From: Blautia wexlerae DSM 19850
Lineage (GTDB): Bacteria; Bacillota; Clostridia; Lachnospirales; Lachnospiraceae
NCBI RefSeq assembly: GCF_025148125.1
Contig: NZ_CP102267.1
Span: 4,102,501 to 4,166,500 of the forward strand
Reading direction: 5' to 3'
DNA: 64,000 bases
The position numbers were made by a program, and so were the translations under genes. Position 1 is the stretch's first letter. Every line of letters begins with the position of its first letter. Of the stretch, positions 1-64,000 are shown piece by piece. The notes beneath the pieces were generated by a model. That model worked only from the letters and a program-made list of their open reading frames with translations, was not told the origin of the DNA and made no database searches.

Positions 1-80
1 CCGGAAGGGATTCCCCAAAACACCAGAAATTATCTTCATTATTTGCCCGGATATTTCCTGTATGGCAGGTATATGCACAT

Positions 81-1988
81 TCAATCTGATACATTGCCAT
101 TATCTGTCTTTGTTCCTTCTCCCTTCAATGCTTTCAATGAATTGTTCCAGTATTTCTCGCCACGTTTCACGAATTCCTCATTATCTTTTTCGTTATCGTG
201 ACACTTTCCATTGGAATCGATCCATCTTATCAGTTCGCCGTCGTTATAATAATAATATTCTGAAGTTTCATCATACCAGATATATGCAAAGAATAACTTC
301 TCTCCCCAGTAGAAATATTCTTCATAAACTCCATCTCCGGATTCTGCCGGATAGACCAGAGCTTTCATGCATTCACTCTCAATATCCAGATTTCCATCTG
401 CCTGCTGAGTGGTCTTTACCCTTCTCAGATATCGCAGAACAGCTCCTTCTGTTCCAACCCAGTCGTAACTGTTCAGATTATCTGTGATAGTTGTTGCCTG
501 CTCCTTGATCGTATCCAGAGCCTTGGAGAAATCTTTGGATCCGGATTTTGTGGAGCTGTATTTCTCATCATCCAGAATTGCGATCGGATTATCCTCCTGT
601 CCTTCCTGAGCATGATCTGTACTTACTCTGTAATAGACGGCGGCCATCATAAGTATCGCTGTACCTGCCACAATTGCAAGCAATGCCCTGCGCAGCAGCT
701 GTTTCTTCCTGCGTCTTCGCTTTCTGGCTTCCACAGCACGCGCAGATCTTATCGCAACTGTTTCTGATGGCGTTTCCTGTGGCTGTATTTTCTGTTCTGC
801 TACAACTGACATTGTTTCTTTATCTGTAAAGCCGCTCGCCGGAACATTGTTTACAGCACGTTTTCTTTTTGCAGTATTCTGAAAATCTGATGTTTTTTTA
901 TTTCCCTGGGTATTCTGTACCGACGTATTCTGCACTGTACTTTTTCGTACATTTTCAGCATCTGATGTAACATTCTGTGCTGCTCTGCCGTTCTGTGCAA
1001 TTGCACTATATGATTCTGTTTTATCCGTTCCTGCTTTCTGAACACCGTTTTGTAACTGCCGGATTCTGCCAGATCTTCCATTTTTCAGATCATCCAACGC
1101 ACTATAAAGCTCCTCCGGTGTCTGATATCTCTGTGCAGGATCATAAGCACAGGCCTTCATGATAATACGGGCAAACTGTGTTCCTGCATCCACAGGTGCA
1201 CTCATCTGCTCTCCTGCAACACGCTTATTTAATGCATTTTCCTTATCCCTGTAAGTGATAAACTGTTTTTCCAGACTCATAAATGGCAGTCTGTTATGAT
1301 TCACCAGCCTGTACAGCACAATCCCAAGAGAATAAATATCTACCCTGCTGTCATATTTCTCACCTTTATACATCTCAGGCGCCATATAAGAGTAAGTACC
1401 TTTCTTGGAAAATCCGCTCATGGTTCGCTCAAGTTCACGTGCAATTCCGAAATCTCCAAGCTTAAAATCGCCAAATCTGGATACAAAAATATTCTCCGGC
1501 TTGATATCCCTGTGAATGATCTTAAGTTTCCGGCAATATTCCAGTGCCTTACTCAAATCCATTCCCAGCTTTATTACCTCTTTCTCAGTAAGCTGCTTTT
1601 CCGCACAGTAATCCATAAAACTTGTCAGATATTCCATCCTTATGGAAATCTCCCATCCAATGACATCCAGATATTCCATAACCTTAAAATCTTCTACAGA
1701 GACAATGTAAGAGTTTCCTCGAAAGTATTCCATGGTACTGATTTCCTGAATACATTCCTCAACCAGATTCTGAAAATACTGTCTTGTGGACTGCTCATCC
1801 CCTGTTTCAGAACGTACGCTGTTCAACTCGCTCTGGCTTCCGGGTATATTGATGATCTTGATAGCAGAATAGAAAGATTTTCCACGTTCTGTTCTCTGTG
1901 CCTTATACACCTTTCCAAAAGAGCCTTCGCCGATTTTCTCTATGATTTTCCATTCCGGCCATGCTGAAACCGGAAGTTCTTTATCCAT
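81..1988 (-). CDS. membrane-anchored Ser/Thr protein kinase (Hanks type)
   Basis: Eukaryotic-like serine/threonine kinase of about 635 residues that should phosphorylate cytoplasmic proteins. The N-terminal kinase domain (about 1-300) has the glycine loop GEGSFGKVYKA, the lysine strand SAIKII, catalytic loop HRDIKPEN and DFGIAR. A low-complexity Gln/Thr/Ser linker follows, then a basic stretch and one membrane segment (ALLAIVAGTAILMMAAVYY, around residue 440). The roughly 180-residue C-terminal part would lie outside the cell; it is acidic and Tyr-rich and has no PASTA repeats, so the sensed signal is unknown. I chose the ATG at 1988 because GGAGGTG lies just upstream; an upstream in-frame start adds 17 residues without a ribosome site. 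It lies about 300 bp downstream of rpoC on the same strand, behind the rpoC terminator, so it is probably transcribed separately. Confidence 0.9.
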   Translation of the reverse strand: MDKELPVSAWPEWKIIEKIGEGSFGKVYKAQRTERGKSFYSAIKIINIPGSQSELNSVRSETGDEQSTRQYFQNLVEECIQEISTMEYFRGNSYIVSVEDFKVMEYLDVIGWEISIRMEYLTSFMDYCAEKQLTEKEVIKLGMDLSKALEYCRKLKIIHRDIKPENIFVSRFGDFKLGDFGIARELERTMSGFSKKGTYSYMAPEMYKGEKYDSRVDIYSLGIVLYRLVNHNRLPFMSLEKQFITYRDKENALNKRVAGEQMSAPVDAGTQFARIIMKACAYDPAQRYQTPEELYSALDDLKNGRSGRIRQLQNGVQKAGTDKTESYSAIAQNGRAAQNVTSDAENVRKSTVQNTSVQNTQGNKKTSDFQNTAKRKRAVNNVPASGFTDKETMSVVAEQKIQPQETPSETVAIRSARAVEARKRRRRKKQLLRRALLAIVAGTAILMMAAVYYRVSTDHAQEGQEDNPIAILDDEKYSSTKSGSKDFSKALDTIKEQATTITDNLNSYDWVGTEGAVLRYLRRVKTTQQADGNLDIESECMKALVYPAESGDGVYEEYFYWGEKLFFAYIWYDETSEYYYYNDGELIRWIDSNGKCHDNEKDNEEFVKRGEKYWNNSLKALKGEGTKTDNGNVSD

Positions 1989-2195
1989 ATTGCACCTCCA
2001 TTTCTGTTCAATTTCTATTTCCTTCCCTGTCCCGGTCAATGCTTTTTACAAGCTGTTACCGGAAACAAAAATGTATATTTATCATAACTGTAAAAATACT
2101 TCACAGTTCATTACCTGCTCATAATGTACTGGTATTATAACACAAAAAGCAGTTTCTTTGTATTTTTCTCTTTTTTCGGCAATGGAATGTTCCGG

Positions 2196-2251
2196 AAAAT
2201 AAAAGAGAACTACCTCGCCGGCAAAATCTGTCGGCACAGATAGTTCTCTTG
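2196..2251 (-). terminator. Rho-independent terminator after rpoC
   Basis: On the minus strand AAGAGAACTA pairs with TAGTTCTCTT around a GC-containing loop, and TTTTATTTT follows. It begins about 45 bp past the rpoC stop codon and should end the rpoB-rpoC transcript before the kinase gene. Confidence 0.85.
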
Positions 2252-2297
2252 TGAATTCATATCAAATCAGTCCGGATAAGTTATCTACTCCGTTGAA

Positions 2298-5200
2298 TCA
2301 TTCGTTGTCTTCTGCATCGTCTGAAGCCTGATCATCAGCTTCGTCTTCAGCAGCCTCTTCTTCATCAGATTCTTCAACATCGAATTCTTCGTCTTCCGGA
2401 AGTTCTTCATCCATTGTGATCATCTCATCATCTTTGATTTCTTCATCTTCCGTAAGTTCTTCGGCTATATCTTCAACCTTTACTTCCGGTTCAGGCATTG
2501 TGCTGTTGAGTCTTACATCTCTGTAGCGTTTCATACCGGTACCTGCAGGAATCAGTTTACCGATGATTACGTTCTCTTTCAGACCGATCAGCGGGTCAAC
2601 TTTACCCTTGATAGCGGCTTCAGTCAGAACTTTAGTTGTTTCCTGGAAGGAAGCGGCTGACAGGAAGGAGTTTGTAGCAAGAGATGCCTTGGTAATACCA
2701 AGCATAACCTGTTTTCCATCTGCAGGCTGTTTGCCTTCTTTTTCCATCTGCTCGTTAACGTCCTCGTATTCAAGGAAGTCAACCAGTGTTCCAGGAAGGA
2801 ATTCTGTATCCCCGTTATCTTCGATACGGATTTTCTTCAGCATCTGACGAACAATAACTTCGATATGCTTATCGCTGATCTCAACACCCTGGAGACGATA
2901 TACACGCTGTACTTCACGGATCATATAATCCTGAACTGCACGTACACCCTTAATTCTCAGGATATCATGCGGATTTACGCTACCTTCTGTAAGTTCATCA
3001 CCTGCTTCAAGGATCTGTCCGTCTGTGATCTTGATACGGGATCCGTATGGAATAAGGTAAGTCTTGGATTCTCCTATTTCCTGATCTGTAACGATAACTT
3101 CACGTTTCTTCTTAGTGTCATTGATAACAGCAACACCAGGAATCTCTGTGATGATGGCAAGACCTTTCGGCTTTCTTGCCTCAAAAAGCTCCTCGACACG
3201 AGGAAGACCCTGTGTGATATCTCCACCGGCAACACCACCACTGTGGAAAGTACGCATGGTAAGCTGTGTACCTGGCTCACCGATAGACTGAGCAGCGATG
3301 ATACCGACAGATTCACCAACCTGTACCGGCTCGCCGGTTGCAAGGTTCGCACCGTAACATTTCGCACAGATACCAACTTTACATTTACATGTAAGGATTG
3401 TACGGATCTTAACTTTCTCGATAGATCCGCCTGTCTGGTTGTCCACGCCTTCTTTCATGATGCGGGCAGCACGTTTCGGTGTGATCATATGGTTGGCTTT
3501 TACGATAACTTCGCCATCTTTATTCTTAATTGTCTCACAGGAGAAACGACCTGTGATACGCTCCTGAAGTCCTTCGATCTCTTCTTTACCATCTACAAAA
3601 GATTCTACATACATACCTGAGATCTCATCTCTGTTTTCACAGCAGTCTGTCTCACGTACGATCAGATCCTGAGAAACGTCAACCATACGTCTTGTCAGGT
3701 AACCTGAATCGGCTGTACGAAGAGCTGTATCGGACATACCTTTACGTGCTCCATGTGCAGACATGAAGTATTCCAGTACGTCAAGACCTTCACGGAAGTT
3801 TGACTTGATAGGCAGCTCGATGGTGTGACCGGTTGTATCGGCCATCAGTCCTCGCATACCTGCAAGCTGTTTGATCTGTTTATCGGAACCACGGGCACCG
3901 GAGTCAGCCATCATGAAGATGTTGTTGTATTTATCAAGACCGGTCAGCAGAGCATGTGTAAGCTCATCGTCAGTCTTCTTCCATGTATCAACAACTTCTT
4001 TGTAACGCTCTTCCTCGGTGATAAGACCACGTTTATAGTTCTTTGTGATAAGGTCTACAGTATCCTGAGCCTGTTTGATCATTTCCGGTTTCTGAGGCGG
4101 AACTGTCATATCGGCAATGGCAACAGTCATGGCTGCACGTGTGGAATATTTGTAACCTGTAGCTTTGATCGCATCAAGAACCTCAGCAGTCTTTGTAGCA
4201 CCGTGAGTATTGATAACTTTTTCAAGAATCTGTTTCAGCTGTTTCTTGGCTACCAGGAAGTCAACCTCAAGAAGAAGTTCATTTCCCGGAACACTTCTGT
4301 CTACGAAACCAAGATCCTGTGGAAGGATTTCGTTAAACAGGAAACGTCCAAGTGTAGATTCTACTGTACCGGTCAGAACGGATCCGTCCGGCATTGTCTT
4401 GCTGCAGCGAACATGGATTCTGGACTGCAGTGTGATTACTTTATTCTCATAAGCAAGGATTGCTTCGTTTACGCTCTTGAAGAACTTGCCTTCACCCTTG
4501 TTTCCAGGTCTTTCCTGAGTCAGATAGTAGATACCAAGTACCATATCCTGTGAAGGAACGGCTACAGGACCACCATCAGAAGGTTTCAGCAGGTTGTTCG
4601 GTGATAACAGAAGGAAACGGCACTCTGCCTGTGCTTCCTGTGAAAGCGGAAGATGTACGGCCATCTGGTCACCATCGAAGTCAGCGTTGAATGCGGTACA
4701 AACCAGCGGATGCAGTTTGATCGCTTTACCTTCTACAAGGATCGGTTCGAATGCCTGGATACCAAGACGATGCAGTGTAGGTGCTCGGTTCAGCATAACC
4801 GGATGTTCTTTGATAACATCCTCCAGAACATCCCATACAGCAGGCTCCAGCTTCTCAACCATTTTCTTGGCGTTCTTAATGTTGTGTGAAGTTCCGTTGG
4901 CAACAAGCTCTTTCATAACGAAAGGTTTGAACAGCTCAATGGCCATCTCTTTCGGAAGACCACACTGATAAATCTTAAGTTCCGGTCCTACAACGATAAC
5001 GGAACGTCCGGAATAGTCAACTCGTTTACCGAGAAGGTTCTGACGGAAACGTCCGGATTTACCTTTCAGCATATCAGAAAGGGATTTCAGGGCTCTGTTT
5101 CCAGGACCTGTTACAGGACGTCCGCGACGACCGTTGTCGATCAGGGCATCAACAGCTTCCTGAAGCATACGTTTCTCGTTACGAACGATAATATCCGGTG

Positions 5201-6053
5201 CGCCTAATTCCAGAAGTCTCTTCAGACGGTTGTTACGGTTGATGATTCTTCTGTAAAGGTCATTTAAGTCAGATGTAGCGAAACGTCCTCCATCCAGCTG
5301 AACCATAGGACGAAGATCCGGCGGGATTACAGGGATCACTGTCATGATCATCCACTCAGGACGGTTTCCTGACTCGCGGAAGGATTCTACAACTTCCAGA
5401 CGTTTGATGATTCTGGCACGTTTCTGGCCTGTAGCATCTTTTAATTCTTTTTTCAGTTCAACAGAATCTTTCTCAAGATCAATTGCCTCAAGAAGCTCTT
5501 TGATGGATTCTGCACCCATACCTACGCGGAAATCATATCCATAAGCCTCACGTGCATCCTGATATTCTCTCTCTGTAAGTACCTGTTTGTACTGGAGTCC
5601 GGAATTAGCCGGATCCAGTACGATATAGTTAGCAAAGTAAAGAACTTTCTCCAGAGTTCTCGGAGAAATGTCAAGGATCAGTCCCATACGGGACGGAATT
5701 CCTTTGAAATACCAGATGTGGGATACCGGAGCAGCCAGCTCGATATGTCCCATACGCTCTCTACGTACAGAGGATTTGGTAACTTCTACACCACATCTGT
5801 CGCAGACAACGCCTTTATAGCGAATCTTTTTGTACTTTCCACAGTGGCACTCCCAGTCCTTGCTCGGTCCAAAGATTCTTTCACAGAAAAGTCCGTCTTT
5901 CTCCGGCTTTAAGGTACGGTAGTTGATGGTCTCAGGTTTTAAAACCTCGCCTCTTGACCACTCTCTGATTTTCTCAGGGGACGCCAGTCCGATTTTGATG
6001 GCATCGAAAGTCATTGGCTGATATGTTTCATTGGCGTTAGTTGTTTCTGCCAT
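2298..6053 (-). CDS. rpoC: DNA-directed RNA polymerase subunit beta'
   Basis: Largest catalytic subunit of RNA polymerase, 1251 residues, the usual bacterial length without large lineage insertions. The N-terminal zinc ribbon cysteines ([18 protein letters not shown]) are near residues 69-90. The Mg-binding motif NADFDGDQM is near residue 460, and the second zinc site ([13 protein letters not shown]) is near residue 890, followed by the bridge and trigger-loop region. The last 50 or so residues are almost entirely Asp/Glu, an unusually long acidic tail. The start has AAGGGGAAAG about 8 bases upstream, and the gene follows rpoB by 17 bp, so the two are co-transcribed. Confidence 0.99.
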
Positions 6054-6070
6054 GTATTCTTTCCCCTTTC

Positions 6071-9000
6071 TTACTCTTCGTCATTGTCTTCAAGAGCCTC
6101 ATCCAGCTCAATGAAGTCATCCTCATCTTCATCCTCGTCAATGTCAACGAGTTCTTCTCCGTCAAACTCCTGCTTTGTATAGCCATGTTTGCCGTAGTCT
6201 TCTTCTCTGTCGTGATGTCTTCTGGAATCTCCCTCGATGACAGAACGAAGGTCTGTGTCACCGTAATCTACAGATTCAAGAAGATGTACTTCTGTATTGT
6301 CATCCTTGAGTACCTTCACATCCAGACCAAGAGACTGAAGTTCTTTTAAGAGAACCTTGAAGGATTCCGGAATACCCGGCTCAGGAATATTGTCACCCTT
6401 GATGATTGCTTCGTATGTCTTAACACGTCCAACAACATCATCGGATTTTACTGTCAGGATTTCCTGCAGTGTGTAAGATGCACCGTATGCTTCCAGTGCC
6501 CAAACCTCCATCTCACCGAAACGCTGTCCACCGAACTGTGCTTTACCACCCAGTGGCTGCTGTGTTACCAGAGAGTAAGGACCTGTAGAACGTGCATGGA
6601 TCTTATCATCAACCAGATGGTGCAGCTTCAGATAGTGCATGTGACCAATTGTTACAGGACTGTCGAAGTACTCTCCTGTACGGCCGTCACGCAGACGCAC
6701 TTTACCGTCTCTGGAGATCGGAACACCCTTCCACAGTGCTCTGTGGGCTTTGTTCTCATCCAGATACTGCATTACATCCGGTGCTAAAATGTCTTTGTAT
6801 TTCTCGCGGAACTCTTCAAAGTCTTCTGTGTTTACATAGTCGTTTGCAAGTTCCAGTGTATCCTGGATATCATGCTCGTTTGCACCCTGGAAAATAGGAG
6901 TTGCAACGTTGAATCCAAGTGCTTTCGCAGCAAGACTTAAGTGAATCTCCAGGACCTGTCCGATATTCATTCGGGAAGGCACACCCAGAGGATTCAGCAC
7001 GATATCAAGAGGACGTCCGTTCGGAAGGAATGGCATATCTTCAACAGGAAGTACACGGGAAACAACACCCTTGTTACCATGACGTCCGGCCATCTTATCA
7101 CCAACGGAAATCTTTCTCTTCTGTGCGATGTAGATACGTACGGACTGGTTAACACCAGGTGACATCTCATCGCCGTTCTCTCTTGTAAATACCTTGGCAT
7201 CTACGATAATACCGTATTCACCGTGAGGTACTTTCAGAGAAGTATCACGTACTTCACGTGCTTTCTCACCAAAGATCGCACGAAGAAGTCTCTCTTCTGC
7301 CGTAAGCTCTGTCTCTCCCTTAGGAGTAACTTTACCAACAAGGATATCGCCGGCACGTACTTCAGCACCGATACGGATAATACCACGCTCATCCAGATCC
7401 TTCAGAGCGTCATCACCCACGCCAGGAACATCACGTGTGATCTCTTCCGGTCCCAGTTTGGTATCACGGGCTTCACATTCATATTCTTCAATATGAACAG
7501 ATGTATAAACATCGTCCATAACAAGTCTTTCACTGAGGAGTACCGCATCCTCGTAGTTATAACCTTCCCATGTCATGAATCCGATCAGCGGGTTCTTACC
7601 AAGAGCAAGTTCTCCGTTTGCTGTGGAAGGACCATCTGCGATAACCTGTCCTGCCTCTACGTGCTCACCCTGGAATACGATTGGTTTCTGGTTATAACAG
7701 TTACTCTGGTTACTTCTCAGATATTTAGTCAGATGGTAATCATCTTTTGTACCATCATCATTCTTAATGCTGATATCTGTAGATGTGGAACGAAGTACAG
7801 TACCGGATTTCTTTGCAACTACGCAGACACCGGAGTCAACTGCTGTCTTCACTTCCATACCAGTACCAACTGCCGGAGCCTCTGTTGTCAGAAGCGGCAC
7901 AGCCTGACGCTGCATGTTTGATCCCATCAGCGCACGGTTGGCATCGTCGTTCTGCAGGAACGGGATCAGGGCAGTAGCGACGGAGAATACCATACGAGGA
8001 GATACGTCCATGTAATCAAACATATGACGCTCATACTCCTGAGTCTCTTCACGGAAACGGCCGGATACATTCTTATGAATGAAATGTCCTTCTTCGTCCA
8101 GAGGCTCATTCGCCTGTGCTACATGGTAATTATCCTCTTCATCAGCAGTCATATATACAACCTCATCTGTTACACGAGGATTCTTAGGATCTGCTTTGTC
8201 GATCTTGCGGTATGGTGCCTCAATAAATCCGTACTGATTGATTCTTGCATAAGATGCAAGAGAGTTGATCAGACCGATGTTAGGACCTTCAGGTGTCTCG
8301 ACAGGGCACATTCTTCCGTAATGGGAGTAATGGACATCTCGAACCTCGAATCCGGCTCTGTCTCGTGACAGACCGCCAGGTCCCAGGGCGGAAAGACGTC
8401 TCTTGTGTGTCAGCTCACCAAGAGGGTTGTTCTGATCCATAAACTGTGACAGCTGGGAAGAACCGAAGAACTCTTTCACTGCTGCAGTTACAGGTTTAAT
8501 ATTGATCAGGGACTGTGGAGAAATATTCTCTGTATCCTGAGTTGTCATTCTCTCACGAACCACACGTTCCAGTCTGGAAAGACCGATTCTGTACTGGTTC
8601 TGAAGCAGCTCACCTACCGCACGTATACGACGGTTGCCCAGGTGGTCGATATCATCGGCATTGCCAAGGCCATATTCCAGATGCATATTGTAGTTAATAG
8701 AAGCAAAGATGTCTTCTTTTGTGATATGCTTCGGGATCAGATCATGGATATCTCTGTGGATTGCTGCAATCCTGTCTTCTAATGTATCATTTTCTTCCAG
8801 AATGTTTTCGAGAACAGGGTAGTATACTGCTTCTGTAACACCGATGCTCTTTGGATCTTCGATTTCCGGAAGATAGTGGCGGATATCAACCATTAAGTTA
8901 GAAAGAACCTTGATTCTACGGTCTTCCTCGCCAAGGATCCATACATATGGAACAGCGCTGTTCTGGATGGTATTTGCCATTTCTTTTGTCACAACAGTTC

Positions 9001-9931
9001 CTTCTTCTGCCAGGATTTCGCCTGTAGAAGCATCAACAACATCCTCAGCCAGTCTGTGACCAACGATTCTTCTGTTGAGGTGGAGCTTCTTGTTAAATTT
9101 ATAACGTCCAACTTTCGCAAGGTCATATCTTCTCGGATCAAAGAACATTGCATTGATAAGGCTCTCCGCACTCTCAACTGCAAGCGGCTCACCCGGACGG
9201 ATTTTCTTGTATAATTCAAGAAGACCTTCCTGATAGTTGGTGGATGTATCCTTTGTAAAACTTGCAAGGATCTTTGGCTCTTCACCGAAGAGATCAATAA
9301 TCTCTGCATTGCTTCCTACACCAAGTGCTCGGATCAGAACAGTGATCGGAACCTTTCTTGTTCTGTCAACACGTACATAGAAAACATCATTAGAGTCTGT
9401 CTCATATTCCAGCCATGCACCTCTGTTCGGGATAACAGTACTGGAGAACAGTCTCTTACCAAGTTTATCATGCGCTATTGCGTAATAGATTCCAGGGGAA
9501 CGTACTAACTGGCTGACAATTACTCGTTCTGCACCATTGATGACAAAGGTACCTGTAACAGTCATGATCGGTAAATCTCCCATGAAAATCTCGTGTTCGT
9601 TGATTTCCTCTGTTTCTTTGTTAATCAGTCTCACTCGAACCTTCAAAGGTGCGGCGTAAGTTGCGTCACGTTCTTTACACTGTTCGATAGTATATTTCGC
9701 ATCCTTCTCGTCAAATGTAAAGTCGATGAATTCCAGGCTGAGCTTTCCGCTGTAGTCCGCGATCGGAGAAATATCATCAAAGACTTCCCTAAGTCCTTCA
9801 TCAAGAAACCATTTATAAGAATCCCTCTGGACTTCGATCAGGTTTGGCATTTCCAGGACTTCTTCTTGTCTCTGGTAGCTCATACGCATGCTTTTTCCAG
9901 TTTTTACAGAACGAATTCTGTTTTTTTCCAT
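6071..9931 (-). CDS. rpoB: DNA-directed RNA polymerase subunit beta
   Basis: Beta subunit of RNA polymerase, 1286 residues. The rifampicin pocket region reads [20 protein letters not shown] then [10 protein letters not shown]. The Asp, His and Ser positions most often altered in resistant strains carry the ordinary residues, so sequence-level rifampicin sensitivity is expected. Other landmarks are the GRHGNKGV motif and the C-terminal clamp motif [18 protein letters not shown]. The protein ends in an acidic tail ([11 protein letters not shown] and onward) of about 25 residues, matching the acidic tail of RpoC. It has its own consensus promoter 100 bp upstream because a beta-helix gene separates it from rplL, unlike the usual rplJL-rpoBC arrangement. 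Confidence 0.99.
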
Positions 9932-10028
9932 TGACGTTTCACCCCTGTTTTTTCTTTAAATTTATTATAACTTGACCCTTTTTGCCAAAAGACATAAAGG
10001 CACATCTTGCCATAATATAGCATTCTTC

Positions 10029-10057
10029 ACTATAGCACAGCAAGTTGCGCCTGTCAA
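10029..10057 (-). promoter_or_regulatory. sigma-A-type promoter of rpoBC
   Basis: On the minus strand TTGACA, a 17-bp spacer and TATAGT lie about 100 bp before the rpoB start codon. It lets rpoBC be transcribed independently of the upstream rplJL and beta-helix genes. Confidence 0.85.
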
Positions 10058-10112
10058 TCACTTTTTTGATATTTTTTTAATTTTTTCAAATAATTGCAAC
10101 AGTCGCTATTTC

Positions 10113-10139
10113 GTTACTGTGAACGGAGCGAACAGTAAC
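10113..10139. repeat. 27-bp palindrome, end fragment of the 142-bp structured repeat
   Basis: GTTACTGT and ACAGTAAC flank GAACGGAGCGA, forming a near-perfect palindrome that abuts the stop codon of the beta-helix gene. The same sequence (GAACGGAGTGA version) forms the right end of the longer repeats at 13778 and 31667. It may act as the 3' end structure of the beta-helix mRNA. No long T-run follows. Confidence 0.75.
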
Positions 10140-10140
10140 G

Positions 10141-12231
10141 CTATTTCTTCGGGATTTTACTGTTTCTTACATGGATACGATTTGAATATCCATTTTCTTC
10201 AAAACGATTGCCTTTATAACTGCTGATATGAGAACGGATAAATTCCGCCGCATATCCTCTGTTGCCGCGGAAGGAATTTCCGTCTGCCGAAATCCCCTTT
10301 GATCCGGCAATGCGCAGACCTGATTTTTTATTGGAACCACAGACATTTCCCTGCACAGAAGAATGATTGCTTCTTATATTGAGTTCAATTCCATTGATCG
10401 CATTTTCAGAAACAAAATTATCCGCTACCATTGCTGACTCACATCTCTGCAGAAGAATTCCTCTTGCCTTATTTTTAAAACTGTAATTGCCATCAACCAC
10501 ACTCTTATCAATACATTTTACAAGTATGCCATTTGCCGCACTGGTACTGACTCTGTTGTGTTCAATACGGCTTCCTGCTGCAAGCCCTGAAGCCAGAATC
10601 CCATCTTTCATAAATCCGGAGACTGTATTTCCGTAAATCCGGCAGATTTTCTGTGAAGCCTCTGTTCCGACTGCATAAATCCCATATCCGTTTCCGCCGG
10701 AAAGATTGTTATAGGAAACTCTGATATTGCTTCCCTTGGCAACACTGATCCCCATATTGTTGTAGGTATGACTATCAGAAAGTCTGACTGTGTTCCCCCT
10801 GCATGAACAGTCTTCTGCAAGGGAAAATTTAATTCCGTCGCAATTTCCGCTGATCGTATTATTTCTGGCTGTAACTCCGCGAATAATATATCTTCCCGCC
10901 GGAATTCCATTGGTCGTCGGATTTGCTGTATTCTCAGGATCATCATCTTCAGAAGGAATAGTTTCTCCTGCTGAGCCCAGAGATACCTCGCCTGTGATCC
11001 AGATTCCATATCCATTCCATTGTTTGCCATCTATTACGGTTGGTTCCAGAACTGTGATCTGATTATCAGCGATCAGAATATTCTCTGCGTACTGATTTCC
11101 CTCCGGAGATACTTCCTGACCGCTGACAGTATGTGCATTTCTGGTATAAACAGAACGCACATAAACACCACCGCCCACATTTGTCATGGTATTTCCCGTC
11201 ACAACCGTATCCTGATAATTCAGGCACCATATTGCTCTCTTTTTCAGATTATTAAACCGGTTGTTACTGATCGTGATATTTTTATACGGTTTATCAAACA
11301 TCATGCTGTGGCTTCCAATGCCGGCAAATACATCTTCAAAGGTATTATCCTTTATCACAATGTTCTCACAGACACTTCCGTCATATGGAAGATATCCCGG
11401 GAAAATTCTCGGCATACAGGCATCCAGCTGGATACATTCCTGTCCGCCGCCTGTAAACTCTTTCCAGTAGCCCCTGAACGTACATCCTGTAATTTCTGCA
11501 TTCTTCACTCCTGCAAGTTCCAGAAAATGCGATTTAAGGTTATTAAGAAATGTAACATTCTTCACTGTAACATTCGTAGCATGACCGATCCTAAAACCTA
11601 CAAACCCTCCAGGTCCCCCCTTGTCTTCCACACATTCATAGTTTGAATCCCAGGTTCCGCCATCGATAGTTATATTACGGTATCCCTCGTATCCGCCTGC
11701 AGATTTCTTTGTATCGCCAAGACGGAGCAGGATTTCTTTTCGCGGTGAAGTCTTTGTTATCGTGGCACCCTCTGCATATAGATAGATATTGCTGTACATA
11801 TGCAAAGTTCCCGTAAGTGTATAATTTCCGGGTGGCACGATAACTTTGCACTGCTTTTCATCCGTTGCCTTGTCCCTGGCCTGTGCCAGCAGTGTATTTA
11901 ACTTTACAGTAATATCCTCTCCATCCTGCACATTCAGCACAAGTTCCTGCATATTTTCGCGGAACTGATCCGCATCCTCCGCAGAAAAAGTTTCAACGTC
12001 TCCATCACTGAAACCGTCGTCATCCCCAAATTCATTCTCTTCAGTTTTCTCTGCCGACTGCGTATCCGGTATTGACACATCTCCAAAAGTCTCTGAATCT
12101 TCTGATGAATCTTCAAACATCTGTCCTTCTTCCAGTTCAGCCGCCTGTACCTTTACACCTGCATATGGAGTCAGGCAAAGCTGGGCTGCAATGATGATAC
12201 CAAATATGACTGCCGTTTTTCTTTTCATCAT
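10141..12231 (-). CDS. secreted right-handed parallel beta-helix repeat protein
   Basis: A 696-residue exported protein with a signal peptide (MMKRKTAVIFGIIIAAQLCL, ending near residue 30). An Asp/Glu/Ser-rich linker of about 60 residues follows, then an array of beta-helix (PbH1-like) coils rich in Asn, Gly and Ile with NNTI, GNTV and DNTF-like steps. The fold is that of pectate lyase-like and polysaccharide-modifying enzymes. I see no recognised catalytic signature, so the substrate is unknown, but an extracellular glycan-binding or glycan-cleaving role is plausible. The first ATG is preceded by GGAGG at a 10-base spacing. The rplL terminator lies only about 20 bp before this start, leaving little room for a private promoter, so expression may depend on read-through from rplL. 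Its position between rplL and rpoB is unusual. Confidence 0.88.
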   Translation of the reverse strand: MMKRKTAVIFGIIIAAQLCLTPYAGVKVQAAELEEGQMFEDSSEDSETFGDVSIPDTQSAEKTEENEFGDDDGFSDGDVETFSAEDADQFRENMQELVLNVQDGEDITVKLNTLLAQARDKATDEKQCKVIVPPGNYTLTGTLHMYSNIYLYAEGATITKTSPRKEILLRLGDTKKSAGGYEGYRNITIDGGTWDSNYECVEDKGGPGGFVGFRIGHATNVTVKNVTFLNNLKSHFLELAGVKNAEITGCTFRGYWKEFTGGGQECIQLDACMPRIFPGYLPYDGSVCENIVIKDNTFEDVFAGIGSHSMMFDKPYKNITISNNRFNNLKKRAIWCLNYQDTVVTGNTMTNVGGGVYVRSVYTRNAHTVSGQEVSPEGNQYAENILIADNQITVLEPTVIDGKQWNGYGIWITGEVSLGSAGETIPSEDDDPENTANPTTNGIPAGRYIIRGVTARNNTISGNCDGIKFSLAEDCSCRGNTVRLSDSHTYNNMGISVAKGSNIRVSYNNLSGGNGYGIYAVGTEASQKICRIYGNTVSGFMKDGILASGLAAGSRIEHNRVSTSAANGILVKCIDKSVVDGNYSFKNKARGILLQRCESAMVADNFVSENAINGIELNIRSNHSSVQGNVCGSNKKSGLRIAGSKGISADGNSFRGNRGYAAEFIRSHISSYKGNRFEENGYSNRIHVRNSKIPKK

Positions 12232-12252
12232 AGTCTGTAATCCTCCGGCTCT

Positions 12253-12288
12253 GTAAAAAAAGCAGGAATACCAGTGGCATTCCTGCTT
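12253..12288 (-). terminator. terminator after rplL
   Basis: On the minus strand AGCAGGAAT, loop GCCACTGGT, ATTCCTGCT and a run of seven T form a textbook intrinsic terminator. It ends only 22 bp before the ATG of the beta-helix gene. Confidence 0.9.
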
Positions 12289-12318
12289 GCAAATCTTCTA
12301 TATATAATAGGAAGATAA

Positions 12319-12690
12319 TTATTTAAGATTAACCTTAGCGCCTTCAGCTTCAAGTTTTGTTTTGATATCTTCAGCTTCTGCTTTGGATGCGCCTTCTTTA
12401 ACAACCTTAGGAGCTCCGTCAACCATTTCTTTAGCTTCTTTAAGACCTAAGCCAGTTACTTCACGAACAACTTTGATAACTTTAACTTTGTTTGGTCCAA
12501 CTTCTGCAAGTTCTACATCGAACTCATCTTTCTCTTCTGCTGCTTCTGCTGCTCCAGCTGCTGCTACTACAACACCTGCTGCTGCGGATACACCAAACTC
12601 TTCTTCACAAGCTTTTACTAAGTCGTTTAATTCTAATACAGATAATTCTTTGATTGCTGCAATAAATTCTTCTGTTGTTAATTTTGCCAT
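12319..12690 (-). CDS. rplL: 50S ribosomal protein L7/L12
   Basis: Stalk protein of the large ribosomal subunit (123 residues) that recruits translational GTPases. It shows the N-terminal dimerisation helix ([19 protein letters not shown]), an Ala/Gly hinge ([14 protein letters not shown]) and the conserved C-terminal domain with [18 protein letters not shown] and the family-typical VDGAPK. It follows rplJ by 110 bp on the same strand and is expected to be co-transcribed from the rplJ promoter. A GGAGGG ribosome site precedes the ATG. Confidence 0.99.
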
Positions 12691-12800
12691 TTTAAATTCC
12701 CTCCATATAATATTATTTAATTCGGTAACTCTTCAGCATCCTCGTGGATGGTGATTTTCGAATAGTTACTAGATTCGTTTTATGCCTCTGGCATCAAAAA

Positions 12801-13304
12801 TTATTCAGCTGCTGCTTCAGAGCCGTTTTTCTCAGCGATCTGATTAAGCACACGAGCGAAGTTTGTAATCGGAGACTGGATGCTTCCAAGCAGTTTGCCG
12901 AGAAGTTCTTCTCTGGACGGGATTCCAGCCAGTGCCTGAATACCTGCCTGATCGTTGTAGTTTCCTTCAACGATACCTGCAACTAATTCTAAAGCCGGTG
13001 CTTTCTTTGCGAATTTATCAAGGATTCTTGCAGGAGCAGTTGCGTCTGTAGCAGAGATTGCTATAGCGTTTGTTCCATGTAAGTGCTGGATAAGTTCTTC
13101 GCACTGAGTACCTTCGAATGCACGATGCATCATTGTGTTTTTGTATACTTTGTATACAACACCAGCTTCTCTTAATTCCTTACGTAAAGCAGTATCCTGT
13201 TCAACTGTAAGACCGCTGTAGTTAACAAGTACTACAGATTCTGCATCTTTCACGTTGTTGATAATTTCGTCTACGATTGGTTGTTTAAGTTCTACTTTTG
13301 CCAT
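12801..13304 (-). CDS. rplJ: 50S ribosomal protein L10
   Basis: Stalk base protein that anchors L7/L12 dimers to 23S rRNA, 167 residues from the ATG at 13304, which has GGAGGTG at good spacing. An in-frame upstream start would add 51 residues that translate the leader RNA and is rejected. The N-terminal RNA-binding part contains VVLVNYSGLTVEQDTALRKE and the C-terminal helix (LLGSIQSPITNFARVLNQIA) is the L7/L12 binding arm. The gene is preceded by its autoregulatory leader. rplK and rplA, common upstream partners, are not adjacent; upp and repeats occupy that place. Confidence 0.98.
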   Translation of the reverse strand: MAKVELKQPIVDEIINNVKDAESVVLVNYSGLTVEQDTALRKELREAGVVYKVYKNTMMHRAFEGTQCEELIQHLHGTNAIAISATDATAPARILDKFAKKAPALELVAGIVEGNYNDQAGIQALAGIPSREELLGKLLGSIQSPITNFARVLNQIAEKNGSEAAAE

Positions 13305-13329
13305 GAAATGGTACACCTCCTTATAGATT

Positions 13330-13484
13330 TTGTATACCGCTGCAAATGAGTAAATAAAAAGCCTTACTGTCTGGCAGTAGGGCTTGCGTAATCTTACATA
13401 AAAATATAAAGAATACTTAGTCCTCGGTAGGCGTTTACAACTTATGCCTTGCGGCACCTACTGTCTTCGGCAGCGTTCTGGTAT
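13330..13484 (-). ncRNA. ribosomal protein L10 leader RNA
   Basis: The minus-strand transcript between the rplJ promoter and gene carries the motif GAAGACAGTAGGTGCCG followed by CCTACCGAGGACTAAG. This is the kink-turn-like L10(L12)4 binding element known from Firmicute rplJ leaders. The attenuator hairpin follows. Binding of excess L10-L12 here should repress rplJL. Confidence 0.8.
13353..13385 (-). terminator. attenuator-type hairpin in the L10 leader
   Basis: On the minus strand AAGCCCTACTG and CAGTAAGGCTT pair with one mismatch and TTTTTATTTA follows. It lies inside the rplJ leader, about 50 bp before the start codon, where L10 leader attenuators are found. This suggests the L10 complex promotes premature termination. 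Confidence 0.7.
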
Positions 13485-13513
13485 AAGATAGCATATGAGA
13501 TTTGGGTTGTCAA
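13485..13513 (-). promoter_or_regulatory. promoter of rplJ-rplL
   Basis: On the minus strand TTGACA, exactly 17 bp, then TATCTT. The expected transcription start falls just before the L10 leader structure, and the -35 box lies 42 bp beyond the long palindrome. Confidence 0.85.
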
Positions 13514-13554
13514 GAGGTTTTTTCGGTTTTTTGTTGATTTTTTCATTAAGGGAC

Positions 13555-13758
13555 GCGTAAGCAGGATTCTCTTTTGGGGTTCAGTTTCGGGAGCAGGAAC
13601 TCTAAGGCCTGCAAAATCTGCTAAGTGCATGAAAAAAGAAGGCAAAACTCGCCTGCGGCTCAGACAGTTGCCTTCTTTTTTCATAACGCAGATTCCGCAG
13701 GCCTAAGAGTTGCTACACTCCCTACAAGATTCACCCCAAAAGAGAATCCTGCATACGC
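13555..13758. repeat. 204-bp long imperfect palindrome (MITE-like) doubling as bidirectional terminator
   Basis: Two arms of about 90 bp are inverted copies. Both carry GCGTA(A/T)GCAGGATTCTC then TTTTGGGGT at the outside, ACTCT(A/T)AGGCCTGC in the middle and ATGAAAAAAGAAGGCAA at the centre around a 22-base loop. The central part has GAAGGCAA/TTGCCTTC flanked by A and T runs, so RNA made from either strand would end in a U-tract hairpin. It separates upp from the rplJ promoter and directly neighbours the 142-bp structured repeat. No protein is encoded. Confidence 0.85.
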
Positions 13759-13777
13759 TGGTAGTTGGAAAATTGTC

Positions 13778-13919
13778 GTTACTGTTCACACACCACTGTC
13801 CCGCGAGGTGTTTTGTCATGAATATGCCAAAATCCCGAGACATACAAGCCAAAATTCCATTGCCGCAGGCAATCTGGAATGAATTTGGGCTACGTTACTG
13901 TGAACGGAGTGAACAGTAA
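13778..13919. repeat. 142-bp structured repeat, intact copy A
   Basis: Nearly identical to the repeat at 31667. The outer ends are GTTACTGTTCAC and GTGAACGGAGTGAACAGTAA, which pair. Inside are three further hairpins: CACC..GGTG around ACTGTCCCGCGA; TTTTG(T/G)CATG/TATGCCAAAA; and CCAAAATTCCATTGCC with its imperfect inverse. It lies downstream of upp. No coding capacity of note is present. Confidence 0.85.
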
Positions 13920-14036
13920 TAAATTGTCAGTATATCATAAAACAACTTTCTGCTATATTGATGCAGGGTGAGTTCTTCATATGCGCAGTATAGTATAGTA
14001 CAGTATAGGTATAAGATGTAACGAATCACGTTATTC

Positions 14037-14666
14037 TTATATTGTGCCAAAGATACGATCTCCGGCATCTCCAAGACCTGGGCAGATGTAGGCGTGATCA
14101 TTTAATTCACGATCAAGATGTCCACAGTAAATCTGAACATCCGGATGTGCTTCGTGGAGACGTTTGAGCCCTTCAGGGGCTGCGATGATGCACATGAATT
14201 TAATGTTTTTTCCGCCCTGTTTTTTGACAAAGTCAACGGCTGCTTCTGCGGAGCCACCGGTTGCGAGCATTGGATCTACGATCACTGAAATTCGTTCATC
14301 AATTGCTTCCGGGAGTTTGCAGTAGTATTCGTGTGGTTCATGGGTTACAGGATCACGATAGAGTCCTACATGGCCTACTTTTGCAGATGGCACAAGTGTG
14401 AGAATACTGTTTACCATTCCAAGGCCTGCGCGGAGCACAGGGATAATCGCCAGTTTTTTCCCTGAAATCATTGGTGTCATGCAGGTTTCAATAGGGGTTT
14501 CTACTTCTACATTTTCTACAGGAAGATCCCGGAGAGCTTCGTATCCCATGAGGATTCCAATCTCTTCTACTAATTTACGGAATTCATTTGTTCCTGTGTT
14601 TTTGTTTCTCAGCATGGATATTTTATGCTGGATCAGCGGATGGTTCATAATATAAACGTTTTCCAT
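14037..14666 (-). CDS. upp: uracil phosphoribosyltransferase
   Basis: Pyrimidine salvage enzyme that makes UMP from uracil and PRPP, 209 residues, standard length. The PRPP-binding loop is seen as [16 protein letters not shown] near residues 127-142. The N-terminal [14 protein letters not shown] and the C-terminal uracil-binding [13 protein letters not shown] are family-typical. It follows the small DUF6472 gene by 47 bp on the same strand and is probably in one operon with it. Transcription should stop in the palindrome and repeat region just downstream. Confidence 0.98.
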
Positions 14667-14713
14667 TATCTTAATTCCTCGCTTAGTTGAATATTTGTTA
14701 CTTTTTATAAATT

Positions 14714-14896
14714 CTACATCTGCTTACGTACAATGCGGTATTCGTCACCCATCTTGAAGTATGGACACTGATTGAAGTTTCCGGTGATGAACTTCACCAT
14801 TTCATCTTCGTCAAGATTTATTTCACAGGTGTAGCATTCATAGTCGTCATCATAACTGTAGTTTACACAATATTCGCAGTTTACTGCATCGGACAT
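14714..14896 (-). CDS. DUF6472 family small cysteine-rich protein
   Basis: A 60-residue protein with two paired-cysteine motifs (NCEYCVNY and ECYTCEIN) and a third region with NQCPYF, spaced like a small metal-binding knuckle. The middle is acidic (DDDYE, LDEDEM). Proteins of this type are widespread and uncharacterised in Lachnospiraceae, and I place it in DUF6472 from memory of the family pattern. A ribosome site (GAGAGGAG) precedes the ATG. It sits immediately upstream of upp. Confidence 0.75.
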
Positions 14897-15047
14897 TATT
14901 TACTCCTCTCTTTGTTTCCGGCATATTTCATTTCTATCCGGTATCTCCTTTTGGATTTTTTATGTTGCCTTTGTACCTGTGCAAAGTTTGCTGTTTCTGA
15001 TATACTATGGTGTTAGGATCAAAAGATATTTCTTCCCTGAACTATTG

Positions 15048-15070
15048 CTTATAGCAATTCCATAAAATAA
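15048..15070 (-). repeat. dispersed 23-bp motif, copy 1
   Basis: The minus-strand sequence TTATTTTATGG then AATTGCTATAAG is identical over 23 bp to one at 34361-34383. Here it lies about 150 bp before the DUF6472-upp operon, pointing toward it. The core GGAATTGCTATAAG recurs at 38344. Confidence 0.6.
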
Positions 15071-15086
15071 CTATGAGGTTACATTT

Positions 15087-16187
15087 ATGATATTATATCA
15101 TATATCTGCAAAAAAATTAATAACACGCTGTACTTTTTCAATGCTCGCAGCATCTCTTATATTATGTCCGGCTGTTTTTTCCGGATGTTCGGCAAAAACG
15201 GAAAATGTCAAAAATACGGATGCCAGTTCTCAGGATCCCATCTCTGCCACTGCGATCAAACTGAATACTGCAGTTACGGTCACTATCTATGATTCTCAGG
15301 ACAGAGAGCTGCTTACAGAATGCATGAATCTTTGTGACAAGTATGAGAAAATATTCAGCCGCACCGCAGATGACAGTGAATTATATCAGTTAAACCATCG
15401 GGAACTTACACCTGTGAAGGGGACAGAGGATACTTATCAGGTGTCGGCTTCTCTGGCGGAGCTGGTTTCTAAGGGACTTGATTATTCTGTATTATCTGAG
15501 GGTGCATTTGATATTGCTATTGAACCGCTGACTTCTCTGTGGGATTTTACTGCTGAAAATCCAAAAGTGCCCAAGGACAGTCTGATCCGGGCAGCACTGC
15601 CCAAATGTAATTATCACAATATCTCTGTTGATACAGATAAAAATGAGATTACATTAAAGACAGACGATACTGCAATCGAACTCGGTGCCATTGCCAAGGG
15701 TTATATCGCAGATCGCCTGAAGGATTATCTGGTTTCTCAGAATGTAAAAAGTGCGATCATCAATCTTGGCGGAAATGTTCTCTGTATTGGCGAAAAAACA
15801 GACAATTCTGCTTTTAAGATCGGGATCCAGAAACCATTTGCAGACCGAAGCGAAACTATTGCTGTTATGGACATCAGGGATAAGTCAGTGGTTTCCTCAG
15901 GAATTTATGAGAGATGCTTTGAACAAGATGGCACTTTGTATCATCACCTGCTCAATCCTAAAACCGGCTATCCTTATGATAACGGGCTGATTGCAGTTAC
16001 CATTATTTCCGATCAGTCTGTGGATGGGGATGCGCTGAGCACGACCTGCTTTGCTCTTGGTCTGGAGGATGGCATGAAACTGGCCGAGTCTCTGGACGAT
16101 GTACAAGCATTTTTCGTAACTTCTGATTATGAGATTCACTATACCAGAGATTTCCAGAAAAAAATCAAAGTTACGGAAACAGAATAA
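15087..16187 (+). CDS. apbE: FAD:protein FMN transferase (ApbE family), lipoprotein
   Basis: Membrane-attached flavinyltransferase of 366 residues that covalently attaches FMN from FAD to threonine in target proteins such as Rnf/Nqr subunits or extracellular flavoproteins. A signal peptide ends in a lipobox (AVFSGC, Cys near residue 33). Family landmarks are FSRTADDSELYQLN, GAFDIAIEPLTSLWDF, IELGAIAKGYIADRL (flavin-binding region), AIINLGGNVLCIG and the C-terminal DGDALSTTCFALG. GAGGT lies 8 bases before the ATG. No flavinylated partner gene is adjacent. The unusual tandem array begins about 12 bp after its stop codon. Confidence 0.93.
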   Translation: MILYHISAKKLITRCTFSMLAASLILCPAVFSGCSAKTENVKNTDASSQDPISATAIKLNTAVTVTIYDSQDRELLTECMNLCDKYEKIFSRTADDSELYQLNHRELTPVKGTEDTYQVSASLAELVSKGLDYSVLSEGAFDIAIEPLTSLWDFTAENPKVPKDSLIRAALPKCNYHNISVDTDKNEITLKTDDTAIELGAIAKGYIADRLKDYLVSQNVKSAIINLGGNVLCIGEKTDNSAFKIGIQKPFADRSETIAVMDIRDKSVVSSGIYERCFEQDGTLYHHLLNPKTGYPYDNGLIAVTIISDQSVDGDALSTTCFALGLEDGMKLAESLDDVQAFFVTSDYEIHYTRDFQKKIKVTETE

Positions 16188-16198
16188 ATCTGTCTCTG

Positions 16199-16447
16199 AT
16201 GACTTAAATTGAAAAAACAGAAATATAAATCAACAATTATTAACTGGTGTTTTGACTTAATCAATAGATTTTGATTTTCAAGTCATACAATCCACACTAA
16301 TTTCTTGACCTAATTTGCAATTTGTAAATTTCCAGTCAAATATTTTTGCCTGTTCGCTTGACTTAATTTGTTATTCTATAAAATCTCAGTCAACATACTG
16401 TTAATTATTTCATGACTTATATGAAACTTTTTTTGATTTAAGTCAAT
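16199..16447. repeat. five-unit 53-bp-period array of alternating inverted TTGACTTAA sites
   Basis: Forward (T/A)TGAC(T/C)TA sites have their G at 16201, 16254, 16307, 16360 and 16414. Inverted sites (AGTCA on the plus strand, AATCA in the first unit) begin at 16228, 16281, 16334, 16388 and 16441. Spacing is therefore 53-54 bp between like sites and about 27 bp between opposite sites. The bases between sites are AT-rich and differ from unit to unit. Each unit can also be read as a hairpin with arms TTGACTT/AAGTCAA. No coding frame is present. Function is unknown. Confidence 0.8.
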
Positions 16448-16465
16448 ATTGTACATAGCTGACAA

Positions 16466-16508
16466 AAGTCCCCTGCTTATTGCTTTTCGCAACCTCCGCA
16501 GGGGACTT
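16466..16508. other. perfect 11-bp inverted repeat (hairpin) after the array
   Basis: AAGTCCCCTGC and GCAGGGGACTT are perfect inverses around a 21-base loop. It could end transcripts from apbE and the array, although a clear T-run is missing on the plus strand; on the minus strand TTTTGTC follows. Confidence 0.6.
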
Positions 16509-16778
16509 ACCCTATTCAGTTAAACTTATCACTCAGCCTGACAGTTCTTCTGACGATTATTCATTTTTAGGATAATAAGCGGGAATCCTCGGCAATTCAA
16601 TTACCGATGAAAGCGCAAACTGTGCATATCTGCACTCATAATAAATAAAAATAACAAAATGATTTTCATTCAATTTCTCCCTTCTCCTCCCTATAAAAAG
16701 CTGTATCCAGCATTATAAAAAAGAAAATATGTTCGATATTTTATTGCGAAATTTTTGATATCATGGTATACTATATGC

Positions 16779-17189
16779 ATGAAAGAAAATCTTATACATT
16801 ACCGCACTTGTGTGTGTAATATTAATTACCATATGGTATGGTCAGTGAAATACCGGCGGAAGATATTAAATGCGGAGGTCGAGGCATATCTGCAGGAACT
16901 GGTGCAGGAGATCGCAGAAGATAAGGGCTTTACGATCCATCTGTTTGAATGTGGGGAAGGAGACCATGTACACTGTTTTGTGTCAGCCCCTCCGAAATTA
17001 TCCATAACTGCGATCGTGAAATACCTGAAGGGGATCTCCGGCAGGAAGCTTTTCGAACGTTTTCCGGAAATAAGAAACCAGCTTTGGAAAGGGGAGCTGT
17101 GGAACCATTCCTATTATGTGGAAACGGTCGGATCTGTATCGGAAGAAAATATCCGCAGGTATATCGAACATCAGAGCAAAGCTTACTGA
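16779..17189 (+). CDS. tnpA: IS200/IS605 Y1 transposase TnpA
   Basis: Single-strand DNA transposase with the HUH fold, about 136 residues from the ATG at 16779; an upstream ATG at 16755 would add 8 residues. It begins with the family pattern YHMVWSVKYRRKIL. The metal-binding HVH pair is in EGDHVHCFVSAPP near residue 60, and the catalytic tyrosine lies in NHSYYVETVG near residue 110. The length and motifs look intact, so the element may be active. It ends 18 bp before tnpB. Confidence 0.93.
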   Translation: MKENLIHYRTCVCNINYHMVWSVKYRRKILNAEVEAYLQELVQEIAEDKGFTIHLFECGEGDHVHCFVSAPPKLSITAIVKYLKGISGRKLFERFPEIRNQLWKGELWNHSYYVETVGSVSEENIRRYIEHQSKAY

Positions 17190-17207
17190 TACGATGGAGG
17201 AGAGGAA

Positions 17208-18464
17208 ATGCTGCTGTCAAAGAAAACATCCATAAAGGTCAGCCGGGAATATGCGAACCTCATCGGGCATATGTGCTATGCAGCATCCAAGCTCTGGAAT
17301 GTCTGTAATTACGAGCGTCAGCATTACAAAGAAACAGGGATGGAGCAGTATCCTGACTGGTACTATCAGAAAAAAGCCCATAAAGAGGATCTGTGGTATA
17401 AACAGCTCCCGTCCCAGACTGCCCAGGAAGTCTGCAGGCTGCTGGACAAGGCATGGAAGTCTTTCTATGCCCTGAAAAGATCCGGGGGGATCGAGACTCC
17501 CAGACCGCCGCGGTTTAAGCAGGAAAGTATCCCCATTACCTATATGCAGATGGGGATCGTGCATGAGCGGGATACGGACAGAGTCCGCCTGTCCCTTCCA
17601 AAGACATTAAAAAAATATATGGAAGAAACATATCAGATCCATGAAAACTTTCTTTACCTTGAAAATAAGATTTTCAGGGGCATGGACCAGATCAAACAGC
17701 TGCGGATCTATCCGCCGGAGAAGGGAAGCTGTAAAATTATTGTTGTTTATGAGGTCCCTGACCAGGAAGAACTTCCACAGAACGGACATGAACTGTCTAT
17801 TGATCTGGGGCTTCACAACCTTATGACGTGTTATGATTCTGAAAATGGGAATACGTTTATTCTGGGCAGGAAGTATCTTGGATTGGAAAGATATTTCCAT
17901 AAGGAGATCGCAAGGGTGCAGGCCCAGTGGTATGGACAGCAGTCCGGAAAGGGAGTCAAACATCCGACCACATCAAAACATATCAGGAAGTTATATAAGA
18001 GAAAACATGATTCAGTAACGGATTATCTGCACAAGGTCACAAGGTATCTTGCAGAATACTGCCGGGAACAGGGGATCACCTGTGTCATTGCAGGGGATAT
18101 CCGGAATATCCGGAGAGAAAAAGACCTGGGACACAGGACAAACCAGAAGCTTCACAGCCTGCCGTATAACAGGATCTACATCATGCTGGAATATAAGCTG
18201 AAAAGATATGGGATCCGTTTTGTAAAACAGGAAGAAAGTTATACCAGCCAGTGCAGCCCACTGTCACCGGAAGTAGGGAAAAGATATGCAGAGCCGTCCA
18301 AACGGAAAGAGAGAGGGTTGTACAGAGATGGAAACAGAACCTATAACGCAGATGCCGTAGGCGCATATAATATCCTGAGAAAATATCACTCCGTATCCGG
18401 AGTAAAAAGAGAACTGTCCGTAACCGGACTGAAAACACCGGAAATAATAAAAGTAGCTGTATAA
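17208..18464 (+). CDS. tnpB: TnpB, RNA-guided nuclease of the IS605 element
   Basis: Protein of 418 residues, standard length for TnpB, the omega-RNA-guided endonuclease ancestral to Cas12. The RuvC-like fold is visible: first Asp in LSIDLGLHNLM (near residue 204), a central strand CVIAGDIRNIRRE where the usual ED is replaced by GD, and the final Asp in YNADAVGAYNIL (near residue 385). The zinc-finger segment carries SQCSPLSPEVGKRYAE instead of two CxxC pairs, so metal binding there looks lost, while the Arg-rich character is kept. This resembles the subset with a rearranged catalytic Glu. GGAGGAGAGG precedes the ATG. The 3' end plus downstream 100 bases is the expected omega-RNA region. Confidence 0.9.
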   Translation: MLLSKKTSIKVSREYANLIGHMCYAASKLWNVCNYERQHYKETGMEQYPDWYYQKKAHKEDLWYKQLPSQTAQEVCRLLDKAWKSFYALKRSGGIETPRPPRFKQESIPITYMQMGIVHERDTDRVRLSLPKTLKKYMEETYQIHENFLYLENKIFRGMDQIKQLRIYPPEKGSCKIIVVYEVPDQEELPQNGHELSIDLGLHNLMTCYDSENGNTFILGRKYLGLERYFHKEIARVQAQWYGQQSGKGVKHPTTSKHIRKLYKRKHDSVTDYLHKVTRYLAEYCREQGITCVIAGDIRNIRREKDLGHRTNQKLHSLPYNRIYIMLEYKLKRYGIRFVKQEESYTSQCSPLSPEVGKRYAEPSKRKERGLYRDGNRTYNADAVGAYNILRKYHSVSGVKRELSVTGLKTPEIIKVAV

Positions 18465-18635
18465 CTCTAAAGAGCAAACAGTAGTGGTGTCATGGATGCA
18501 CCCTGAAAAAAGGCGGTATCCCGCCTTAATTCAGATGCTCTGGTAACTCAGTTGCCGAGTAATTCACTCTGCTATATACTGATTGCATTCAAACACTTGC
18601 AATCCATATAGGATTTCACTGATTCAGTCAGAATC

Positions 18636-20153
18636 TCACTCCACATCAAATTTCTCCAGGCTTTCCAGTCTTGCTCTGTATTTGGAGTCATAGGCATCTG
18701 TAAACGAAGCCTCTTTCTTCATTTTTTCGAGAGCTGCTGCTGCTTTTTTAACTGTCTGGATAGTACCGGCACCTGCTACACAGCCGCCCGGACATGCCAT
18801 TCCTTCCAAAAGATATCCATTATATTTACCAATCTTGGCCATCTGGAGCATCTTCTTACAGTTCTGCAGACCTTCTGCATTCATTACCTTTACTTCCCGA
18901 TCAGGATCAATACGCTTCACCGCATGGACAACCGCTTCTGCCACACCACCGCTGACTGCGAAACCTCTTCCGTCAGCACTGGCATGAAACAGTGGTTCTC
19001 CTTCCGGAATATCTTTCCAGTCCACGCCTTTGGCATCAAACATTCCTGCTACTTCCTCGAAGGTCAGCACAAAATCCACATAGCTGCGGATACTCTTACG
19101 GCTGGCTTCCAGCTTCTTGGCTGCACAGGGACCTACGAAAACGATCTTACAATCTGGTTCCTTCTGCTTGATCAGCCTTGCAGTGAGAACCATAGGTGTC
19201 AGTGCCATAGAGATACATTTCGCCTGTTCCGGGAATAATTTCTTAGCCATCATAGACCAGGACGGACAACAGGATGTAGCCATGAAAGGAAGTTTCTCAG
19301 GAACTTCTTCCAAAAAGTCCTTTGCCTCCTCCACTGTGCACAGATCTGCACCGACGGCAACCTCTCTTACATCTGTAAAGCCAAGTGCCTGAAATGCTCC
19401 CCGTATCTTATTATTCTCCATACCCGGAAACTGGCCTGCAATGGCAGGCGCCACGATTGCATACACCGGTGTTTCACTTTTTAATGCCATAATAGTCTGG
19501 AAAATCTGTCCTTTGTCTACAATAGCACTGAACGGACAACTTACCAGACATTGTCCGCAGGATACACATTTATCCTGATCAATCTCTGCTCTTCCATATT
19601 CATCAGAGCCAATAGCATTCATACCACATGCCTTTGAACATGGACGTTCCTGTTTGATGATTGCATTATACGGACAGGCTTCCAGACACTTTCCGCATTT
19701 GATACAGGCATCTTCATCAATATGGGATCTGCCGCCTTCCATATGCACTGCTTTCTTTGGACAGACTTCCACACAGGGATGCTCCAGGCACCCCTGACAG
19801 CCCTCTGTGATCATTACCCTTTTTTCAGGGCAGGAATTACAGGCAAACTTGATCACATTGATAAGCGGCGGTTCATAATACTTTTCCTCAATAACGCTGG
19901 CCTCCACACCTTTGGAAATTGGCGCATGCTCTGTAACCTTTCTCAGTGACATCCCCATTGCAACGCGAAGTCTCTCACCAACTACCGCTCTTTCCAGAAA
20001 AATACTGTCACGATAAGTCGCAATTTCACCGGGTACGATCTTGTAGGGAAGCTCTTCCAGCATCTCCGGAGACTGGCCTTCATATGCCATCCTCGCAATT
20101 TCTGTAAAAATTTTGTGTCTGATTTCTGTTTTGGATGAATACAGTCCTCTCAT
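18636..20153 (-). CDS. monomeric [FeFe] hydrogenase (group B-like)
   Basis: A 505-residue soluble hydrogenase-like protein expected to exchange electrons between ferredoxin-type carriers and protons/H2. After an N-terminal region it has several CxxCxxC clusters: CNSCPEKR, CQGCLEHPCVEVCPKKA, CIKCGKCLEACPYNA and CVSCGQCLVSCPFSA. The H-cluster domain follows with TSCCPSW, VGPCAAKKLE and EGMACPGGC, which supply the H-cluster ligands. The PSW variant and the EGMACPGGC form fit the group B enzymes common in gut Clostridia. The start at 20153 is chosen from GGAGG directly upstream; a 21-residue upstream extension lacks a ribosome site. No hydrogenase maturation genes are nearby. Confidence 0.9.
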   Translation of the reverse strand: MRGLYSSKTEIRHKIFTEIARMAYEGQSPEMLEELPYKIVPGEIATYRDSIFLERAVVGERLRVAMGMSLRKVTEHAPISKGVEASVIEEKYYEPPLINVIKFACNSCPEKRVMITEGCQGCLEHPCVEVCPKKAVHMEGGRSHIDEDACIKCGKCLEACPYNAIIKQERPCSKACGMNAIGSDEYGRAEIDQDKCVSCGQCLVSCPFSAIVDKGQIFQTIMALKSETPVYAIVAPAIAGQFPGMENNKIRGAFQALGFTDVREVAVGADLCTVEEAKDFLEEVPEKLPFMATSCCPSWSMMAKKLFPEQAKCISMALTPMVLTARLIKQKEPDCKIVFVGPCAAKKLEASRKSIRSYVDFVLTFEEVAGMFDAKGVDWKDIPEGEPLFHASADGRGFAVSGGVAEAVVHAVKRIDPDREVKVMNAEGLQNCKKMLQMAKIGKYNGYLLEGMACPGGCVAGAGTIQTVKKAAAALEKMKKEASFTDAYDSKYRARLESLEKFDVE

Positions 20154-20418
20154 TTTTTCCTCCTGATTTTCGATTCGGATAACTGTACGGCAATCCAATG
20201 CAGGGACACCGAACAATTTCCATTTATAATTTCATCACTGCTGCAATCAGCACACTCATTTTTCCTCCTGCTGAACTTTCAGCCACTTCACAGAGAAACG
20301 AAATTCCGCTCATTTCCGTTTCCTTATCTGCATATCATATCACCAAATGCTTCCAGGCTCAACACAACATCAGAATTTTCGCTGAATTGTCGCCCCCGAA
20401 GTTGCTGTTCATATGTTG
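20154..20418. other. intergenic stretch with nothing recognisable
   Basis: About 265 bp between the SGNH hydrolase stop and the hydrogenase ATG. Apart from the hydrogenase ribosome site I see no terminator-quality hairpin, promoter match or conserved reading frame. Confidence 0.5.
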
Positions 20419-21183
20419 TTATCCCCAGATTCCACTCATCTGTTCCTCCAGATGGTCCAAGATATAATTATAAATATCTACGGACACACTGTCCGGATAG
20501 TGGGTTCCGTCTACGGTGGAAAATCCCTCAGATACCAGATGGGAATATACGTCTATGTAGGTAACTCCACTCAGGCTTGCCTGCATTGCCGCGTTAAAAC
20601 TTTCAATCTCCGCATTACTGCAATAGGGATCATTCTGCACCGGACCTACAGACACGAAATAAGTCTGCGCTCCTCTGTTCCCCCATTCAGCAGCTTTGGA
20701 ATTAATATAACTGATGTAGTCATTGACATGATAAAGATCATTAACACCCATCAGGATAATAACCGCTGTATTGTCCTCAATCTGATCTTCTACCTGCGGC
20801 ACTCCTGTAGATACCATCCAGTCATATCCCATAGAAGAAAGACAGGACCAAATGCTGTCATCGTTTACCGCATCCCTCAATCCCTCTGTTCTGGAATCTC
20901 CGATAAATACCAGTTTATCTGCGGAGATAGTGTCCGGATGGTCTGGCTTGCTTAAAGTTCCCTGGTCTGCCGGATTCTGTTTATCTGTCTCAGTTTCCTG
21001 CTCCGGTGTTGGAGTAGATGCAGGTATTGGTGTTGCTTCAGGTTTTTGTGTCAGTGCCGATTTGGATTTCGGTGCCGGCGGACCTGCCACTTCTGCCCCA
21101 TGGACATCTGAAAACATACAGACAGCTGCAATACATGCGGTTAATACGATTTGTCCGGTTCTATATTTTTTCGTAAATATCAT
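20419..21183 (-). CDS. secreted SGNH/GDSL-type hydrolase
   Basis: A 254-residue exported protein with a signal peptide (ending near residue 30, VHGAEVAG) and a Pro/Thr/Glu-rich linker (TPIPASTPTPEQETETDK). The SGNH fold starts with block I KLVFIGDSRTEGL (nucleophile Ser near residue 97), has MGVNDLYHVNDY as the Asn block and ends with DGTHYPDSVS, supplying the Asp-His pair. Such proteins remove acyl groups from cell-wall or glycan substrates, but the substrate here is unknown. AGAAGGGA precedes the ATG. A short inverted element (21206-21257) separates it from the next upstream gene. Confidence 0.88.
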   Translation of the reverse strand: MIFTKKYRTGQIVLTACIAAVCMFSDVHGAEVAGPPAPKSKSALTQKPEATPIPASTPTPEQETETDKQNPADQGTLSKPDHPDTISADKLVFIGDSRTEGLRDAVNDDSIWSCLSSMGYDWMVSTGVPQVEDQIEDNTAVIILMGVNDLYHVNDYISYINSKAAEWGNRGAQTYFVSVGPVQNDPYCSNAEIESFNAAMQASLSGVTYIDVYSHLVSEGFSTVDGTHYPDSVSVDIYNYILDHLEEQMSGIWG

Positions 21184-21205
21184 TCCCTTCTGCAGTAATA
21201 CTTAC

Positions 21206-21257
21206 GTTACTTTTCACATATCTCAACTCCCTGGAGTGTGTTGCTGTGAACAGTAAC
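21206..21257. repeat. 52-bp miniature inverted element related to the 142-bp repeat ends
   Basis: GTTACTTTTCACA at the left is the inverse of TGTGAACAGTAAC at the right with one mismatch, around a 26-base loop. The arms match the termini of the repeats at 13778 and 31667. It lies between two minus-strand genes and has no coding content. Confidence 0.65.
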
Positions 21258-21261
21258 ATAC

Positions 21262-21516
21262 TTACATCCCAGGCAGCATATCCGGCCATGAGAGGATTTC
21301 TCCGGAAATAATTTCCTCGTAATCTCCTTCAATATCCTGGCTTCTGCCTGCTTCGAACACGTTTGTCTCCGCTCCCCAGACACGATCTTCATATTCCCAT
21401 ATATGGAATCTCAGACCGCGAAACATAAAGTCGATGCTTCCGCATCCATTTTCCTCTGTATATTCATAATGAATTTTCTTTGTTTTTAACGCTTCCTGTA
21501 CTTTTTCCAAACGCAT
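21262..21516 (-). CDS. small conserved Lachnospiraceae protein of unknown function
   Basis: An 84-residue acidic protein that starts at the ATG at 21516, preceded by AGGAGG; a longer upstream frame (28 residues) has no ribosome site. Readable blocks are MRLEKVQEALKTKKIHYEYT, ENGCGSIDFMF, LRFHIWEYEDRVWGAETNVF and a C-terminal EGDYEEIISGEILSWPDM. The aromatic-rich central strand suggests a compact alpha/beta fold. I do not recognise a function. Confidence 0.7.
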   Translation of the reverse strand: MRLEKVQEALKTKKIHYEYTEENGCGSIDFMFRGLRFHIWEYEDRVWGAETNVFEAGRSQDIEGDYEEIISGEILSWPDMLPGM

Positions 21517-21609
21517 AAAATACCTCCTGATTATCTGTACAGTACCTTCTGTAATATAATACAGATAACTTTCACTGTAAAAAAATGTTCTCGTGTACAC
21601 CCATCAAAA

Positions 21610-21639
21610 GTCAAACAGATATTCGCAATCCGCTTCGCT
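21610..21639. repeat. REP-like intergenic motif GTCAAACAGATATTC..
   Basis: Shares GTCAAACAGATATTC then CAATCCGCTTCGCT with 36692, and a looser form with 36370 and 61620. All four are in gene-free DNA. Confidence 0.6.
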
Positions 21640-21774
21640 ACACAGCTCTACATATGCTCTTAATCCTGACGCCATTATACAAAACGAATTATATCATACT
21701 CTGCTGCATAATATGTAATCTGAATGCCACTTCACAATTGCCCATTCTACATTCTGATCGATATTCACTCATCT

Positions 21775-21849
21775 TTATTTCTGTCTTTTCTTCGTTGGTA
21801 TCGCCAGGATGATGATTGTAGCAATTACAAACAAAGTTCCAAGCATCAT
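21775..21849 (-). CDS. possible 24-residue hydrophobic peptide
   Basis: The reading frame encodes MMLGTLFVIATIIILAI followed by PTKKRQK, a short membrane helix with a basic tail, the general build of small membrane peptides and type I toxins. Only a weak AAAGAG lies in front of the start and no antisense RNA promoter was identified, so this may be chance. Confidence 0.25.
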   Translation of the reverse strand: MMLGTLFVIATIIILAIPTKKRQK

Positions 21850-21973
21850 CTCTTTTTTTGGTTTTGTTTACTTTCATTGTTCGTTTGCATATTTCTGTTA
21901 TCTTTCCTGTCTGTATTATTATGGATTCTGAATATTTGAAAATAAGTATAATCCGCTGTAACGACACTTGTCA

Positions 21974-22013
21974 AGAAAACAAAATACCGCAGAGACTTTC
22001 TTTGTCTCTGCGG
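21974..22013 (-). terminator. terminator at the end of the sulfate operon
   Basis: On the minus strand CCGCAGAGAC, loop AAAGAAA, GTCTCTGCGG, then TATTTTGTTTTC. It lies 22 bp past the cysN stop codon and closes the sbp-to-cysN operon. Confidence 0.88.
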
Positions 22014-22034
22014 CGATTTATAGCCCTGTTATAA

Positions 22035-23675
22035 TCAGATATAATTTCCATCATGTACACTCTGCACTGTAAATGCAGATTTCTTTTTCACGAAATCAAT
22101 CGCATCTTTCACAGTGATTCCGTCAATCTGCCAGTTCGCATAGAAACCATCCAGAGTCTTTAATGTCTCGTCTTTTGCTGTATTTTCATCAAGAACAAGA
22201 AGTACGACCAGACCTGCTGCCTTAAGATGGCGGACAGTTTCTGCATAGTTTTCACTCGCTGCCGGATGATACAGATAGGTATGTTTTCCAAGTACAGTCA
22301 GTCCCTTTTCTACCTGCTCTACAAAATCAAGAGTGATTCCTTCTTTACCGATCGGGAATTCCACTACTACCGGTGTCTGACCTTTCAGTCCTGCACGAAC
22401 CTGCTCGTCCACTTTTCCGATCTGGGATCTATCCTGAGAAACAAAGGTTTTTCTCACAACACCGCATGCAGAAGTCATATTTGTGACACGATCTATCAGG
22501 ATCAGCTCACCCAGTGTTCTGTGCCTGTCAAATTCGTCTACAACGATCTTCTCTGAGAATTCCAGAGTACAGGAAGCAATCTCATTTTTCTTTAAGGTAT
22601 ATGCGCTTTTCTTTTCACCTGTATTAACATCCACAGAATAATTGATCTTTGTAACCAGGCCGGGGATCATCTTTGTACCGATTTTTACAAAGAAGTTCTT
22701 GCCATCCGTAAGAGCATTGTCATCCATCCAGAGGATATCTGCTTCCACAGAGTCTGTAAGAACTGCGCCGGAATCAATGGTAAGTACACATCCGCGGGAA
22801 ACATCTACTTCTCTGTCAAGCTGGATGGTAACAGGCTGTCCCTGTACCGCTTCCTGAACTTCTTTATCGCCAACAAGAATACTCTTTACATGAGCTTCTT
22901 CTTTACTGGGAAGAGTAGTCACAAGGTCGCCTGCCCTGATGGCACCATTTTCAATCTGTCCCTGGAATCCGCGAAACTCATGATTTGGTCTGCAGACTCT
23001 CTGTACAGGCATATAGAAGCCCTTCTCTGTATCTTCCTTAATGTCTACGGTTTCCAGATGGGAAAGAAGCGCCTCACCTTTATACCATGGCATATTGTCA
23101 GATTTGGTTGTAACGTTATCACCTTCTGTGGCAGATACCGGAATAATAGTTACATTGGCAAGTTTCAGTTCTTCTATCAGTGCTGCGATCTGATTCTCAA
23201 TGTCGCGGAAACGTTTTTCATCATATTCAATAAGATCCATTTTGTTTACTGCAAATACAAAGTAACGGATTCCCATCAATGCGCAGATTCTTGCATGACG
23301 TCTTGTCTGTACCAGTACTCCCTGTGAAGCATCCACCAGGATAACTGCCAGATCTGCAAAGGACGCACCCACTGCCATGTTTCTTGTATATTCTTCATGT
23401 CCGGGTGTATCTGCAACAATGAAGCTTCTGTTATCTGTTGTAAAATAACGGTATGCAACATCAATGGTAATTCCCTGTTCACGCTCTGCCATCAGACCGT
23501 CCAGAAGAAGAGAATAATCAATGGCACCGCCTCTGCTTCCTACTTTGGAATCCAGCTCCAGAGCTTTCTCCTGATCTGCATAGAGAAGCTTTGCATCATA
23601 AAGAATATGTCCGATCAGAGTGGATTTTCCATCATCCACACTTCCGCATGTAATAAATTTCAATAATCCTTTCAT
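22035..23675 (-). CDS. cysN: sulfate adenylyltransferase subunit 1 with degenerate APS-kinase-like tail
   Basis: GTPase subunit of ATP sulfurylase (with CysD makes APS from sulfate and ATP), 546 residues. G-domain motifs are GSVDDGKST (P-loop, residue 11), DTPGHEEYTRN and NKMD. EF-Tu-like domains II/III run to about residue 415 (ELILIDRVTN). The remaining 130 residues align by eye with APS kinase: GQTPVVVEF..VEKGLTVLGKHTYLYHP resembles the kinase start, but the GxxGxGKS loop is replaced by PIGKEGITL, so kinase activity looks lost. It follows cysD by 1 bp, showing translational coupling, and is the last gene of the operon. Confidence 0.93.
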   Translation of the reverse strand: MKGLLKFITCGSVDDGKSTLIGHILYDAKLLYADQEKALELDSKVGSRGGAIDYSLLLDGLMAEREQGITIDVAYRYFTTDNRSFIVADTPGHEEYTRNMAVGASFADLAVILVDASQGVLVQTRRHARICALMGIRYFVFAVNKMDLIEYDEKRFRDIENQIAALIEELKLANVTIIPVSATEGDNVTTKSDNMPWYKGEALLSHLETVDIKEDTEKGFYMPVQRVCRPNHEFRGFQGQIENGAIRAGDLVTTLPSKEEAHVKSILVGDKEVQEAVQGQPVTIQLDREVDVSRGCVLTIDSGAVLTDSVEADILWMDDNALTDGKNFFVKIGTKMIPGLVTKINYSVDVNTGEKKSAYTLKKNEIASCTLEFSEKIVVDEFDRHRTLGELILIDRVTNMTSACGVVRKTFVSQDRSQIGKVDEQVRAGLKGQTPVVVEFPIGKEGITLDFVEQVEKGLTVLGKHTYLYHPAASENYAETVRHLKAAGLVVLLVLDENTAKDETLKTLDGFYANWQIDGITVKDAIDFVKKKSAFTVQSVHDGNYI

Positions 23676-23676
23676 T

Positions 23677-24576
23677 CTAGAAATACCCCTCTCTCTTTCT
23701 TCTCTCCATGCTGCCTGCTGCCTCGTGGTCGATCACCCTGCTGGTACGTTCAGAAGAAACAGCACTTAACGTCTCATCAATAATCTCATCCAGAGTATCT
23801 GCTTCAGATTCAATACCTCCAGTAAGCGGATAGCACCCAAGAGTACGGAATCTGACTTTTTTGTTTTCAATCTTTTCACCCGGACGGAGTTTTAATCTGT
23901 CATCATCCACCATAATGATATTTCCGTCTCTGTAGATGACCGGTCTTTCTTTCGCAAAATATAACGGTACAATTTCGATATTTTCACGCTGAATGTACTG
24001 CCAGATATCCTTTTCTGTCCAGTTGGAAATTGGGAATACTCGCATACTCTCTCCCTTCTGGATCTTAGTGTTATAAAGCTTCCACATCTCCGGTCTCTGG
24101 TTTTTCGGATCCCATGCCTGAGCTGAATTGCGGAAAGAAAAGATTCTTTCTTTTGCTCTGGATTTCTCCTCGTCACGGCGGCCGCCTCCAAATGCCGCTG
24201 TAAATCCATATTTGGTCAGAGCCTGTTTTAACGCCTGTGTTTTCATGATATCTGTATATGCAGAACCATTGTCAAATGGGTTGATTCCTGCCTTTACACC
24301 CTCTTCATTGGTGTAAACCAGCATATCAATTCCGTTTTTCTTTGCGATTCTGTCGCGGAATTCGATCATCTCATGGAATTTCCATGTAGTATCAATGTGA
24401 AGGAACGGGAATGGAGGTTTCTCCGGGTAAAATGCCTTCATCGCCAGATGGAGCATAACGGAGCTGTCCTTTCCTATAGAATAGAGCATAACCGGCTTTT
24501 CACACTCGGCTGCTACTTCTCGCATAATATAAATCGCCTCTGCCTCAAGCGCATCAAGATGAGATAAGTTACTCAT
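23677..24576 (-). CDS. cysD: sulfate adenylyltransferase subunit 2
   Basis: ATP pyrophosphatase subunit of ATP sulfurylase, 299 residues. It shows the PP-loop [18 protein letters not shown] near residue 30, [33 protein letters not shown] and the C-terminal [18 protein letters not shown] block. The start at 24576 is fixed by GGAGGATAATGCA. An open frame continues 73 residues upstream, but it only translates the MITE at 24636 and is rejected. Coupled to cysN downstream. The MITE separates it from aprB, so its transcription has to pass through a 164-bp palindrome. Confidence 0.97.
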
Positions 24577-24635
24577 TGCATTATCCTCCTCTGTTTGTTT
24601 ATACTCGGAATCTTTTCGTACTTGAGCAAATACAC

Positions 24636-24799
24636 TAGAGCGTGTCTGAAAAATCATTCCCGCAATCTGCACGCCCCACTTTGCGGTATATTTTGTCCGA
24701 ATTCGGTTGTCGTAGCCCGCTACGACGCCCTCATCCGAACAAAATCTCCCACAAATTGTGACGCACATCTTGCGTAAAGCATTTTTCAAACACACTCTA
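24636..24799. mobile_element. 164-bp MITE (long palindrome with TA target duplication) inside the sulfate operon
   Basis: The left end TAGAGCGTGTCTGAAAAAT and the right end ATTTTTCAAACACACTCTA are inverted copies. The homology continues inward (CGCAA.., TTTTGTCCGAA / TTCGGACAAAA-like) to a perfect central GTCGTAGCCCGCTACGAC. Ends are flanked by TA, as with IS630/Tc1-type MITEs. It encodes no transposase and lies between aprB and cysD. Confidence 0.85.
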
Positions 24800-24825
24800 A
24801 AGACTCTGAGAATACATACTTATGT

Positions 24826-25140
24826 TTAATATTTATTAGCGTCTTTCTTATTAACCTGAATAGTGATCTTAGTGCCATCCGGCTTCTCCACTGTCCATGT
24901 GGAAATATCCGGTTTCTCTGATACAACCATACTTGCACCTCTGCCTCCCACATCAGCTCCAAGGAAAAAGCGGATGGCATCATGCCTGCATTCCTTAATA
25001 CAGGAAGTACATCCCCAGCAGTCTCTTACCTGACGGATAAAGGCTTTGTTCTCTTTATCCTTTTTGATCAGATTTCCGGGACAGGCTTCGATACATCTGC
25101 CGCATCCTGCACATTTACTTTTCTGAATCCGAATGCTCAT
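24826..25140 (-). CDS. aprB: AprB-like ferredoxin subunit (APS reductase beta)
   Basis: A 104-residue iron-sulfur protein with two [4Fe-4S] motifs, CAGCGRCIEACPGN near residue 11 and CWGCTSCIKECRHDA near residue 42. A C-terminal segment of about 45 residues (ISTWTVEKPDGTKITIQVN) is typical of the beta subunit of adenylylsulfate reductase. It would carry electrons to the AprA flavin for reduction of APS to sulfite and AMP. It is shorter than the dissimilatory enzymes of sulfate reducers as I recall them. Its ATG overlaps the aprA stop by 4 bp (ATGA), indicating translational coupling and a stoichiometric complex. Confidence 0.85.
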   Translation of the reverse strand: MSIRIQKSKCAGCGRCIEACPGNLIKKDKENKAFIRQVRDCWGCTSCIKECRHDAIRFFLGADVGGRGASMVVSEKPDISTWTVEKPDGTKITIQVNKKDANKY

Positions 25141-26882
25141 CTCTCACCTGCTCCTTTCTCTGCTGTATTCAAACCTGTATTTTCCTTTGTGATCAGGTCA
25201 CGATATACGATCTTAATCTCGCCGTTTTCCATACGGGAGTTTACATATTTCATCCACTCTTCGCTCTGCTGCGGGTAGTCTGTATTCTCTCCGAAACTAT
25301 GCCATCTGGTTTCCTTTCTGGCTGCCAAATGTGCGATCACTGCCTGACACACGATCAGTCGTTCGCGAAGTTCATAAATCTGCATCAGTTCATAAGTATC
25401 TGTTGCTGCCAGAGTGTCAACTACTGGCAACAATGCTGCGATCTTTTCATCTGCCTTTGCAAGACTCATCCCGCTGTATCTGTAGTCTGTACCGATTCCT
25501 CCTGCGTACTGATCCATGATCTTCTGCATGGCTTCCTCAAGCTGCTCTGCATTCATCAAAGAACGGGAAGCATTCAAATGTGATTCGTATTCTGCCTTCT
25601 TAGCTATTGCAGTTTGAGACAGCTCCTGTTCTCCGCCACGCTCTAAAGCCTCTTCCTTATTTTCCGCTGCGATCCGGTCATCATCTTTGCCATTCAGATA
25701 TTCCAAAATCGCCTCTGCTGCGATCTCACCTTCTGCCAGTGCGCCGGTTACATATTTCTGCGGACATCCTCCTGCTACGTCTCCGGCTGCATATAAACCT
25801 TCAATAGTTGTAGCTCTGTTATTATCTACCCAGTAACCGCTGGCTGTATGTCCGCCTACAATATATGGTTCTGTGCCCTCAATCTCTACATTCTCTTCGG
25901 ATGGTCCTTTTCCGGCTTCCATCCATTTCAGAGTCTGGGACGGTGCCATATTCAGGTAAGCTTTATAAAGGTCCTGCTCCTGTTCTTTGGAAATGCCTTC
26001 CGTTCTGAGATAACATGGACCGTTTCCTTCTCTGTTCTCCATGACTGTACCGTAAACTCGCTGGGAAGTTGTCAGACCATATTTTGTTTCATAAATATCA
26101 CCATGTGCATTGACCTGTCTGGCCCCAACACCCTGAGCAATAGTTCCTGTAGGAGCAATCGTGTCCTTACATCTCAATGCAATGAAACGCATCTCAAAGG
26201 TTGTCATCTCCGCACCGGAAAGAAGTCCCATTGCATATCCTGCACCTGTGTTAAACGGAGGATACCACATCTTATGTCTGGAAAATCCCGGATTATTCGG
26301 TCTGTAAAGTCCCGCTGCACCACCTGTGGCACAAAGAACTGCTTTCGCATCAATGTCATAGAAAATATCCTCATTAACGCTAAATCCAACTGCGCCTGTG
26401 ACTTTTTTGTTTTCTGTTTTATAATCTGTAATATTTACATGATTGAGAACCGTAACATTCTCCTGTTCAGCTGCCGCCTTTGCAAGGATTGGCTTCATAT
26501 TTTCGCCATTGATCTTGATGTTTCGGTTTCCTCTGGCAACATATTTTCCGTTTTCGTCCTTCAGGATGACCAGCCCCAGATCTTCCATCACCTTTGTCAC
26601 ATGATTCAGTCTCTCTGACATGGTAAGAAGAAGGTCTTCTCTTACGATTCCATGGGCATCCTTTTTGGCATAATCCACATAATCCTGCGGCACTCTGCCT
26701 TCTGTAATATATGCGTTCAATGCATTCACGCCCGCCGCCAGACATCCGCTTCGCTTAATATTCGCTTTCTCTGCGATCAGAACTTTTCTGCCGCTTTTTT
26801 TGCCGATCACATAGGCTGCAAAGCATCCTGCCGTACCGCCACCGATGATCAGCACATCTGTCCTGATTCTCTCTGTTCTCAT
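25137..26882 (-). CDS. aprA: AprA-like flavoprotein (APS reductase alpha / fumarate-reductase family)
   Basis: A 581-residue FAD protein. The Rossmann motif is IIGGGTAGCFAAYVIG near residue 13, and the C-terminal FAD motif is GLYAAGDVAGGCPQKYVTGA near residue 365, with HTASGYW before it. Together with AprB and neighbouring CysDN and sulfate transporter genes it is best read as the alpha subunit of an adenylylsulfate reductase that turns APS into sulfite. A related fumarate or succinate flavoprotein role is less likely because of the context. A ribosome site GGAGGAAAGGG precedes the ATG. The 111-bp gap to cysA holds no obvious terminator, so it is one operon. Confidence 0.88.
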   Translation of the reverse strand: MRTERIRTDVLIIGGGTAGCFAAYVIGKKSGRKVLIAEKANIKRSGCLAAGVNALNAYITEGRVPQDYVDYAKKDAHGIVREDLLLTMSERLNHVTKVMEDLGLVILKDENGKYVARGNRNIKINGENMKPILAKAAAEQENVTVLNHVNITDYKTENKKVTGAVGFSVNEDIFYDIDAKAVLCATGGAAGLYRPNNPGFSRHKMWYPPFNTGAGYAMGLLSGAEMTTFEMRFIALRCKDTIAPTGTIAQGVGARQVNAHGDIYETKYGLTTSQRVYGTVMENREGNGPCYLRTEGISKEQEQDLYKAYLNMAPSQTLKWMEAGKGPSEENVEIEGTEPYIVGGHTASGYWVDNNRATTIEGLYAAGDVAGGCPQKYVTGALAEGEIAAEAILEYLNGKDDDRIAAENKEEALERGGEQELSQTAIAKKAEYESHLNASRSLMNAEQLEEAMQKIMDQYAGGIGTDYRYSGMSLAKADEKIAALLPVVDTLAATDTYELMQIYELRERLIVCQAVIAHLAARKETRWHSFGENTDYPQQSEEWMKYVNSRMENGEIKIVYRDLITKENTGLNTAEKGAGER

Positions 26883-26993
26883 TCTCTCTTACCCTTTCCT
26901 CCATACCAGTGTGCCAACAAGTTGATTTCCCGATCAGTCTTGCGTCTGAATTTCTTATTTCTTCATTGTCGTCAGTCGCCGCAGCCACCGCTG

Positions 26994-28052
26994 TCAGATA
27001 ATTACAAAGTCATCCCTTACAGCCTCATTTTCGATCAGCTGTACACTGTCACCTCTCAGTGCAAAAATCCTGTAAAGGAATACATTCACAGTCTCACCTT
27101 CCCGGATATCTGCTTTCTCCAGACTTCTTCTGGCAGTTACTACGGAATTGTTGACTCTCACCTGAAGTTCCAGATTATCTCCCCTGAAAGAAACCCGTTC
27201 AACCACTCCCCGGGATACGGAAGTTTTGAACTTCTCCACCTCATCCAGTTTGGAGATTTTTACAAATTCCGGGCGGACAATGATCTTGTCTGCTCCTTCT
27301 GCCTGAGCAAAGGTATGGAAATCATCCGCATCTTTCAACACAGATGGCTGTCCGAAGAAGGACGCTGCAAAAGCTGTCTCAGGATTTCTATAAACCCCTA
27401 TAGGAGTTCCTTTCTGTTCGATCCGTCCTGCATTAGTGATAATAATCTCATCTGCTACTTCAATGGCCTCATCCTGATCATGAGTAACGAAAATACTGGT
27501 AATTCCCAGCTTCCCGATCATCTCTTTTAACCAGCTTCGCAGTTCCTGACGGATTTTTGCATCAATGGCTGCAAAGGGCTCATCCAGAAGCAGCACCTGG
27601 GGATTTGGAGCAAGGGCTCTGGCAAATGCCACCCTTTGCCTCTGACCGCCGGATAACTGGCTTGGATATCTTTTTTCCAGTCCTTCCAGCCCCACCAGTT
27701 TGATCAACTCTCTGACTCTGGCATCAATTTTCTTCTTATCAGCCTTCTGAACCTTCAAACCAAATGCAACGTTGTCATAAACTGTCATATAGCGAAACAA
27801 CGCATAATTCTGAAATACAAATCCAATCCCACGCTGACTGGCCGGAACATCATTTACCACTTTTCCATCAATAATGACCTCTCCGCTGTCCGGGGTTTCC
27901 AGACCTGCGATCATTCGAAGAATAGTTGTTTTTCCGCTTCCGCTTGGTCCCAACAGACCAATCAGTTTACCTTTCTCAATTCCGAAATTCACATTCCTTG
28001 ATGCCTGGTAAGAACCATATGTCTTATTGATATTTTTTAACTCTACATACAT
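26994..28052 (-). CDS. cysA: sulfate/thiosulfate ABC transporter ATP-binding protein
   Basis: ATPase of the sulfate importer, 352 residues from the ATG at 28052 (AAGGAAG upstream). Walker A GLLGPSGSGKTTIL near residue 32, signature LSGGQRQRVAFARAL near residue 133, Walker B VLLLDEPFAAID and switch His in FVTHDQDEA are all present. The C-terminal regulatory domain follows, with VVERVSFRGDNLELQVRVN. Its start lies 1 bp past the cysW stop. It energises uptake by CysT-CysW with the binding protein encoded at 29785. Confidence 0.97.
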   Translation of the reverse strand: MYVELKNINKTYGSYQASRNVNFGIEKGKLIGLLGPSGSGKTTILRMIAGLETPDSGEVIIDGKVVNDVPASQRGIGFVFQNYALFRYMTVYDNVAFGLKVQKADKKKIDARVRELIKLVGLEGLEKRYPSQLSGGQRQRVAFARALAPNPQVLLLDEPFAAIDAKIRQELRSWLKEMIGKLGITSIFVTHDQDEAIEVADEIIITNAGRIEQKGTPIGVYRNPETAFAASFFGQPSVLKDADDFHTFAQAEGADKIIVRPEFVKISKLDEVEKFKTSVSRGVVERVSFRGDNLELQVRVNNSVVTARRSLEKADIREGETVNVFLYRIFALRGDSVQLIENEAVRDDFVII

Positions 28053-28053
28053 A

Positions 28054-28878
28054 TCAGGCTTCCTTCTTTCCTTTATATTCAATCAGGCTTCTGACTACCA
28101 GAATGATAACCGCCATGATCACAAGCAGTGAAGATACGGCAAACGCCGGAACATACTGAAACTCATTAAACAAAATCTCTACATGAAGAGGAAGTGTATT
28201 GGTCTTTCCTCTTAAATGTCCGGAAAGTACAGATACCGCTCCAAACTCTCCCATTGCTCTTGCCGTACAGAGCACAACTCCATACAGTAATGCCCATTTG
28301 ATATGAGGGAATGTGATCTTCCAGAAAATGGTCCATCCACCTGCTCCCATCAGGGCTGCCGCTTCCTCCTCATCGCTTCCTTCTGCTTCCAGAACCGGAA
28401 TCAGTTCTCTGGAAATAAAAGGAAAGGTTACAAATACAGTTGCAATAATGATTCCCGGTACAGAGAATACAACTTTCATCCCTAACTTCATGAGAAAAAA
28501 GTAAACAGGACTCTGTCGTCCGAAAATCAGAAGAAAGATCAAACCTGCAATAACAGGGGAAATAGTAACCGGAAGATCGATCAGGGTAGTGAGAAGCTTT
28601 TTACCCCTGAACTGAAACTTCGTCAGTGCCCAGGCTGCAAAAACACCAAAAACAGTGTTAAAAACAACTGCAAAGAGTGTTGCCTTCACTGTAAGAAGAA
28701 GTGCTTTGATGGTGTACTCATCTGTCACTGCAGCTGCATAGACCTTCCATCCGCTCCGCAATGCTTCTGTGATCACAGTGATCAGAGGAAGAAGGAGCAT
28801 GACTGCCAGAAACAGAACACTGATCCCGACAAGCAGACATTTTGTAATTTTCTCCGAAGTCTTTTCATTGTTGTCCAT
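28054..28878 (-). CDS. cysW: sulfate ABC transporter permease CysW
   Basis: Inner-membrane permease of 274 residues with six hydrophobic segments. The ATPase-contact EAA loop appears as EEAAALMGAGGWTIFWKITFP near residues 170-190. The C-terminal part (FGAVSVLSGHLRGKTNTLPL) is typical of CysW. It overlaps the cysT stop by one base and precedes cysA by 1 bp, consistent with a tightly coupled operon. Confidence 0.95.
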   Translation of the reverse strand: MDNNEKTSEKITKCLLVGISVLFLAVMLLLPLITVITEALRSGWKVYAAAVTDEYTIKALLLTVKATLFAVVFNTVFGVFAAWALTKFQFRGKKLLTTLIDLPVTISPVIAGLIFLLIFGRQSPVYFFLMKLGMKVVFSVPGIIIATVFVTFPFISRELIPVLEAEGSDEEEAAALMGAGGWTIFWKITFPHIKWALLYGVVLCTARAMGEFGAVSVLSGHLRGKTNTLPLHVEILFNEFQYVPAFAVSSLLVIMAVIILVVRSLIEYKGKKEA

Positions 28879-29714
28879 CAGGCATTTCCTCCTCTTAAAA
28901 TTCTTGCATTTCTCTGCTGTATCATACTGTTAAGGAACAGAATAAAAAATGAAACTGCCAACATCACAAGTGCGATTGCCGTTGCACTTGAATAATCAAA
29001 TTCCTGAAGCTCTGACATAATAACCAGCGGTGTGATTTCTGTATAATAGGGTTTATTTCCTGCGATAAATACAACACTTCCATATTCACCCAGACATCTT
29101 CCGAACGCAAGTCCGGTCCCTGCAAAGATTGCGGGCTTCAGTTCCGGAAAAATGACCTTCCAGAAGATAGTTGTTTTCTTTGCTCCCAACACTCCTGCTG
29201 CCTCGCTGTAAGAATTATCCATCTTTTCCAGAACCGGCTGTACACTTCGCACAACGAACGGTATCCCTACAAATATCATGGCCACTGTAATGCCGATTCT
29301 TGTGTATGCAATCTTGATACCGAATCCTGCAAAAAAGCTGCCTACAATTCCGGAATCTGAGGTCAGGGATGTCAGTGCAATACCTGCTACCGCTGTGGGA
29401 AGAGCAAAGGGAAGTTCGATCATCCCATCCATAAGTCTCTTGCCCGGAAAATCATATTTCACAAGCACCCACGCAAGAACAGTTCCCATAATTCCATTTA
29501 TTACTGCTGCTGCAAAAGCACATACAAAACTGGTATAAAAGGATGCCAGCACTCTGGCTCTTGTGATGGTTTCGATAAAATCTTTAAAACTCAGCTTCGC
29601 TGTGTAGACCACCAGACTTGCCAGGGGAATCAGAACTACCAGACTCAATATGGAAATGGTAATTCCCATGGAGAGCCCAAACCCTGGAATCACCGATTTA
29701 TTTCTTTTTTTCAT
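28878..29714 (-). CDS. cysT: sulfate ABC transporter permease CysT
   Basis: Membrane permease of 278 residues with six predicted segments, partner of CysW. The EAA loop reads SEAAGVLGAKKTTIFWKVIF, and the region GRCLGEYGSVVFIAGNKPYY is characteristic of CysT/CysU. The ATG at 29714 has GAGGTGG upstream; a TTG two codons earlier is an alternative. It lies 70 bp downstream of the sulfate-binding protein gene. Confidence 0.95.
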   Translation of the reverse strand: MKKRNKSVIPGFGLSMGITISILSLVVLIPLASLVVYTAKLSFKDFIETITRARVLASFYTSFVCAFAAAVINGIMGTVLAWVLVKYDFPGKRLMDGMIELPFALPTAVAGIALTSLTSDSGIVGSFFAGFGIKIAYTRIGITVAMIFVGIPFVVRSVQPVLEKMDNSYSEAAGVLGAKKTTIFWKVIFPELKPAIFAGTGLAFGRCLGEYGSVVFIAGNKPYYTEITPLVIMSELQEFDYSSATAIALVMLAVSFFILFLNSMIQQRNARILRGGNA

Positions 29715-29784
29715 AATCAATTACCACCTCTCCTGTCTCATATATTCTGTCTGTGCTTATGCTCTTGCTTCATCTTGTCTTCCT

Positions 29785-30783
29785 TTATCTCTCATAAATC
29801 TGATCGAAAATTCCGCCATCTGTGAAATGTTTCTCCTGCACTTTATCCCATCCGCCATAATCACTGATATTTGCCAGATTTATATTCAGATCAAACGTAT
29901 CACTGTGCTTCTTCAGGATTTTCTCATTAGTGGGGCGGAAATAATTCTCTGCTGCGATCTCCTGTGCTTCGTCGGAATACAAATAATTCAAATACTCAGT
30001 TGCCACATCTCTTGTATTTCTGTAATCCACCACTTCATCTACCACCGCCACAGAAGGCTGTGCCAGAATACTTACGCTTGGAGTAACAATCTCATACTCA
30101 TCCGGATAATCCCGCATGGATAGATAAGCTTCATTTTCCCACGCAACCAGCACATCTCCTTGTCCGTTCTCCACGAAAGAGGTCGTTGCGCCTCTTGCGC
30201 CTGAGTCAAGAACCACCACATTCCGGTAAAGTTTCTTGATAAATTCCTTCATCTGTGCTTCATCGCCACCATACTTTTTATCTGCGTAAGCCCACGCTGC
30301 CATGTAGTTCCATCTGGCACCGCCGGAGGTTTTCGGATTTGGTGTTACTACTCCCACTCCTTTTTTCGTCAGATCGTCCCAGTCTTTGATATCCCTGGGA
30401 TTTCCTTTCTTCACCAGAAATACGATAGTGGATGTATAAGGAGAACTGTCATTGTCAAATTTATCTTTCCATCCTGCCTTGATCAGCCCTGCGTTTTCAA
30501 TAGACTCAATATCATATTCCAGTGCCAGGGTTACCACATCTGCATCCAGACCATTGGCTACCTCAAGTGCCTGTTTCCCTGAACCGCCATGGGACTGTAT
30601 CACTTCCACATCTTCCCCCGTCTTCTCCTTCCAGTGGTCTTCAAATATTTTATTATACTGTTCAAACATCTCTCTGGTAGGATCATAGGAAACATTGGTG
30701 ACAGACACCGTTTTTCCAAAAGCCTGTACCGGCATCAGGGCCAGTACAACTGCAAGACCAAAGGCAAATAATTTTCTGATCAT
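29785..30783 (-). CDS. sbp: sulfate ABC transporter substrate-binding protein
   Basis: Extracytoplasmic sulfate receptor of 332 residues with a signal peptide (ends near VQAFGKT, residue 24) but no clear lipobox Cys. Sbp/CysP landmarks are [65 protein letters not shown] and [20 protein letters not shown], which line the sulfate pocket. First gene of the sulfate operon, with a consensus promoter 75 bp upstream. Confidence 0.96.
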
Positions 30784-30857
30784 GTTTCATCTCCTTTAAA
30801 GTACCAGTAGTTTTTTGCATTCTCTACTTTTCATAGTTATTCGATATGTTTTATATG

Positions 30858-30886
30858 ATATTACAAGAAATGACAGAATTTGTCAA
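30858..30886 (-). promoter_or_regulatory. promoter of the sulfate operon
   Basis: On the minus strand TTGACA, a 17-bp spacer and TAATAT, the best sigma-A match of the region. The leader to the sbp ATG is about 70 nt and shows no riboswitch-like structure that I can recognise. Confidence 0.85.
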
Positions 30887-30932
30887 TAGTGTATTAAAAT
30901 AAGTACAATTTATGTTGTGTAGATAAGAACAC

Positions 30933-30967
30933 AAAAAAAGCAGCATCCTGAAATACAGAATGCTGCA
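30933..30967 (-). terminator. terminator after the first DUF2798 gene
   Basis: On the minus strand CAGCATTCT, loop, AGGATGCTG and a run of seven T. It separates the DUF2798 gene from the sulfate operon promoter. Confidence 0.88.
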
Positions 30968-30985
30968 GTCAAAATTACATATTTT

Positions 30986-31474
30986 TTATTCGGCAGAAGC
31001 TGCTGCCTTTTCTTTCTCCGGGAAAAGCTTTCCGAAAATAAATCTTACGAATGGTCCGGCATAAAAGATCTGCCAGAAGAATGCCATCGGGAAGTTCATT
31101 GCTGTTGTCTGGAGCCATGTGGGAATGATCTGACTTGCCGGTGCATGTTTGATCAGCACAGTTGCCGCAAAGCTCATACATGGACACATAAATGCAACGG
31201 ATACTGCTGAGATTGCAAGTACAAGGTGGAACGGATTATCTCTTCTCATATCCACAATACCAAATGCAATCTTCTTTGCAAGACCACCGATGATAAAGAA
31301 ATCAAGAATAAATGCAATCGGTCCCATAAATGTTAATTCATGAAAAGCTAACAGAAATGTCTCATTTGTCATTGTCCCTGTGTTCAGTACAATGTTGTAG
31401 CAGATCATGGCATAAACCATTACAAACACCATGATAATTGTAAAAATAACTTCCTGAAACTTGTTTTTAGGCAT
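30986..31474 (-). CDS. DUF2798 family four-helix membrane protein (paralog 1)
   Basis: A 162-residue integral membrane protein with four hydrophobic segments (VIFTIIMVFVMVYAMICYN, ITFM..AFILDFFIIGGL, LVLAISAVSVAFMC, and the last around FPMAFFWQIFYAGPFVRFIF). The start PKNKFQEVIFT and the end GPFVRFIFGKLFP match the second copy at 53151 (PKTKFQEFIFT, GPFCRFVFRHLF). DUF2798 proteins are uncharacterised, so transport or small-molecule efflux is only a guess. It has its own consensus promoter, an unusual leader with an internal palindrome and a sequestered ribosome site, and its own terminator. Confidence 0.88.
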   Translation of the reverse strand: MPKNKFQEVIFTIIMVFVMVYAMICYNIVLNTGTMTNETFLLAFHELTFMGPIAFILDFFIIGGLAKKIAFGIVDMRRDNPFHLVLAISAVSVAFMCPCMSFAATVLIKHAPASQIIPTWLQTTAMNFPMAFFWQIFYAGPFVRFIFGKLFPEKEKAAASAE

Positions 31475-31479
31475 AAAAA

Positions 31480-31547
31480 ATCCTCCTTAGATAGTATGAA
31501 TAACATCAATTAGAGATTTGTGTTGTTCATAACCATCCAGGAGGATG
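31480..31547 (-). promoter_or_regulatory. structured leader with candidate anti-Shine-Dalgarno stem before DUF2798 paralog 1
   Basis: In the minus-strand transcript ATCCTCCT (31546-31539) is fully complementary to AGGAGGAT (31487-31480), which is the ribosome site. Between them TATGAACAACA and TGTTATTCATA form an 11-bp inner hairpin with one mismatch. An alternative hairpin CATCC TCCT GGATG (31547-31534) would use the same anti-SD bases and free the ribosome site. The inner palindrome could instead be a repressor operator in DNA. Confidence 0.6.
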
Positions 31548-31597
31548 TACCGTTTCCAATAATACCAAATATCTGTTTCTTAAATTTACCGTTGGTT

Positions 31598-31626
31598 ATT
31601 ATACGGACTGTTTTAAAAAAAGTCAA
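31598..31626 (-). promoter_or_regulatory. promoter of DUF2798 paralog 1
   Basis: On the minus strand TTGACT, 17 bp, TATAAT. This predicts a leader of about 115 nt holding the structured region. Confidence 0.85.
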
Positions 31627-31666
31627 GGATTTTTTCAGTACCTGCAGTGTGAATCAGGAAACAAAG

Positions 31667-31803
31667 GTTACTGTTCACACACCACTGTCCCGCGAGGTGT
31701 TTTGGCATGAATATGCCAAAATCCCGAGACATACAAGCCAAAATTCCATTGCCGCAGGCAATCTGGAATGAATTTTGGCTACGTTACTGTGAACGGAGTG
31801 AAC
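31667..31803. repeat. 142-bp structured repeat, copy B, left part (interrupted by IS4)
   Basis: Matches copy A at 13778 with only a few changes, e.g. TTTTGGCATG for TTTTGTCATG, which restores pairing with TATGCCAAAA. The IS4-family element splits it near its right end; the remainder (GGAGTGAACAGTAAC) is at 33514-33528. Confidence 0.88.
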
Positions 31804-31892
31804 CAATGTCATTAACTTAAGAGATTGTTGCTTGTTAAACGGGCAATGCTCTCTCTGATACCTGCTTGATATTTCCTAAAATATTACTTGAC

Positions 31893-31990
31893 AAATACTC
31901 CTCAATATGCGGCGTTATTACTGATCAATCAGTAATAACGCCCTTTAATTAGGCACTGTTATTTTTAATTACTTAATCAAAGGAGTATTT
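31893..31990 (+). promoter_or_regulatory. read-through guard: anti-SD plus hairpin before the IS4 transposase
   Basis: AAATACTCCT at 31893-31902 is the exact complement of AGGAGTATTT at 31981-31990, the transposase ribosome site. Between them GGCGTTATTACTG/CAGTAATAACGCC forms a perfect 13-bp hairpin (31911-31942). Transcripts entering from outside the element would fold and hide the ribosome site. Confidence 0.65.
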
Positions 31991-31994
31991 ATTT

Positions 31995-33314
31995 ATGAAC
32001 TATTCAGATTCTATCAAAGCTATTTTACTTGCTGCTATCAATGATCTTTCCAAAACACCGGAAAAATATGCTGTCAAACCCGGAGTTGATTTTATCAGAA
32101 ACAGAAAACTTGGTTTTAAAGATTATATGCTGATGTTTCTGACTATGGAAGCTGACTGTATCAGGGAAGAACTGTACCGTTTTTTCGGACGTACTATCGA
32201 TGCACCTTCCAAAGCGGCTTTTTACAGACAGCGTAAAAAGATCAGGGAAGATGCTTTTCGGAATCTTCTTCTTGCTTTTAACAGGAAACTTCCTAAAAAA
32301 CTATATAACGGTAAATATGAATTCTGGGCCTGCGATGGTTCTTCCTGTGATATTTTCCTTAACCCTGAAGATAAGGATACCTATTTTGAACCAAATGGTA
32401 AATCTACCAGAGGATTTAACCAGATCCATATCAATGCTATGTTTTCTTTACTTGATAAGCGTTTTACTGATATTTTAGTCCAGCCTGCCCGAAAGCGAAA
32501 TGAGTATTCTGCTTTTTGTTCCATGGTTGATTCTGCAGATATCCATGAACACTACAAAGTCATTTTCTTTGGGGACAGAGGTTATACTTCTTACAACAAC
32601 TTTGCCCATGTGATTGAAAAGGGGCAGTACTTCCTTATCCGATGTAACGATAAAAGAGCTTCCGGAATGATGGGATATCCGGTTGATACCCTGCCAGCTT
32701 TTGATGAAGATATCTCTCTTATACTGACGAGGTCTAAAGCTGTAAGCAAATATTCCAGACCTGAACTATTCTCTTCATACCGATACATTTATCAGAATGC
32801 TCCGATGGATTATCTCAATGATCAAAGAACGGAATATGACCTTGCTTTACGTTTGTTACGCGTACAGCTTGATGATGGCTCTTATGAAAACATTGCTACG
32901 AATCTTCCAGAAGAAGAGTTTAAAGCTGAAGATTTCAAAGCTCTTTATCATCTGAGATGGCAGGAGGAAAACTCTTTCCGAGATTTAAAATATTCCCTGT
33001 GTCTGAAAGCGTTTCACTCAAAAAAATATGATTATATTGTGCAGGAAGTATGGGCAAGAGTTATTCTATATAATTTCAGTTCCAGCATAATCATAAATGT
33101 AACTATTGATCGGGAAGATCGTGCTTATGAATATCAGGCGAATTATTCATCCGCGCTTAAAACATGCAGGGATTTTTTAAGGATTCACGATGGGATAACA
33201 AAGATAAATGTAGAAGGTCTGATCGCTCAAAATATTGAGCCGATCAGACCTGGAAGAACCTTTGCCCGCCAGCATAGGTTTAAACTTCCGATGAGTTTTT
33301 GTTATAGACATTAG
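31995..33314 (+). CDS. IS4-family DDE transposase
   Basis: A 439-residue transposase that appears intact. The DDE fold shows the first Asp in FWACDGSSCD (near residue 115), the second in VIFFGDRGYTSYNN (near residue 196) and the family signature Y-(2)-R-(3)-E-(6)-K in YHLRWQEENSFRDLK (near residue 318). AAAGGAG precedes the ATG but may be masked in read-through RNA. Terminal repeats and a target duplication surround it, so the element is probably recent and may be mobile. Confidence 0.95.
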   Translation: MNYSDSIKAILLAAINDLSKTPEKYAVKPGVDFIRNRKLGFKDYMLMFLTMEADCIREELYRFFGRTIDAPSKAAFYRQRKKIREDAFRNLLLAFNRKLPKKLYNGKYEFWACDGSSCDIFLNPEDKDTYFEPNGKSTRGFNQIHINAMFSLLDKRFTDILVQPARKRNEYSAFCSMVDSADIHEHYKVIFFGDRGYTSYNNFAHVIEKGQYFLIRCNDKRASGMMGYPVDTLPAFDEDISLILTRSKAVSKYSRPELFSSYRYIYQNAPMDYLNDQRTEYDLALRLLRVQLDDGSYENIATNLPEEEFKAEDFKALYHLRWQEENSFRDLKYSLCLKAFHSKKYDYIVQEVWARVILYNFSSSIIINVTIDREDRAYEYQANYSSALKTCRDFLRIHDGITKINVEGLIAQNIEPIRPGRTFARQHRFKLPMSFCYRH

Positions 33315-33346
33315 CATTAACTCATATATTACTATATTTCATCTTT

Positions 33347-33385
33347 AGACAAATTTCAATGTTAAATATTGATTTTGTCTTTTTG
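33347..33385 (+). terminator. terminator of the IS4 transposase
   Basis: AGACAAATTTCAAT pairs imperfectly with ATTGATTTTGTCT and TTTTTGTT follows, 33 bp after the transposase stop. Confidence 0.7.
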
Positions 33386-33513
33386 TTATACCCAAATTTC
33401 AGTAAAACATTGTATCTTAATCCCTCAATATCCCCTTTTTTATCATAATCAAATCCTTCTGCTGATATTTTCATCAATGCAGTATTAGCAAATTGCTTAA
33501 GTTAATGACATTG

Positions 33514-33528
33514 GGAGTGAACAGTAAC
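33514..33528. repeat. 142-bp structured repeat, copy B, right remnant
   Basis: GGAGTGAACAGTAAC completes the repeat cut by the IS4 element; its first nine bases are the target duplication. Confidence 0.85.
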
Positions 33529-33543
33529 GAACAAAGTTTATCT

Positions 33544-34260
33544 CTACAAATACGGGATCCCCGGTATCTCCGGATAACTGCCCATTCCGATCAGAAGCTC
33601 CAGACCTGTCTGTCTGGCATTTAATACCGCTGTCTTAGCAGCACTGGCATCTCCGGAAACTGCCAGGATCACTTCATTGGAATGGCTGGTTCCCTTATTC
33701 GGCGTCATATATTTCGCAATGGAAAGAGGCGCTGATTTCATCGCAGTATCTGCCATCACAAGCCCTATTGCAGCCGGAGAACCCGCCATAAACCCAAAGG
33801 CTTCTCCAACCGGTACTCCGAATGCTTTATTCAGAGCCTGTCCTGCACTGGCTGAATAGGCAAATTCCAGATGTCCACTCTCGCTGATATAGAGTTCACC
33901 TGCATATTTATTCGTAAGTTCCAAAGCCATAGATATGGCATGGCGAACATCCGAGACATCAGTTCCCCCAAGAACAATATAGTTTCCATGACCACCCCAT
34001 CCCTTGGTATCCCTCGGCAATTCTATGGAAAGAACCTCTGTGTTGGTTGCTTTCACCGCATCATCGATAGCAGTGATCTGCCCTGCAGCACCTGTACGGG
34101 AGCTGAACAATCCCAGACAGCGATACTTCATTCCTACGTTCATAGTCTCCAGCAAAGTATCATCAATCCCTGAAATCACAAGCCCGATCGTATCCAGAAC
34201 TGCGGTTCCTACAAATTCATTTCTTGTACAGTTTGTACTTATCTTGTGTACATCTATCAT
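33544..34260 (-). CDS. pduB: orphan bacterial microcompartment shell protein, PduB-like BMC-T
   Basis: A 238-residue tandem-BMC shell protein. Two BMC-like halves are visible: the first from residue 15 (EFVGTAVLDTIGLVISGID) through VKATNTEVLSIELPRDTKGW, and the second from residue 150 (EAFGFMAGSPAAIGLVMADT) through NEVILAVSGDASAAKTAV, ending in LLIGMGSYPEIPGIPYL. This pattern matches PduB/EutL-class trimers that form shell pores. No other shell, diol dehydratase or aldehyde dehydrogenase gene is in the window, so it is an isolated member or a remnant of a lost locus. GAGAGGA precedes the ATG. The repeat and IS4 element lie immediately downstream. Confidence 0.85.
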   Translation of the reverse strand: MIDVHKISTNCTRNEFVGTAVLDTIGLVISGIDDTLLETMNVGMKYRCLGLFSSRTGAAGQITAIDDAVKATNTEVLSIELPRDTKGWGGHGNYIVLGGTDVSDVRHAISMALELTNKYAGELYISESGHLEFAYSASAGQALNKAFGVPVGEAFGFMAGSPAAIGLVMADTAMKSAPLSIAKYMTPNKGTSHSNEVILAVSGDASAAKTAVLNARQTGLELLIGMGSYPEIPGIPYL

Positions 34261-34628
34261 TTGAAATCCTCTCCCGTTCTTTTTCCTGTATTTACTCTGT
34301 TAATGGGTATCTTCCGTATACCGCTCTCTGAGTCAGGCAACAACTTTCTGCGCGTTTTTTCTTATAGCAATTCCATAAAATAATGATAACATGAAACCAT
34401 TTTACCGTAAAGTTAGATCATGCACATTCCTTAGATTTCTGCGACTTTTTCTCCCCTGCGGAGATTATGAATATCTGCCTGACTTATAGCAAAAGAGTCC
34501 TTCTGTTTCCCACTACATTAATAATAACAAGTTTCTGATAGATTGCCCGATATGGGCTTAGAATTTATAGATACGTGCAAATTTTCCGGTAAAAATAACT
34601 ACCGGTTTTAAGAAATACTTCAGAACCT
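34261..34628. other. 368-bp intergenic region upstream of the BMC-T gene
   Basis: Holds the second copy of the 23-bp motif (34361-34383, pointing toward the BMC-T gene). A weak hairpin CCGGTA..TACCGG near 34589-34608 could end the Rpn transcript. No clear sigma-A promoter or reading frame was seen. Confidence 0.5.
34361..34383 (-). repeat. dispersed 23-bp motif, copy 2
   Basis: Identical over 23 bp to 15048-15070, with core GGAATTGCTATAAG. It lies about 100 bp before the BMC-T start and points toward it. Confidence 0.6.
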
Positions 34629-35471
34629 TCACATATTTTGTTCAAACTCTTCAAGAGAAGACACTTTAAGCGAAAGCTGGAACCACAGGTTAAGTTTTTC
34701 AATATCTGTTTCGGACATGATTTTCTCTTTTAACTCAGACGGAACTGAAAATTTGAATTCAAGCGCAGTAAGAAGAAATTCCTGTTTTCCTTCTGTATTT
34801 CCTTCCCGTTTTTCATTCCTCATCATTTCCTCTAACAGCATATATCTTTCCTCCATCCCACGATTCTGCTTGATCTTATCAATACTGTCCTGCAGATGTC
34901 TGACAAATGAATCTGTCGTTGAAATCCCTTCTGTTCGCCCGGTATTTTTTACATAATCCAGAAACTGCAGTAATTCTTCTGGAATATCCTCTCTGTTCCT
35001 TCCATGTGCATTGAGATAAATAGTTTTCACACCATCACTTACAGATTTTCCCGTTTCTTCACAGACCATACCTGTTGAATAACGATACAATCCATCACCG
35101 AATGGATCAAAATCACAGATAAAAATAACATAAGTATCCGGAAGATTCTCATAGGAATCACCCGCAAGTAATGCATCCATGTCTATCTGGTCATGATAAT
35201 ATCGACTTCTTTTCGGAAGAAATCTCTGTAAAGTAACCTGCATCTCCACATTGAAACGTGTTCTGTCAGCATCTGCAGCATAAACATCCAGACGAACCCC
35301 ATGATATTCTGAATGATATGCCATGGTTTTCTCTGTCTGAATGTGTACTTCCGAAATCGGAATTCCCAATGCCAGTTCCAGCACTCTTCGACAGATTTCC
35401 GGATCAGACATCACTGCTGCAAACATAAACGCATCCCGTATTGTCAGATCTTTGAATTTTCTAGTTTCCAT
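34629..35471 (-). CDS. Rpn family recombination-promoting nuclease / PD-(D/E)XK putative transposase
   Basis: A 280-residue protein of the Rpn/YhgA-like family. The N-terminal KDLTIRDAFMFAAVMSDPEI is followed by the nuclease core: Asp in GVRLDVYAADADRTRFNVEM, where the Asp and the Glu-x-Gln of VEMQ supply the PD-(D/E)XK metal ligands near residues 60-77. Then come RSRYYHDQIDM and DTYVIFICDFDPFG. The C-terminal part is helical and Glu/Lys-rich. Relatives cut DNA and stimulate recombination, and many are annotated as transposases although they lack a mobile element. The context next to IS elements and a decayed transposase fits an accessory zone. Confidence 0.88.
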   Translation of the reverse strand: METRKFKDLTIRDAFMFAAVMSDPEICRRVLELALGIPISEVHIQTEKTMAYHSEYHGVRLDVYAADADRTRFNVEMQVTLQRFLPKRSRYYHDQIDMDALLAGDSYENLPDTYVIFICDFDPFGDGLYRYSTGMVCEETGKSVSDGVKTIYLNAHGRNREDIPEELLQFLDYVKNTGRTEGISTTDSFVRHLQDSIDKIKQNRGMEERYMLLEEMMRNEKREGNTEGKQEFLLTALEFKFSVPSELKEKIMSETDIEKLNLWFQLSLKVSSLEEFEQNM

Positions 35472-35579
35472 TCTTCTGTCCTTTCCGAAGCAGAAGAACT
35501 CTTCGGGCTTAGTATACCGCAGAAAGATAGGTTCAGCAAGAAGAACTTTTCGACAAAACTTTATAAAAATTGCACAACA

Positions 35580-36196
35580 TTATCCCGCTAACTTCATAAA
35601 TGCATCAAAATCATTACTTTCTTTTGCACATCGGAAGAGATACTGATACTTTTCTGTCTGGATAATGCTTCCAATTCGGTGGTAGCCTTTTTCAAAAGAA
35701 CAGAATTCACCGGTCCCTGCCACACACATACAAGGTGCCATTGACATGAGCAGCCAATATCTTCGGATCCCCTGCGCAGAACGTATCTGGTAGCTGTCCA
35801 GTGCCAGTTTATTCTTACACTGGCGAAAAAATATATCGGCCACCGGCCAGCATAATAAGACAGTGTTTCGTCCACTGACAGTGAGACGTCTGTGCTGAGA
35901 AAGGCCTGTAGTGCTTTGGGATTTCCAAATGCTTTTTCCGGATAACATAAAAGAACTACGGCATTTTCAATACCATTGAGTTTTCCCTCATATCGATACA
36001 CGTAGTATTTTTGCTTTTTCACGGTCACAAGGTGAACATTGGAACGTGTGATCGATAAAAGAGCAGCAAATTCATTAAGTTTCTTTTTGAATCCAACTGG
36101 AAGTTCTTTAGTCTTCAAAAGGTTTTGGACTAAATTTACTCTCGTAGTCAGGTCCAAGTGTATTGTGTGGATAAAATTAGACAAATCTGTCTGCAT
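35580..36196 (-). pseudogene. decayed IS4-like transposase fragment (frameshifted)
   Basis: Two overlapping frames give the C-terminal half of a DDE transposase. The first frame runs through VHLVTVKKQKYYVYRYEG, VVLLCYPEKAFGNPKALQAF and DETLSYYAGRWPI. A frameshift near 35835-35850 follows, and the second frame continues FFRQCKNKLALDSYQIRSAQ and the remaining C-terminus to LAG. The YYAGRWPI..FFRQCKNK stretch is the Y-R-E-K region of IS4-type enzymes with the Glu position damaged. The N-terminal half is missing. The upstream part of the first frame (MQTDLSNFIHTIHLDLTT) probably belongs to a different, also broken gene. Confidence 0.75.
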
Positions 36197-36241
36197 TTTA
36201 TTCAGAGAAATCTCATGATCTGAAATGCTTTCTGCCCGAAT

Positions 36242-36352
36242 CTATCTGCGCAGAGACTGATGAAACAGAAATGTCTGCAGAAGAAGTGCGAACACTACAC
36301 TTGCAATGCACAGAACAAGCAGTGCCCTCCGCATTGTCCACCTTTTTTTCAT
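36242..36352 (-). pseudogene. 36-residue membrane N-terminus ending in an in-frame TAG
   Basis: A well-initiated frame (GGGGAAGG then ATG) encodes MKKRWTMRRALLVLCIASVV then FALLLQTFLFHQSLRR, one membrane helix. After TAG the same frame continues without another stop for 15 codons into MQTDLSNFIHTIHLDLTT and then the transposase remnant. I read it as the start of a membrane signalling protein that lost its coding integrity. A genuine 36-residue membrane peptide cannot be excluded. Confidence 0.5.
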
Positions 36353-36765
36353 TATTCCTTCCCCCTCATGTCAAGCGGATAAAAATCATCCGCTTTGTTA
36401 TGCGGCTCTACATCGAATAACTGCTCCGCAGTTTATTCGGTTAGATACCTGATAATTCTGTAGCAATTCCTGTAAATTTCACATTCTGATAAACAGATAC
36501 AAAATGCATTATCTACAAAAAATCACCATATATCCTTATCATAATTATACATTATCACAATTATAATACAGGAATTTTGCATTGAAAAGCAAAACAGGAA
36601 ACTTCCATCAAAAAAACAGCAGTAAAGTGTATGTCAATCCAATCCACCTTACTGCTGCCTGTTTTTCCTGATAACATTTAACTCAATATTTGTCAAACAG
36701 ATATTCACAATCCGCTTCGCTGGCTGCTCATAATTTTATGTTCAGTAACACCTTTTACGGCATAT
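36353..36765. other. 413-bp intergenic region with REP-like palindromes
   Basis: Contains the motifs GTCAAGCGGATAAAAATC (36370) and GTCAAACAGATATTC (36692), the hairpin CGAATAACTGC TCC GCAGTTTATTCG near 36414-36439, and a GGAATTGCTA copy near 36467-36482 on the minus strand. The galK terminator lies at 36610-36659. The rest is very AT-rich with no frame worth reporting. Confidence 0.6.
36610..36659 (-). terminator. terminator after galK
   Basis: On the minus strand GCAGCAGTAAGGTG pairs with CACTTTACTGCTG and a run of seven T follows. It lies about 110 bp after the galK stop. Confidence 0.82.
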
Positions 36766-38004
36766 TTACTTTTCAATATGTACTGCACCTACTGCGCGGA
36801 TATTCATTGGATATACGTTCTCTTTTCCGGCAAATTCAGAAATATAGGAAACATAGTTCTCTGTTTCTTCTTCCGGCACTACGCACATGATAACACCGGC
36901 AAATCCGCCTCCATGGATACGGCAGATACCTTTGCCCAGTTTCTCAAGGAAGAGATCTGTAAGAGCAAGCGCAACAGAAATCTTCTGCTCTGTATATGCT
37001 TTGATCGGATAGCAGTTCTGAAGTAATTCCCAGGAAGATTTTCCTGATTCACTGAGTAGCTTCAGTACAGTCTCACCATCTTTCTCTTCAACTGCTTTTG
37101 CAGCTCTCTCTACACGTTCGTTCTCTTTGAAGAAATGAATCGCTCTTAAGATTGCTCTGTCATTATCGATCTTATCCATATTTGCAAGCACTTTGTCAAG
37201 AGTTGTCTCACAGAGAAGCTCTGCTCCTGCTGCCTTGGCTGCTTCTTTCATTTCCATAGGGATCTCAGAGTATTCTTCACTTAAATCAGCATGACCTTTT
37301 CCTGTATTAACGATTACAAGATGATGATCATAATCATGGAAAGAGAAGTTTACTTTCTCATATTTTGGATTCTCTCTGTCTGAGAAGTCCAGAAGGATCG
37401 GTCCGCCAACTGCACATGCAAGCTGATCCATTAATCCGGAAGCCTTCAGCCAGTAAACATTCTCAGCATACTGTCCTGCTTTTGCATAGTTGATGTATGT
37501 CATTGCACCATCATTAAAGAAATAATTAATGATGGAACATACCAGCATTTCGAAAGATGCAGAAGAGCTTACACCTGCTGCGCGGATTACATTTGTGGTC
37601 ACATAAGCATCAAAACCGGCTACTTTAAAACCGAATTTCTGAATAGCTTCCACCATACCTGCTACCAGAGATACGGTTCCCTGAGCCTTCGGTACGCTGG
37701 CAAGATCATTGATGTCTACGACAACTTCCTTATCATATCCTTCACTTGTGATACGGATAACACTGCTGTTGTTCGGGTAAGCTGCACCGATGGTATCCAT
37801 GTCAATACTGCCTGCGATTACGCGACCGCCATTATGATCTGTATGGTTTCCGATGATCTCTGTTCTTCCCGGTGCTGTAAAAAATTCTGCTATATCATGA
37901 TGGTAAATTTCTGCGAAATGATCAGCTACAGCCTGAAAACGTGCTGCTGATTTCTCTGCTTCGCCGTAAATACGTGTCAATTCATTTTTATTTGGAATAT
38001 TCAT
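36766..38004 (-). CDS. galK: galactokinase
   Basis: GHMP-family kinase of 412 residues that phosphorylates galactose to galactose-1-phosphate in the Leloir pathway. The substrate motif is GRTEIIGNHTDHNGG near residue 44, a variant of the usual GRxNLIGEHTDYNGG. The ATP loop is NVIRAAGVSSSASFEML near residue 140, and the third GHMP motif is RIHGGGFAGVIMC near residue 375. The ATG at 38004 has GGAGG in front; an upstream frame of 24 residues is rejected. No other Leloir genes are adjacent. A divergent AraC regulator starts 403 bp away and may control it. Confidence 0.94.
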   Translation of the reverse strand: MNIPNKNELTRIYGEAEKSAARFQAVADHFAEIYHHDIAEFFTAPGRTEIIGNHTDHNGGRVIAGSIDMDTIGAAYPNNSSVIRITSEGYDKEVVVDINDLASVPKAQGTVSLVAGMVEAIQKFGFKVAGFDAYVTTNVIRAAGVSSSASFEMLVCSIINYFFNDGAMTYINYAKAGQYAENVYWLKASGLMDQLACAVGGPILLDFSDRENPKYEKVNFSFHDYDHHLVIVNTGKGHADLSEEYSEIPMEMKEAAKAAGAELLCETTLDKVLANMDKIDNDRAILRAIHFFKENERVERAAKAVEEKDGETVLKLLSESGKSSWELLQNCYPIKAYTEQKISVALALTDLFLEKLGKGICRIHGGGFAGVIMCVVPEEETENYVSYISEFAGKENVYPMNIRAVGAVHIEK

Positions 38005-38407
38005 TGTAAAAATCCTCCGTTCATTTTTCCGGTCTGACCGCTGATACATAGTTTTATGAGTACTATGTACTGACAATTTTCACGGTTTACAGTGGCAGTG
38101 CAGGTGTGAAAACCAGCGGCAGACGGGAATATGTGTATGAAAGTTTGGGAGCAGCCTTATCAGCTACACTCTTGAATTAAAGTATACCCTGCTGTGTCAT
38201 AAAATTCCTTGATAATCTAAGGGGAAAATAGTAAAATCTTGCGTTTATATCTATATAAGTGTACAATATATTATATAAGTCATCAACAGCAATTCCGCAT
38301 AACGGTCTTTCTCTGATGCAGCAGGTTGTCTGCAATATTTTCCGGAATTGCTATAAGATAGGATAATTAAAGATCATCATATATTCTCAATGGAGGACGC
38401 ATATATA
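38005..38407. other. 403-bp divergent control region between galK and the AraC gene
   Basis: Holds a perfect 10-bp inverted pair AGCAATTCCG (38289) and CGGAATTGCT (38343) about 45 bp apart; the right arm overlaps the dispersed motif GGAATTGCTATAAG. A second partial dyad, TAGTTTTATGAGTACTATG, sits about 45 bp before galK. Several TATA-rich stretches exist but no unambiguous -35/-10 pair. Confidence 0.5.
38344..38357 (+). repeat. dispersed motif GGAATTGCTATAAG, copy 3
   Basis: Same 14-bp core as at 15048 and 34361, here about 50 bp before the AraC gene and pointing toward it. It also forms the right arm of an inverted pair with AGCAATTCCG at 38289. Confidence 0.55.
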
Positions 38408-39307
38408 ATGGCAGAGATCATAACCGACGGCTCACAGAAAGAACTGAAGAAACATGGCAGTGATGAATTTCCGCTGCTGGTAAGCTATGAGAAACTTTCC
38501 GGCTACAAATCCGGCTCCTTTCTCTGGCACTGGCATCCTGAGATAGAAATCACCCTTGTCCTGGATGGACAGATTCTCTATAAAGTAAACCAGTGTACCT
38601 ACCACATGAAAGCAGGAGATATCCTTCTGGGAAATGCCAATGTACTCCACGCAGGCTTCATGGAAGATATGAAAGACGGCAAATATGTCTCCATCACTTT
38701 TCTGCCAAAGATTATCTATGGTTCCTACGGAAGTATCCTGCGCAGGAAATATGTGGAGCCATTTTTACACAATTTCTCCCTTCCTGCAGTCTACATTGAC
38801 TATTCGCAGCCCTGGCATGAAATTTTTTCCGAATATGTGAGAGAAATCATAACTCTGTATGAAGAGAAAAAGGAATTTTACGAACTGGATATCACCGGAA
38901 CTCTGCAAAAGCTGTGGCGCTGTATGCTGCAGAATCTTCCGGAGAACCTCCCCTATACGGAACACAGCAAACTGGAACGCAACCGTATGCGTGAAATCAT
39001 GGATTATCTGGAACACAATTACATGAACAAAATCCAGATGAAAGATATCGCAGAGGAAATCCACCTCTGCGAGAGCGAATGCAGCCGGTTATTCAAGAGA
39101 TACATGAACGTATCCCTGTTTACATTTCTGCAGGAATACCGGGTGGAACGGAGCCTTGAATTTCTCCTCAGCTCCGACGACAGCATCATGGAAGTCGCCC
39201 AGAAATCCGGCTTCACAGACTCCAACTACTATGCCAAGGTATTCTCCAGAGTAAAGGGCTGCAGCCCGCAGAAATACAGGAAGCAGAATATACGGAAAGA
39301 TATGTGA
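38408..39307 (+). CDS. AraC family transcriptional regulator with cupin sensor domain
   Basis: A 299-residue regulator. The N-terminal half is an AraC-type cupin with FLWHWHPEIEITLVLDGQIL and MKAGDILLGNANVLHAG, which should bind a sugar. The C-terminal half has the two helix-turn-helix motifs: IQMKDIAEEIHLCESECSRL and IMEVAQKSGFTDSNYYAKVF, followed by SRVKGCSPQKYRK. I set the start at 38408 because GGAGGA lies upstream; an earlier ATG at 38390 overlaps that site. It is divergent from galK, suggesting control of galactose use, and convergent with the LysR gene only 18 bp away. Confidence 0.92.
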   Translation: MAEIITDGSQKELKKHGSDEFPLLVSYEKLSGYKSGSFLWHWHPEIEITLVLDGQILYKVNQCTYHMKAGDILLGNANVLHAGFMEDMKDGKYVSITFLPKIIYGSYGSILRRKYVEPFLHNFSLPAVYIDYSQPWHEIFSEYVREIITLYEEKKEFYELDITGTLQKLWRCMLQNLPENLPYTEHSKLERNRMREIMDYLEHNYMNKIQMKDIAEEIHLCESECSRLFKRYMNVSLFTFLQEYRVERSLEFLLSSDDSIMEVAQKSGFTDSNYYAKVFSRVKGCSPQKYRKQNIRKDM

Positions 39308-39325
39308 GATTATATACAGGTTATA

Positions 39326-40261
39326 TTACTCCACAGAAACAGTATTCTGCTCTAGGTATTTCTTCAATGAAGAGACATACAGATTCCCCACCTTACTGAG
39401 GATTGAATTCTTTCTGGTAATATAGCCAATCTCCATGTCGCTGTTCTGGTTCTGCTCATCCCCTTCGAAGGGAATTGCCAGATAGTCACTGCCATTCAGC
39501 TCCTCGCAGATGATTCCGGAACACAGGGTGTAGCCATTGAGTCCTACCATCAGATTCAGCATAGTCGCCCGGTCTGAAGCCTTAACTGTTCTGGAATATT
39601 CATTGGTAGACAGAATCTCCTCTGACAGATAAAAACTGCTCTTATCTCCCTGTTCGAAGGACAAGCAGGGGTATTTAGCCAGCTGGCTGTAGCTGATGGA
39701 TTTCTCATTTGCCAGTGGATGATTTTTCCACAAATATACATATGCCTGACAGTCAATCAAATGATGAAACTCCAGATTCGCAGAGTGGAGAAGCTTTAGC
39801 AGTGCCTTTCTGTTGAAATCACTGAGATAAAGTACTCCCACCTCGCTTTTCATGGTGCTGACGTCACTGATCACATCTGCAGTCTTTGTCTCCCTGATGG
39901 CAAATTCATATTCCGACACATCAAACTTCTGCACCATATCCACGAATGCTTTCACTGCAAAAGAATAATGCTGGGTGGAAACGCCAAATTTCTTCTTATA
40001 GGAACCACCCTCACTGTATTTCTCAACCACACTTTCATACTGTCCGTATATCTGACGGGCATACATCAGAAATTCTGTCCCGTCATTGGTCAGTGTCACA
40101 CCACGACCGCTACGGTTGAATATAATGATTCCAAGCTCCTTCTCAAGCTCCTTCACTGCATTGGTCAGAGAAGGCTGGGAAATATACAACGCCTCCGCAG
40201 CTTTATTTAATGAACCAGTTTCGGAAATTGTGATGATATAATTCATCTGTGTTAGTGTCAT
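39326..40261 (-). CDS. LysR family transcriptional regulator
   Basis: A 311-residue LysR-type regulator. The winged helix at the N-terminus reads MTLTQMNYIITISETGSLNK, AAEALYISQPSLTNAVKELE and IIFNRSGRGVTLTNDG. An effector domain follows from about residue 90. AGGGAGAG precedes the ATG. It lies 188 bp downstream of the glycerate kinase gene on the same strand, so it may regulate that gene, although LysR genes are more often divergent from their targets. Confidence 0.93.
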   Translation of the reverse strand: MTLTQMNYIITISETGSLNKAAEALYISQPSLTNAVKELEKELGIIIFNRSGRGVTLTNDGTEFLMYARQIYGQYESVVEKYSEGGSYKKKFGVSTQHYSFAVKAFVDMVQKFDVSEYEFAIRETKTADVISDVSTMKSEVGVLYLSDFNRKALLKLLHSANLEFHHLIDCQAYVYLWKNHPLANEKSISYSQLAKYPCLSFEQGDKSSFYLSEEILSTNEYSRTVKASDRATMLNLMVGLNGYTLCSGIICEELNGSDYLAIPFEGDEQNQNSDMEIGYITRKNSILSKVGNLYVSSLKKYLEQNTVSVE

Positions 40262-40449
40262 GTTGTCTCTCCCTTACATATCCTTAGATCTTTTAATCAA
40301 CTTTTTTCAAAGTATTTTCTCTGGCTGTAATAATTTTACTATATCATCTGAAGTTTCTCAACATTGCAATTTCTGCAAACAAAAATCTCCTGTGCAGACA
40401 TATCAAATCGATTTCCTATCTGCTTCAGAAGATTTTTTATAAAAAATAA

Positions 40450-41571
40450 TTACAACAGTCTGAATACCTGCTCTGCAGTTGCAGCCATATTTGCTTTTGC
40501 AGTGTCCGGATCCATTGCTTCTTCCAGCGTGGAAATTCCGCGTACAATTGGAAAGAAAGCATCTATTCCTGCTTCATTGCAGGCAACTGCCTCCTTCGTA
40601 ACACTTCCTGCAAATGCAATGATTTTTGCGCCATATTTCCTGCCAAGCTTCGCAACGCCCACCGGGGCTTTTCCCATGGCAGTCTGATGATCCAGACGAC
40701 CTTCCCCTGTCACAACCACATCTGCATCCTTCATCTCATCCTCTATATGGACAGCATCCAGAATAAGCTGTATTCCCGGTGTCAGCTTTCCATCCAGATA
40801 ATTCAGAAATGCAAATCCAAGTCCGCCTGCCGCACCTGCACCAGCTGCATTCTGGTTATCTTTACCAATCACTTTGGCAGTAACCTCTGCATAGTTTTTC
40901 ATGCCTGCATCCAGAACCGGAAGGATATCGGGGGTAACTCCCTTCTGCGGTCCATAGATATATGTAGCTCCCTGAGAACCGCAGAGAGGATTGGTCACAT
41001 CACAGGCAATCCTGAAATTACACTGGGAAAGAAGTTCCTTCTTGTCTGAAATTTCTACAGATGCAATCCTTGCAAGTGCCTGTCCACCTTCCCCTACATC
41101 TTCTCCCTTTTCATCCAGAAATTTATATCCAAAGGCTCTCAGCATTCCCACTCCACCGTCATTAGTGGCGCTTCCGCCAATACCGATAATGAAGTTGCGG
41201 ATACCTCTGCCGATTGCATGAAAGATCAGTTCTCCCACTCCATAGGTGGTAGCGGTCATAGGCTCCTTCTTATCTGAAAGTGTGATACCTGCTGCTGTTG
41301 CCATTTCCATGACTGCGGTATTACTTTCCCTGAGATATCCATAATATGCCTGAACCGGCTCATGATAAGGACCTGTAACTGTCACATCCACACGTTCTCC
41401 CTTCAGACCTTCGATCAGCGCATCCGTAGTTCCCTCTCCACCGTCAGCCAGAGGTTTTACGATCACTTCTGCGTCCTTTTTTGCTGCAAGAATACCTGCT
41501 TTGACAGCCATTCCTGCTTCCATGGAAGTCATACTTCCCTTAAATGAATCAACTGCAACTACAACCTTCAT
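40450..41571 (-). CDS. glycerate kinase (GarK/GlxK family)
   Basis: A 373-residue kinase that phosphorylates D-glycerate (2-phosphoglycerate forming in this family) and links sugar-acid or serine/glyoxylate breakdown to glycolysis. Landmarks are VVVAVDSFKGSMTSMEAG at the start, KPLADGGEGTTDALI, GIGGSATNDGGVGML, GAAGGLGFAFLNYL and VVTGEGRLDHQTAMGKAPVG. The ATG at 41571 is backed by GGAGG. It follows the DUF3783 gene by 28 bp and is probably co-transcribed with it. No sugar-acid dehydratase is adjacent. Confidence 0.95.
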   Translation of the reverse strand: MKVVVAVDSFKGSMTSMEAGMAVKAGILAAKKDAEVIVKPLADGGEGTTDALIEGLKGERVDVTVTGPYHEPVQAYYGYLRESNTAVMEMATAAGITLSDKKEPMTATTYGVGELIFHAIGRGIRNFIIGIGGSATNDGGVGMLRAFGYKFLDEKGEDVGEGGQALARIASVEISDKKELLSQCNFRIACDVTNPLCGSQGATYIYGPQKGVTPDILPVLDAGMKNYAEVTAKVIGKDNQNAAGAGAAGGLGFAFLNYLDGKLTPGIQLILDAVHIEDEMKDADVVVTGEGRLDHQTAMGKAPVGVAKLGRKYGAKIIAFAGSVTKEAVACNEAGIDAFFPIVRGISTLEEAMDPDTAKANMAATAEQVFRLL

Positions 41572-41599
41572 AGCCAAAACCTCCAACTATTTCTATTAT

Positions 41600-41983
41600 T
41601 TAAGACGGGTGATACATATTATGTTCTTTCTCCAGTTCTTTATAAAGCTGCATACAGTTCCAGTTCTGATTATGCTCCGTCAGAACCGCCTTGTAATCCA
41701 CAGGTGTACCTGCTTTCCGCAAGGTATAGAGCACCTGGTCAAACAGATTCCCCGTGATTCCTGCAAGAATCAGCATTTCCTTCTCCATCTGCTCCTGAGG
41801 GATCAGCGCTGATGGAATCTGTACCTGAGAAATCTCTTTCACTCCTGCCAGATATCCGATTGGCTGACTATAGTCCTGAGTTTCTACAGTTTTTAAACGA
41901 ATCTTAAAAGGCAGTAATGCCATCTTTAACTTGCGAAGCTTCTGCTGATCCTGAAAATTTATTAATAAAATAGTTGGTTTCAT
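41600..41983 (-). CDS. DUF3783 domain protein
   Basis: A 127-residue cytoplasmic protein. It starts MKPTILLINFQDQQKLRKLK, has a middle with AGITGNLFDQVLYTLRKAG and ends YKAVLTEHNQNWNCMQLYKE plus LEKEHNMYHP. The KAVLTxxNxxW ending is the recognisable DUF3783 pattern. The function is unknown. AGGAGTG lies before the ATG. It is the first gene of a probable two-gene unit with glycerate kinase. Confidence 0.8.
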   Translation of the reverse strand: MKPTILLINFQDQQKLRKLKMALLPFKIRLKTVETQDYSQPIGYLAGVKEISQVQIPSALIPQEQMEKEMLILAGITGNLFDQVLYTLRKAGTPVDYKAVLTEHNQNWNCMQLYKELEKEHNMYHPS

Positions 41984-42175
41984 ATAAACACTCCTTCTGA
42001 TACAAGTAAGTCCCCACCTACTACTTATTGCTCTTTACAATTGAAGCAGGGTTTTCCTTGATTTGGTTAAATAATTACAACTATTATACCCTCTTCACCC
42101 GCACCTGACAATCATAATAGCCTGCATAGGACTTTTTATGTCACAGGAATATTATAAAATAATTTCCGGCAACGC

Positions 42176-42218
42176 AAAAAAACAGGCTTCGATATCTGTT
42201 TCATCGATGCCTGTTTTT
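42176..42218. terminator. bidirectional terminator hairpin
   Basis: AAAAACAGGC(T)TCGAT pairs with ATCGA(T)GCCTGTTTTT, with T-runs in either direction. It lies in the gap between the DUF3783 gene and the AraC remnant. Confidence 0.8.
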
Positions 42219-42244
42219 CTGTGTTACAATTTGAAGCGGCATGG

Positions 42245-42335
42245 CTTTATCAATTACAAACTATTTCGCAGGATGTTCCTTGAGCATTTCGGAAACACTC
42301 CCACTCAAATAAGAAAACAGCGGGAAATATTGTAA
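42245..42335 (+). pseudogene. C-terminal remnant of an AraC family regulator
   Basis: The frame gives GFINYKLFRRMFLEHFGNTP then TQIRKQREIL, the second helix-turn-helix and tail of an AraC/YesN-type regulator. Everything upstream is missing and a terminator hairpin occupies that place. It ends 76 bp before the first symporter gene, so it is probably the residue of a regulator once linked to that gene. Confidence 0.7.
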
Positions 42336-42411
42336 TTCACACATTATTGTGGTAAAGTATTGTCGTGTTATTTTTCCATATCAGGAAGCGAAAATAAAGA
42401 GGAGGGAACAA

Positions 42412-43635
42412 ATGAAAAAATTCTATTCGTGGTATAAAAAACATATTACCGCAGCAATCTTTACCGGACTGATCCTGGGTATCATTACCGGTCTGTTTCT
42501 GGCAAACCGGTTCGAACCGGTTCTTACCGTCACAAGCCTTATCGGAAGCATTTACATGAATGCCCTGAACATGATGATCTTTCCACTGGTCTTCTGTTCC
42601 ATTATCATGGGTATCTCCAGCATCGGTAATGCCCGCACAACCGGCAAGATCACAGCCGGTGCCATGATCTTTTTCCTGTGCACCACAGCACTTGCCAGCC
42701 TGGCAGGACTGATCATCCCGCGACTGATCCATCTCGGTGAGGGTGTTAAATTCGAGATGGCAACTTCCGACATCCAGGCAACTGAGATGACCAGCATTCT
42801 GGACACCATCAAAAACTTAGTCCCATCCAATCCGGTTGCAGCTTTCGCAAACGGAAATATGCTTCAGGTACTTGTATTCGCAGTCATCGTAGGCTTCACA
42901 CTTATCGCCATCGGCGAAAAGGGTACTGCACTTCTGAAAGTCATCAATTCCTGTAACGAAGTCTGTCTGAAAGTCATCAGCACAGTTATGTACTTCACAC
43001 CTATCGGTGTATTCTGTACTATCGTTCCTGTTGTAGAAGCCAACGGTACAGAAACCATCATTTCACTGGCAACTCAGCTGATCATCCTGTATGTGGCATT
43101 CTTCGGATTTGCCCTGGTCATTTACGGCGGCTCCGTGAAATTCATCGGCAAAGAAAGCCCTGTGAAATTCTTCAAAGCAATGCTTCCTGCAGCTCTGAAC
43201 GCATTCGGAACCTGTTCCAGTTCAGCGACCATTCCGATCAGTAAACAGCGTATGGAAGACGAAATGGGCGTATCCAACAAGATCACAAGTATTGCCATTC
43301 CTCTTGGCGCTACTGTAAACATGGATGCCGTATCCATCCTAATGTCATTCATGATCATGTTCTTCGCCAATGCATGCGGAATTAACGTAAGAATTTCCAT
43401 GATGATCATAATCCTTCTGGCAAACGTACTCCTGTCAGTAGGAACCCCGGGAATCCCGGGCGGTGCCATCGCATCCTTCGCAGCCCTCGCAACTATGGCA
43501 GGCCTGCCGGCAGGTGTTATGGGTGTTTATATCAGTATCAATACACTCTGCGATATGGGTGCTACCTGCGTTAACGTTATTGGCGATATGGCAGGCTGTG
43601 TAGTTCTGAAAGAGAAAATTAAGCTTGAGGATTAA
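42412..43635 (+). CDS. dicarboxylate/amino acid:cation symporter, copy 1
   Basis: A DAACS-family (GltP/DctA-like) transporter of 407 residues that couples Na+ or H+ to uptake of glutamate, aspartate or a dicarboxylate. Several membrane spans are followed by the serine-rich hairpin region GTCSSSATIPISKQRM near residue 270, then IAIPLGATVNMDAVSI (metal/substrate site) and GTPGIPGGAIASFAAL. The ATG at 42412 has GAGGAGGG upstream. The gene is about 97 percent identical to the copy at 55478 over most of its length, but less so in the last 190 bp, where about 25 differences are nearly all synonymous. It converges on the ABC operon and shares its bidirectional terminator. Confidence 0.93.
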   Translation: MKKFYSWYKKHITAAIFTGLILGIITGLFLANRFEPVLTVTSLIGSIYMNALNMMIFPLVFCSIIMGISSIGNARTTGKITAGAMIFFLCTTALASLAGLIIPRLIHLGEGVKFEMATSDIQATEMTSILDTIKNLVPSNPVAAFANGNMLQVLVFAVIVGFTLIAIGEKGTALLKVINSCNEVCLKVISTVMYFTPIGVFCTIVPVVEANGTETIISLATQLIILYVAFFGFALVIYGGSVKFIGKESPVKFFKAMLPAALNAFGTCSSSATIPISKQRMEDEMGVSNKITSIAIPLGATVNMDAVSILMSFMIMFFANACGINVRISMMIIILLANVLLSVGTPGIPGGAIASFAALATMAGLPAGVMGVYISINTLCDMGATCVNVIGDMAGCVVLKEKIKLED

Positions 43636-43649
43636 TACATAAGGAATAC

Positions 43650-43703
43650 AAAAAAGTTGTTGTATCTTTTCATATTGGAAATGAAAAGTACAACAACTTT
43701 TTT
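43650..43703. terminator. bidirectional terminator between symporter 1 and ABC operon 1
   Basis: AAAAAAGTTGTTGTA and TACAACAACTTTTTT are exact inverses, so it serves the symporter on the plus strand and the permease gene on the minus strand. Confidence 0.9.
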
Positions 43704-43704
43704 A

Positions 43705-44538
43705 TCACCCTTTAACAGCTCCGCTCATTAAACCATTCTCTATTTTTTCCTGGAAGAAAATATACGCAATAATTACCGGAATGGTTGTAAGACAAATTCC
43801 TGCCATGCTGGAACTATAATCTGTACTGTATTCTCCAAAAAATGCAAGAAGTCCCATAGAAATAGTACCTTTATCTTTATCAGAAATAAAAATAAGAGGA
43901 AACAACAGGTTATTCCATACCTGTATAAAATTAAAAATTGAAACACTTACAATTCCCGGAACTGACAGTGGCAAAATCATCTTAAAAAATACTTGATAAA
44001 TATTTGCTCCATCAATTACCATCGCTTCTTCTAATTCTGTCGGAATTCCATTCATAAATCCAGTAAGAATCAAAATTGTCATTGGAAAACAAAACGCCGC
44101 ATAAAGCAAAATCAATACCGGATAATTATTCATAATTCCAAGTTTTCCAAAAATATAAGACAACGGAATTAATACCGCCTGAATAGGAATCATCATTCCT
44201 GAAATAAACAGTAAATATATTTTTGATTTTCCGCGAAACTTAAATTTTGCCAGAACATACGATGCCATTGCTCCAAAAAGACCTGATATCGCAAGAGTTC
44301 CAACTGCAAGAATAATTGTATTCAAAAAATATCTTCCTATATTTCCCACATTCCATGCAGTTAAATAATTTTCTATCCGTAATTTCTTAGGTAAAGCAGT
44401 AAATGATGAAAATATTTCCAAATTTCCTTTAAAAGAACAGAAGATTGAAAATACCATCGGATAAATATTGATCAAAGCAACTATAATAAATATCAGAAAT
44501 CCTATATAATACCCTGCGGAATGTTTTTTTGTTTTCAT
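43705..44538 (-). CDS. carbohydrate ABC transporter permease (MalG type), cassette 1
   Basis: A 277-residue permease with six membrane segments. The ATPase-contact EAA loop is EEAMVIDGANIYQVFFKMIL near residues 188-207. It ends in the family-typical GLMSGAVKG. It is the last gene of the GH151-like cassette and lies 12 bp after the MalF-type permease. Codon use is more AT-rich than in the GH32 cassette. No ATPase gene is present, so a shared MsmK-type ATPase elsewhere must energise it. Confidence 0.93.
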   Translation of the reverse strand: MKTKKHSAGYYIGFLIFIIVALINIYPMVFSIFCSFKGNLEIFSSFTALPKKLRIENYLTAWNVGNIGRYFLNTIILAVGTLAISGLFGAMASYVLAKFKFRGKSKIYLLFISGMMIPIQAVLIPLSYIFGKLGIMNNYPVLILLYAAFCFPMTILILTGFMNGIPTELEEAMVIDGANIYQVFFKMILPLSVPGIVSVSIFNFIQVWNNLLFPLIFISDKDKGTISMGLLAFFGEYSTDYSSSMAGICLTTIPVIIAYIFFQEKIENGLMSGAVKG

Positions 44539-44550
44539 GATCTATCCCCC

Positions 44551-45447
44551 CTAATATTCTATGGATTCTTTCTGATTCATAAGTTTCAAACTAAAAATAG
44601 AAACAGCAGCACTTAATACAAAGATGACCGTAGCAATCGCACTTCCAGTTCCATAATGACCATATCTATAAGCTTCATTATACATTAAAAGTGCTGGTAC
44701 AATAGTACAGTTACTGGTTCCTCCTGTAGGTGTCAGAATGTATACAGTATCAAAAATCTTTAATACTCCAGTGATTACCATGATCGTAGACATTTTTAAT
44801 GGTTCCCAAAGCATTGGAATATAAAGATTCCAAATCTTTTTCCAGCCAGTTGCTCCATCTAATTCTCCTGCTTCCAAAACAGAATCCGGTATAGAAGTAA
44901 GACCAGCCAAACAAATGATCATATAATATCCTACACTGGTCCATGTACTGACAACAATCAGACATATCAAAGAAGTTTTAGGATTAACCAGCCACTGCTG
45001 AATATAATTTCCAAGTCCAATTTTAATAAGAAGACTATTCAGAATTCCCTTGTCAGTAGGAAAATAAATAAAATTCCATAACAATGCTACTGCTGTCACT
45101 GATAAAATCATAGGAATAAAAAATGCAGCTTTAAAAAATCTCTGTCCTTTTTTGAAATGATGGATCAGTAATCCAAGTCCAAATCCAATAGGAACCTGCA
45201 AAATAACACTTACAACAACGTAAATAAGAACATTCTGCAACGACTTAAGAAAAACTGCATTATGGAACAGATTACTATAATTCTTAAATCCTACAAATTT
45301 AAGCGGCACCGCCTGAAGCCCAGGCCAGTCATTAAATGAAAAATAGACAGACATAACTACAGGTATCAATTCAAAACAAAGATAGATCAATACTGCAGGT
45401 ATCAAAAATACCGCAATAACTTTCTTATTTTTCCTTATTTTTTCCAA
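44551..45447 (-). CDS. carbohydrate ABC transporter permease (MalF type), cassette 1
   Basis: A 298-residue permease with six membrane segments and EAA loop LEAGELDGATGWKKIWNLYI near residue 195. It starts from TTG at 45447, preceded by GGAGGGG at good spacing; no ATG lies close enough. Between it and the binding-protein gene is a strong hairpin (45481-45513) that probably lowers permease expression relative to the binding protein. Confidence 0.92.
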   Translation of the reverse strand: MEKIRKNKKVIAVFLIPAVLIYLCFELIPVVMSVYFSFNDWPGLQAVPLKFVGFKNYSNLFHNAVFLKSLQNVLIYVVVSVILQVPIGFGLGLLIHHFKKGQRFFKAAFFIPMILSVTAVALLWNFIYFPTDKGILNSLLIKIGLGNYIQQWLVNPKTSLICLIVVSTWTSVGYYMIICLAGLTSIPDSVLEAGELDGATGWKKIWNLYIPMLWEPLKMSTIMVITGVLKIFDTVYILTPTGGTSNCTIVPALLMYNEAYRYGHYGTGSAIATVIFVLSAAVSIFSLKLMNQKESIEY

Positions 45448-45480
45448 AATAACCCCTCCTCTTTTCTATTTTTGAGTAAA

Positions 45481-45513
45481 CAAAAGGAAGGGTGCTCTCC
45501 CCCCTTCCTTTTG
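45481..45513 (-). promoter_or_regulatory. intercistronic hairpin between binding protein and permease, cassette 1
   Basis: CAAAAGGAAGGG and CCCTTCCTTTTG pair as a 12-bp stem 10 bp after the binding-protein stop. The T-run is weak (TTTTGTTT), fitting a partial terminator or mRNA 3'-end protector. Confidence 0.75.
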
Positions 45514-45522
45514 CTTTATCTG

Positions 45523-46830
45523 TCAGCTCTGTGGACGGTTTGCATCAATATCTGCCTGAATAGTCTGTGCTGTATTCTCAGCGGAATCAGACAGCATCAT
45601 GTTCAAAATTCCATTTCTTGAAGTATCTACTAATGTAGAGCAGGTATCATAGTCAAAATATTCTCCTACAGAATCTGTAATAGTACCTGTATATTCAACC
45701 ATATCTTTGAAAATCTGCGGTGCGTCTTCCGGTGCATCAATATCTTTATATGGAGCAACTCTCATCGCTGCATTCATACGTTCCTGAATAGACTCTTTAG
45801 ATGTCATATATTTCACCAGTTTTAGAGTTGCCTCTTTTTCCTCATCACTCATAGTTCCTGAAAGCATCCATCCGGAAGTATATACTACATGTGTATCTTT
45901 ATACTCTGGTTTATCTTCAAAGTATGGGAATGCAAAGAATGAAATATCATCCAAAATTTCTGATTCAGAATTAAACATTTCAGGAATGATAGGGCTGCTG
46001 TGAGAAATCATTGCTACTTCTCCGGTGAGGAACTGATTCATCTGAGTATTATAATCCATTCCTTCAAATCCCTCTGCAAAAGCACCTTTATCTTTTAAAT
46101 CTTTTGTAATCTGCAGGCATTCTACTACATCATCATCCGTCCATTTTTTCTCGCCAGTACCCAATTTTATAATGCCATCTCTTCCGATTCTTTTAGCAAG
46201 AATATTATTAAAGATATGTCCCATAACCCAGGTATTCTTTCCGCCTACTCCAAACGGAGTAATTCCGGCAGCAACCAGCTTATCAATATCCTCATACAGT
46301 TCATCCATTGTTTCTGGAGTTTTCTCAATACCGGCTTTTTCAAATAAAGCCTTATTGTAGAAAATAGCATCCACATTCAGTTCATTTGGCAATGCATAGA
46401 TTCCATCCACTCCATAAGCACTCAGATCATATGTATCTAATGCTCCATCCAGGAACGTGTTCTTCCATTCTTCATCTTCGTTAAGTGAATCTGTCAGATC
46501 CAACAGAACTCCATTCTGTGCCCATTCTTTCAGGCCGGCAATTGCCGGATAATAAAAGATATTTGGTGTTTCTCCTGTAGATAATGCAACTTTCAGTTTA
46601 TTGTTATAAGCAGATTCCTCATAAACAGAATCGTTCTGAACTTCAATATCAGGATTTTCTTCCATAAATGCTGCAATCTGGTCTTCATAAACCTTTGCCA
46701 TAGGTGTATCACCACTGTCACGGCTCATAAATGTAATCTTAACTTTATCTGCTGCAAATACCGGTGTAATAGATGATAATGCCATTGCTGCCGCTAATAC
46801 AGCCCCTAAAACTTTTTTCCCTGTCTTCAT
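45523..46830 (-). CDS. sugar ABC transporter substrate-binding protein, cassette 1
   Basis: A 435-residue extracellular binding protein of the SBP_bac_1 type. The signal peptide MKTGKKVLGAVLAAAMALSS ends near ITPVFAADK, apparently without a lipobox Cys. The mature part shows ITFMSRDSGDTPMAKVYEDQ, NIFYYPAIAGLKEWAQNG, NELNVDAIFYNKALFEKAGI and GGKNTWVMGHIFNN, typical of oligosaccharide receptors. The ATG at 46830 is backed by GGAGG. Its ligand is presumably the substrate of the neighbouring GH151-like enzyme. Confidence 0.92.
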   Translation of the reverse strand: MKTGKKVLGAVLAAAMALSSITPVFAADKVKITFMSRDSGDTPMAKVYEDQIAAFMEENPDIEVQNDSVYEESAYNNKLKVALSTGETPNIFYYPAIAGLKEWAQNGVLLDLTDSLNEDEEWKNTFLDGALDTYDLSAYGVDGIYALPNELNVDAIFYNKALFEKAGIEKTPETMDELYEDIDKLVAAGITPFGVGGKNTWVMGHIFNNILAKRIGRDGIIKLGTGEKKWTDDDVVECLQITKDLKDKGAFAEGFEGMDYNTQMNQFLTGEVAMISHSSPIIPEMFNSESEILDDISFFAFPYFEDKPEYKDTHVVYTSGWMLSGTMSDEEKEATLKLVKYMTSKESIQERMNAAMRVAPYKDIDAPEDAPQIFKDMVEYTGTITDSVGEYFDYDTCSTLVDTSRNGILNMMLSDSAENTAQTIQADIDANRPQS

Positions 46831-46853
46831 ATAAAAACCTCCTCTTTTCCTTA

Positions 46854-48863
46854 CTAATTTTTGTAACAAACAGCAGTCATCTGATGTCCCTTAATCTCTT
46901 TTAGAGTAAATTCAAGTTTTTTTCCATCCTGTACAAATGGAACTTCCTGTTTATCGGGTATTGTATAAATTTTCTCTACTTCACGTTCTTCTGTCATAGT
47001 AATCTTAAGATTATATAAAGGAATAATATCATCAACAATCTCAAGATTTTTACATTTCTTCACCGGTACATAATGAAGTACATGTACAATTCTTCTGTTC
47101 TCTTGTTCCTGATCTAACACTGTAACTTGTGTTGTTGATGGTCCATTATGCTGAATCAGCGGATTCGGAAGCATTCTGTCTAATTCATTTCTCAGGATCT
47201 TTTTATACCATGCAGGTGCCCAGTTCTGATATGTTGTAAAAATCGGATGAATAAAATACGCTGTATTTTCTGTTTCCACAATACCAGGATATACTTCTTT
47301 TCTTCCTGATGGAGAATGAAGATGAGAACAAAAATGTTCATATGTACGATTAAATACCGGCGGGATTACTTTCTGGACAAACTGAGCCTCATCTGTCGCT
47401 TCTACAAGTGTTCCTTTGTCATACATTACATGTTCTGCATCTGCAAGACCCTTTGCCAGATGTTCTTTCGGCCATATAAAATCCGGACTATATGGTGCAT
47501 CTCCAAGATATTTTACTGCCAGTTCTGAGATCATAAATTTCTGGTGATCTTTGTCAAGACCAGACTGATAACTTGCCAGTAATTTGCCTCCTGCATTTAT
47601 ATAAGCACTCAGTTTCCGGCCTAATATTTCATCTACAGGAATTACATCCGGTAAAATTAACAACCTGTATTTTCCAAAATCAGAAGTACTGTCAATAAAA
47701 TCAAACTGATATCCATATTCCATCAGAAGTCTTGCCACACCTTCAGATGCACCTGGAATCTGTCCTGCTACGCCTGTAGCATAAAATTCTTCTGCTGTAA
47801 AAACACCAATTTCAGATACTGGTTTTGCATTCTCACACCAGGGTTCTTTTTCTTCTACAGATTTATAAACCCTTCCGATCTGCTGATACATATCCTTATT
47901 CAATTTTCCCCAGTAATCCATCTGGTCACCAATCGTACATTTGCATCCATGGGAAAGCATGGAAAATACTTCATATTCCATAGCTGCCTCATTACGAAAT
48001 GCATGAAAATCGCCCCATTCTGTGTGGAATCTGCTTGTCAGTCCAAGACACTCTTTTCCAAAATTCCTCATATATTTAGCAGAAACAGGAAAATCAAGAT
48101 ATCCCCATTCTACTCCCGGAAGAGATTCAAAAGAAAAATACGAATAATCCTTTATCACTGGTTTATCGAGATATCCAACATGTCCTTTGTTATAGCAGAC
48201 ATGAAAATCTGGATTATATTTTTTTGCAAATGCGGTCAGATCTTCGACCATATCATAATAAGTCCACCTTGCAAATTCCTGACGGTCTTCCTTTTTTGCA
48301 GGATTCAGACCTTTTTCCCGCATAAGTTTCTGGCAGGATGGACAGCAGCATTCATTCATAAAAGCTGCATCATACCATACTCCATCTCCCGGAATCGTTT
48401 CCAGAACTTCTCCGAACTGCTTTTTCAGGAAATCACGATACGGTGTATTTACACAAAGGTTTTTATAAAAACCAGCCTCAAAATACCCCTTTCCCTTATA
48501 GTCCTGAAGTGCTCCGTTTTCATCAATACAGATCCATTCCGGATGCATATCTGCGATTCTCTTGTTCCAGCGAATGGTTGTATAAAGGTTTACCTGTATT
48601 CCTCGTTTTCTGCAGGCTTCAGCCTGTTCTCTCAACAAATCTCTGTGTGCCAGATGAGGATGGACCATTTCCGGAAACATTTTGGAATCATAATATAAAT
48701 TTCCGTGATGTCCACAAGAAAACAAAGTAATAGAATTCACGTGCGCATCCGCAAGAGTCTGGGCAAACTCTTCCGCATCAAATTCTGAGCAGACCCCCTC
48801 AATGGCTTCACTGGTGTGAAAATCCAGATGAATTTGTCGAAATGGAATTTCCTTTTCAGCCAT
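46854..48863 (-). CDS. GH151-like glycoside hydrolase (GHL6 + beta-galactosidase trimerisation-type domains)
   Basis: A 669-residue intracellular enzyme with no signal peptide. The N-terminal TIM-barrel-like domain (IHLDFHTSEAIEG, HVNSITLFSCGHHGNLYYDS, CVNTPYRDFLKKQF, DGVWYDAAFMNECCCPSC) matches the hypothetical glycosyl hydrolase 6 type. A central Rossmann-like domain (FGKYRLLILPDVIPVDEIL, YINAGGKLLASYQSG) resembles the trimerisation domain of GH42. A C-terminal beta domain follows. This layout and length are those of GH151, whose known members are alpha-L-fucosidases; the assignment is from memory of the architecture. A Cys cluster (CCCPSCQKLM) near residue 172 is notable. It heads the ABC operon directly after the two-component genes, with AGGAGG upstream. 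Confidence 0.75.
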   Translation of the reverse strand: MAEKEIPFRQIHLDFHTSEAIEGVCSEFDAEEFAQTLADAHVNSITLFSCGHHGNLYYDSKMFPEMVHPHLAHRDLLREQAEACRKRGIQVNLYTTIRWNKRIADMHPEWICIDENGALQDYKGKGYFEAGFYKNLCVNTPYRDFLKKQFGEVLETIPGDGVWYDAAFMNECCCPSCQKLMREKGLNPAKKEDRQEFARWTYYDMVEDLTAFAKKYNPDFHVCYNKGHVGYLDKPVIKDYSYFSFESLPGVEWGYLDFPVSAKYMRNFGKECLGLTSRFHTEWGDFHAFRNEAAMEYEVFSMLSHGCKCTIGDQMDYWGKLNKDMYQQIGRVYKSVEEKEPWCENAKPVSEIGVFTAEEFYATGVAGQIPGASEGVARLLMEYGYQFDFIDSTSDFGKYRLLILPDVIPVDEILGRKLSAYINAGGKLLASYQSGLDKDHQKFMISELAVKYLGDAPYSPDFIWPKEHLAKGLADAEHVMYDKGTLVEATDEAQFVQKVIPPVFNRTYEHFCSHLHSPSGRKEVYPGIVETENTAYFIHPIFTTYQNWAPAWYKKILRNELDRMLPNPLIQHNGPSTTQVTVLDQEQENRRIVHVLHYVPVKKCKNLEIVDDIIPLYNLKITMTEEREVEKIYTIPDKQEVPFVQDGKKLEFTLKEIKGHQMTAVCYKN

Positions 48864-48961
48864 TTCCTTTTACCTCCTGTCTTTTGATGAGACAAGATTA
48901 CCATTTTTGTGCTATTACGTGAATGTAGATTCTTTGGACGTCTGGGAAATATTTTGGATAA

Positions 48962-50479
48962 TTACATTTTTCTCTCTTCCTGGTACTTAGACGGAGAAAT
49001 ACCATAATACTTTTTAAAATTCTTGCTAAAATAATAAACGTCACTGTATCCTATTGACTCTGCAATTTCTATAAGTGTTTTATCCGGATACTCTGTAAGA
49101 TATTTCTTTGCCTGTTCCAGACGTGTCTGAGTCAAATACTTACTTAATGAACATCCTTTTTCTTTTTTAAATATATTACTTAGATAACTCGCATTCACCC
49201 CAATTGTATCTGCTACCAGATTCAAGCTCATATCAATCCTACTATAATTACTATCAATAAAATCTGCTGCATCATTTACTTTTTTCTTTGTTGCAGGAAG
49301 TTTATTTTCTGCTGCACATATGCGGCATTTTTCCAATATACACATTAATACACTTCTAATTTCTTCAATTCCACCATTATTCTGCAATCCTGTTAATTGT
49401 CTCTGTTCTTTTTCCACAACTAAAGAAAAATCAACTCCCAGTTCAGACATATACAGACAAATATGGATCAGAATATCCGTAGATATATATACTGCTGTGT
49501 CAGAAAGGACATTCTGTTCTTCCATTTGAATAAACATTTCACCTATCTCTTTTGTAAGCATTTCATATTCATTTTTTCTGATATAATACAAAAATACTTC
49601 CGAATCATATAACGATGATCGTATAAATTGAAACATATCTACTGGCTCGTAAATCAGAATTTTCTGTTCTGTTTTTCCTTTTCTGGCTGCAGAATATGCC
49701 TCCTGATAGGCCGCTTTCAATTCTCTGATGTCTGAAAATACCCTGCTGATTCCTCCATTCCAGTTCCTTTTACTATTCATAATTTCCTGCATATAAGTAC
49801 AGAGAAGCTGAATCTGATATTCCATATTCTCTTCTCCAAATAGAATAAAAGCATATCCTTGGTTCATAGAAATCATTTCATATACCGGAAAATAATCCTG
49901 GATTATTTCTTCCATTTCTTCTGCCATTTTGTTATTCTGTTGTTTATTTTCAGGTCTAATCAAGGCCACTGATAATGGTTTATCAAACGGAATCTTCATT
50001 TCCTCCCATTTACTCTGCTGATTTTCAGAAGGTACCATACCTGAAAGCTGTTCTAAAAGAAACTGATCCTTTTGCATTTTCTTTACAGAAGATTTCTGTC
50101 TATAAATATGTTCCAGTTTTTCTTTACACTTCTGAAGCTCTTTTGTTAATTCTTCAGGGTCCAACGGTTTCAGCACAAAACTGACTGCTCCAAAAGAAAG
50201 TGCCTCCCTTGCATATTCAAATTCACCATAAGCGGTCAATATAATTACTTGTATTTCTGGAAAAATAACCTTTACTTTTTTAGATACTTCAATTCCATTC
50301 ATATATGGAATATTAATATCCATAATTAAAATATCCGGCTTTTCTTCCAAAATTTTCTTTAATGCTTCTTCTCCGTCTTCTGCTTCTCCGCATATTTCCA
50401 TACCCAGACTATTCCAGTCAACTGTTTTTTTCACTAACGCTCTCTGCAAAAATTCATCATCTACAAGGAATACCCGCAT
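48962..50479 (-). CDS. YesN-type response regulator (receiver + AraC DNA-binding), cassette 1
   Basis: A 505-residue regulator. The receiver domain has acidic pair DDE at residues 7-9, phospho-Asp in DILIMDINIPYMNGIEV (near 55), Thr in IILTAYGEFEYA and Lys in FVLKPLDPEE. A long central linker domain follows, then two helix-turn-helix motifs (LNLVADTIGVNASYLSNIFK; LIEIAESIGYSDVYYFSKNF). It overlaps the sensor kinase gene by 19 bp, so the two are translationally coupled. It should activate the adjacent GH151/ABC operon. Confidence 0.94.
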   Translation of the reverse strand: MRVFLVDDEFLQRALVKKTVDWNSLGMEICGEAEDGEEALKKILEEKPDILIMDINIPYMNGIEVSKKVKVIFPEIQVIILTAYGEFEYAREALSFGAVSFVLKPLDPEELTKELQKCKEKLEHIYRQKSSVKKMQKDQFLLEQLSGMVPSENQQSKWEEMKIPFDKPLSVALIRPENKQQNNKMAEEMEEIIQDYFPVYEMISMNQGYAFILFGEENMEYQIQLLCTYMQEIMNSKRNWNGGISRVFSDIRELKAAYQEAYSAARKGKTEQKILIYEPVDMFQFIRSSLYDSEVFLYYIRKNEYEMLTKEIGEMFIQMEEQNVLSDTAVYISTDILIHICLYMSELGVDFSLVVEKEQRQLTGLQNNGGIEEIRSVLMCILEKCRICAAENKLPATKKKVNDAADFIDSNYSRIDMSLNLVADTIGVNASYLSNIFKKEKGCSLSKYLTQTRLEQAKKYLTEYPDKTLIEIAESIGYSDVYYFSKNFKKYYGISPSKYQEERKM

Positions 50480-52242
50480 TTTCTATCCTCTTCTCTCTTA
50501 AAATCTACAGGAATGCACACTGTTGCCTTCGTTCCCTGACTCAGTTTACTTTCTACTGTAAGACCATATTCTTTTCCAAAATAAATCTGCAATCTTTGTT
50601 GAATATTAAATAATCCAAATGCTGAGCCTTTTTCTCTGTAATCTTTACTAAACAGTTCTTCTAATTTTTCTTCTGGAATTCCAAGCCCATTATCTGACAC
50701 CTGAATAAAAACCTTATTCTTCTCTTTCCATCCTTTGATTCGGATAATTCCTTTTCCCCTCATTTCCTTTATACCATGATATATAGAATTTTCTATCAAT
50801 GGCTGAAGTGTCAGTTTTACAATCCACTCCTGCAAAATTTCATTTTCTATATCAATCTCATATTCTATTTTATTTCCATATCTGACTTTCTGTATTTTTA
50901 TATAATTCTCTATATTTGTTATTTCCTGTTCCAGCGGTATTAATGTTTTTCCATCGCTAAGTGAAGTTCTATAAAATGTACCAATCGCCTGAATCATGAT
51001 AAATGCTTCATCCGGACAATTCATTTTGATAAGCGAACTTACACTATTCAATGTATTATATAAGAAATGTGGATTAATCTGTGCCTGAAGTGCTGCAAGC
51101 TCAGATTTTCTTTTTGCCCGTTGCTCTCTATATACCTGATCAACCAGCTGCCTGATTTGTTCAGACATCTTATTAAACTCTTCCGATAATATTCCAATTT
51201 CATCCTCATACAATACAGGAACACGTACAGAAAGATCTCCTTTTCCAAATTTTTTCATGGTATCTGTCAAATATATCAAAGGCTTTGTTACACTGTGAGA
51301 AACCCTCAGGCTGAAAAATGTGCTGATTAAAGCAGCAATAATTCCTACTACATAAATAATCTGTGTCATCGCTTTCCCGGCTTTTGTAAGTTCATTCACT
51401 GGTGTCAGACCAATCATAAGCCAATCCAGTGTAGGGATTACTGACGCTGTCACAAGATATCTTTTACCGTCAATCCTGAATACTTTTCCTCCTTTTTTAT
51501 TATCTTCAGCCCATTGAAAATACTCTTCTTCCGAAATATTTCCTGATACATCCTGATCATTTTCTATTTTTTTGTTTCCATCTGTATCAGCAATCAGATA
51601 ACTGCCTGTCTCCCCATATCTGATATGTGCAAAATTATTTATCAGAAGTGGCGACTGATATTCTATAAGAACATATCCTTTAATAAGTCCCGAATCGTAA
51701 TCTCTATAATATCTGATATAACCAATTCCATTTTTCTCATAATCTCCCAGGGATACTTCATATAAATCCAACCATTTTACGTTATAATTCTCTTTTATTA
51801 TGTTAAAAAACTGTTCGTATTTTGATGCCTCAGATCGAATACTGTTAGAATTTACCATATGTCCATATGAGTCAAAAACAGAAATACTGCTATACTGTTT
51901 ATCTGGATACAATGCATCCAAATAATCCAGACGTTTCTCTACCTGCATTTTATATTTTAACTGATCTGCTGATTCCTCAGAATCCTGTAAAAACCAGTTT
52001 TGTATTGCTTCATCTGTTAATATTACCTTAGCTATCTTTCCCGAATTCTCTAATATACTCTGACTGTTATCAGACACTATCTCAAACTTTTCCTTATAGC
52101 TTTCGCTGGTGATATTTAATACTGATTTTTCGTATAAAAACTGAATCAATACAGTTAATACAAGGATTGTGAGAAAAAAGAAGCCAATACTTGTAAGAGA
52201 AAATTTTTTCGCCAAAGACAGCTCATGATATTTTTTACGCAT
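50461..52242 (-). CDS. YesM-type membrane sensor histidine kinase, cassette 1
   Basis: A 593-residue sensor. One membrane segment near the N-terminus (TSIGFFFLTILVLTVLIQFL) and a second near residue 300 (IIYVVGIIAALISTFFSL) flank an extracellular sensing domain of about 250 residues. A HAMP linker (VTKPLIYLTDTMKKFGKGDL) follows, then the His_kinase block AQINPHFLYNTLNSVSSL with the phospho-His, and the ATPase motifs LTLQPLIENSIYHGI and VSDNGLGIPEE. The ATG at 52242 has GGGGGTGG upstream. It is expected to phosphorylate the overlapping YesN regulator. Confidence 0.94.
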   Translation of the reverse strand: MRKKYHELSLAKKFSLTSIGFFFLTILVLTVLIQFLYEKSVLNITSESYKEKFEIVSDNSQSILENSGKIAKVILTDEAIQNWFLQDSEESADQLKYKMQVEKRLDYLDALYPDKQYSSISVFDSYGHMVNSNSIRSEASKYEQFFNIIKENYNVKWLDLYEVSLGDYEKNGIGYIRYYRDYDSGLIKGYVLIEYQSPLLINNFAHIRYGETGSYLIADTDGNKKIENDQDVSGNISEEEYFQWAEDNKKGGKVFRIDGKRYLVTASVIPTLDWLMIGLTPVNELTKAGKAMTQIIYVVGIIAALISTFFSLRVSHSVTKPLIYLTDTMKKFGKGDLSVRVPVLYEDEIGILSEEFNKMSEQIRQLVDQVYREQRAKRKSELAALQAQINPHFLYNTLNSVSSLIKMNCPDEAFIMIQAIGTFYRTSLSDGKTLIPLEQEITNIENYIKIQKVRYGNKIEYEIDIENEILQEWIVKLTLQPLIENSIYHGIKEMRGKGIIRIKGWKEKNKVFIQVSDNGLGIPEEKLEELFSKDYREKGSAFGLFNIQQRLQIYFGKEYGLTVESKLSQGTKATVCIPVDFKREEDRKCGYSL

Positions 52243-52337
52243 TCGCACCACCCCCACTTATTAATCCAACATTACCAAAAAAGCCGATACACTGTTTCCG
52301 TCAATGTATCGACCCTTAATGATTATTTCCTTTTTAT

Positions 52338-52730
52338 TTACAGATACTGACTAAATTCCACCTTCTCCTTATTCGGTCCTTCAATTGTAAAGAACTTCAC
52401 TCCATTTTCCCAGAATGGCAGGAAATGAATGGTATCTTGTGTAGAATTTAAACCAGCTTCATTGATATACTGGAAAATCTCTTCAATATCTTTTACGTCA
52501 AGTGCAACATGATCGATCGCGCCATGCTCCATTTTCGCTGCATGGTTCTCATAAGTCTCCACTACCAGAGTTCCCAGTTTCAGGAAAACAACCTTCTCGT
52601 TTGCTTCCTCATTTACTGTCTCAAATGCTGTTTCAAAACCTAATTTGTGATAAAATTCTACTGTTTTACCAATGTCATTTGTCGGAATTCCAATGTGCTG
52701 TACCCCTGTTGAGTAGTTCTTTAAATCCAT
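52338..52730 (-). CDS. VOC superfamily (glyoxalase-like) protein
   Basis: A 130-residue single-module vicinal oxygen chelate protein. It contains GVQHIGIPTNDIGKTVEFYH and IDHVALDVKDIEEIFQYI, with His and Glu residues at the usual metal positions (HIGIP; HVAL; VVETYE; VEFSQ). It may be a lyase, isomerase or antibiotic-binding protein; the substrate is unknown. It has its own promoter and lies downstream of no obvious partner, 81 bp from the sensor gene stretch. Confidence 0.88.
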   Translation of the reverse strand: MDLKNYSTGVQHIGIPTNDIGKTVEFYHKLGFETAFETVNEEANEKVVFLKLGTLVVETYENHAAKMEHGAIDHVALDVKDIEEIFQYINEAGLNSTQDTIHFLPFWENGVKFFTIEGPNKEKVEFSQYL

Positions 52731-52870
52731 AGTTTTTGCCCCTTTCTGCTGATCCTTGTGACTTTTTGTCGCTCGTTATGTCAGACTGCTTTTCATAATC
52801 CGTTACTGAGAACGCAATAACCAGTAACCATAATCAGACTTCTCAGTCACTGAATATCTCATTTTTTTAC

Positions 52871-52900
52871 AATATACGCAGAAAATTATTCGGTTGTCAA
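52871..52900 (-). promoter_or_regulatory. promoter of the VOC gene
   Basis: On the minus strand TTGACA, 18 bp, TATATT, predicting a leader of about 130 nt. That leader includes GTTACTGG..CTCAGTAAC near 52812-52828, an imperfect inverted pair. Confidence 0.75.
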
Positions 52901-53021
52901 GTGAATTTGTAACTTCTATTTATACTTTATTTTATCCTCATCCATGAATAAACGTTCCTATCCCTTTGTCAAAAAGACTCTAAAGCTATTATTTCACGAT
53001 TATATTTTGTGCAAAATTCCC

Positions 53022-53051
53022 ATGACATAGAATCCCAATAACTGATAGAAT
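53022..53051 (+). promoter_or_regulatory. candidate promoter of DUF2798 paralog 2
   Basis: ATGACA, 18 bp, TAGAAT. Transcription would begin around 53058, so the hairpin at 53062 would be the extreme 5' end of the mRNA. Confidence 0.55.
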
Positions 53052-53061
53052 AAATACGACA

Positions 53062-53105
53062 AAAAATGTCGCTTATCCATTGTCAGACGGGTAGGCGGCA
53101 TTTTT
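53062..53105 (+). promoter_or_regulatory. strong 5'-leader hairpin before DUF2798 paralog 2
   Basis: AAAAATGTCGCTTATCC and GGGTAGGCGGCATTTTT pair over 17 positions when G-U pairs are allowed, with a T-run at the 3' side. It may be an attenuator or a 5' stabiliser 45 bp before the start codon. Confidence 0.7.
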
Positions 53106-53150
53106 GCGTTTATATGGAGTTTTTTATTATTTTATGAGGAGGGCTTAACT

Positions 53151-53666
53151 ATGCCAAAAACAAAATTTCAGGAATTTATTTTCACCCTTATCACATCCGG
53201 CTGTATAATCTTTATCATGGGCGTTTATAACGTCGCTATCCACACCGGTGGACTTCAGGCGGCTACATTCAGTCACGCACTGCATTCTTTTCCGCTGGAA
53301 TGGTTCATCGGATTCCTCTGCGCATTCTTCATCGCCAGCAAAACATCCAAATATTTCGCGTTCCGCGTAGCCAAACCAACTGACCGCCCGATCTTCATCA
53401 TCCTCTGCATCCAGACCTTCACCGTCTGCACAATGGTACCGCTGATGAGCCTGCTTGGAACCATCGAATCTTCAGGAATCACTTCAAATCTCATCTTCAT
53501 CTGGCTCCAGACCATCTGCCTGAACTTCATCATAGCCTACCCACTGCAGATCCTGGTTGTCGGACCATTCTGCAGATTCGTATTCCGTCACCTGTTCGTA
53601 TCAGCAAGTCAGGAAAATGAAGGTAAAATAGAACATGAAATGGAACAGCAAGGATTTGCGGAATAA
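53151..53666 (+). CDS. DUF2798 family membrane protein (paralog 2)
   Basis: A 171-residue protein with four hydrophobic segments: FIFTLITSGCIIFIMGVYNV, FPLEWFIGFLCAFFIA, FIILCIQTFTVCTMVPLMSL and LNFIIAYPLQILVVGPF. It shares the start PKTKFQEFIFT and the end GPFCRFVFRHLF with the gene at 30986 but is otherwise clearly diverged. The C-terminal tail is Glu-rich. GAGGAGGG precedes the ATG. Role unknown. Confidence 0.87.
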   Translation: MPKTKFQEFIFTLITSGCIIFIMGVYNVAIHTGGLQAATFSHALHSFPLEWFIGFLCAFFIASKTSKYFAFRVAKPTDRPIFIILCIQTFTVCTMVPLMSLLGTIESSGITSNLIFIWLQTICLNFIIAYPLQILVVGPFCRFVFRHLFVSASQENEGKIEHEMEQQGFAE

Positions 53667-53689
53667 GTCCATATAATAATAGGTAATTG

Positions 53690-53765
53690 CGAAACTCGCG
53701 GTGCTCGTTCGTAACCTTGAACCAAAACAAGGAAGAATTCGCGAAGAGCACGACTTGTGGAATGA
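53690..53765. other. nested inverted repeats beside the DDE transposase
   Basis: GTGCTCG..(CCTTG AACCAAAA CAAGG)..CGAAGAGCAC forms a two-level hairpin in the gap between the DUF2798 stop and the transposase stop. It could be an element end or the terminator of one of the genes. I could not find matching inverted ends on the other side of the transposase. Confidence 0.45.
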
Positions 53766-53831
53766 AAAATGGATAATCGCACATGTTAGGCGCACTTTAA
53801 TAAGCTATGGACTTTATGAAAGTGGTAAGTC

Positions 53832-55304
53832 CTAAGCTATGAGTGGTTTTATGCTTCGAATATATTCGTGGTGATTGATCTTATCTGCGAGAACAACAGT
53901 AATAAGTTGTGTGATCCCGGCAAGAATCAGATCAGCATGCAGAGTCCTCTCATTTTGGGTTCGGCGTCCTGCAAGACAGAGATTGTCTTTGATGTGGTTG
54001 ATATCTCTTTCGACAACAGTCCTGATTTTATAGGTATCATCCCATTTTTCGGTGCCGCGGATCGTTCCGGGATAAGCACGAAGATCCTTTTCCGGGTAGA
54101 TGTAGACCATCCACCCACATTTAGAAGAAGTACAAGGGTTGTCACAGAAACAATGACGATGGGATTTTTGAGTTGATTTATCATAAATCCATTTCATTCT
54201 TGGACAGACAAATTTATATCTTGTTACTCCACTGTGAAGTTTGGAAGTGCCTTCGTACTTCATTTGTAAAGAAGGATCATGGGGACAACACGGAATACCA
54301 TCTTCATTGATGGAATAATCCAGATTTTCAAGTCCGGATCTTGCATTCAGCGGAATATAAGCTTTCGAGAAATGTTTGTCATTACCAAAAGTGTCACCGG
54401 TAAGAAGGCTCTTATAGAGTTGTGCGGTATCGAAAGCAGCATCACCCAGGAAGGTTTTTGGATTAATCAAAGGATGCTTGGAAAAGAAGTCCTTAAGTGT
54501 GGGGATTAAAAGCTTTGAATCATGAACACATTTATCTTCGTCAGGGGAATCGGATTTCTTTTCGACAACGATATCAGGATGTGAAGCCATAAAGTTTTTG
54601 TTATAAAAAGATATGTGGCGGATGATGCCCAATCCGTTAGTGACAATGCCGAACTTGAAGACATAGCAAAAATGCCCATTGATATAGAGCTGCTTAATCT
54701 CAGGATTAGCAGAAGCATGAGAAGGCATGGAACCATAGGCAGCTTTATAAGGATCATAGGATTTATCAAAGCCCTGAGCTTTCGCGTATGCCTTAAGCTG
54801 TTTGATGATCCTGTTAGCATACTTGGGATTATTTTCGGTAACAAATGCTTCTATGCCGGAAGAATCAAAGATGGTCATATCCGCTTTTGCAGAGTCAATC
54901 GCCTGACAGATAGGCTCGGTAACATCAACAAGGTTATCGAAAACAAGCTGGAGGTCATCTAAAAAATCCTGTTTGAATCGGGTGATTTTGGAAGCGTCTG
55001 GGACTTTAGTAAAACCACAGAATTCCCGAAGTGATTTTGAGTAAGCGAGAAAAGTCAGGAGAAGCTGATCCGTAGGGATAGAGAAAATACGTTGAATAAT
55101 CAAAGCCCACAGAAAAGCTTGCAAAGGGTATTTACGGGTTCTGCCCGTCGATGCATAGAAATGATTTCTAAAAGAAATCGGAATTAACTCATCAATATCG
55201 ATATGGGTTTCTAATAGAGAAAGAAAAGCAGGTTTGTCATTTTCAAATTTTTCATGGCAATCTGAAAAAATATCTGCCAAAGAAAGCTGTTTATATGGTA
55301 TCAT
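53832..55304 (-). CDS. DDE transposase (IS1182/IS5-like superfamily)
   Basis: A 490-residue transposase. The N-terminal DUF772-like block (NHFYASTGRTRKYPLQAFLW, LREFCGFTKVPDASKITRFK) is followed by a DDE core: Asp in DMTIFDSSGIEAFV (near residue 147), Asp in KTFLGDAAFDTAQLY (near residue 300) and Glu in YKIRTVVERDINHIKDNL (near residue 440). It also has a Cys-rich segment HRHCFCDNPCTSSKCGW. The ATG at 55304 is the best match to family starts, though its nearest AGGAG is rather far. An extended -10 TGGTATAAT lies upstream on the minus strand. It sits between DUF2798 and symporter copy 2; the ends of the element are not defined. Confidence 0.88.
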   Translation of the reverse strand: MIPYKQLSLADIFSDCHEKFENDKPAFLSLLETHIDIDELIPISFRNHFYASTGRTRKYPLQAFLWALIIQRIFSIPTDQLLLTFLAYSKSLREFCGFTKVPDASKITRFKQDFLDDLQLVFDNLVDVTEPICQAIDSAKADMTIFDSSGIEAFVTENNPKYANRIIKQLKAYAKAQGFDKSYDPYKAAYGSMPSHASANPEIKQLYINGHFCYVFKFGIVTNGLGIIRHISFYNKNFMASHPDIVVEKKSDSPDEDKCVHDSKLLIPTLKDFFSKHPLINPKTFLGDAAFDTAQLYKSLLTGDTFGNDKHFSKAYIPLNARSGLENLDYSINEDGIPCCPHDPSLQMKYEGTSKLHSGVTRYKFVCPRMKWIYDKSTQKSHRHCFCDNPCTSSKCGWMVYIYPEKDLRAYPGTIRGTEKWDDTYKIRTVVERDINHIKDNLCLAGRRTQNERTLHADLILAGITQLITVVLADKINHHEYIRSIKPLIA

Positions 55305-55477
55305 AAGTATCAGAATAACTCCTTTCTTGGATGTAGGTTTATAGTTTTTAGTCAACTCTATTATACCATATCCGGTGAGGAGTTATTTGTTTATAGGTAA
55401 CAAAAAATGCCGTATTTATGCGGCTTGTGGCGTTTCGCAAACGCCTACAGGAAATGAAAATAAAGAGGAGGGAACAA

Positions 55478-56701
55478 ATGAAAAAATTCTATTCGTGGTA
55501 CAAAAAACATATTACCGCAGCAATCTTTACCGGACTGATCCTGGGTATCATTACCGGACTGTTTCTGGCAAACCGTTTCGAACCGGTTCTTACCGTCACA
55601 AGCCTCATAGGAAGCATTTACATGAATGCCCTGAACATGATGATCTTTCCACTGGTCTTCTGTTCCATTATCATGGGTATCTCCAGCATCGGTAATGCCC
55701 GCACAACCGGCAAGATCACAGCCGGCGCCATGATCTTTTTCCTGTGCACCACAGCACTTGCCAGCCTGGCAGGACTGATCATCCCGCGGCTGATCCATCT
55801 CGGTGAGGGTGTTAAATTCGAGATGGCAACTTCCGACATTCAGGCAACTGAGATGACCAGCATTCTGGACACCATCAAAAACTTAATCCCATCCAATCCG
55901 GTTGCAGCTTTCGCAAACGGAAATATGCTTCAGGTACTTGTATTCGCAGTCATCGTAGGCTTCACACTTATCGCCATCGGCGAAAAGGGTACTGCACTTC
56001 TGAAAGTCATCGATTCCTGTAACGAAGTCTGTCTGAAAGTCATCAGCACAGTTATGTACTTCACACCTATCGGTGTATTCTGTACTATCGTTCCTGTTGT
56101 AGAAGCCAACGGTACAGAAACCATCATTCCACTGGCAACTCAGCTGATCATCCTGTATGTGGCATTCTTCGGATTTGCCCTGGTCATTTACGGCGGCTCC
56201 GTGAAATTCATCGGCAAAGAAAGCCCTGTGAAATTCTTCAAAGCAATGCTTCCTGCCGCTCTGAACGCATTCGGAACCTGTTCCAGTTCAGCGACCATTC
56301 CGATCAGTAAACAGCGTATGGAAGACGAAATGGGCGTATCCAACAAGATCACAAGTATTGCCATTCCTCTTGGCGCTACTGTAAACATGGATGCCGTATC
56401 CATCCTGATGTCATTCATGATCATGTTCTTCGCCAATGCATGCGGAATTAACGTAAGCATTTCCATGATGATCATAATCCTTCTGGCAAACGTACTCCTG
56501 TCAGTAGGAACCCCGGGAATCCCTGGCGGTGCCATCGCATCCTTCGCAGCCCTGGCAACCATGGCAGGTCTGCCTGCAGGAGTTATGGGCGTTTACATCA
56601 GCATCAATACACTCTGCGACATGGGCGCAACCTGCGTCAATGTTATCGGAGACATGGCAGGATGTGTGGTTCTTAAGGAGAAGATTAAATTAGAAGATTA
56701 A
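55478..56701 (+). CDS. dicarboxylate/amino acid:cation symporter, copy 2
   Basis: A 407-residue DAACS-family transporter that differs from copy 1 at only four residues: NLIPS for NLVPS, DSCNE for NSCNE, IPLATQ for ISLATQ and NVSIS for NVRIS. Shared sequence begins about 25 bp before the ATG (GAAAATAAAGAGGAGGG) and stops at the stop codon. The last 190 bp hold about 25 differences, nearly all silent, against about 14 in the preceding 1030 bp, a mosaic that suggests gene conversion. It converges on the GH32 operon just as copy 1 converges on the GH151 operon. A small hairpin GGCGTTTCGCAAACGCC lies upstream. Confidence 0.93.
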   Translation: MKKFYSWYKKHITAAIFTGLILGIITGLFLANRFEPVLTVTSLIGSIYMNALNMMIFPLVFCSIIMGISSIGNARTTGKITAGAMIFFLCTTALASLAGLIIPRLIHLGEGVKFEMATSDIQATEMTSILDTIKNLIPSNPVAAFANGNMLQVLVFAVIVGFTLIAIGEKGTALLKVIDSCNEVCLKVISTVMYFTPIGVFCTIVPVVEANGTETIIPLATQLIILYVAFFGFALVIYGGSVKFIGKESPVKFFKAMLPAALNAFGTCSSSATIPISKQRMEDEMGVSNKITSIAIPLGATVNMDAVSILMSFMIMFFANACGINVSISMMIIILLANVLLSVGTPGIPGGAIASFAALATMAGLPAGVMGVYISINTLCDMGATCVNVIGDMAGCVVLKEKIKLED

Positions 56702-56739
56702 GCAACCCCTAAATCTGTTGTTTCCAATCGACTTAACGC

Positions 56740-56788
56740 AAAAAAGCTGCTGTGCATTTCTATAACTGAAACGCACAGCAACTTTTTT
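56740..56788. terminator. bidirectional terminator between symporter 2 and GH32
   Basis: AAAAAAG(C)TGCTGTGC and GCACAGCA(A)CTTTTTT are inverted with T-runs either way, the same design as at 43650 but with a different stem. Confidence 0.9.
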
Positions 56789-56867
56789 ATTTACAGCAAT
56801 TTCTTCGTCACGTTACTCTACACCGAATCACTGCTCCGCGGTTTATCGATTAAATTGCTGTCTGTCT

Positions 56868-58259
56868 CTATTTCTTTAATCCGGTTGTAACCTTACAGTT
56901 AGTTACTTTCAGGCTTCCTTCAGAAGCAAAGAGTGACAGACTTTCTCCCGGACGTTTATATGCTCTTGCATTTAATGCAACACCGTCTACATAGATTGTA
57001 GCAATTGTATCATCTACGATCATTTTAATATTGTATTTCTTACCAGGTACCAGTTCCAGCGGTCTCTCCAGTCCGATATTCTGGTTTGCAGGCCATGGCC
57101 AGTTTGGTTTTTTCTCAAATACATATCTGTCTTCTGTTACATTAAATACGAACTGGTAAGATTCAGCTTTATCCTCATCTTCATAGAATCTCACACCGAA
57201 AGTTCTGGTTCCTTCTGTGAATTCCACATCTGCTTCGAATTTGAAGATATCTCCTGTATCTTTTGCAACTACTTTTTCTGTACTCTTAGTTGGAGTATCA
57301 ATTACAAAATCTTCTGTCTTTTCTTCTTTATCAAATGCATTCCATACAGTTTCCGGAATTCTTACACCAAGGGTTCCATCTTCTCTCTGGTAAACCTCAT
57401 GTGCCATAAATGTTCCTGCCCAGATGAAGTTATTGTCATCATCATCCTGATCCTTGGTAGCAACCCAGCCAAAGAGGATTCTCTGTCCGTTCAGTTCAAA
57501 AGTACGTCCTGCATAATAAGATCTGCCGTCAAATGCATCATCTTTCGGTGCGATCCATGGACCTTCCAGACTCTTGCTCATACGGTATACCATTTTACTT
57601 CTGTCACTGTATTCTGTCACAATATGATACCACCAGTCACCAATCTTAAATAAGTCTGGCATCTCATGCATAGTATAGAGATCCGGTGCCCAGAAATCTC
57701 CTTCAAACTTCCAGTTTTTCAGGTCTTTAGATGTGAATTTAACAGTTCTTCCTGTCTGTCTTGTCTTTGGTCCCTGTAATCTTGCACCAAGGATCAGCAG
57801 ATACTGATCATTTTCCTCATCGCGGATCACCCATGGATCTCTCCAGTCATCCGGGTCATAGCCTTCCTGTGGAGTGAAGGTAAGTGCATCCTGAGTTTTG
57901 TGCCATGTTACAAGATCATCGCTGTATGCATGCATCAGAACCTGAGATGGTTTTCCAAGTGCCGGATAATCACGGTTATAACCTGTATAGAAAATATGAT
58001 ACTGTCCTTCTGCCTCGAAAACACTTCCTGCAAAGATAAACTGATCCTGCTCTTCATCTGTTCCTCTCGGAATTGCCACACCTTTATCTTCGTAATGTAC
58101 AAAATCAGAAGTTGTTGCCAGATCCCAGCCAAATGGTTCTCCAAATGGTCCCGGTTTTCTGGTATCTCTCTGATGATATAAATAGAATTTATCTCCATGT
58201 CCAAATGGCATGCAATCGCCAAACCATGTTCCCGGGAACTGATAGTATAATTTCTGCAT
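56868..58259 (-). CDS. GH32 family fructosidase-like enzyme with atypical nucleophile motif
   Basis: A 463-residue intracellular beta-propeller glycosidase expected to act on beta-fructosides such as sucrose, kestose or short fructans. The N-terminal domain has WRDPWVI (the RDP transition-state Asp, near residue 139) and HEMPDLF (acid/base Glu, near 194), corresponding to the usual EC motif. The canonical WMNDPNG is replaced by FGDCMPF near residue 13, keeping the Asp. A C-terminal beta-sandwich (TRTFGVRFYEDEDKAESYQF, GKKYNIKMIVDDTIATIYVD) follows. AAGGAG lies before the ATG. It is the last gene of cassette 2, separated from the permease by a hairpin at 58300-58329. Confidence 0.85.
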   Translation of the reverse strand: MQKLYYQFPGTWFGDCMPFGHGDKFYLYHQRDTRKPGPFGEPFGWDLATTSDFVHYEDKGVAIPRGTDEEQDQFIFAGSVFEAEGQYHIFYTGYNRDYPALGKPSQVLMHAYSDDLVTWHKTQDALTFTPQEGYDPDDWRDPWVIRDEENDQYLLILGARLQGPKTRQTGRTVKFTSKDLKNWKFEGDFWAPDLYTMHEMPDLFKIGDWWYHIVTEYSDRSKMVYRMSKSLEGPWIAPKDDAFDGRSYYAGRTFELNGQRILFGWVATKDQDDDDNNFIWAGTFMAHEVYQREDGTLGVRIPETVWNAFDKEEKTEDFVIDTPTKSTEKVVAKDTGDIFKFEADVEFTEGTRTFGVRFYEDEDKAESYQFVFNVTEDRYVFEKKPNWPWPANQNIGLERPLELVPGKKYNIKMIVDDTIATIYVDGVALNARAYKRPGESLSLFASEGSLKVTNCKVTTGLKK

Positions 58260-58299
58260 AGTCTTAATCTCCTTTTTTATACTTTATTTCACTTTACAG

Positions 58300-58329
58300 G
58301 CCTGCTTGTACTTTTCCGGCAAGCCTGTT
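58300..58329 (-). promoter_or_regulatory. intercistronic hairpin before GH32
   Basis: ACAGGCTTGC and GCAGGCCTGT pair imperfectly in the 118-bp gap between the permease stop and the GH32 ATG. No T-run follows, which fits an mRNA processing or stabilising structure. Confidence 0.5.
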
Positions 58330-58377
58330 ATTTACTCATAAATCAAACTACTGTTATCAGGTAATTCTTGCATATTA

Positions 58378-59217
58378 TCAACCTTTTACTGCACCTGCTG
58401 TCATACCTGCCAGCATCTTCTTGCTGCTGAAGAAGTAGAAAATAAATACCGGAAGTACTGTTACAGTGATGGCTGCAAATGTACCACCCCAGTCTGTCAG
58501 TCCCATGCTTCCTACGAAGTCATTTAAACCAAGTGTAATGGTTTTCATATCTGTAGATCTGGTAAATGTATAAGCATTAATATACTCATTCCAGCAGAAT
58601 ACTGCCTGCATGGTTGCTACTGTGATAATAGAGTTCAGTGACATCGGAACCACCATCTTAAAGAAACATCCTATCGGTGAACATCCATCAATGATCGCTG
58701 CTTCCAGCATTTCTTCAGGGAAGAATTTGCTAAATGAATAAAACAGCTGAATGGAATAAGACAGTGAAAAAGCAATCTGTGGCAAAATAATTGCCGGGTA
58801 TGTATTGATCAGTCCCATCTTATTAAAAATAGTAAACAATGGAATCAGTGCAACCTGCATAGGAAGCATCAATCCAAGAAGGAAATAATTAAGGACAAAT
58901 TTTCTGCCTTTGAATTTGATTTTGCTTAATGCAAATCCAGCCATCAGTGCAAATAAAAGCAGAGGAATCAATACACCGATCAAAACAATGATACTGTTTT
59001 TAAAATAAGTCAGCATATGGCTTTTTGTAAAAACATTGATAAAGTTTGTCAGCACCCATTTTGACGGGAGTGCATATGCCGGTAACTGTCTGAAATCATC
59101 CAGTGACTTAAAACTTGAAGTAAATACATAGAAGAAAGGATAAACCTGCATCACAACAAGGATTAATGCGATAACCCATTTAATGATGCTCGGAATGGTT
59201 GTTTTTTTCTTTTTCAT
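58378..59217 (-). CDS. carbohydrate ABC transporter permease (MalG type), cassette 2
   Basis: A 279-residue permease with six membrane segments and EAA loop LEAAIIDGCSPIGCFFKMVV near residue 180, ending LAGMTAGAVKG. Its ATG overlaps the preceding permease stop by 4 bp. Clear similarity in layout to the gene at 43705 but diverged in sequence, so the two cassettes are not a recent whole-block copy. Confidence 0.93.
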   Translation of the reverse strand: MKKKKTTIPSIIKWVIALILVVMQVYPFFYVFTSSFKSLDDFRQLPAYALPSKWVLTNFINVFTKSHMLTYFKNSIIVLIGVLIPLLLFALMAGFALSKIKFKGRKFVLNYFLLGLMLPMQVALIPLFTIFNKMGLINTYPAIILPQIAFSLSYSIQLFYSFSKFFPEEMLEAAIIDGCSPIGCFFKMVVPMSLNSIITVATMQAVFCWNEYINAYTFTRSTDMKTITLGLNDFVGSMGLTDWGGTFAAITVTVLPVFIFYFFSSKKMLAGMTAGAVKG

Positions 59218-60098
59218 TCGTCATCCCCTCCTCCTGTAAATTTACGGAATAACATTCCAACTACCATACAGATGATTACGATCATGATCGCTACAGAACT
59301 TCCGTAACCATATTTCATACTGCTGAACGCCTGTTTATACATATAAGTTGTCATAAGTTCAGACGCATTTCCCGGTCCTCCATGTGTTAACAGATAAGAG
59401 AACTCGAAAGATCTCAGGGAACCATTCAGTACCAGCAGACAGTTTGCAATGATAACCGGTTTAATATAAGGAATTCTTACATAAAGATATTCCTGCCATG
59501 TTGATGCTCCATCGATCAGTGCTGCTTCTCCCAGTTCATCCGGAACACCGATCAGTGCTGCATAAAAGATAACCATATACAGTCCCAGGTATTTATATGC
59601 TTCTACAAAAGCTGTTACATACAGTGAAATCTGAGGATTTGAAATCCACTCCATCAGTTTCAGAGATGGATCGATGAATGATAATACCTGATTCACAATA
59701 CCGGTTGGCGTTACTGATAATAACTTTGTAAAAATCTGGCAAATCGCTACAGAAGAAATAACTACCGGAATATAATACAGAGTCTGTAAAGCAACTCTTC
59801 CTTTTTTAATACGACTGAGGAGAATCGCAAATAATAAACCTCCAAATACCTGAATTGCCACATTAATTACAGTATAAACAAGAGTATGCCCTATTGTAGC
59901 TCTGAAAACTTCATCCTGCGTAACAAGTTCTATATAGTTTTTTAATCCTACAAATACTTTCTCTCCAACACCACCCCAGTCAAAAAAGCTATAATAACCA
60001 GCCCATATGATGGAAACAATTACAAATGCTGTATAAATAAGAAATGCTGGAAAGATGAATAAAAGGATGACTGACTTTTTTCCAAATGCTTTCTGCAC
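59214..60098 (-). CDS. carbohydrate ABC transporter permease (MalF type), cassette 2
   Basis: A 294-residue permease with six membrane segments and EAA loop LGEAALIDGASTWQEYLYVR near residue 190. It starts at GTG (60098) with GAGGAAG upstream. It couples to the MalG-type gene by a 4-bp overlap. No ATPase gene is linked. Confidence 0.92.
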   Translation of the reverse strand: MQKAFGKKSVILLFIFPAFLIYTAFVIVSIIWAGYYSFFDWGGVGEKVFVGLKNYIELVTQDEVFRATIGHTLVYTVINVAIQVFGGLLFAILLSRIKKGRVALQTLYYIPVVISSVAICQIFTKLLSVTPTGIVNQVLSFIDPSLKLMEWISNPQISLYVTAFVEAYKYLGLYMVIFYAALIGVPDELGEAALIDGASTWQEYLYVRIPYIKPVIIANCLLVLNGSLRSFEFSYLLTHGGPGNASELMTTYMYKQAFSSMKYGYGSSVAIMIVIICMVVGMLFRKFTGGGDDE

Positions 60099-60124
60099 AG
60101 TTCTTCCTCCTCTCTTTCTCTGAA

Positions 60125-60153
60125 AGAGACTGACAAGGCAGCTGTCAGTCTCT
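60125..60153 (-). promoter_or_regulatory. intercistronic hairpin between binding protein and permease, cassette 2
   Basis: AGAGACTGACA and TGTCAGTCTCT are perfect 11-bp inverses with a 7-base loop, 20 bp after the binding-protein stop. It occupies the same place as the hairpin at 45481 in cassette 1. Confidence 0.75.
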
Positions 60154-60172
60154 GTTTATTATTATTGAAAAA

Positions 60173-61471
60173 TCACTTACTTTTTACAAAAGAATCACAG
60201 GTTTCGATAAATTCATCCGGAGTGGTAATTCCCTGAGCCAGTTTCTGCTGTTCATCTGCAATTTGGGTCAGATTTTCTGAATCAAGCTTATCATCCCATG
60301 AGGTCCATGCTGTTTCAGCATTTTCAAATAACGGCTGAAGATCATAGAAAAGCTGTGGAAGTCCTTCTGGAATATCATCGTTAAACGGTGAGAAAATATT
60401 TCCTTTGTTGTAACAAGCCTCTGAATAATGTTCACATGCATAATCAAAGAATTCCTGCATAGTGTCGTCATATGTAGCCTTATTATATCCAATACCAAAT
60501 CCTGCGTGAATTGGAATATTTGTCTCCATATTATCCATTTCTTCTGTGTCAGGCACAGGGAAAAATCCTATCTGACCTGCATCATACATATCCTCAGCAA
60601 GATTGATCTGACCTGAACCACTGTAGAAAATTCCACCAGTGCCACCATAGAATAAGTTTGTGGCTGAAGTGTAATCTACACTTGCAAATCCTGGTTCAAA
60701 ATATCCTTTTGTTCCAAGATCATAAACCAGATTTACACCATATTTGGCAGCTTCATTTTGGGCAAAAGAGTCTGTTCCAGCCTGATATCCAGTGATAAAT
60801 TCCGGACCTGTTACTCTCCATGGAGAGAATGAAAGATATCTCATAATCTGCCATACATCTGAACCACCGATAATAACCGGAATTTCTCCTATATCCGCAA
60901 GTTTCTGACAGTCTTCTTCAAATTCTTTCCATGTTGTCGGAGTTTCTTTAATACCGGCTTTTTCAAAGAGATCCTTCCTATACATAAAGAATTCACAATA
61001 TAATCCCTGTGGGAAAAGATACAAATTACCATCATCTGCATCTGTAAGGAAATCTCGTACCGCACCATTCATCTTATCCGCATATCCATTTCGATCTAAC
61101 TCAGCACCTAAATCCACTAATGCATCAATGTCTTTACATGCTTTAGAAAGTGTTCCATTGGGGCATCCGAAGATATCTGGTAATGTATCACTATTGATAT
61201 ACATCTGTAATTTCGTAAAATAATCTTGTTTATCATTAACCATTTCTATTTCATAGTCAATGCCTTTCTCATCACAGAAATTTTTCAACAAATAGTCATA
61301 AACCTGATACTGTTCTGTCGATTCTGTTGAGTTTAATAAAGCAGTAATCTTCGTTCTTTTTCCATCATCCGATTTCTTCGCAGAAGCTGTAACTGCTCCC
61401 ATGCCTGTCAGAAGACTGGCTGTCATAGCTGCCGTCATGGCAAGTGATAACACTTTTTTCATTTTCCTCAT
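60173..61471 (-). CDS. sugar ABC transporter substrate-binding protein, cassette 2
   Basis: A 432-residue extracellular receptor with signal peptide MRKMKKVLSLAMTAAMTASL ending near VTASAKK, no lipobox Cys. The mature part has TALLNSTESTEQYQVYDYLL, DTLPDIFGCPNGTLSKACKD, YCEFFMYRKDLFEKAGIKET and GGSDVWQIMRYLSFSPW, typical of the SBP_bac_1 group. AGGAGG precedes the ATG. Beside GH32 it most probably binds sucrose or fructo-oligosaccharides. It is first after the terminator of the two-component genes, so it should have its own promoter in the 61.5 kb gap. Confidence 0.92.
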   Translation of the reverse strand: MRKMKKVLSLAMTAAMTASLLTGMGAVTASAKKSDDGKRTKITALLNSTESTEQYQVYDYLLKNFCDEKGIDYEIEMVNDKQDYFTKLQMYINSDTLPDIFGCPNGTLSKACKDIDALVDLGAELDRNGYADKMNGAVRDFLTDADDGNLYLFPQGLYCEFFMYRKDLFEKAGIKETPTTWKEFEEDCQKLADIGEIPVIIGGSDVWQIMRYLSFSPWRVTGPEFITGYQAGTDSFAQNEAAKYGVNLVYDLGTKGYFEPGFASVDYTSATNLFYGGTGGIFYSGSGQINLAEDMYDAGQIGFFPVPDTEEMDNMETNIPIHAGFGIGYNKATYDDTMQEFFDYACEHYSEACYNKGNIFSPFNDDIPEGLPQLFYDLQPLFENAETAWTSWDDKLDSENLTQIADEQQKLAQGITTPDEFIETCDSFVKSK

Positions 61472-61570
61472 TTACTTGTTTCCTCCTTTTAATTTGTGTT
61501 TCCTCGTTCTTGATGATTTTATTTTAGTCTTTTTGCCTTTTATAAACAATTGGAAATAAAAGTAAAAATA

Positions 61571-61610
61571 GGAGATTTGTGCACAAATTTTATACTGTGC
61601 ACAAATCTCC
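61571..61610 (-). terminator. terminator after the cassette 2 two-component genes
   Basis: GGAGATTTGTGCACA and TGTGCACAAATCTCC form a perfect 15-bp stem, followed on the minus strand by TATTTTTACTTTTA. Confidence 0.88.
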
Positions 61611-61619
61611 TGTTCTATC

Positions 61620-61648
61620 GTCAGGCAGATAAAATCATCCGCCTCGCT
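61620..61648. repeat. REP-like intergenic motif GTCAGGCAGATAAAATC..
   Basis: Same family as 21610, 36370 and 36692: GTCA, two variable bases, C(A/G)GATA, ATCCGC and TCGCT. It lies between the response regulator stop and the terminator. Confidence 0.55.
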
Positions 61649-61698
61649 ACTTGCCTGATTCGATTAAATGACTTACCTGATACAGTTAACCTCGCTGT

Positions 61699-63312
61699 TT
61701 ATATATATTTCCTGAATTCATTGGGTGTAATACCGTAACGCTTTTTGAATACTTTTATGTAATATCCAAAGTCTTTGTATCCTACCATTTCTGCGATTTC
61801 ATATTGTTTATATTTATTATCTGCAATCAGTTTCTCCACCTGTTGGAACCGGACATCTGTCAGATATTCCAGAAAACTCTTTCCGGCATATTTCTTAAGA
61901 AGGCGGCTGATATAGGTTCTGCTTACATGGAATTTCTCAGTCAGATCATCCATAGATAAATCTCCTGAATAATTCTTCTCAATGTAAGAAAGAACACTCT
62001 GAACCAGTTTCCGGTTCCGTTCATCAGTTCCTTCTGTATTCTGTTTAATCAGCGTTCCAAACAGATTCAGCAGACAATTCAACACCTCTTCTGTGTTCTC
62101 GCACTGACAGATTCTTTTTATTCCATCCTGAAGCACAGAAAGATTCCAGTTTTTATTATGAATTTCACTGTCAACTGCACAGATATATGGAAATTTCATA
62201 CATCCCAAAAGTAAATCCATTGCTGCAAATTTCACCGGAGATACATCTTCCGGTGCGTTTCGAAATATCTGATGAAGTTCATCCTCCGCTTTCTCAAAAC
62301 TGTCCTGAAACAAAGTCATCATAAAATGTGTTTTTTCACCGGAAGTAATCACAAAGTCTGTCTGTTTTTTATATTGCAGATCTTCGTATCTGAGTATGAT
62401 ATTCGTACCCAGATAAACACATTGCCTGCATGCTGTCTGTGCCTTACGGTACTGTGCATTTGCCTGATATTCGTCCACTTCTACATCGCTCAATCCAAAA
62501 TTCATATGTGCTTTCAGATACCGTTCTACTTCTACCTGTATCTTACTGCATGCCTGCAATGCTTTTTCCATACATACTGCGTTTTCTTCTTCCTTTTCAA
62601 ACAAAAGAATAAAATTATATTCTGCAGTTGCTGTATTATAATCGCTCAAAACATGAATTCCAAAATCATTAAAAATTTCCTCAAAAATATTGATGCATGC
62701 AAATTCCTCTATCCATTTATCTCCTGTATGGATTTTATTTTCTCCAACAACTTTTCGCCCTACACACACAATATATTTCTCTATTGTCAGATTCAGAGAT
62801 TCTGCCTGCTCTTTTACAACTCCTTTTCCCTGGATTCTTCCATACAGAAGATTTCCCGCAAATTTGGATCTCAGCTGCGGAACTGACCTGTTGAAATATT
62901 TCTTCAGATCCCGGATTTCCTGCTGTTTTTCCTTCCTTGCATGAATTTCCCCTGCAATCCGGGCAGCCATTGCCTTTAACTCATCATAGTCCACCGGTTT
63001 GAGAAGATATTCTTCCACACCAATGCTGATTGCTTTCTGAGCGTAGGCAAAACTGTCATATCCTGTCAGTATCACTATAACCGCATTGGGATAAATCTCA
63101 TGTGCTTTTTCTGCAAAATCCAGTCCATCCATTCCCGGCATCTTCACATCTGTAAGGATCAGATCCGGTTTCGCCTGCTCCAGTTTCTCCAGCCCTTCCA
63201 ATCCGTTCCTTGCAGTTGCGGATATACGGTATCCATAATCGCTCCATGGAAACGAACATAAACCATCCAGAATAATATATTCATCATCTAATATCATTAC
63301 CTGCAATTCCAT
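61699..63312 (-). CDS. YesN-type response regulator (receiver + AraC DNA-binding), cassette 2
   Basis: A 537-residue regulator. Receiver landmarks are DDE at residues 9-11, phospho-Asp in DLILTDVKMPGMDGLDF (near 55), Thr in VIVILTGYDSFAYA and Lys in EYLLKPVDYDELK. A long middle domain follows, then helix-turn-helix motifs SMDDLTEKFHVSRTYISRLL and YEIAEMVGYKDFGYYIKVFK, ending KRYGITPNEFRKYI. Its start overlaps the sensor stop by one base (TAATG). It should switch on the adjacent binding protein, permease and GH32 genes. Confidence 0.94.
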   Translation of the reverse strand: MELQVMILDDEYIILDGLCSFPWSDYGYRISATARNGLEGLEKLEQAKPDLILTDVKMPGMDGLDFAEKAHEIYPNAVIVILTGYDSFAYAQKAISIGVEEYLLKPVDYDELKAMAARIAGEIHARKEKQQEIRDLKKYFNRSVPQLRSKFAGNLLYGRIQGKGVVKEQAESLNLTIEKYIVCVGRKVVGENKIHTGDKWIEEFACINIFEEIFNDFGIHVLSDYNTATAEYNFILLFEKEEENAVCMEKALQACSKIQVEVERYLKAHMNFGLSDVEVDEYQANAQYRKAQTACRQCVYLGTNIILRYEDLQYKKQTDFVITSGEKTHFMMTLFQDSFEKAEDELHQIFRNAPEDVSPVKFAAMDLLLGCMKFPYICAVDSEIHNKNWNLSVLQDGIKRICQCENTEEVLNCLLNLFGTLIKQNTEGTDERNRKLVQSVLSYIEKNYSGDLSMDDLTEKFHVSRTYISRLLKKYAGKSFLEYLTDVRFQQVEKLIADNKYKQYEIAEMVGYKDFGYYIKVFKKRYGITPNEFRKYI

Positions 63313-64000
63313 TATCTCTCGTCTCCCCTTTTTTTGTTATTTTCATTAACAGGTTCATCACATTTCCTGTAGGTAACTCCGACATTACCGTTCATCGGGA
63401 TTTCCAGTATTACCTGTGTTCCCTTCCCCGGTTCTGATGTAATGCTCATCCTTGCCTTGTTCTGATATACATAATCCAGTCTCTTTCTCACCGCATACAC
63501 TCCCAGATGAGTATGTGTCCGCTCTGCTTCATGATCTGGCTCTTCCTCTGTCCCCATCAGTTTCTCCAACTGCTCCTGTGACATTCCAACGCCATCATCC
63601 TTTACTGTAAATACTGCCATTCCATCTGTAATTTCTCCTGAAACATAAAGGAAACAGTCCCATGTCGCATTTTCCACACCATGAACCACCGCATTTTCCA
63701 CCAGTGTCTGAATAGTCATCTTCGGAATCTCTAATTCATTTAATCTCTCATCCACTTCAATATAAGATGTAAATTTATCTCCATATCTGGTTTCCTGTAT
63801 GTAAAGATAATCCTGTACATATTTTATTTCCTCACGAATATAAACCATACTTCTTTTATTACTGATACTTGCACGCATCAGACTGCTGATAGAAGTAACC
63901 ATACGACAAATATTATCCTCGCCCTTCTTTCGCGCCATCCAGTTGATCGTATCCAGTACATTATAAAGAAAATGCGGATTGATCTGTGCCTGCAAAGCCT
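63312..64000 (-). CDS. YesM-type sensor histidine kinase, cassette 2 (N-terminus beyond window)
   Basis: Only the C-terminal 229 or so residues are in the window. They begin at the conserved phospho-His block LQAQINPHFLYNVLDTINWM and include MTIQTLVENAVVHGVENATW and the ATPase motifs VKDDGVGMSQEQ and GLGVYAVRKR-like HLGVYAVRKRLDYV. The sensing and membrane parts lie past base 64000. It is translationally coupled to the response regulator and is the partner sensor for the fructoside cassette. Confidence 0.93.
   Translation of the reverse strand, partial: ALQAQINPHFLYNVLDTINWMARKKGEDNICRMVTSISSLMRASISNKRSMVYIREEIKYVQDYLYIQETRYGDKFTSYIEVDERLNELEIPKMTIQTLVENAVVHGVENATWDCFLYVSGEITDGMAVFTVKDDGVGMSQEQLEKLMGTEEEPDHEAERTHTHLGVYAVRKRLDYVYQNKARMSITSEPGKGTQVILEIPMNGNVGVTYRKCDEPVNENNKKRGDER

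Follow-up and report, generated by a model that had tools for sequence, protein, structure and literature searches.

A phased array of inverted sites in Blautia wexlerae, a probable orphan of nuclease-associated palindromic arrays in Lachnospiraceae

We report that an array of five 53/54-bp units in the genome of Blautia wexlerae DSM 19850 (G000) is probably an orphan of the helically phased palindromic-site arrays that belong to a PD-(D/E)XK-type endonuclease of Lachnospiraceae. The array (16199..16447; no strand is assigned to it or to its units) lies in a 64,000-nucleotide stretch of contig NZ_CP102267.1, here referred to as the window, and no nuclease partner was found in this genome. Comparative analysis shows that the nuclease family is widely associated with palindromic arrays that are helically phased and whose motifs are genome-specific, and this nuclease-array system is apparently undescribed.

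The array and its surroundings in G000

The forward sites start at 16199, 16252, 16305, 16358 and 16412 (spacings 53, 53, 53 and 54 bp), and an inverted partner starts ≈28 bp past each forward site start. Specifically, unit 1 (16199..16233) has arm ATGACTTAA (16199-16207) and a degenerate inverted arm, AAATCAA (16227-16233), which is the weakest core in the array; unit 2 (16252..16286) has TTGACTTAA (16252-16260) and AAGTCAT (16280-16286); unit 3 (16305..16339) has TTGACCTAA (16305-16313) and CAGTCAA (16333-16339); unit 4 (16358..16393) has TTGACTTAA (16358-16366) and CAGTCAA (16387-16393), the latter one base further off; and unit 5 (16412..16446) has ATGACTTAT (16412-16420) and AAGTCAA (16440-16446). 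Exact copies of TTGACTTAA are present three times (16252+, 16358+ and 16438-), and the remaining seven sites carry one to three changes relative to it.

The array was confirmed to be real and far from chance: its chain score of site pairs was 8.7, the highest value among 2000 dinucleotide shuffles of the segment 15900-16899 being 3.0, the score was ≤2 in the remaining scanned part of the window, and the autocorrelation of the array was 0.575 at period 53. Since pairwise identity between units is 0.88 for the forward arm and 0.80 for the inverted arm, compared with 0.42 for the filler between the arms and 0.28 for the inter-unit spacer, it is the inverted TTGACY sites, and not the filler, that are conserved; simple tandem duplication as the origin of the array was ruled out, the arms being conserved and the spacers not. 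The first-pass annotation of the window had described ten alternating sites, five forward ones every 53-54 bp and five inverted ones, conserved within unconserved DNA, and our measurements agree. It had also assigned like sites to one face of the helix and opposite sites to the other; the 53-bp repeat is indeed well phased, but "opposite faces" is only approximate because the arm cores are separated by 29 and 24 bp, i.e. ≈2.75 and 2.3 turns. Tandem Repeats Finder did not list the array when run on the window, and an Rfam search of the window at gathering score gave no match over it, the sole match being L10_leader (an L10 ribosomal leader RNA at 13346-13488 on the - strand, 72 bits). Elsewhere in the window a 24-bp tandem duplication, ATCATTACCGGACTGATCCTGGGT, occurs twice, at 42457-42502 and 55523-55568, 13 kb apart.

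Upstream, an apbE-family gene (15087..16187, + strand; PF02424, E 4.6e-85) ends 11 bp before the array and is a neighbour rather than part of the system. The array was absent behind all 14 apbE homologs examined, i.e. those returned as loci (11 further genomes with apbE matches fell outside this set), so it is either a gain in the window lineage or a loss in others, and an apbE-linked function was rejected on this basis. The nearest homolog, which is 88% identical, is followed by a terminator-like hairpin and then directly by a convergent gene, the counterpart of the gene starting at 18636 in the window, which we take to be hydrogenase-like. The array is thus not tied to apbE. The earlier suggestion of RNA hairpins at the 3' end of the apbE transcript is not favoured. 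Downstream, an IS200/IS605 element occupies 16564-18464 (Y1 transposase 16755-17189, TnpB-like gene 17208-18464), the distance to the array being counted as 308 bp, and its left-end region recurs elsewhere in G000 and in the genus. No relatives of its TnpA or TnpB were found (tblastn, E≤1e-5) in 19 other array loci of 3-20 kb each, and on these grounds the element was rejected as partner of the array. Directly past the array, at 16470-16526, a hairpin (AAAGTCCCCTGC..GCAGGGGACTT) belongs to a dispersed repeat, short matches to which are numerous in G000 and its relatives.

Two further arrays of the same type are present in G000. A pattern of two and a half units (TGAC-N25-GTCA-N20, ≤3 mismatches) gave 16 matches in this genome, all within the three arrays, and its reversed control gave one; of the two other arrays one (L008) follows a serine recombinase gene and one (L009) lies between two - strand genes. 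We refer to the window array as an orphan because no nuclease homolog was found in G000, which is a single contig and 99.97% complete. Moreover, no nuclease remnant was seen behind rpsI in G000 (L285). Some relatives keep the nuclease and an array at this place, and in G000 it holds frames resembling mobile-element remains (L285 1890-3387), one of them presumably a ParA-like fragment. The window array looks like a stray copy of the nuclease-array system, now without its partner, and its arms have outlasted the spacers, which points either to a recent loss of the nuclease or to use of the sites by another factor.

Nuclease genes behind phased arrays in Lachnospiraceae

The first-pass annotation had proposed that related genomes be searched for the 53-bp periodicity; the 14 apbE loci lacked the array, as described above, and a three-unit pattern (≤3 mismatches) matched in 9 of 299 family genomes. 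Matches to the reversed control, CAGT..ACTG, were seen in three genomes: G124 and G204 had one on each strand and G211 had 43 on each; the latter matches are probably G211's own arrays, since the nuclease-adjacent array of this genome (L122, upstream) has GCAGTA..TACTGC ends and period 53. Period-53 arrays of diverse sequence were recovered in 17 regions from eight of the nine pattern-positive genomes, and four of these arrays adjoin homologous genes of ≈263 codons, one of which is shortened by masked bases. Hence the nuclease family was found through arrays in other genomes, as a gene for a ≈263-aa protein beside an array; it stands beside an array in six of the nine genomes, in two of them via other arrays (L068, L081).

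The C-terminal part of the protein matches the nuclease domain of the PADLOC candidates PDC-S68/PDC-S69 (best E 4.6e-29), and the core fold and conserved acidic residues of PD-(D/E)XK enzymes (EDxHD/Vsr branch) are present; judged by sequence and fold matches it is like a PD-(D/E)XK-type protein and a candidate endonuclease. No Pfam or NCBIfam family was found for it, nor a Y1 (HUH) match in Pfam; a PDB sequence search gave no usable match, a PHROGs search nothing beyond a weak match (best E 0.0022) to proteins of unknown function, and the N-terminal domain modelled alone gave generic helical-hairpin matches only. Homologous proteins number 2838 at E≤1e-3; the best 120 listed are without Pfam domains, and where a name is attached, as it is to a few, it reads "hypothetical protein".

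Matches to the nuclease (E≤1e-8) are present in 97 of 299 family genomes, with up to eight each among the matches listed, some of them partial. Nine of 60 genomes in the genus of the window have one, two of these partial (G315, G322). Across the phylum 12 of 398 genomes match, full-length in four genomes of the same family, and in the other eight genomes the match covers mainly the nuclease domain, mostly within larger frames. The gene lies just behind rpsI at 30 of 130 loci (those with ≥500 bp upstream), and this placement suggests long vertical maintenance at one place. Two other nuclease loci (L088, L089) both lie behind the end of a similar frame, which we take to be metallo-beta-lactamase/ComEC-like, a possible second preferred place besides rpsI. 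Phages and plasmids were considered and set aside: matches were found in 3 of 50,697 phage records, one of them spanning 98% of the query with 30.5% identity, and in 9 of 72,556 plasmid records (none over 80%). In a scan with one peptide pattern, eight viral contigs matched, by the nuclease domain only.

For the arrays themselves we collected 154 nuclease loci (90 from the top of the family match listing and all 64 of another set), of which 145 were left once exact duplicates had been dropped. At a cut-off of 0.52 (shuffles reached at most 0.512), a tandem period was detected within 1 kb 5' of the nuclease at 112 of 134 testable loci, downstream of it at 22 of 142, and in 9 of 198 control kilobases. 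The 112 upstream periods fall into the classes 52-54 (70 loci), 62-64 (17), 70-75 (13), 85 (2) and 94 (1), the other nine being 42, 45 (three times), 56, 57, 106, 108 and 115. In the 29 arrays with periods of 55-100 and identity ≥0.6, the values are grouped around 53 + n x 10.5 (p 5e-5 relative to uniformly distributed periods, a guide only as related loci are not independent), with 56, 57, 70 and 71 fitting poorly; whole turns of double-stranded DNA are the simplest reason for this quantisation.

The repeating unit is a bipartite inverted site of ≈35-37 bp followed by a spacer of conserved length and freer sequence, and in 43 of 89 arrays the palindromic character of the unit consensus exceeds the 95% null. 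Information per position at 12 loci was 2 bits in the arm cores (by construction), mostly 0.4-1.8 in adjoining and central positions, and 0.05-0.6 in the spacer. As to whether phase persists when the filler changes, a check put forward in the first-pass annotation, spacer length is kept much better than spacer sequence. Spacers beside the nuclease are largely homogenised within an array; in the window array all differ.

Genome-specific motifs and dispersal

The motif of the nuclease-adjacent array differs between genomes, and single genomes can hold nuclease genes of differing array motif and period (L068 and L145 in G156; L102 and L143 in G282). Two predictions of motif specificity were examined in the same 15 genomes with motifs taken from nuclease-adjacent arrays. 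The G297 motif had 134 matches in G297, in at least 12 separate places, 24 in G026 (whose own array motif contains TACGTA) and none in the 13 others; the G009 motif had 36 matches in G009, on six contigs, and none in the 14 others. Reversed controls of both gave no matches. A trait of the REP/RAYT type, i.e. an enzyme gene beside its cognate repeats with dispersed copies of these, is therefore present, dispersal being seen in the two genomes examined for it; G000, which lacks the enzyme, does not have this trait.

In G297 the arms, centre and spacer families are common to several arrays, and several arrays have left or right flanks in common, which are part of a wider dispersed repeat; arrays have therefore probably been copied in at least one genome. 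Several of these arrays (L326-L334) are embedded among further dispersed repeats that form a mosaic and have ends resembling GTTTCATAAA..TTTATGAAAC. No shared array flanks were found within seven other genomes including G000, except 38 bp in G112 (some G009 flanks being cut by contig ends). In the genus of the window, TGACY arrays centred on GAGTAAGT are numerous and dispersed in both G326 and G351; the nuclease lies behind rpsI in G326 (L221), and none was detected in G351.

Proposed mechanism, rival explanations and known systems

We suggest that predicted nuclease dimers would bind each unit, all on one helix face, and that the bound dimers would form a cooperative nucleoprotein array, through which the nuclease gene downstream would be controlled as well. 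Units may be duplicated, homogenised and copied to new places as a result of nicks or cuts within or close to them, and the arrays would then spread much as homing or REP/RAYT-type elements do. In G000 the nuclease may have been lost or never present, and the array would be a relict or serve another binder. The broader proposal, which we regard as possible and just short of probable, is a chromosomal repeat-nuclease system: a vertically kept endonuclease, often behind rpsI, would recognise its own helix-locked arrays, set their phase, multiply them and spread them, and some genomes would have several such copies that are orthogonal to one another. The system would parallel REP/RAYT without an HUH enzyme and would build nucleoprotein arrays on double-stranded DNA.

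Arrays in genomes without detected nuclease (G000, G320, G351), and window sites conserved while the spacers are near random, are compatible with an operator or nucleoprotein array of an unrelated host factor (a nucleoid, anchoring or transcription protein) having the nuclease gene as one regulated target. We consider this unlikely, as motifs change between genomes along with the nuclease-adjacent array, one conserved factor would not explain several nuclease genes with different motifs and periods in one genome (G156, G282), and 112 of 134 loci have a tandem period 5' of the nuclease. Unlikely to a closely similar degree is a type III toxin-antitoxin-like module in which repeated structured RNAs transcribed from the array bind and silence the downstream nuclease, the orphans being spare antitoxin or relics. 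A tandem array directly 5' of a nuclease-type gene is also found in ToxIN (PMC8860590), the gap from the last recognised repeat to the start of the nuclease profile is <80 bp at 23 of 92 loci, and, folded as RNA, the window array is far more stable than its shuffles (z -7.1). Such a z value is, however, expected of any palindrome array, and it is not evident why an RNA should have periods quantised by helical turns. In 187 units of 39 nuclease-adjacent TGACY arrays the fifth arm bases are T..A (87), C..A (77), C..G (15) and T..G (8); the second commonest combination, C..A, is a mismatch in gene-sense RNA (and a wobble pair in antisense RNA, the covariation test bearing on gene-sense only). As these bases vary without significant association (Fisher p 0.12; for arrays not adjoining the nuclease, p 0.29), there is no support for pairing in gene-sense RNA, and the RNA hairpin reading was set aside. 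By inspection, the centre of the window array is A-rich on the - strand, opposite to apbE. A terminator-like site, a hallmark of ToxIN, separates array and gene at only 2 of 92 loci (none in shuffled gaps), and the nuclease domain matches PD-(D/E)XK proteins, ToxN not being among the fold matches listed. Arm variation and spacing favour double-stranded protein-binding sites over RNA hairpins, and the phased protein-binding array proposed in the first-pass annotation gains support from near-whole-turn periods, the better conservation of spacer length than of sequence, and the lack of significant arm covariation; the particular roles that it named (a centromere-like partition site, an anchoring site or a switch) are speculative.

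Non-functional dispersed repeats (MITE-like debris) spread by another mobile element, e.g. IS200/IS605 or a serine recombinase, are the least likely explanation and in our view improbable. The IS200/IS605 element near the window array, the serine recombinase beside L008 and the G297 arrays inside copied repeats are in its favour, but the other array loci lack TnpA/TnpB relatives, and debris would keep neither a spacing conserved almost to the base nor its quantisation by helical turns.

With respect to known systems, we return to the preferred reading of arrays that belong to the nuclease. According to PMC8266576, REP/RAYT systems (TnpA-REP, REPtrons, BIMEs) have palindromic repeats scattered over the intergenic regions of a single genome, a gene for an enzyme of DNA-processing type adjoining its own repeats, and tandem copies in alternating orientation, all of which resemble the present arrays. 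In contrast, the partner enzyme here matches PD-(D/E)XK and not HUH/Y1, the units are strictly regular in tandem with a period near whole helical turns, and the site appears double-stranded and bipartite. GTAG or CTAC is lacking in the window at 16150-16500 and is found, at whatever position, in 24 of 89 consensus units (for those of TGAC type, 7 of 37), hence GTAG is not a general tag. REP/RAYT is thus the closest analogue in life-style, with two of its defining features, the HUH/Y1 enzyme and GTAG, absent. Unlike EDxHD/Vsr-type homing endonucleases (I-Bth0305I), the nuclease is encoded by a free-standing gene that follows its own site array and was not seen within introns or inteins, and it has an N-terminal helical-hairpin domain with generic matches only. 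ToxIN shares the repeat array immediately 5' of a nuclease-type gene; the present arrays differ in having no terminator before the gene at 90 of 92 loci, longer quantised periods, no RNA pairing signal and a PD-(D/E)XK match. CRISPR arrays likewise have repeats with constant-length spacers, which in the window array all differ, but our units are bipartite inverted sites and the nuclease-adjacent spacers are homogenised, in G297 being common to several arrays. The likeness to PDC-S68/PDC-S69 is confined to the C-terminal nuclease domain (PDC-S68 models have 1202-1273 residues), and we know of no link of these candidates to such arrays. That the array is not CRISPR and belongs to no named family, as first annotated, was not contradicted by Rfam, Pfam, NCBIfam or literature searches, and no description of a nuclease-array association was found in the literature searched (a scope that leaves out most subscription journals and bioRxiv).

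If this reading is right, a large unannotated protein family of gut and rumen bacteria (2838 homologs) would constitute a single genetic system that can be recognised and whose DNA target can be predicted, and sequence alone would suffice to read the helical phasing of repeats. It would also represent a second, independent solution for acquiring and keeping dispersed palindromic repeats in bacteria and provide matched nuclease/site pairs that differ between genomes. Finally, whether the arrays serve chromosome structure, nuclease regulation or selfish DNA would become a directly testable question.
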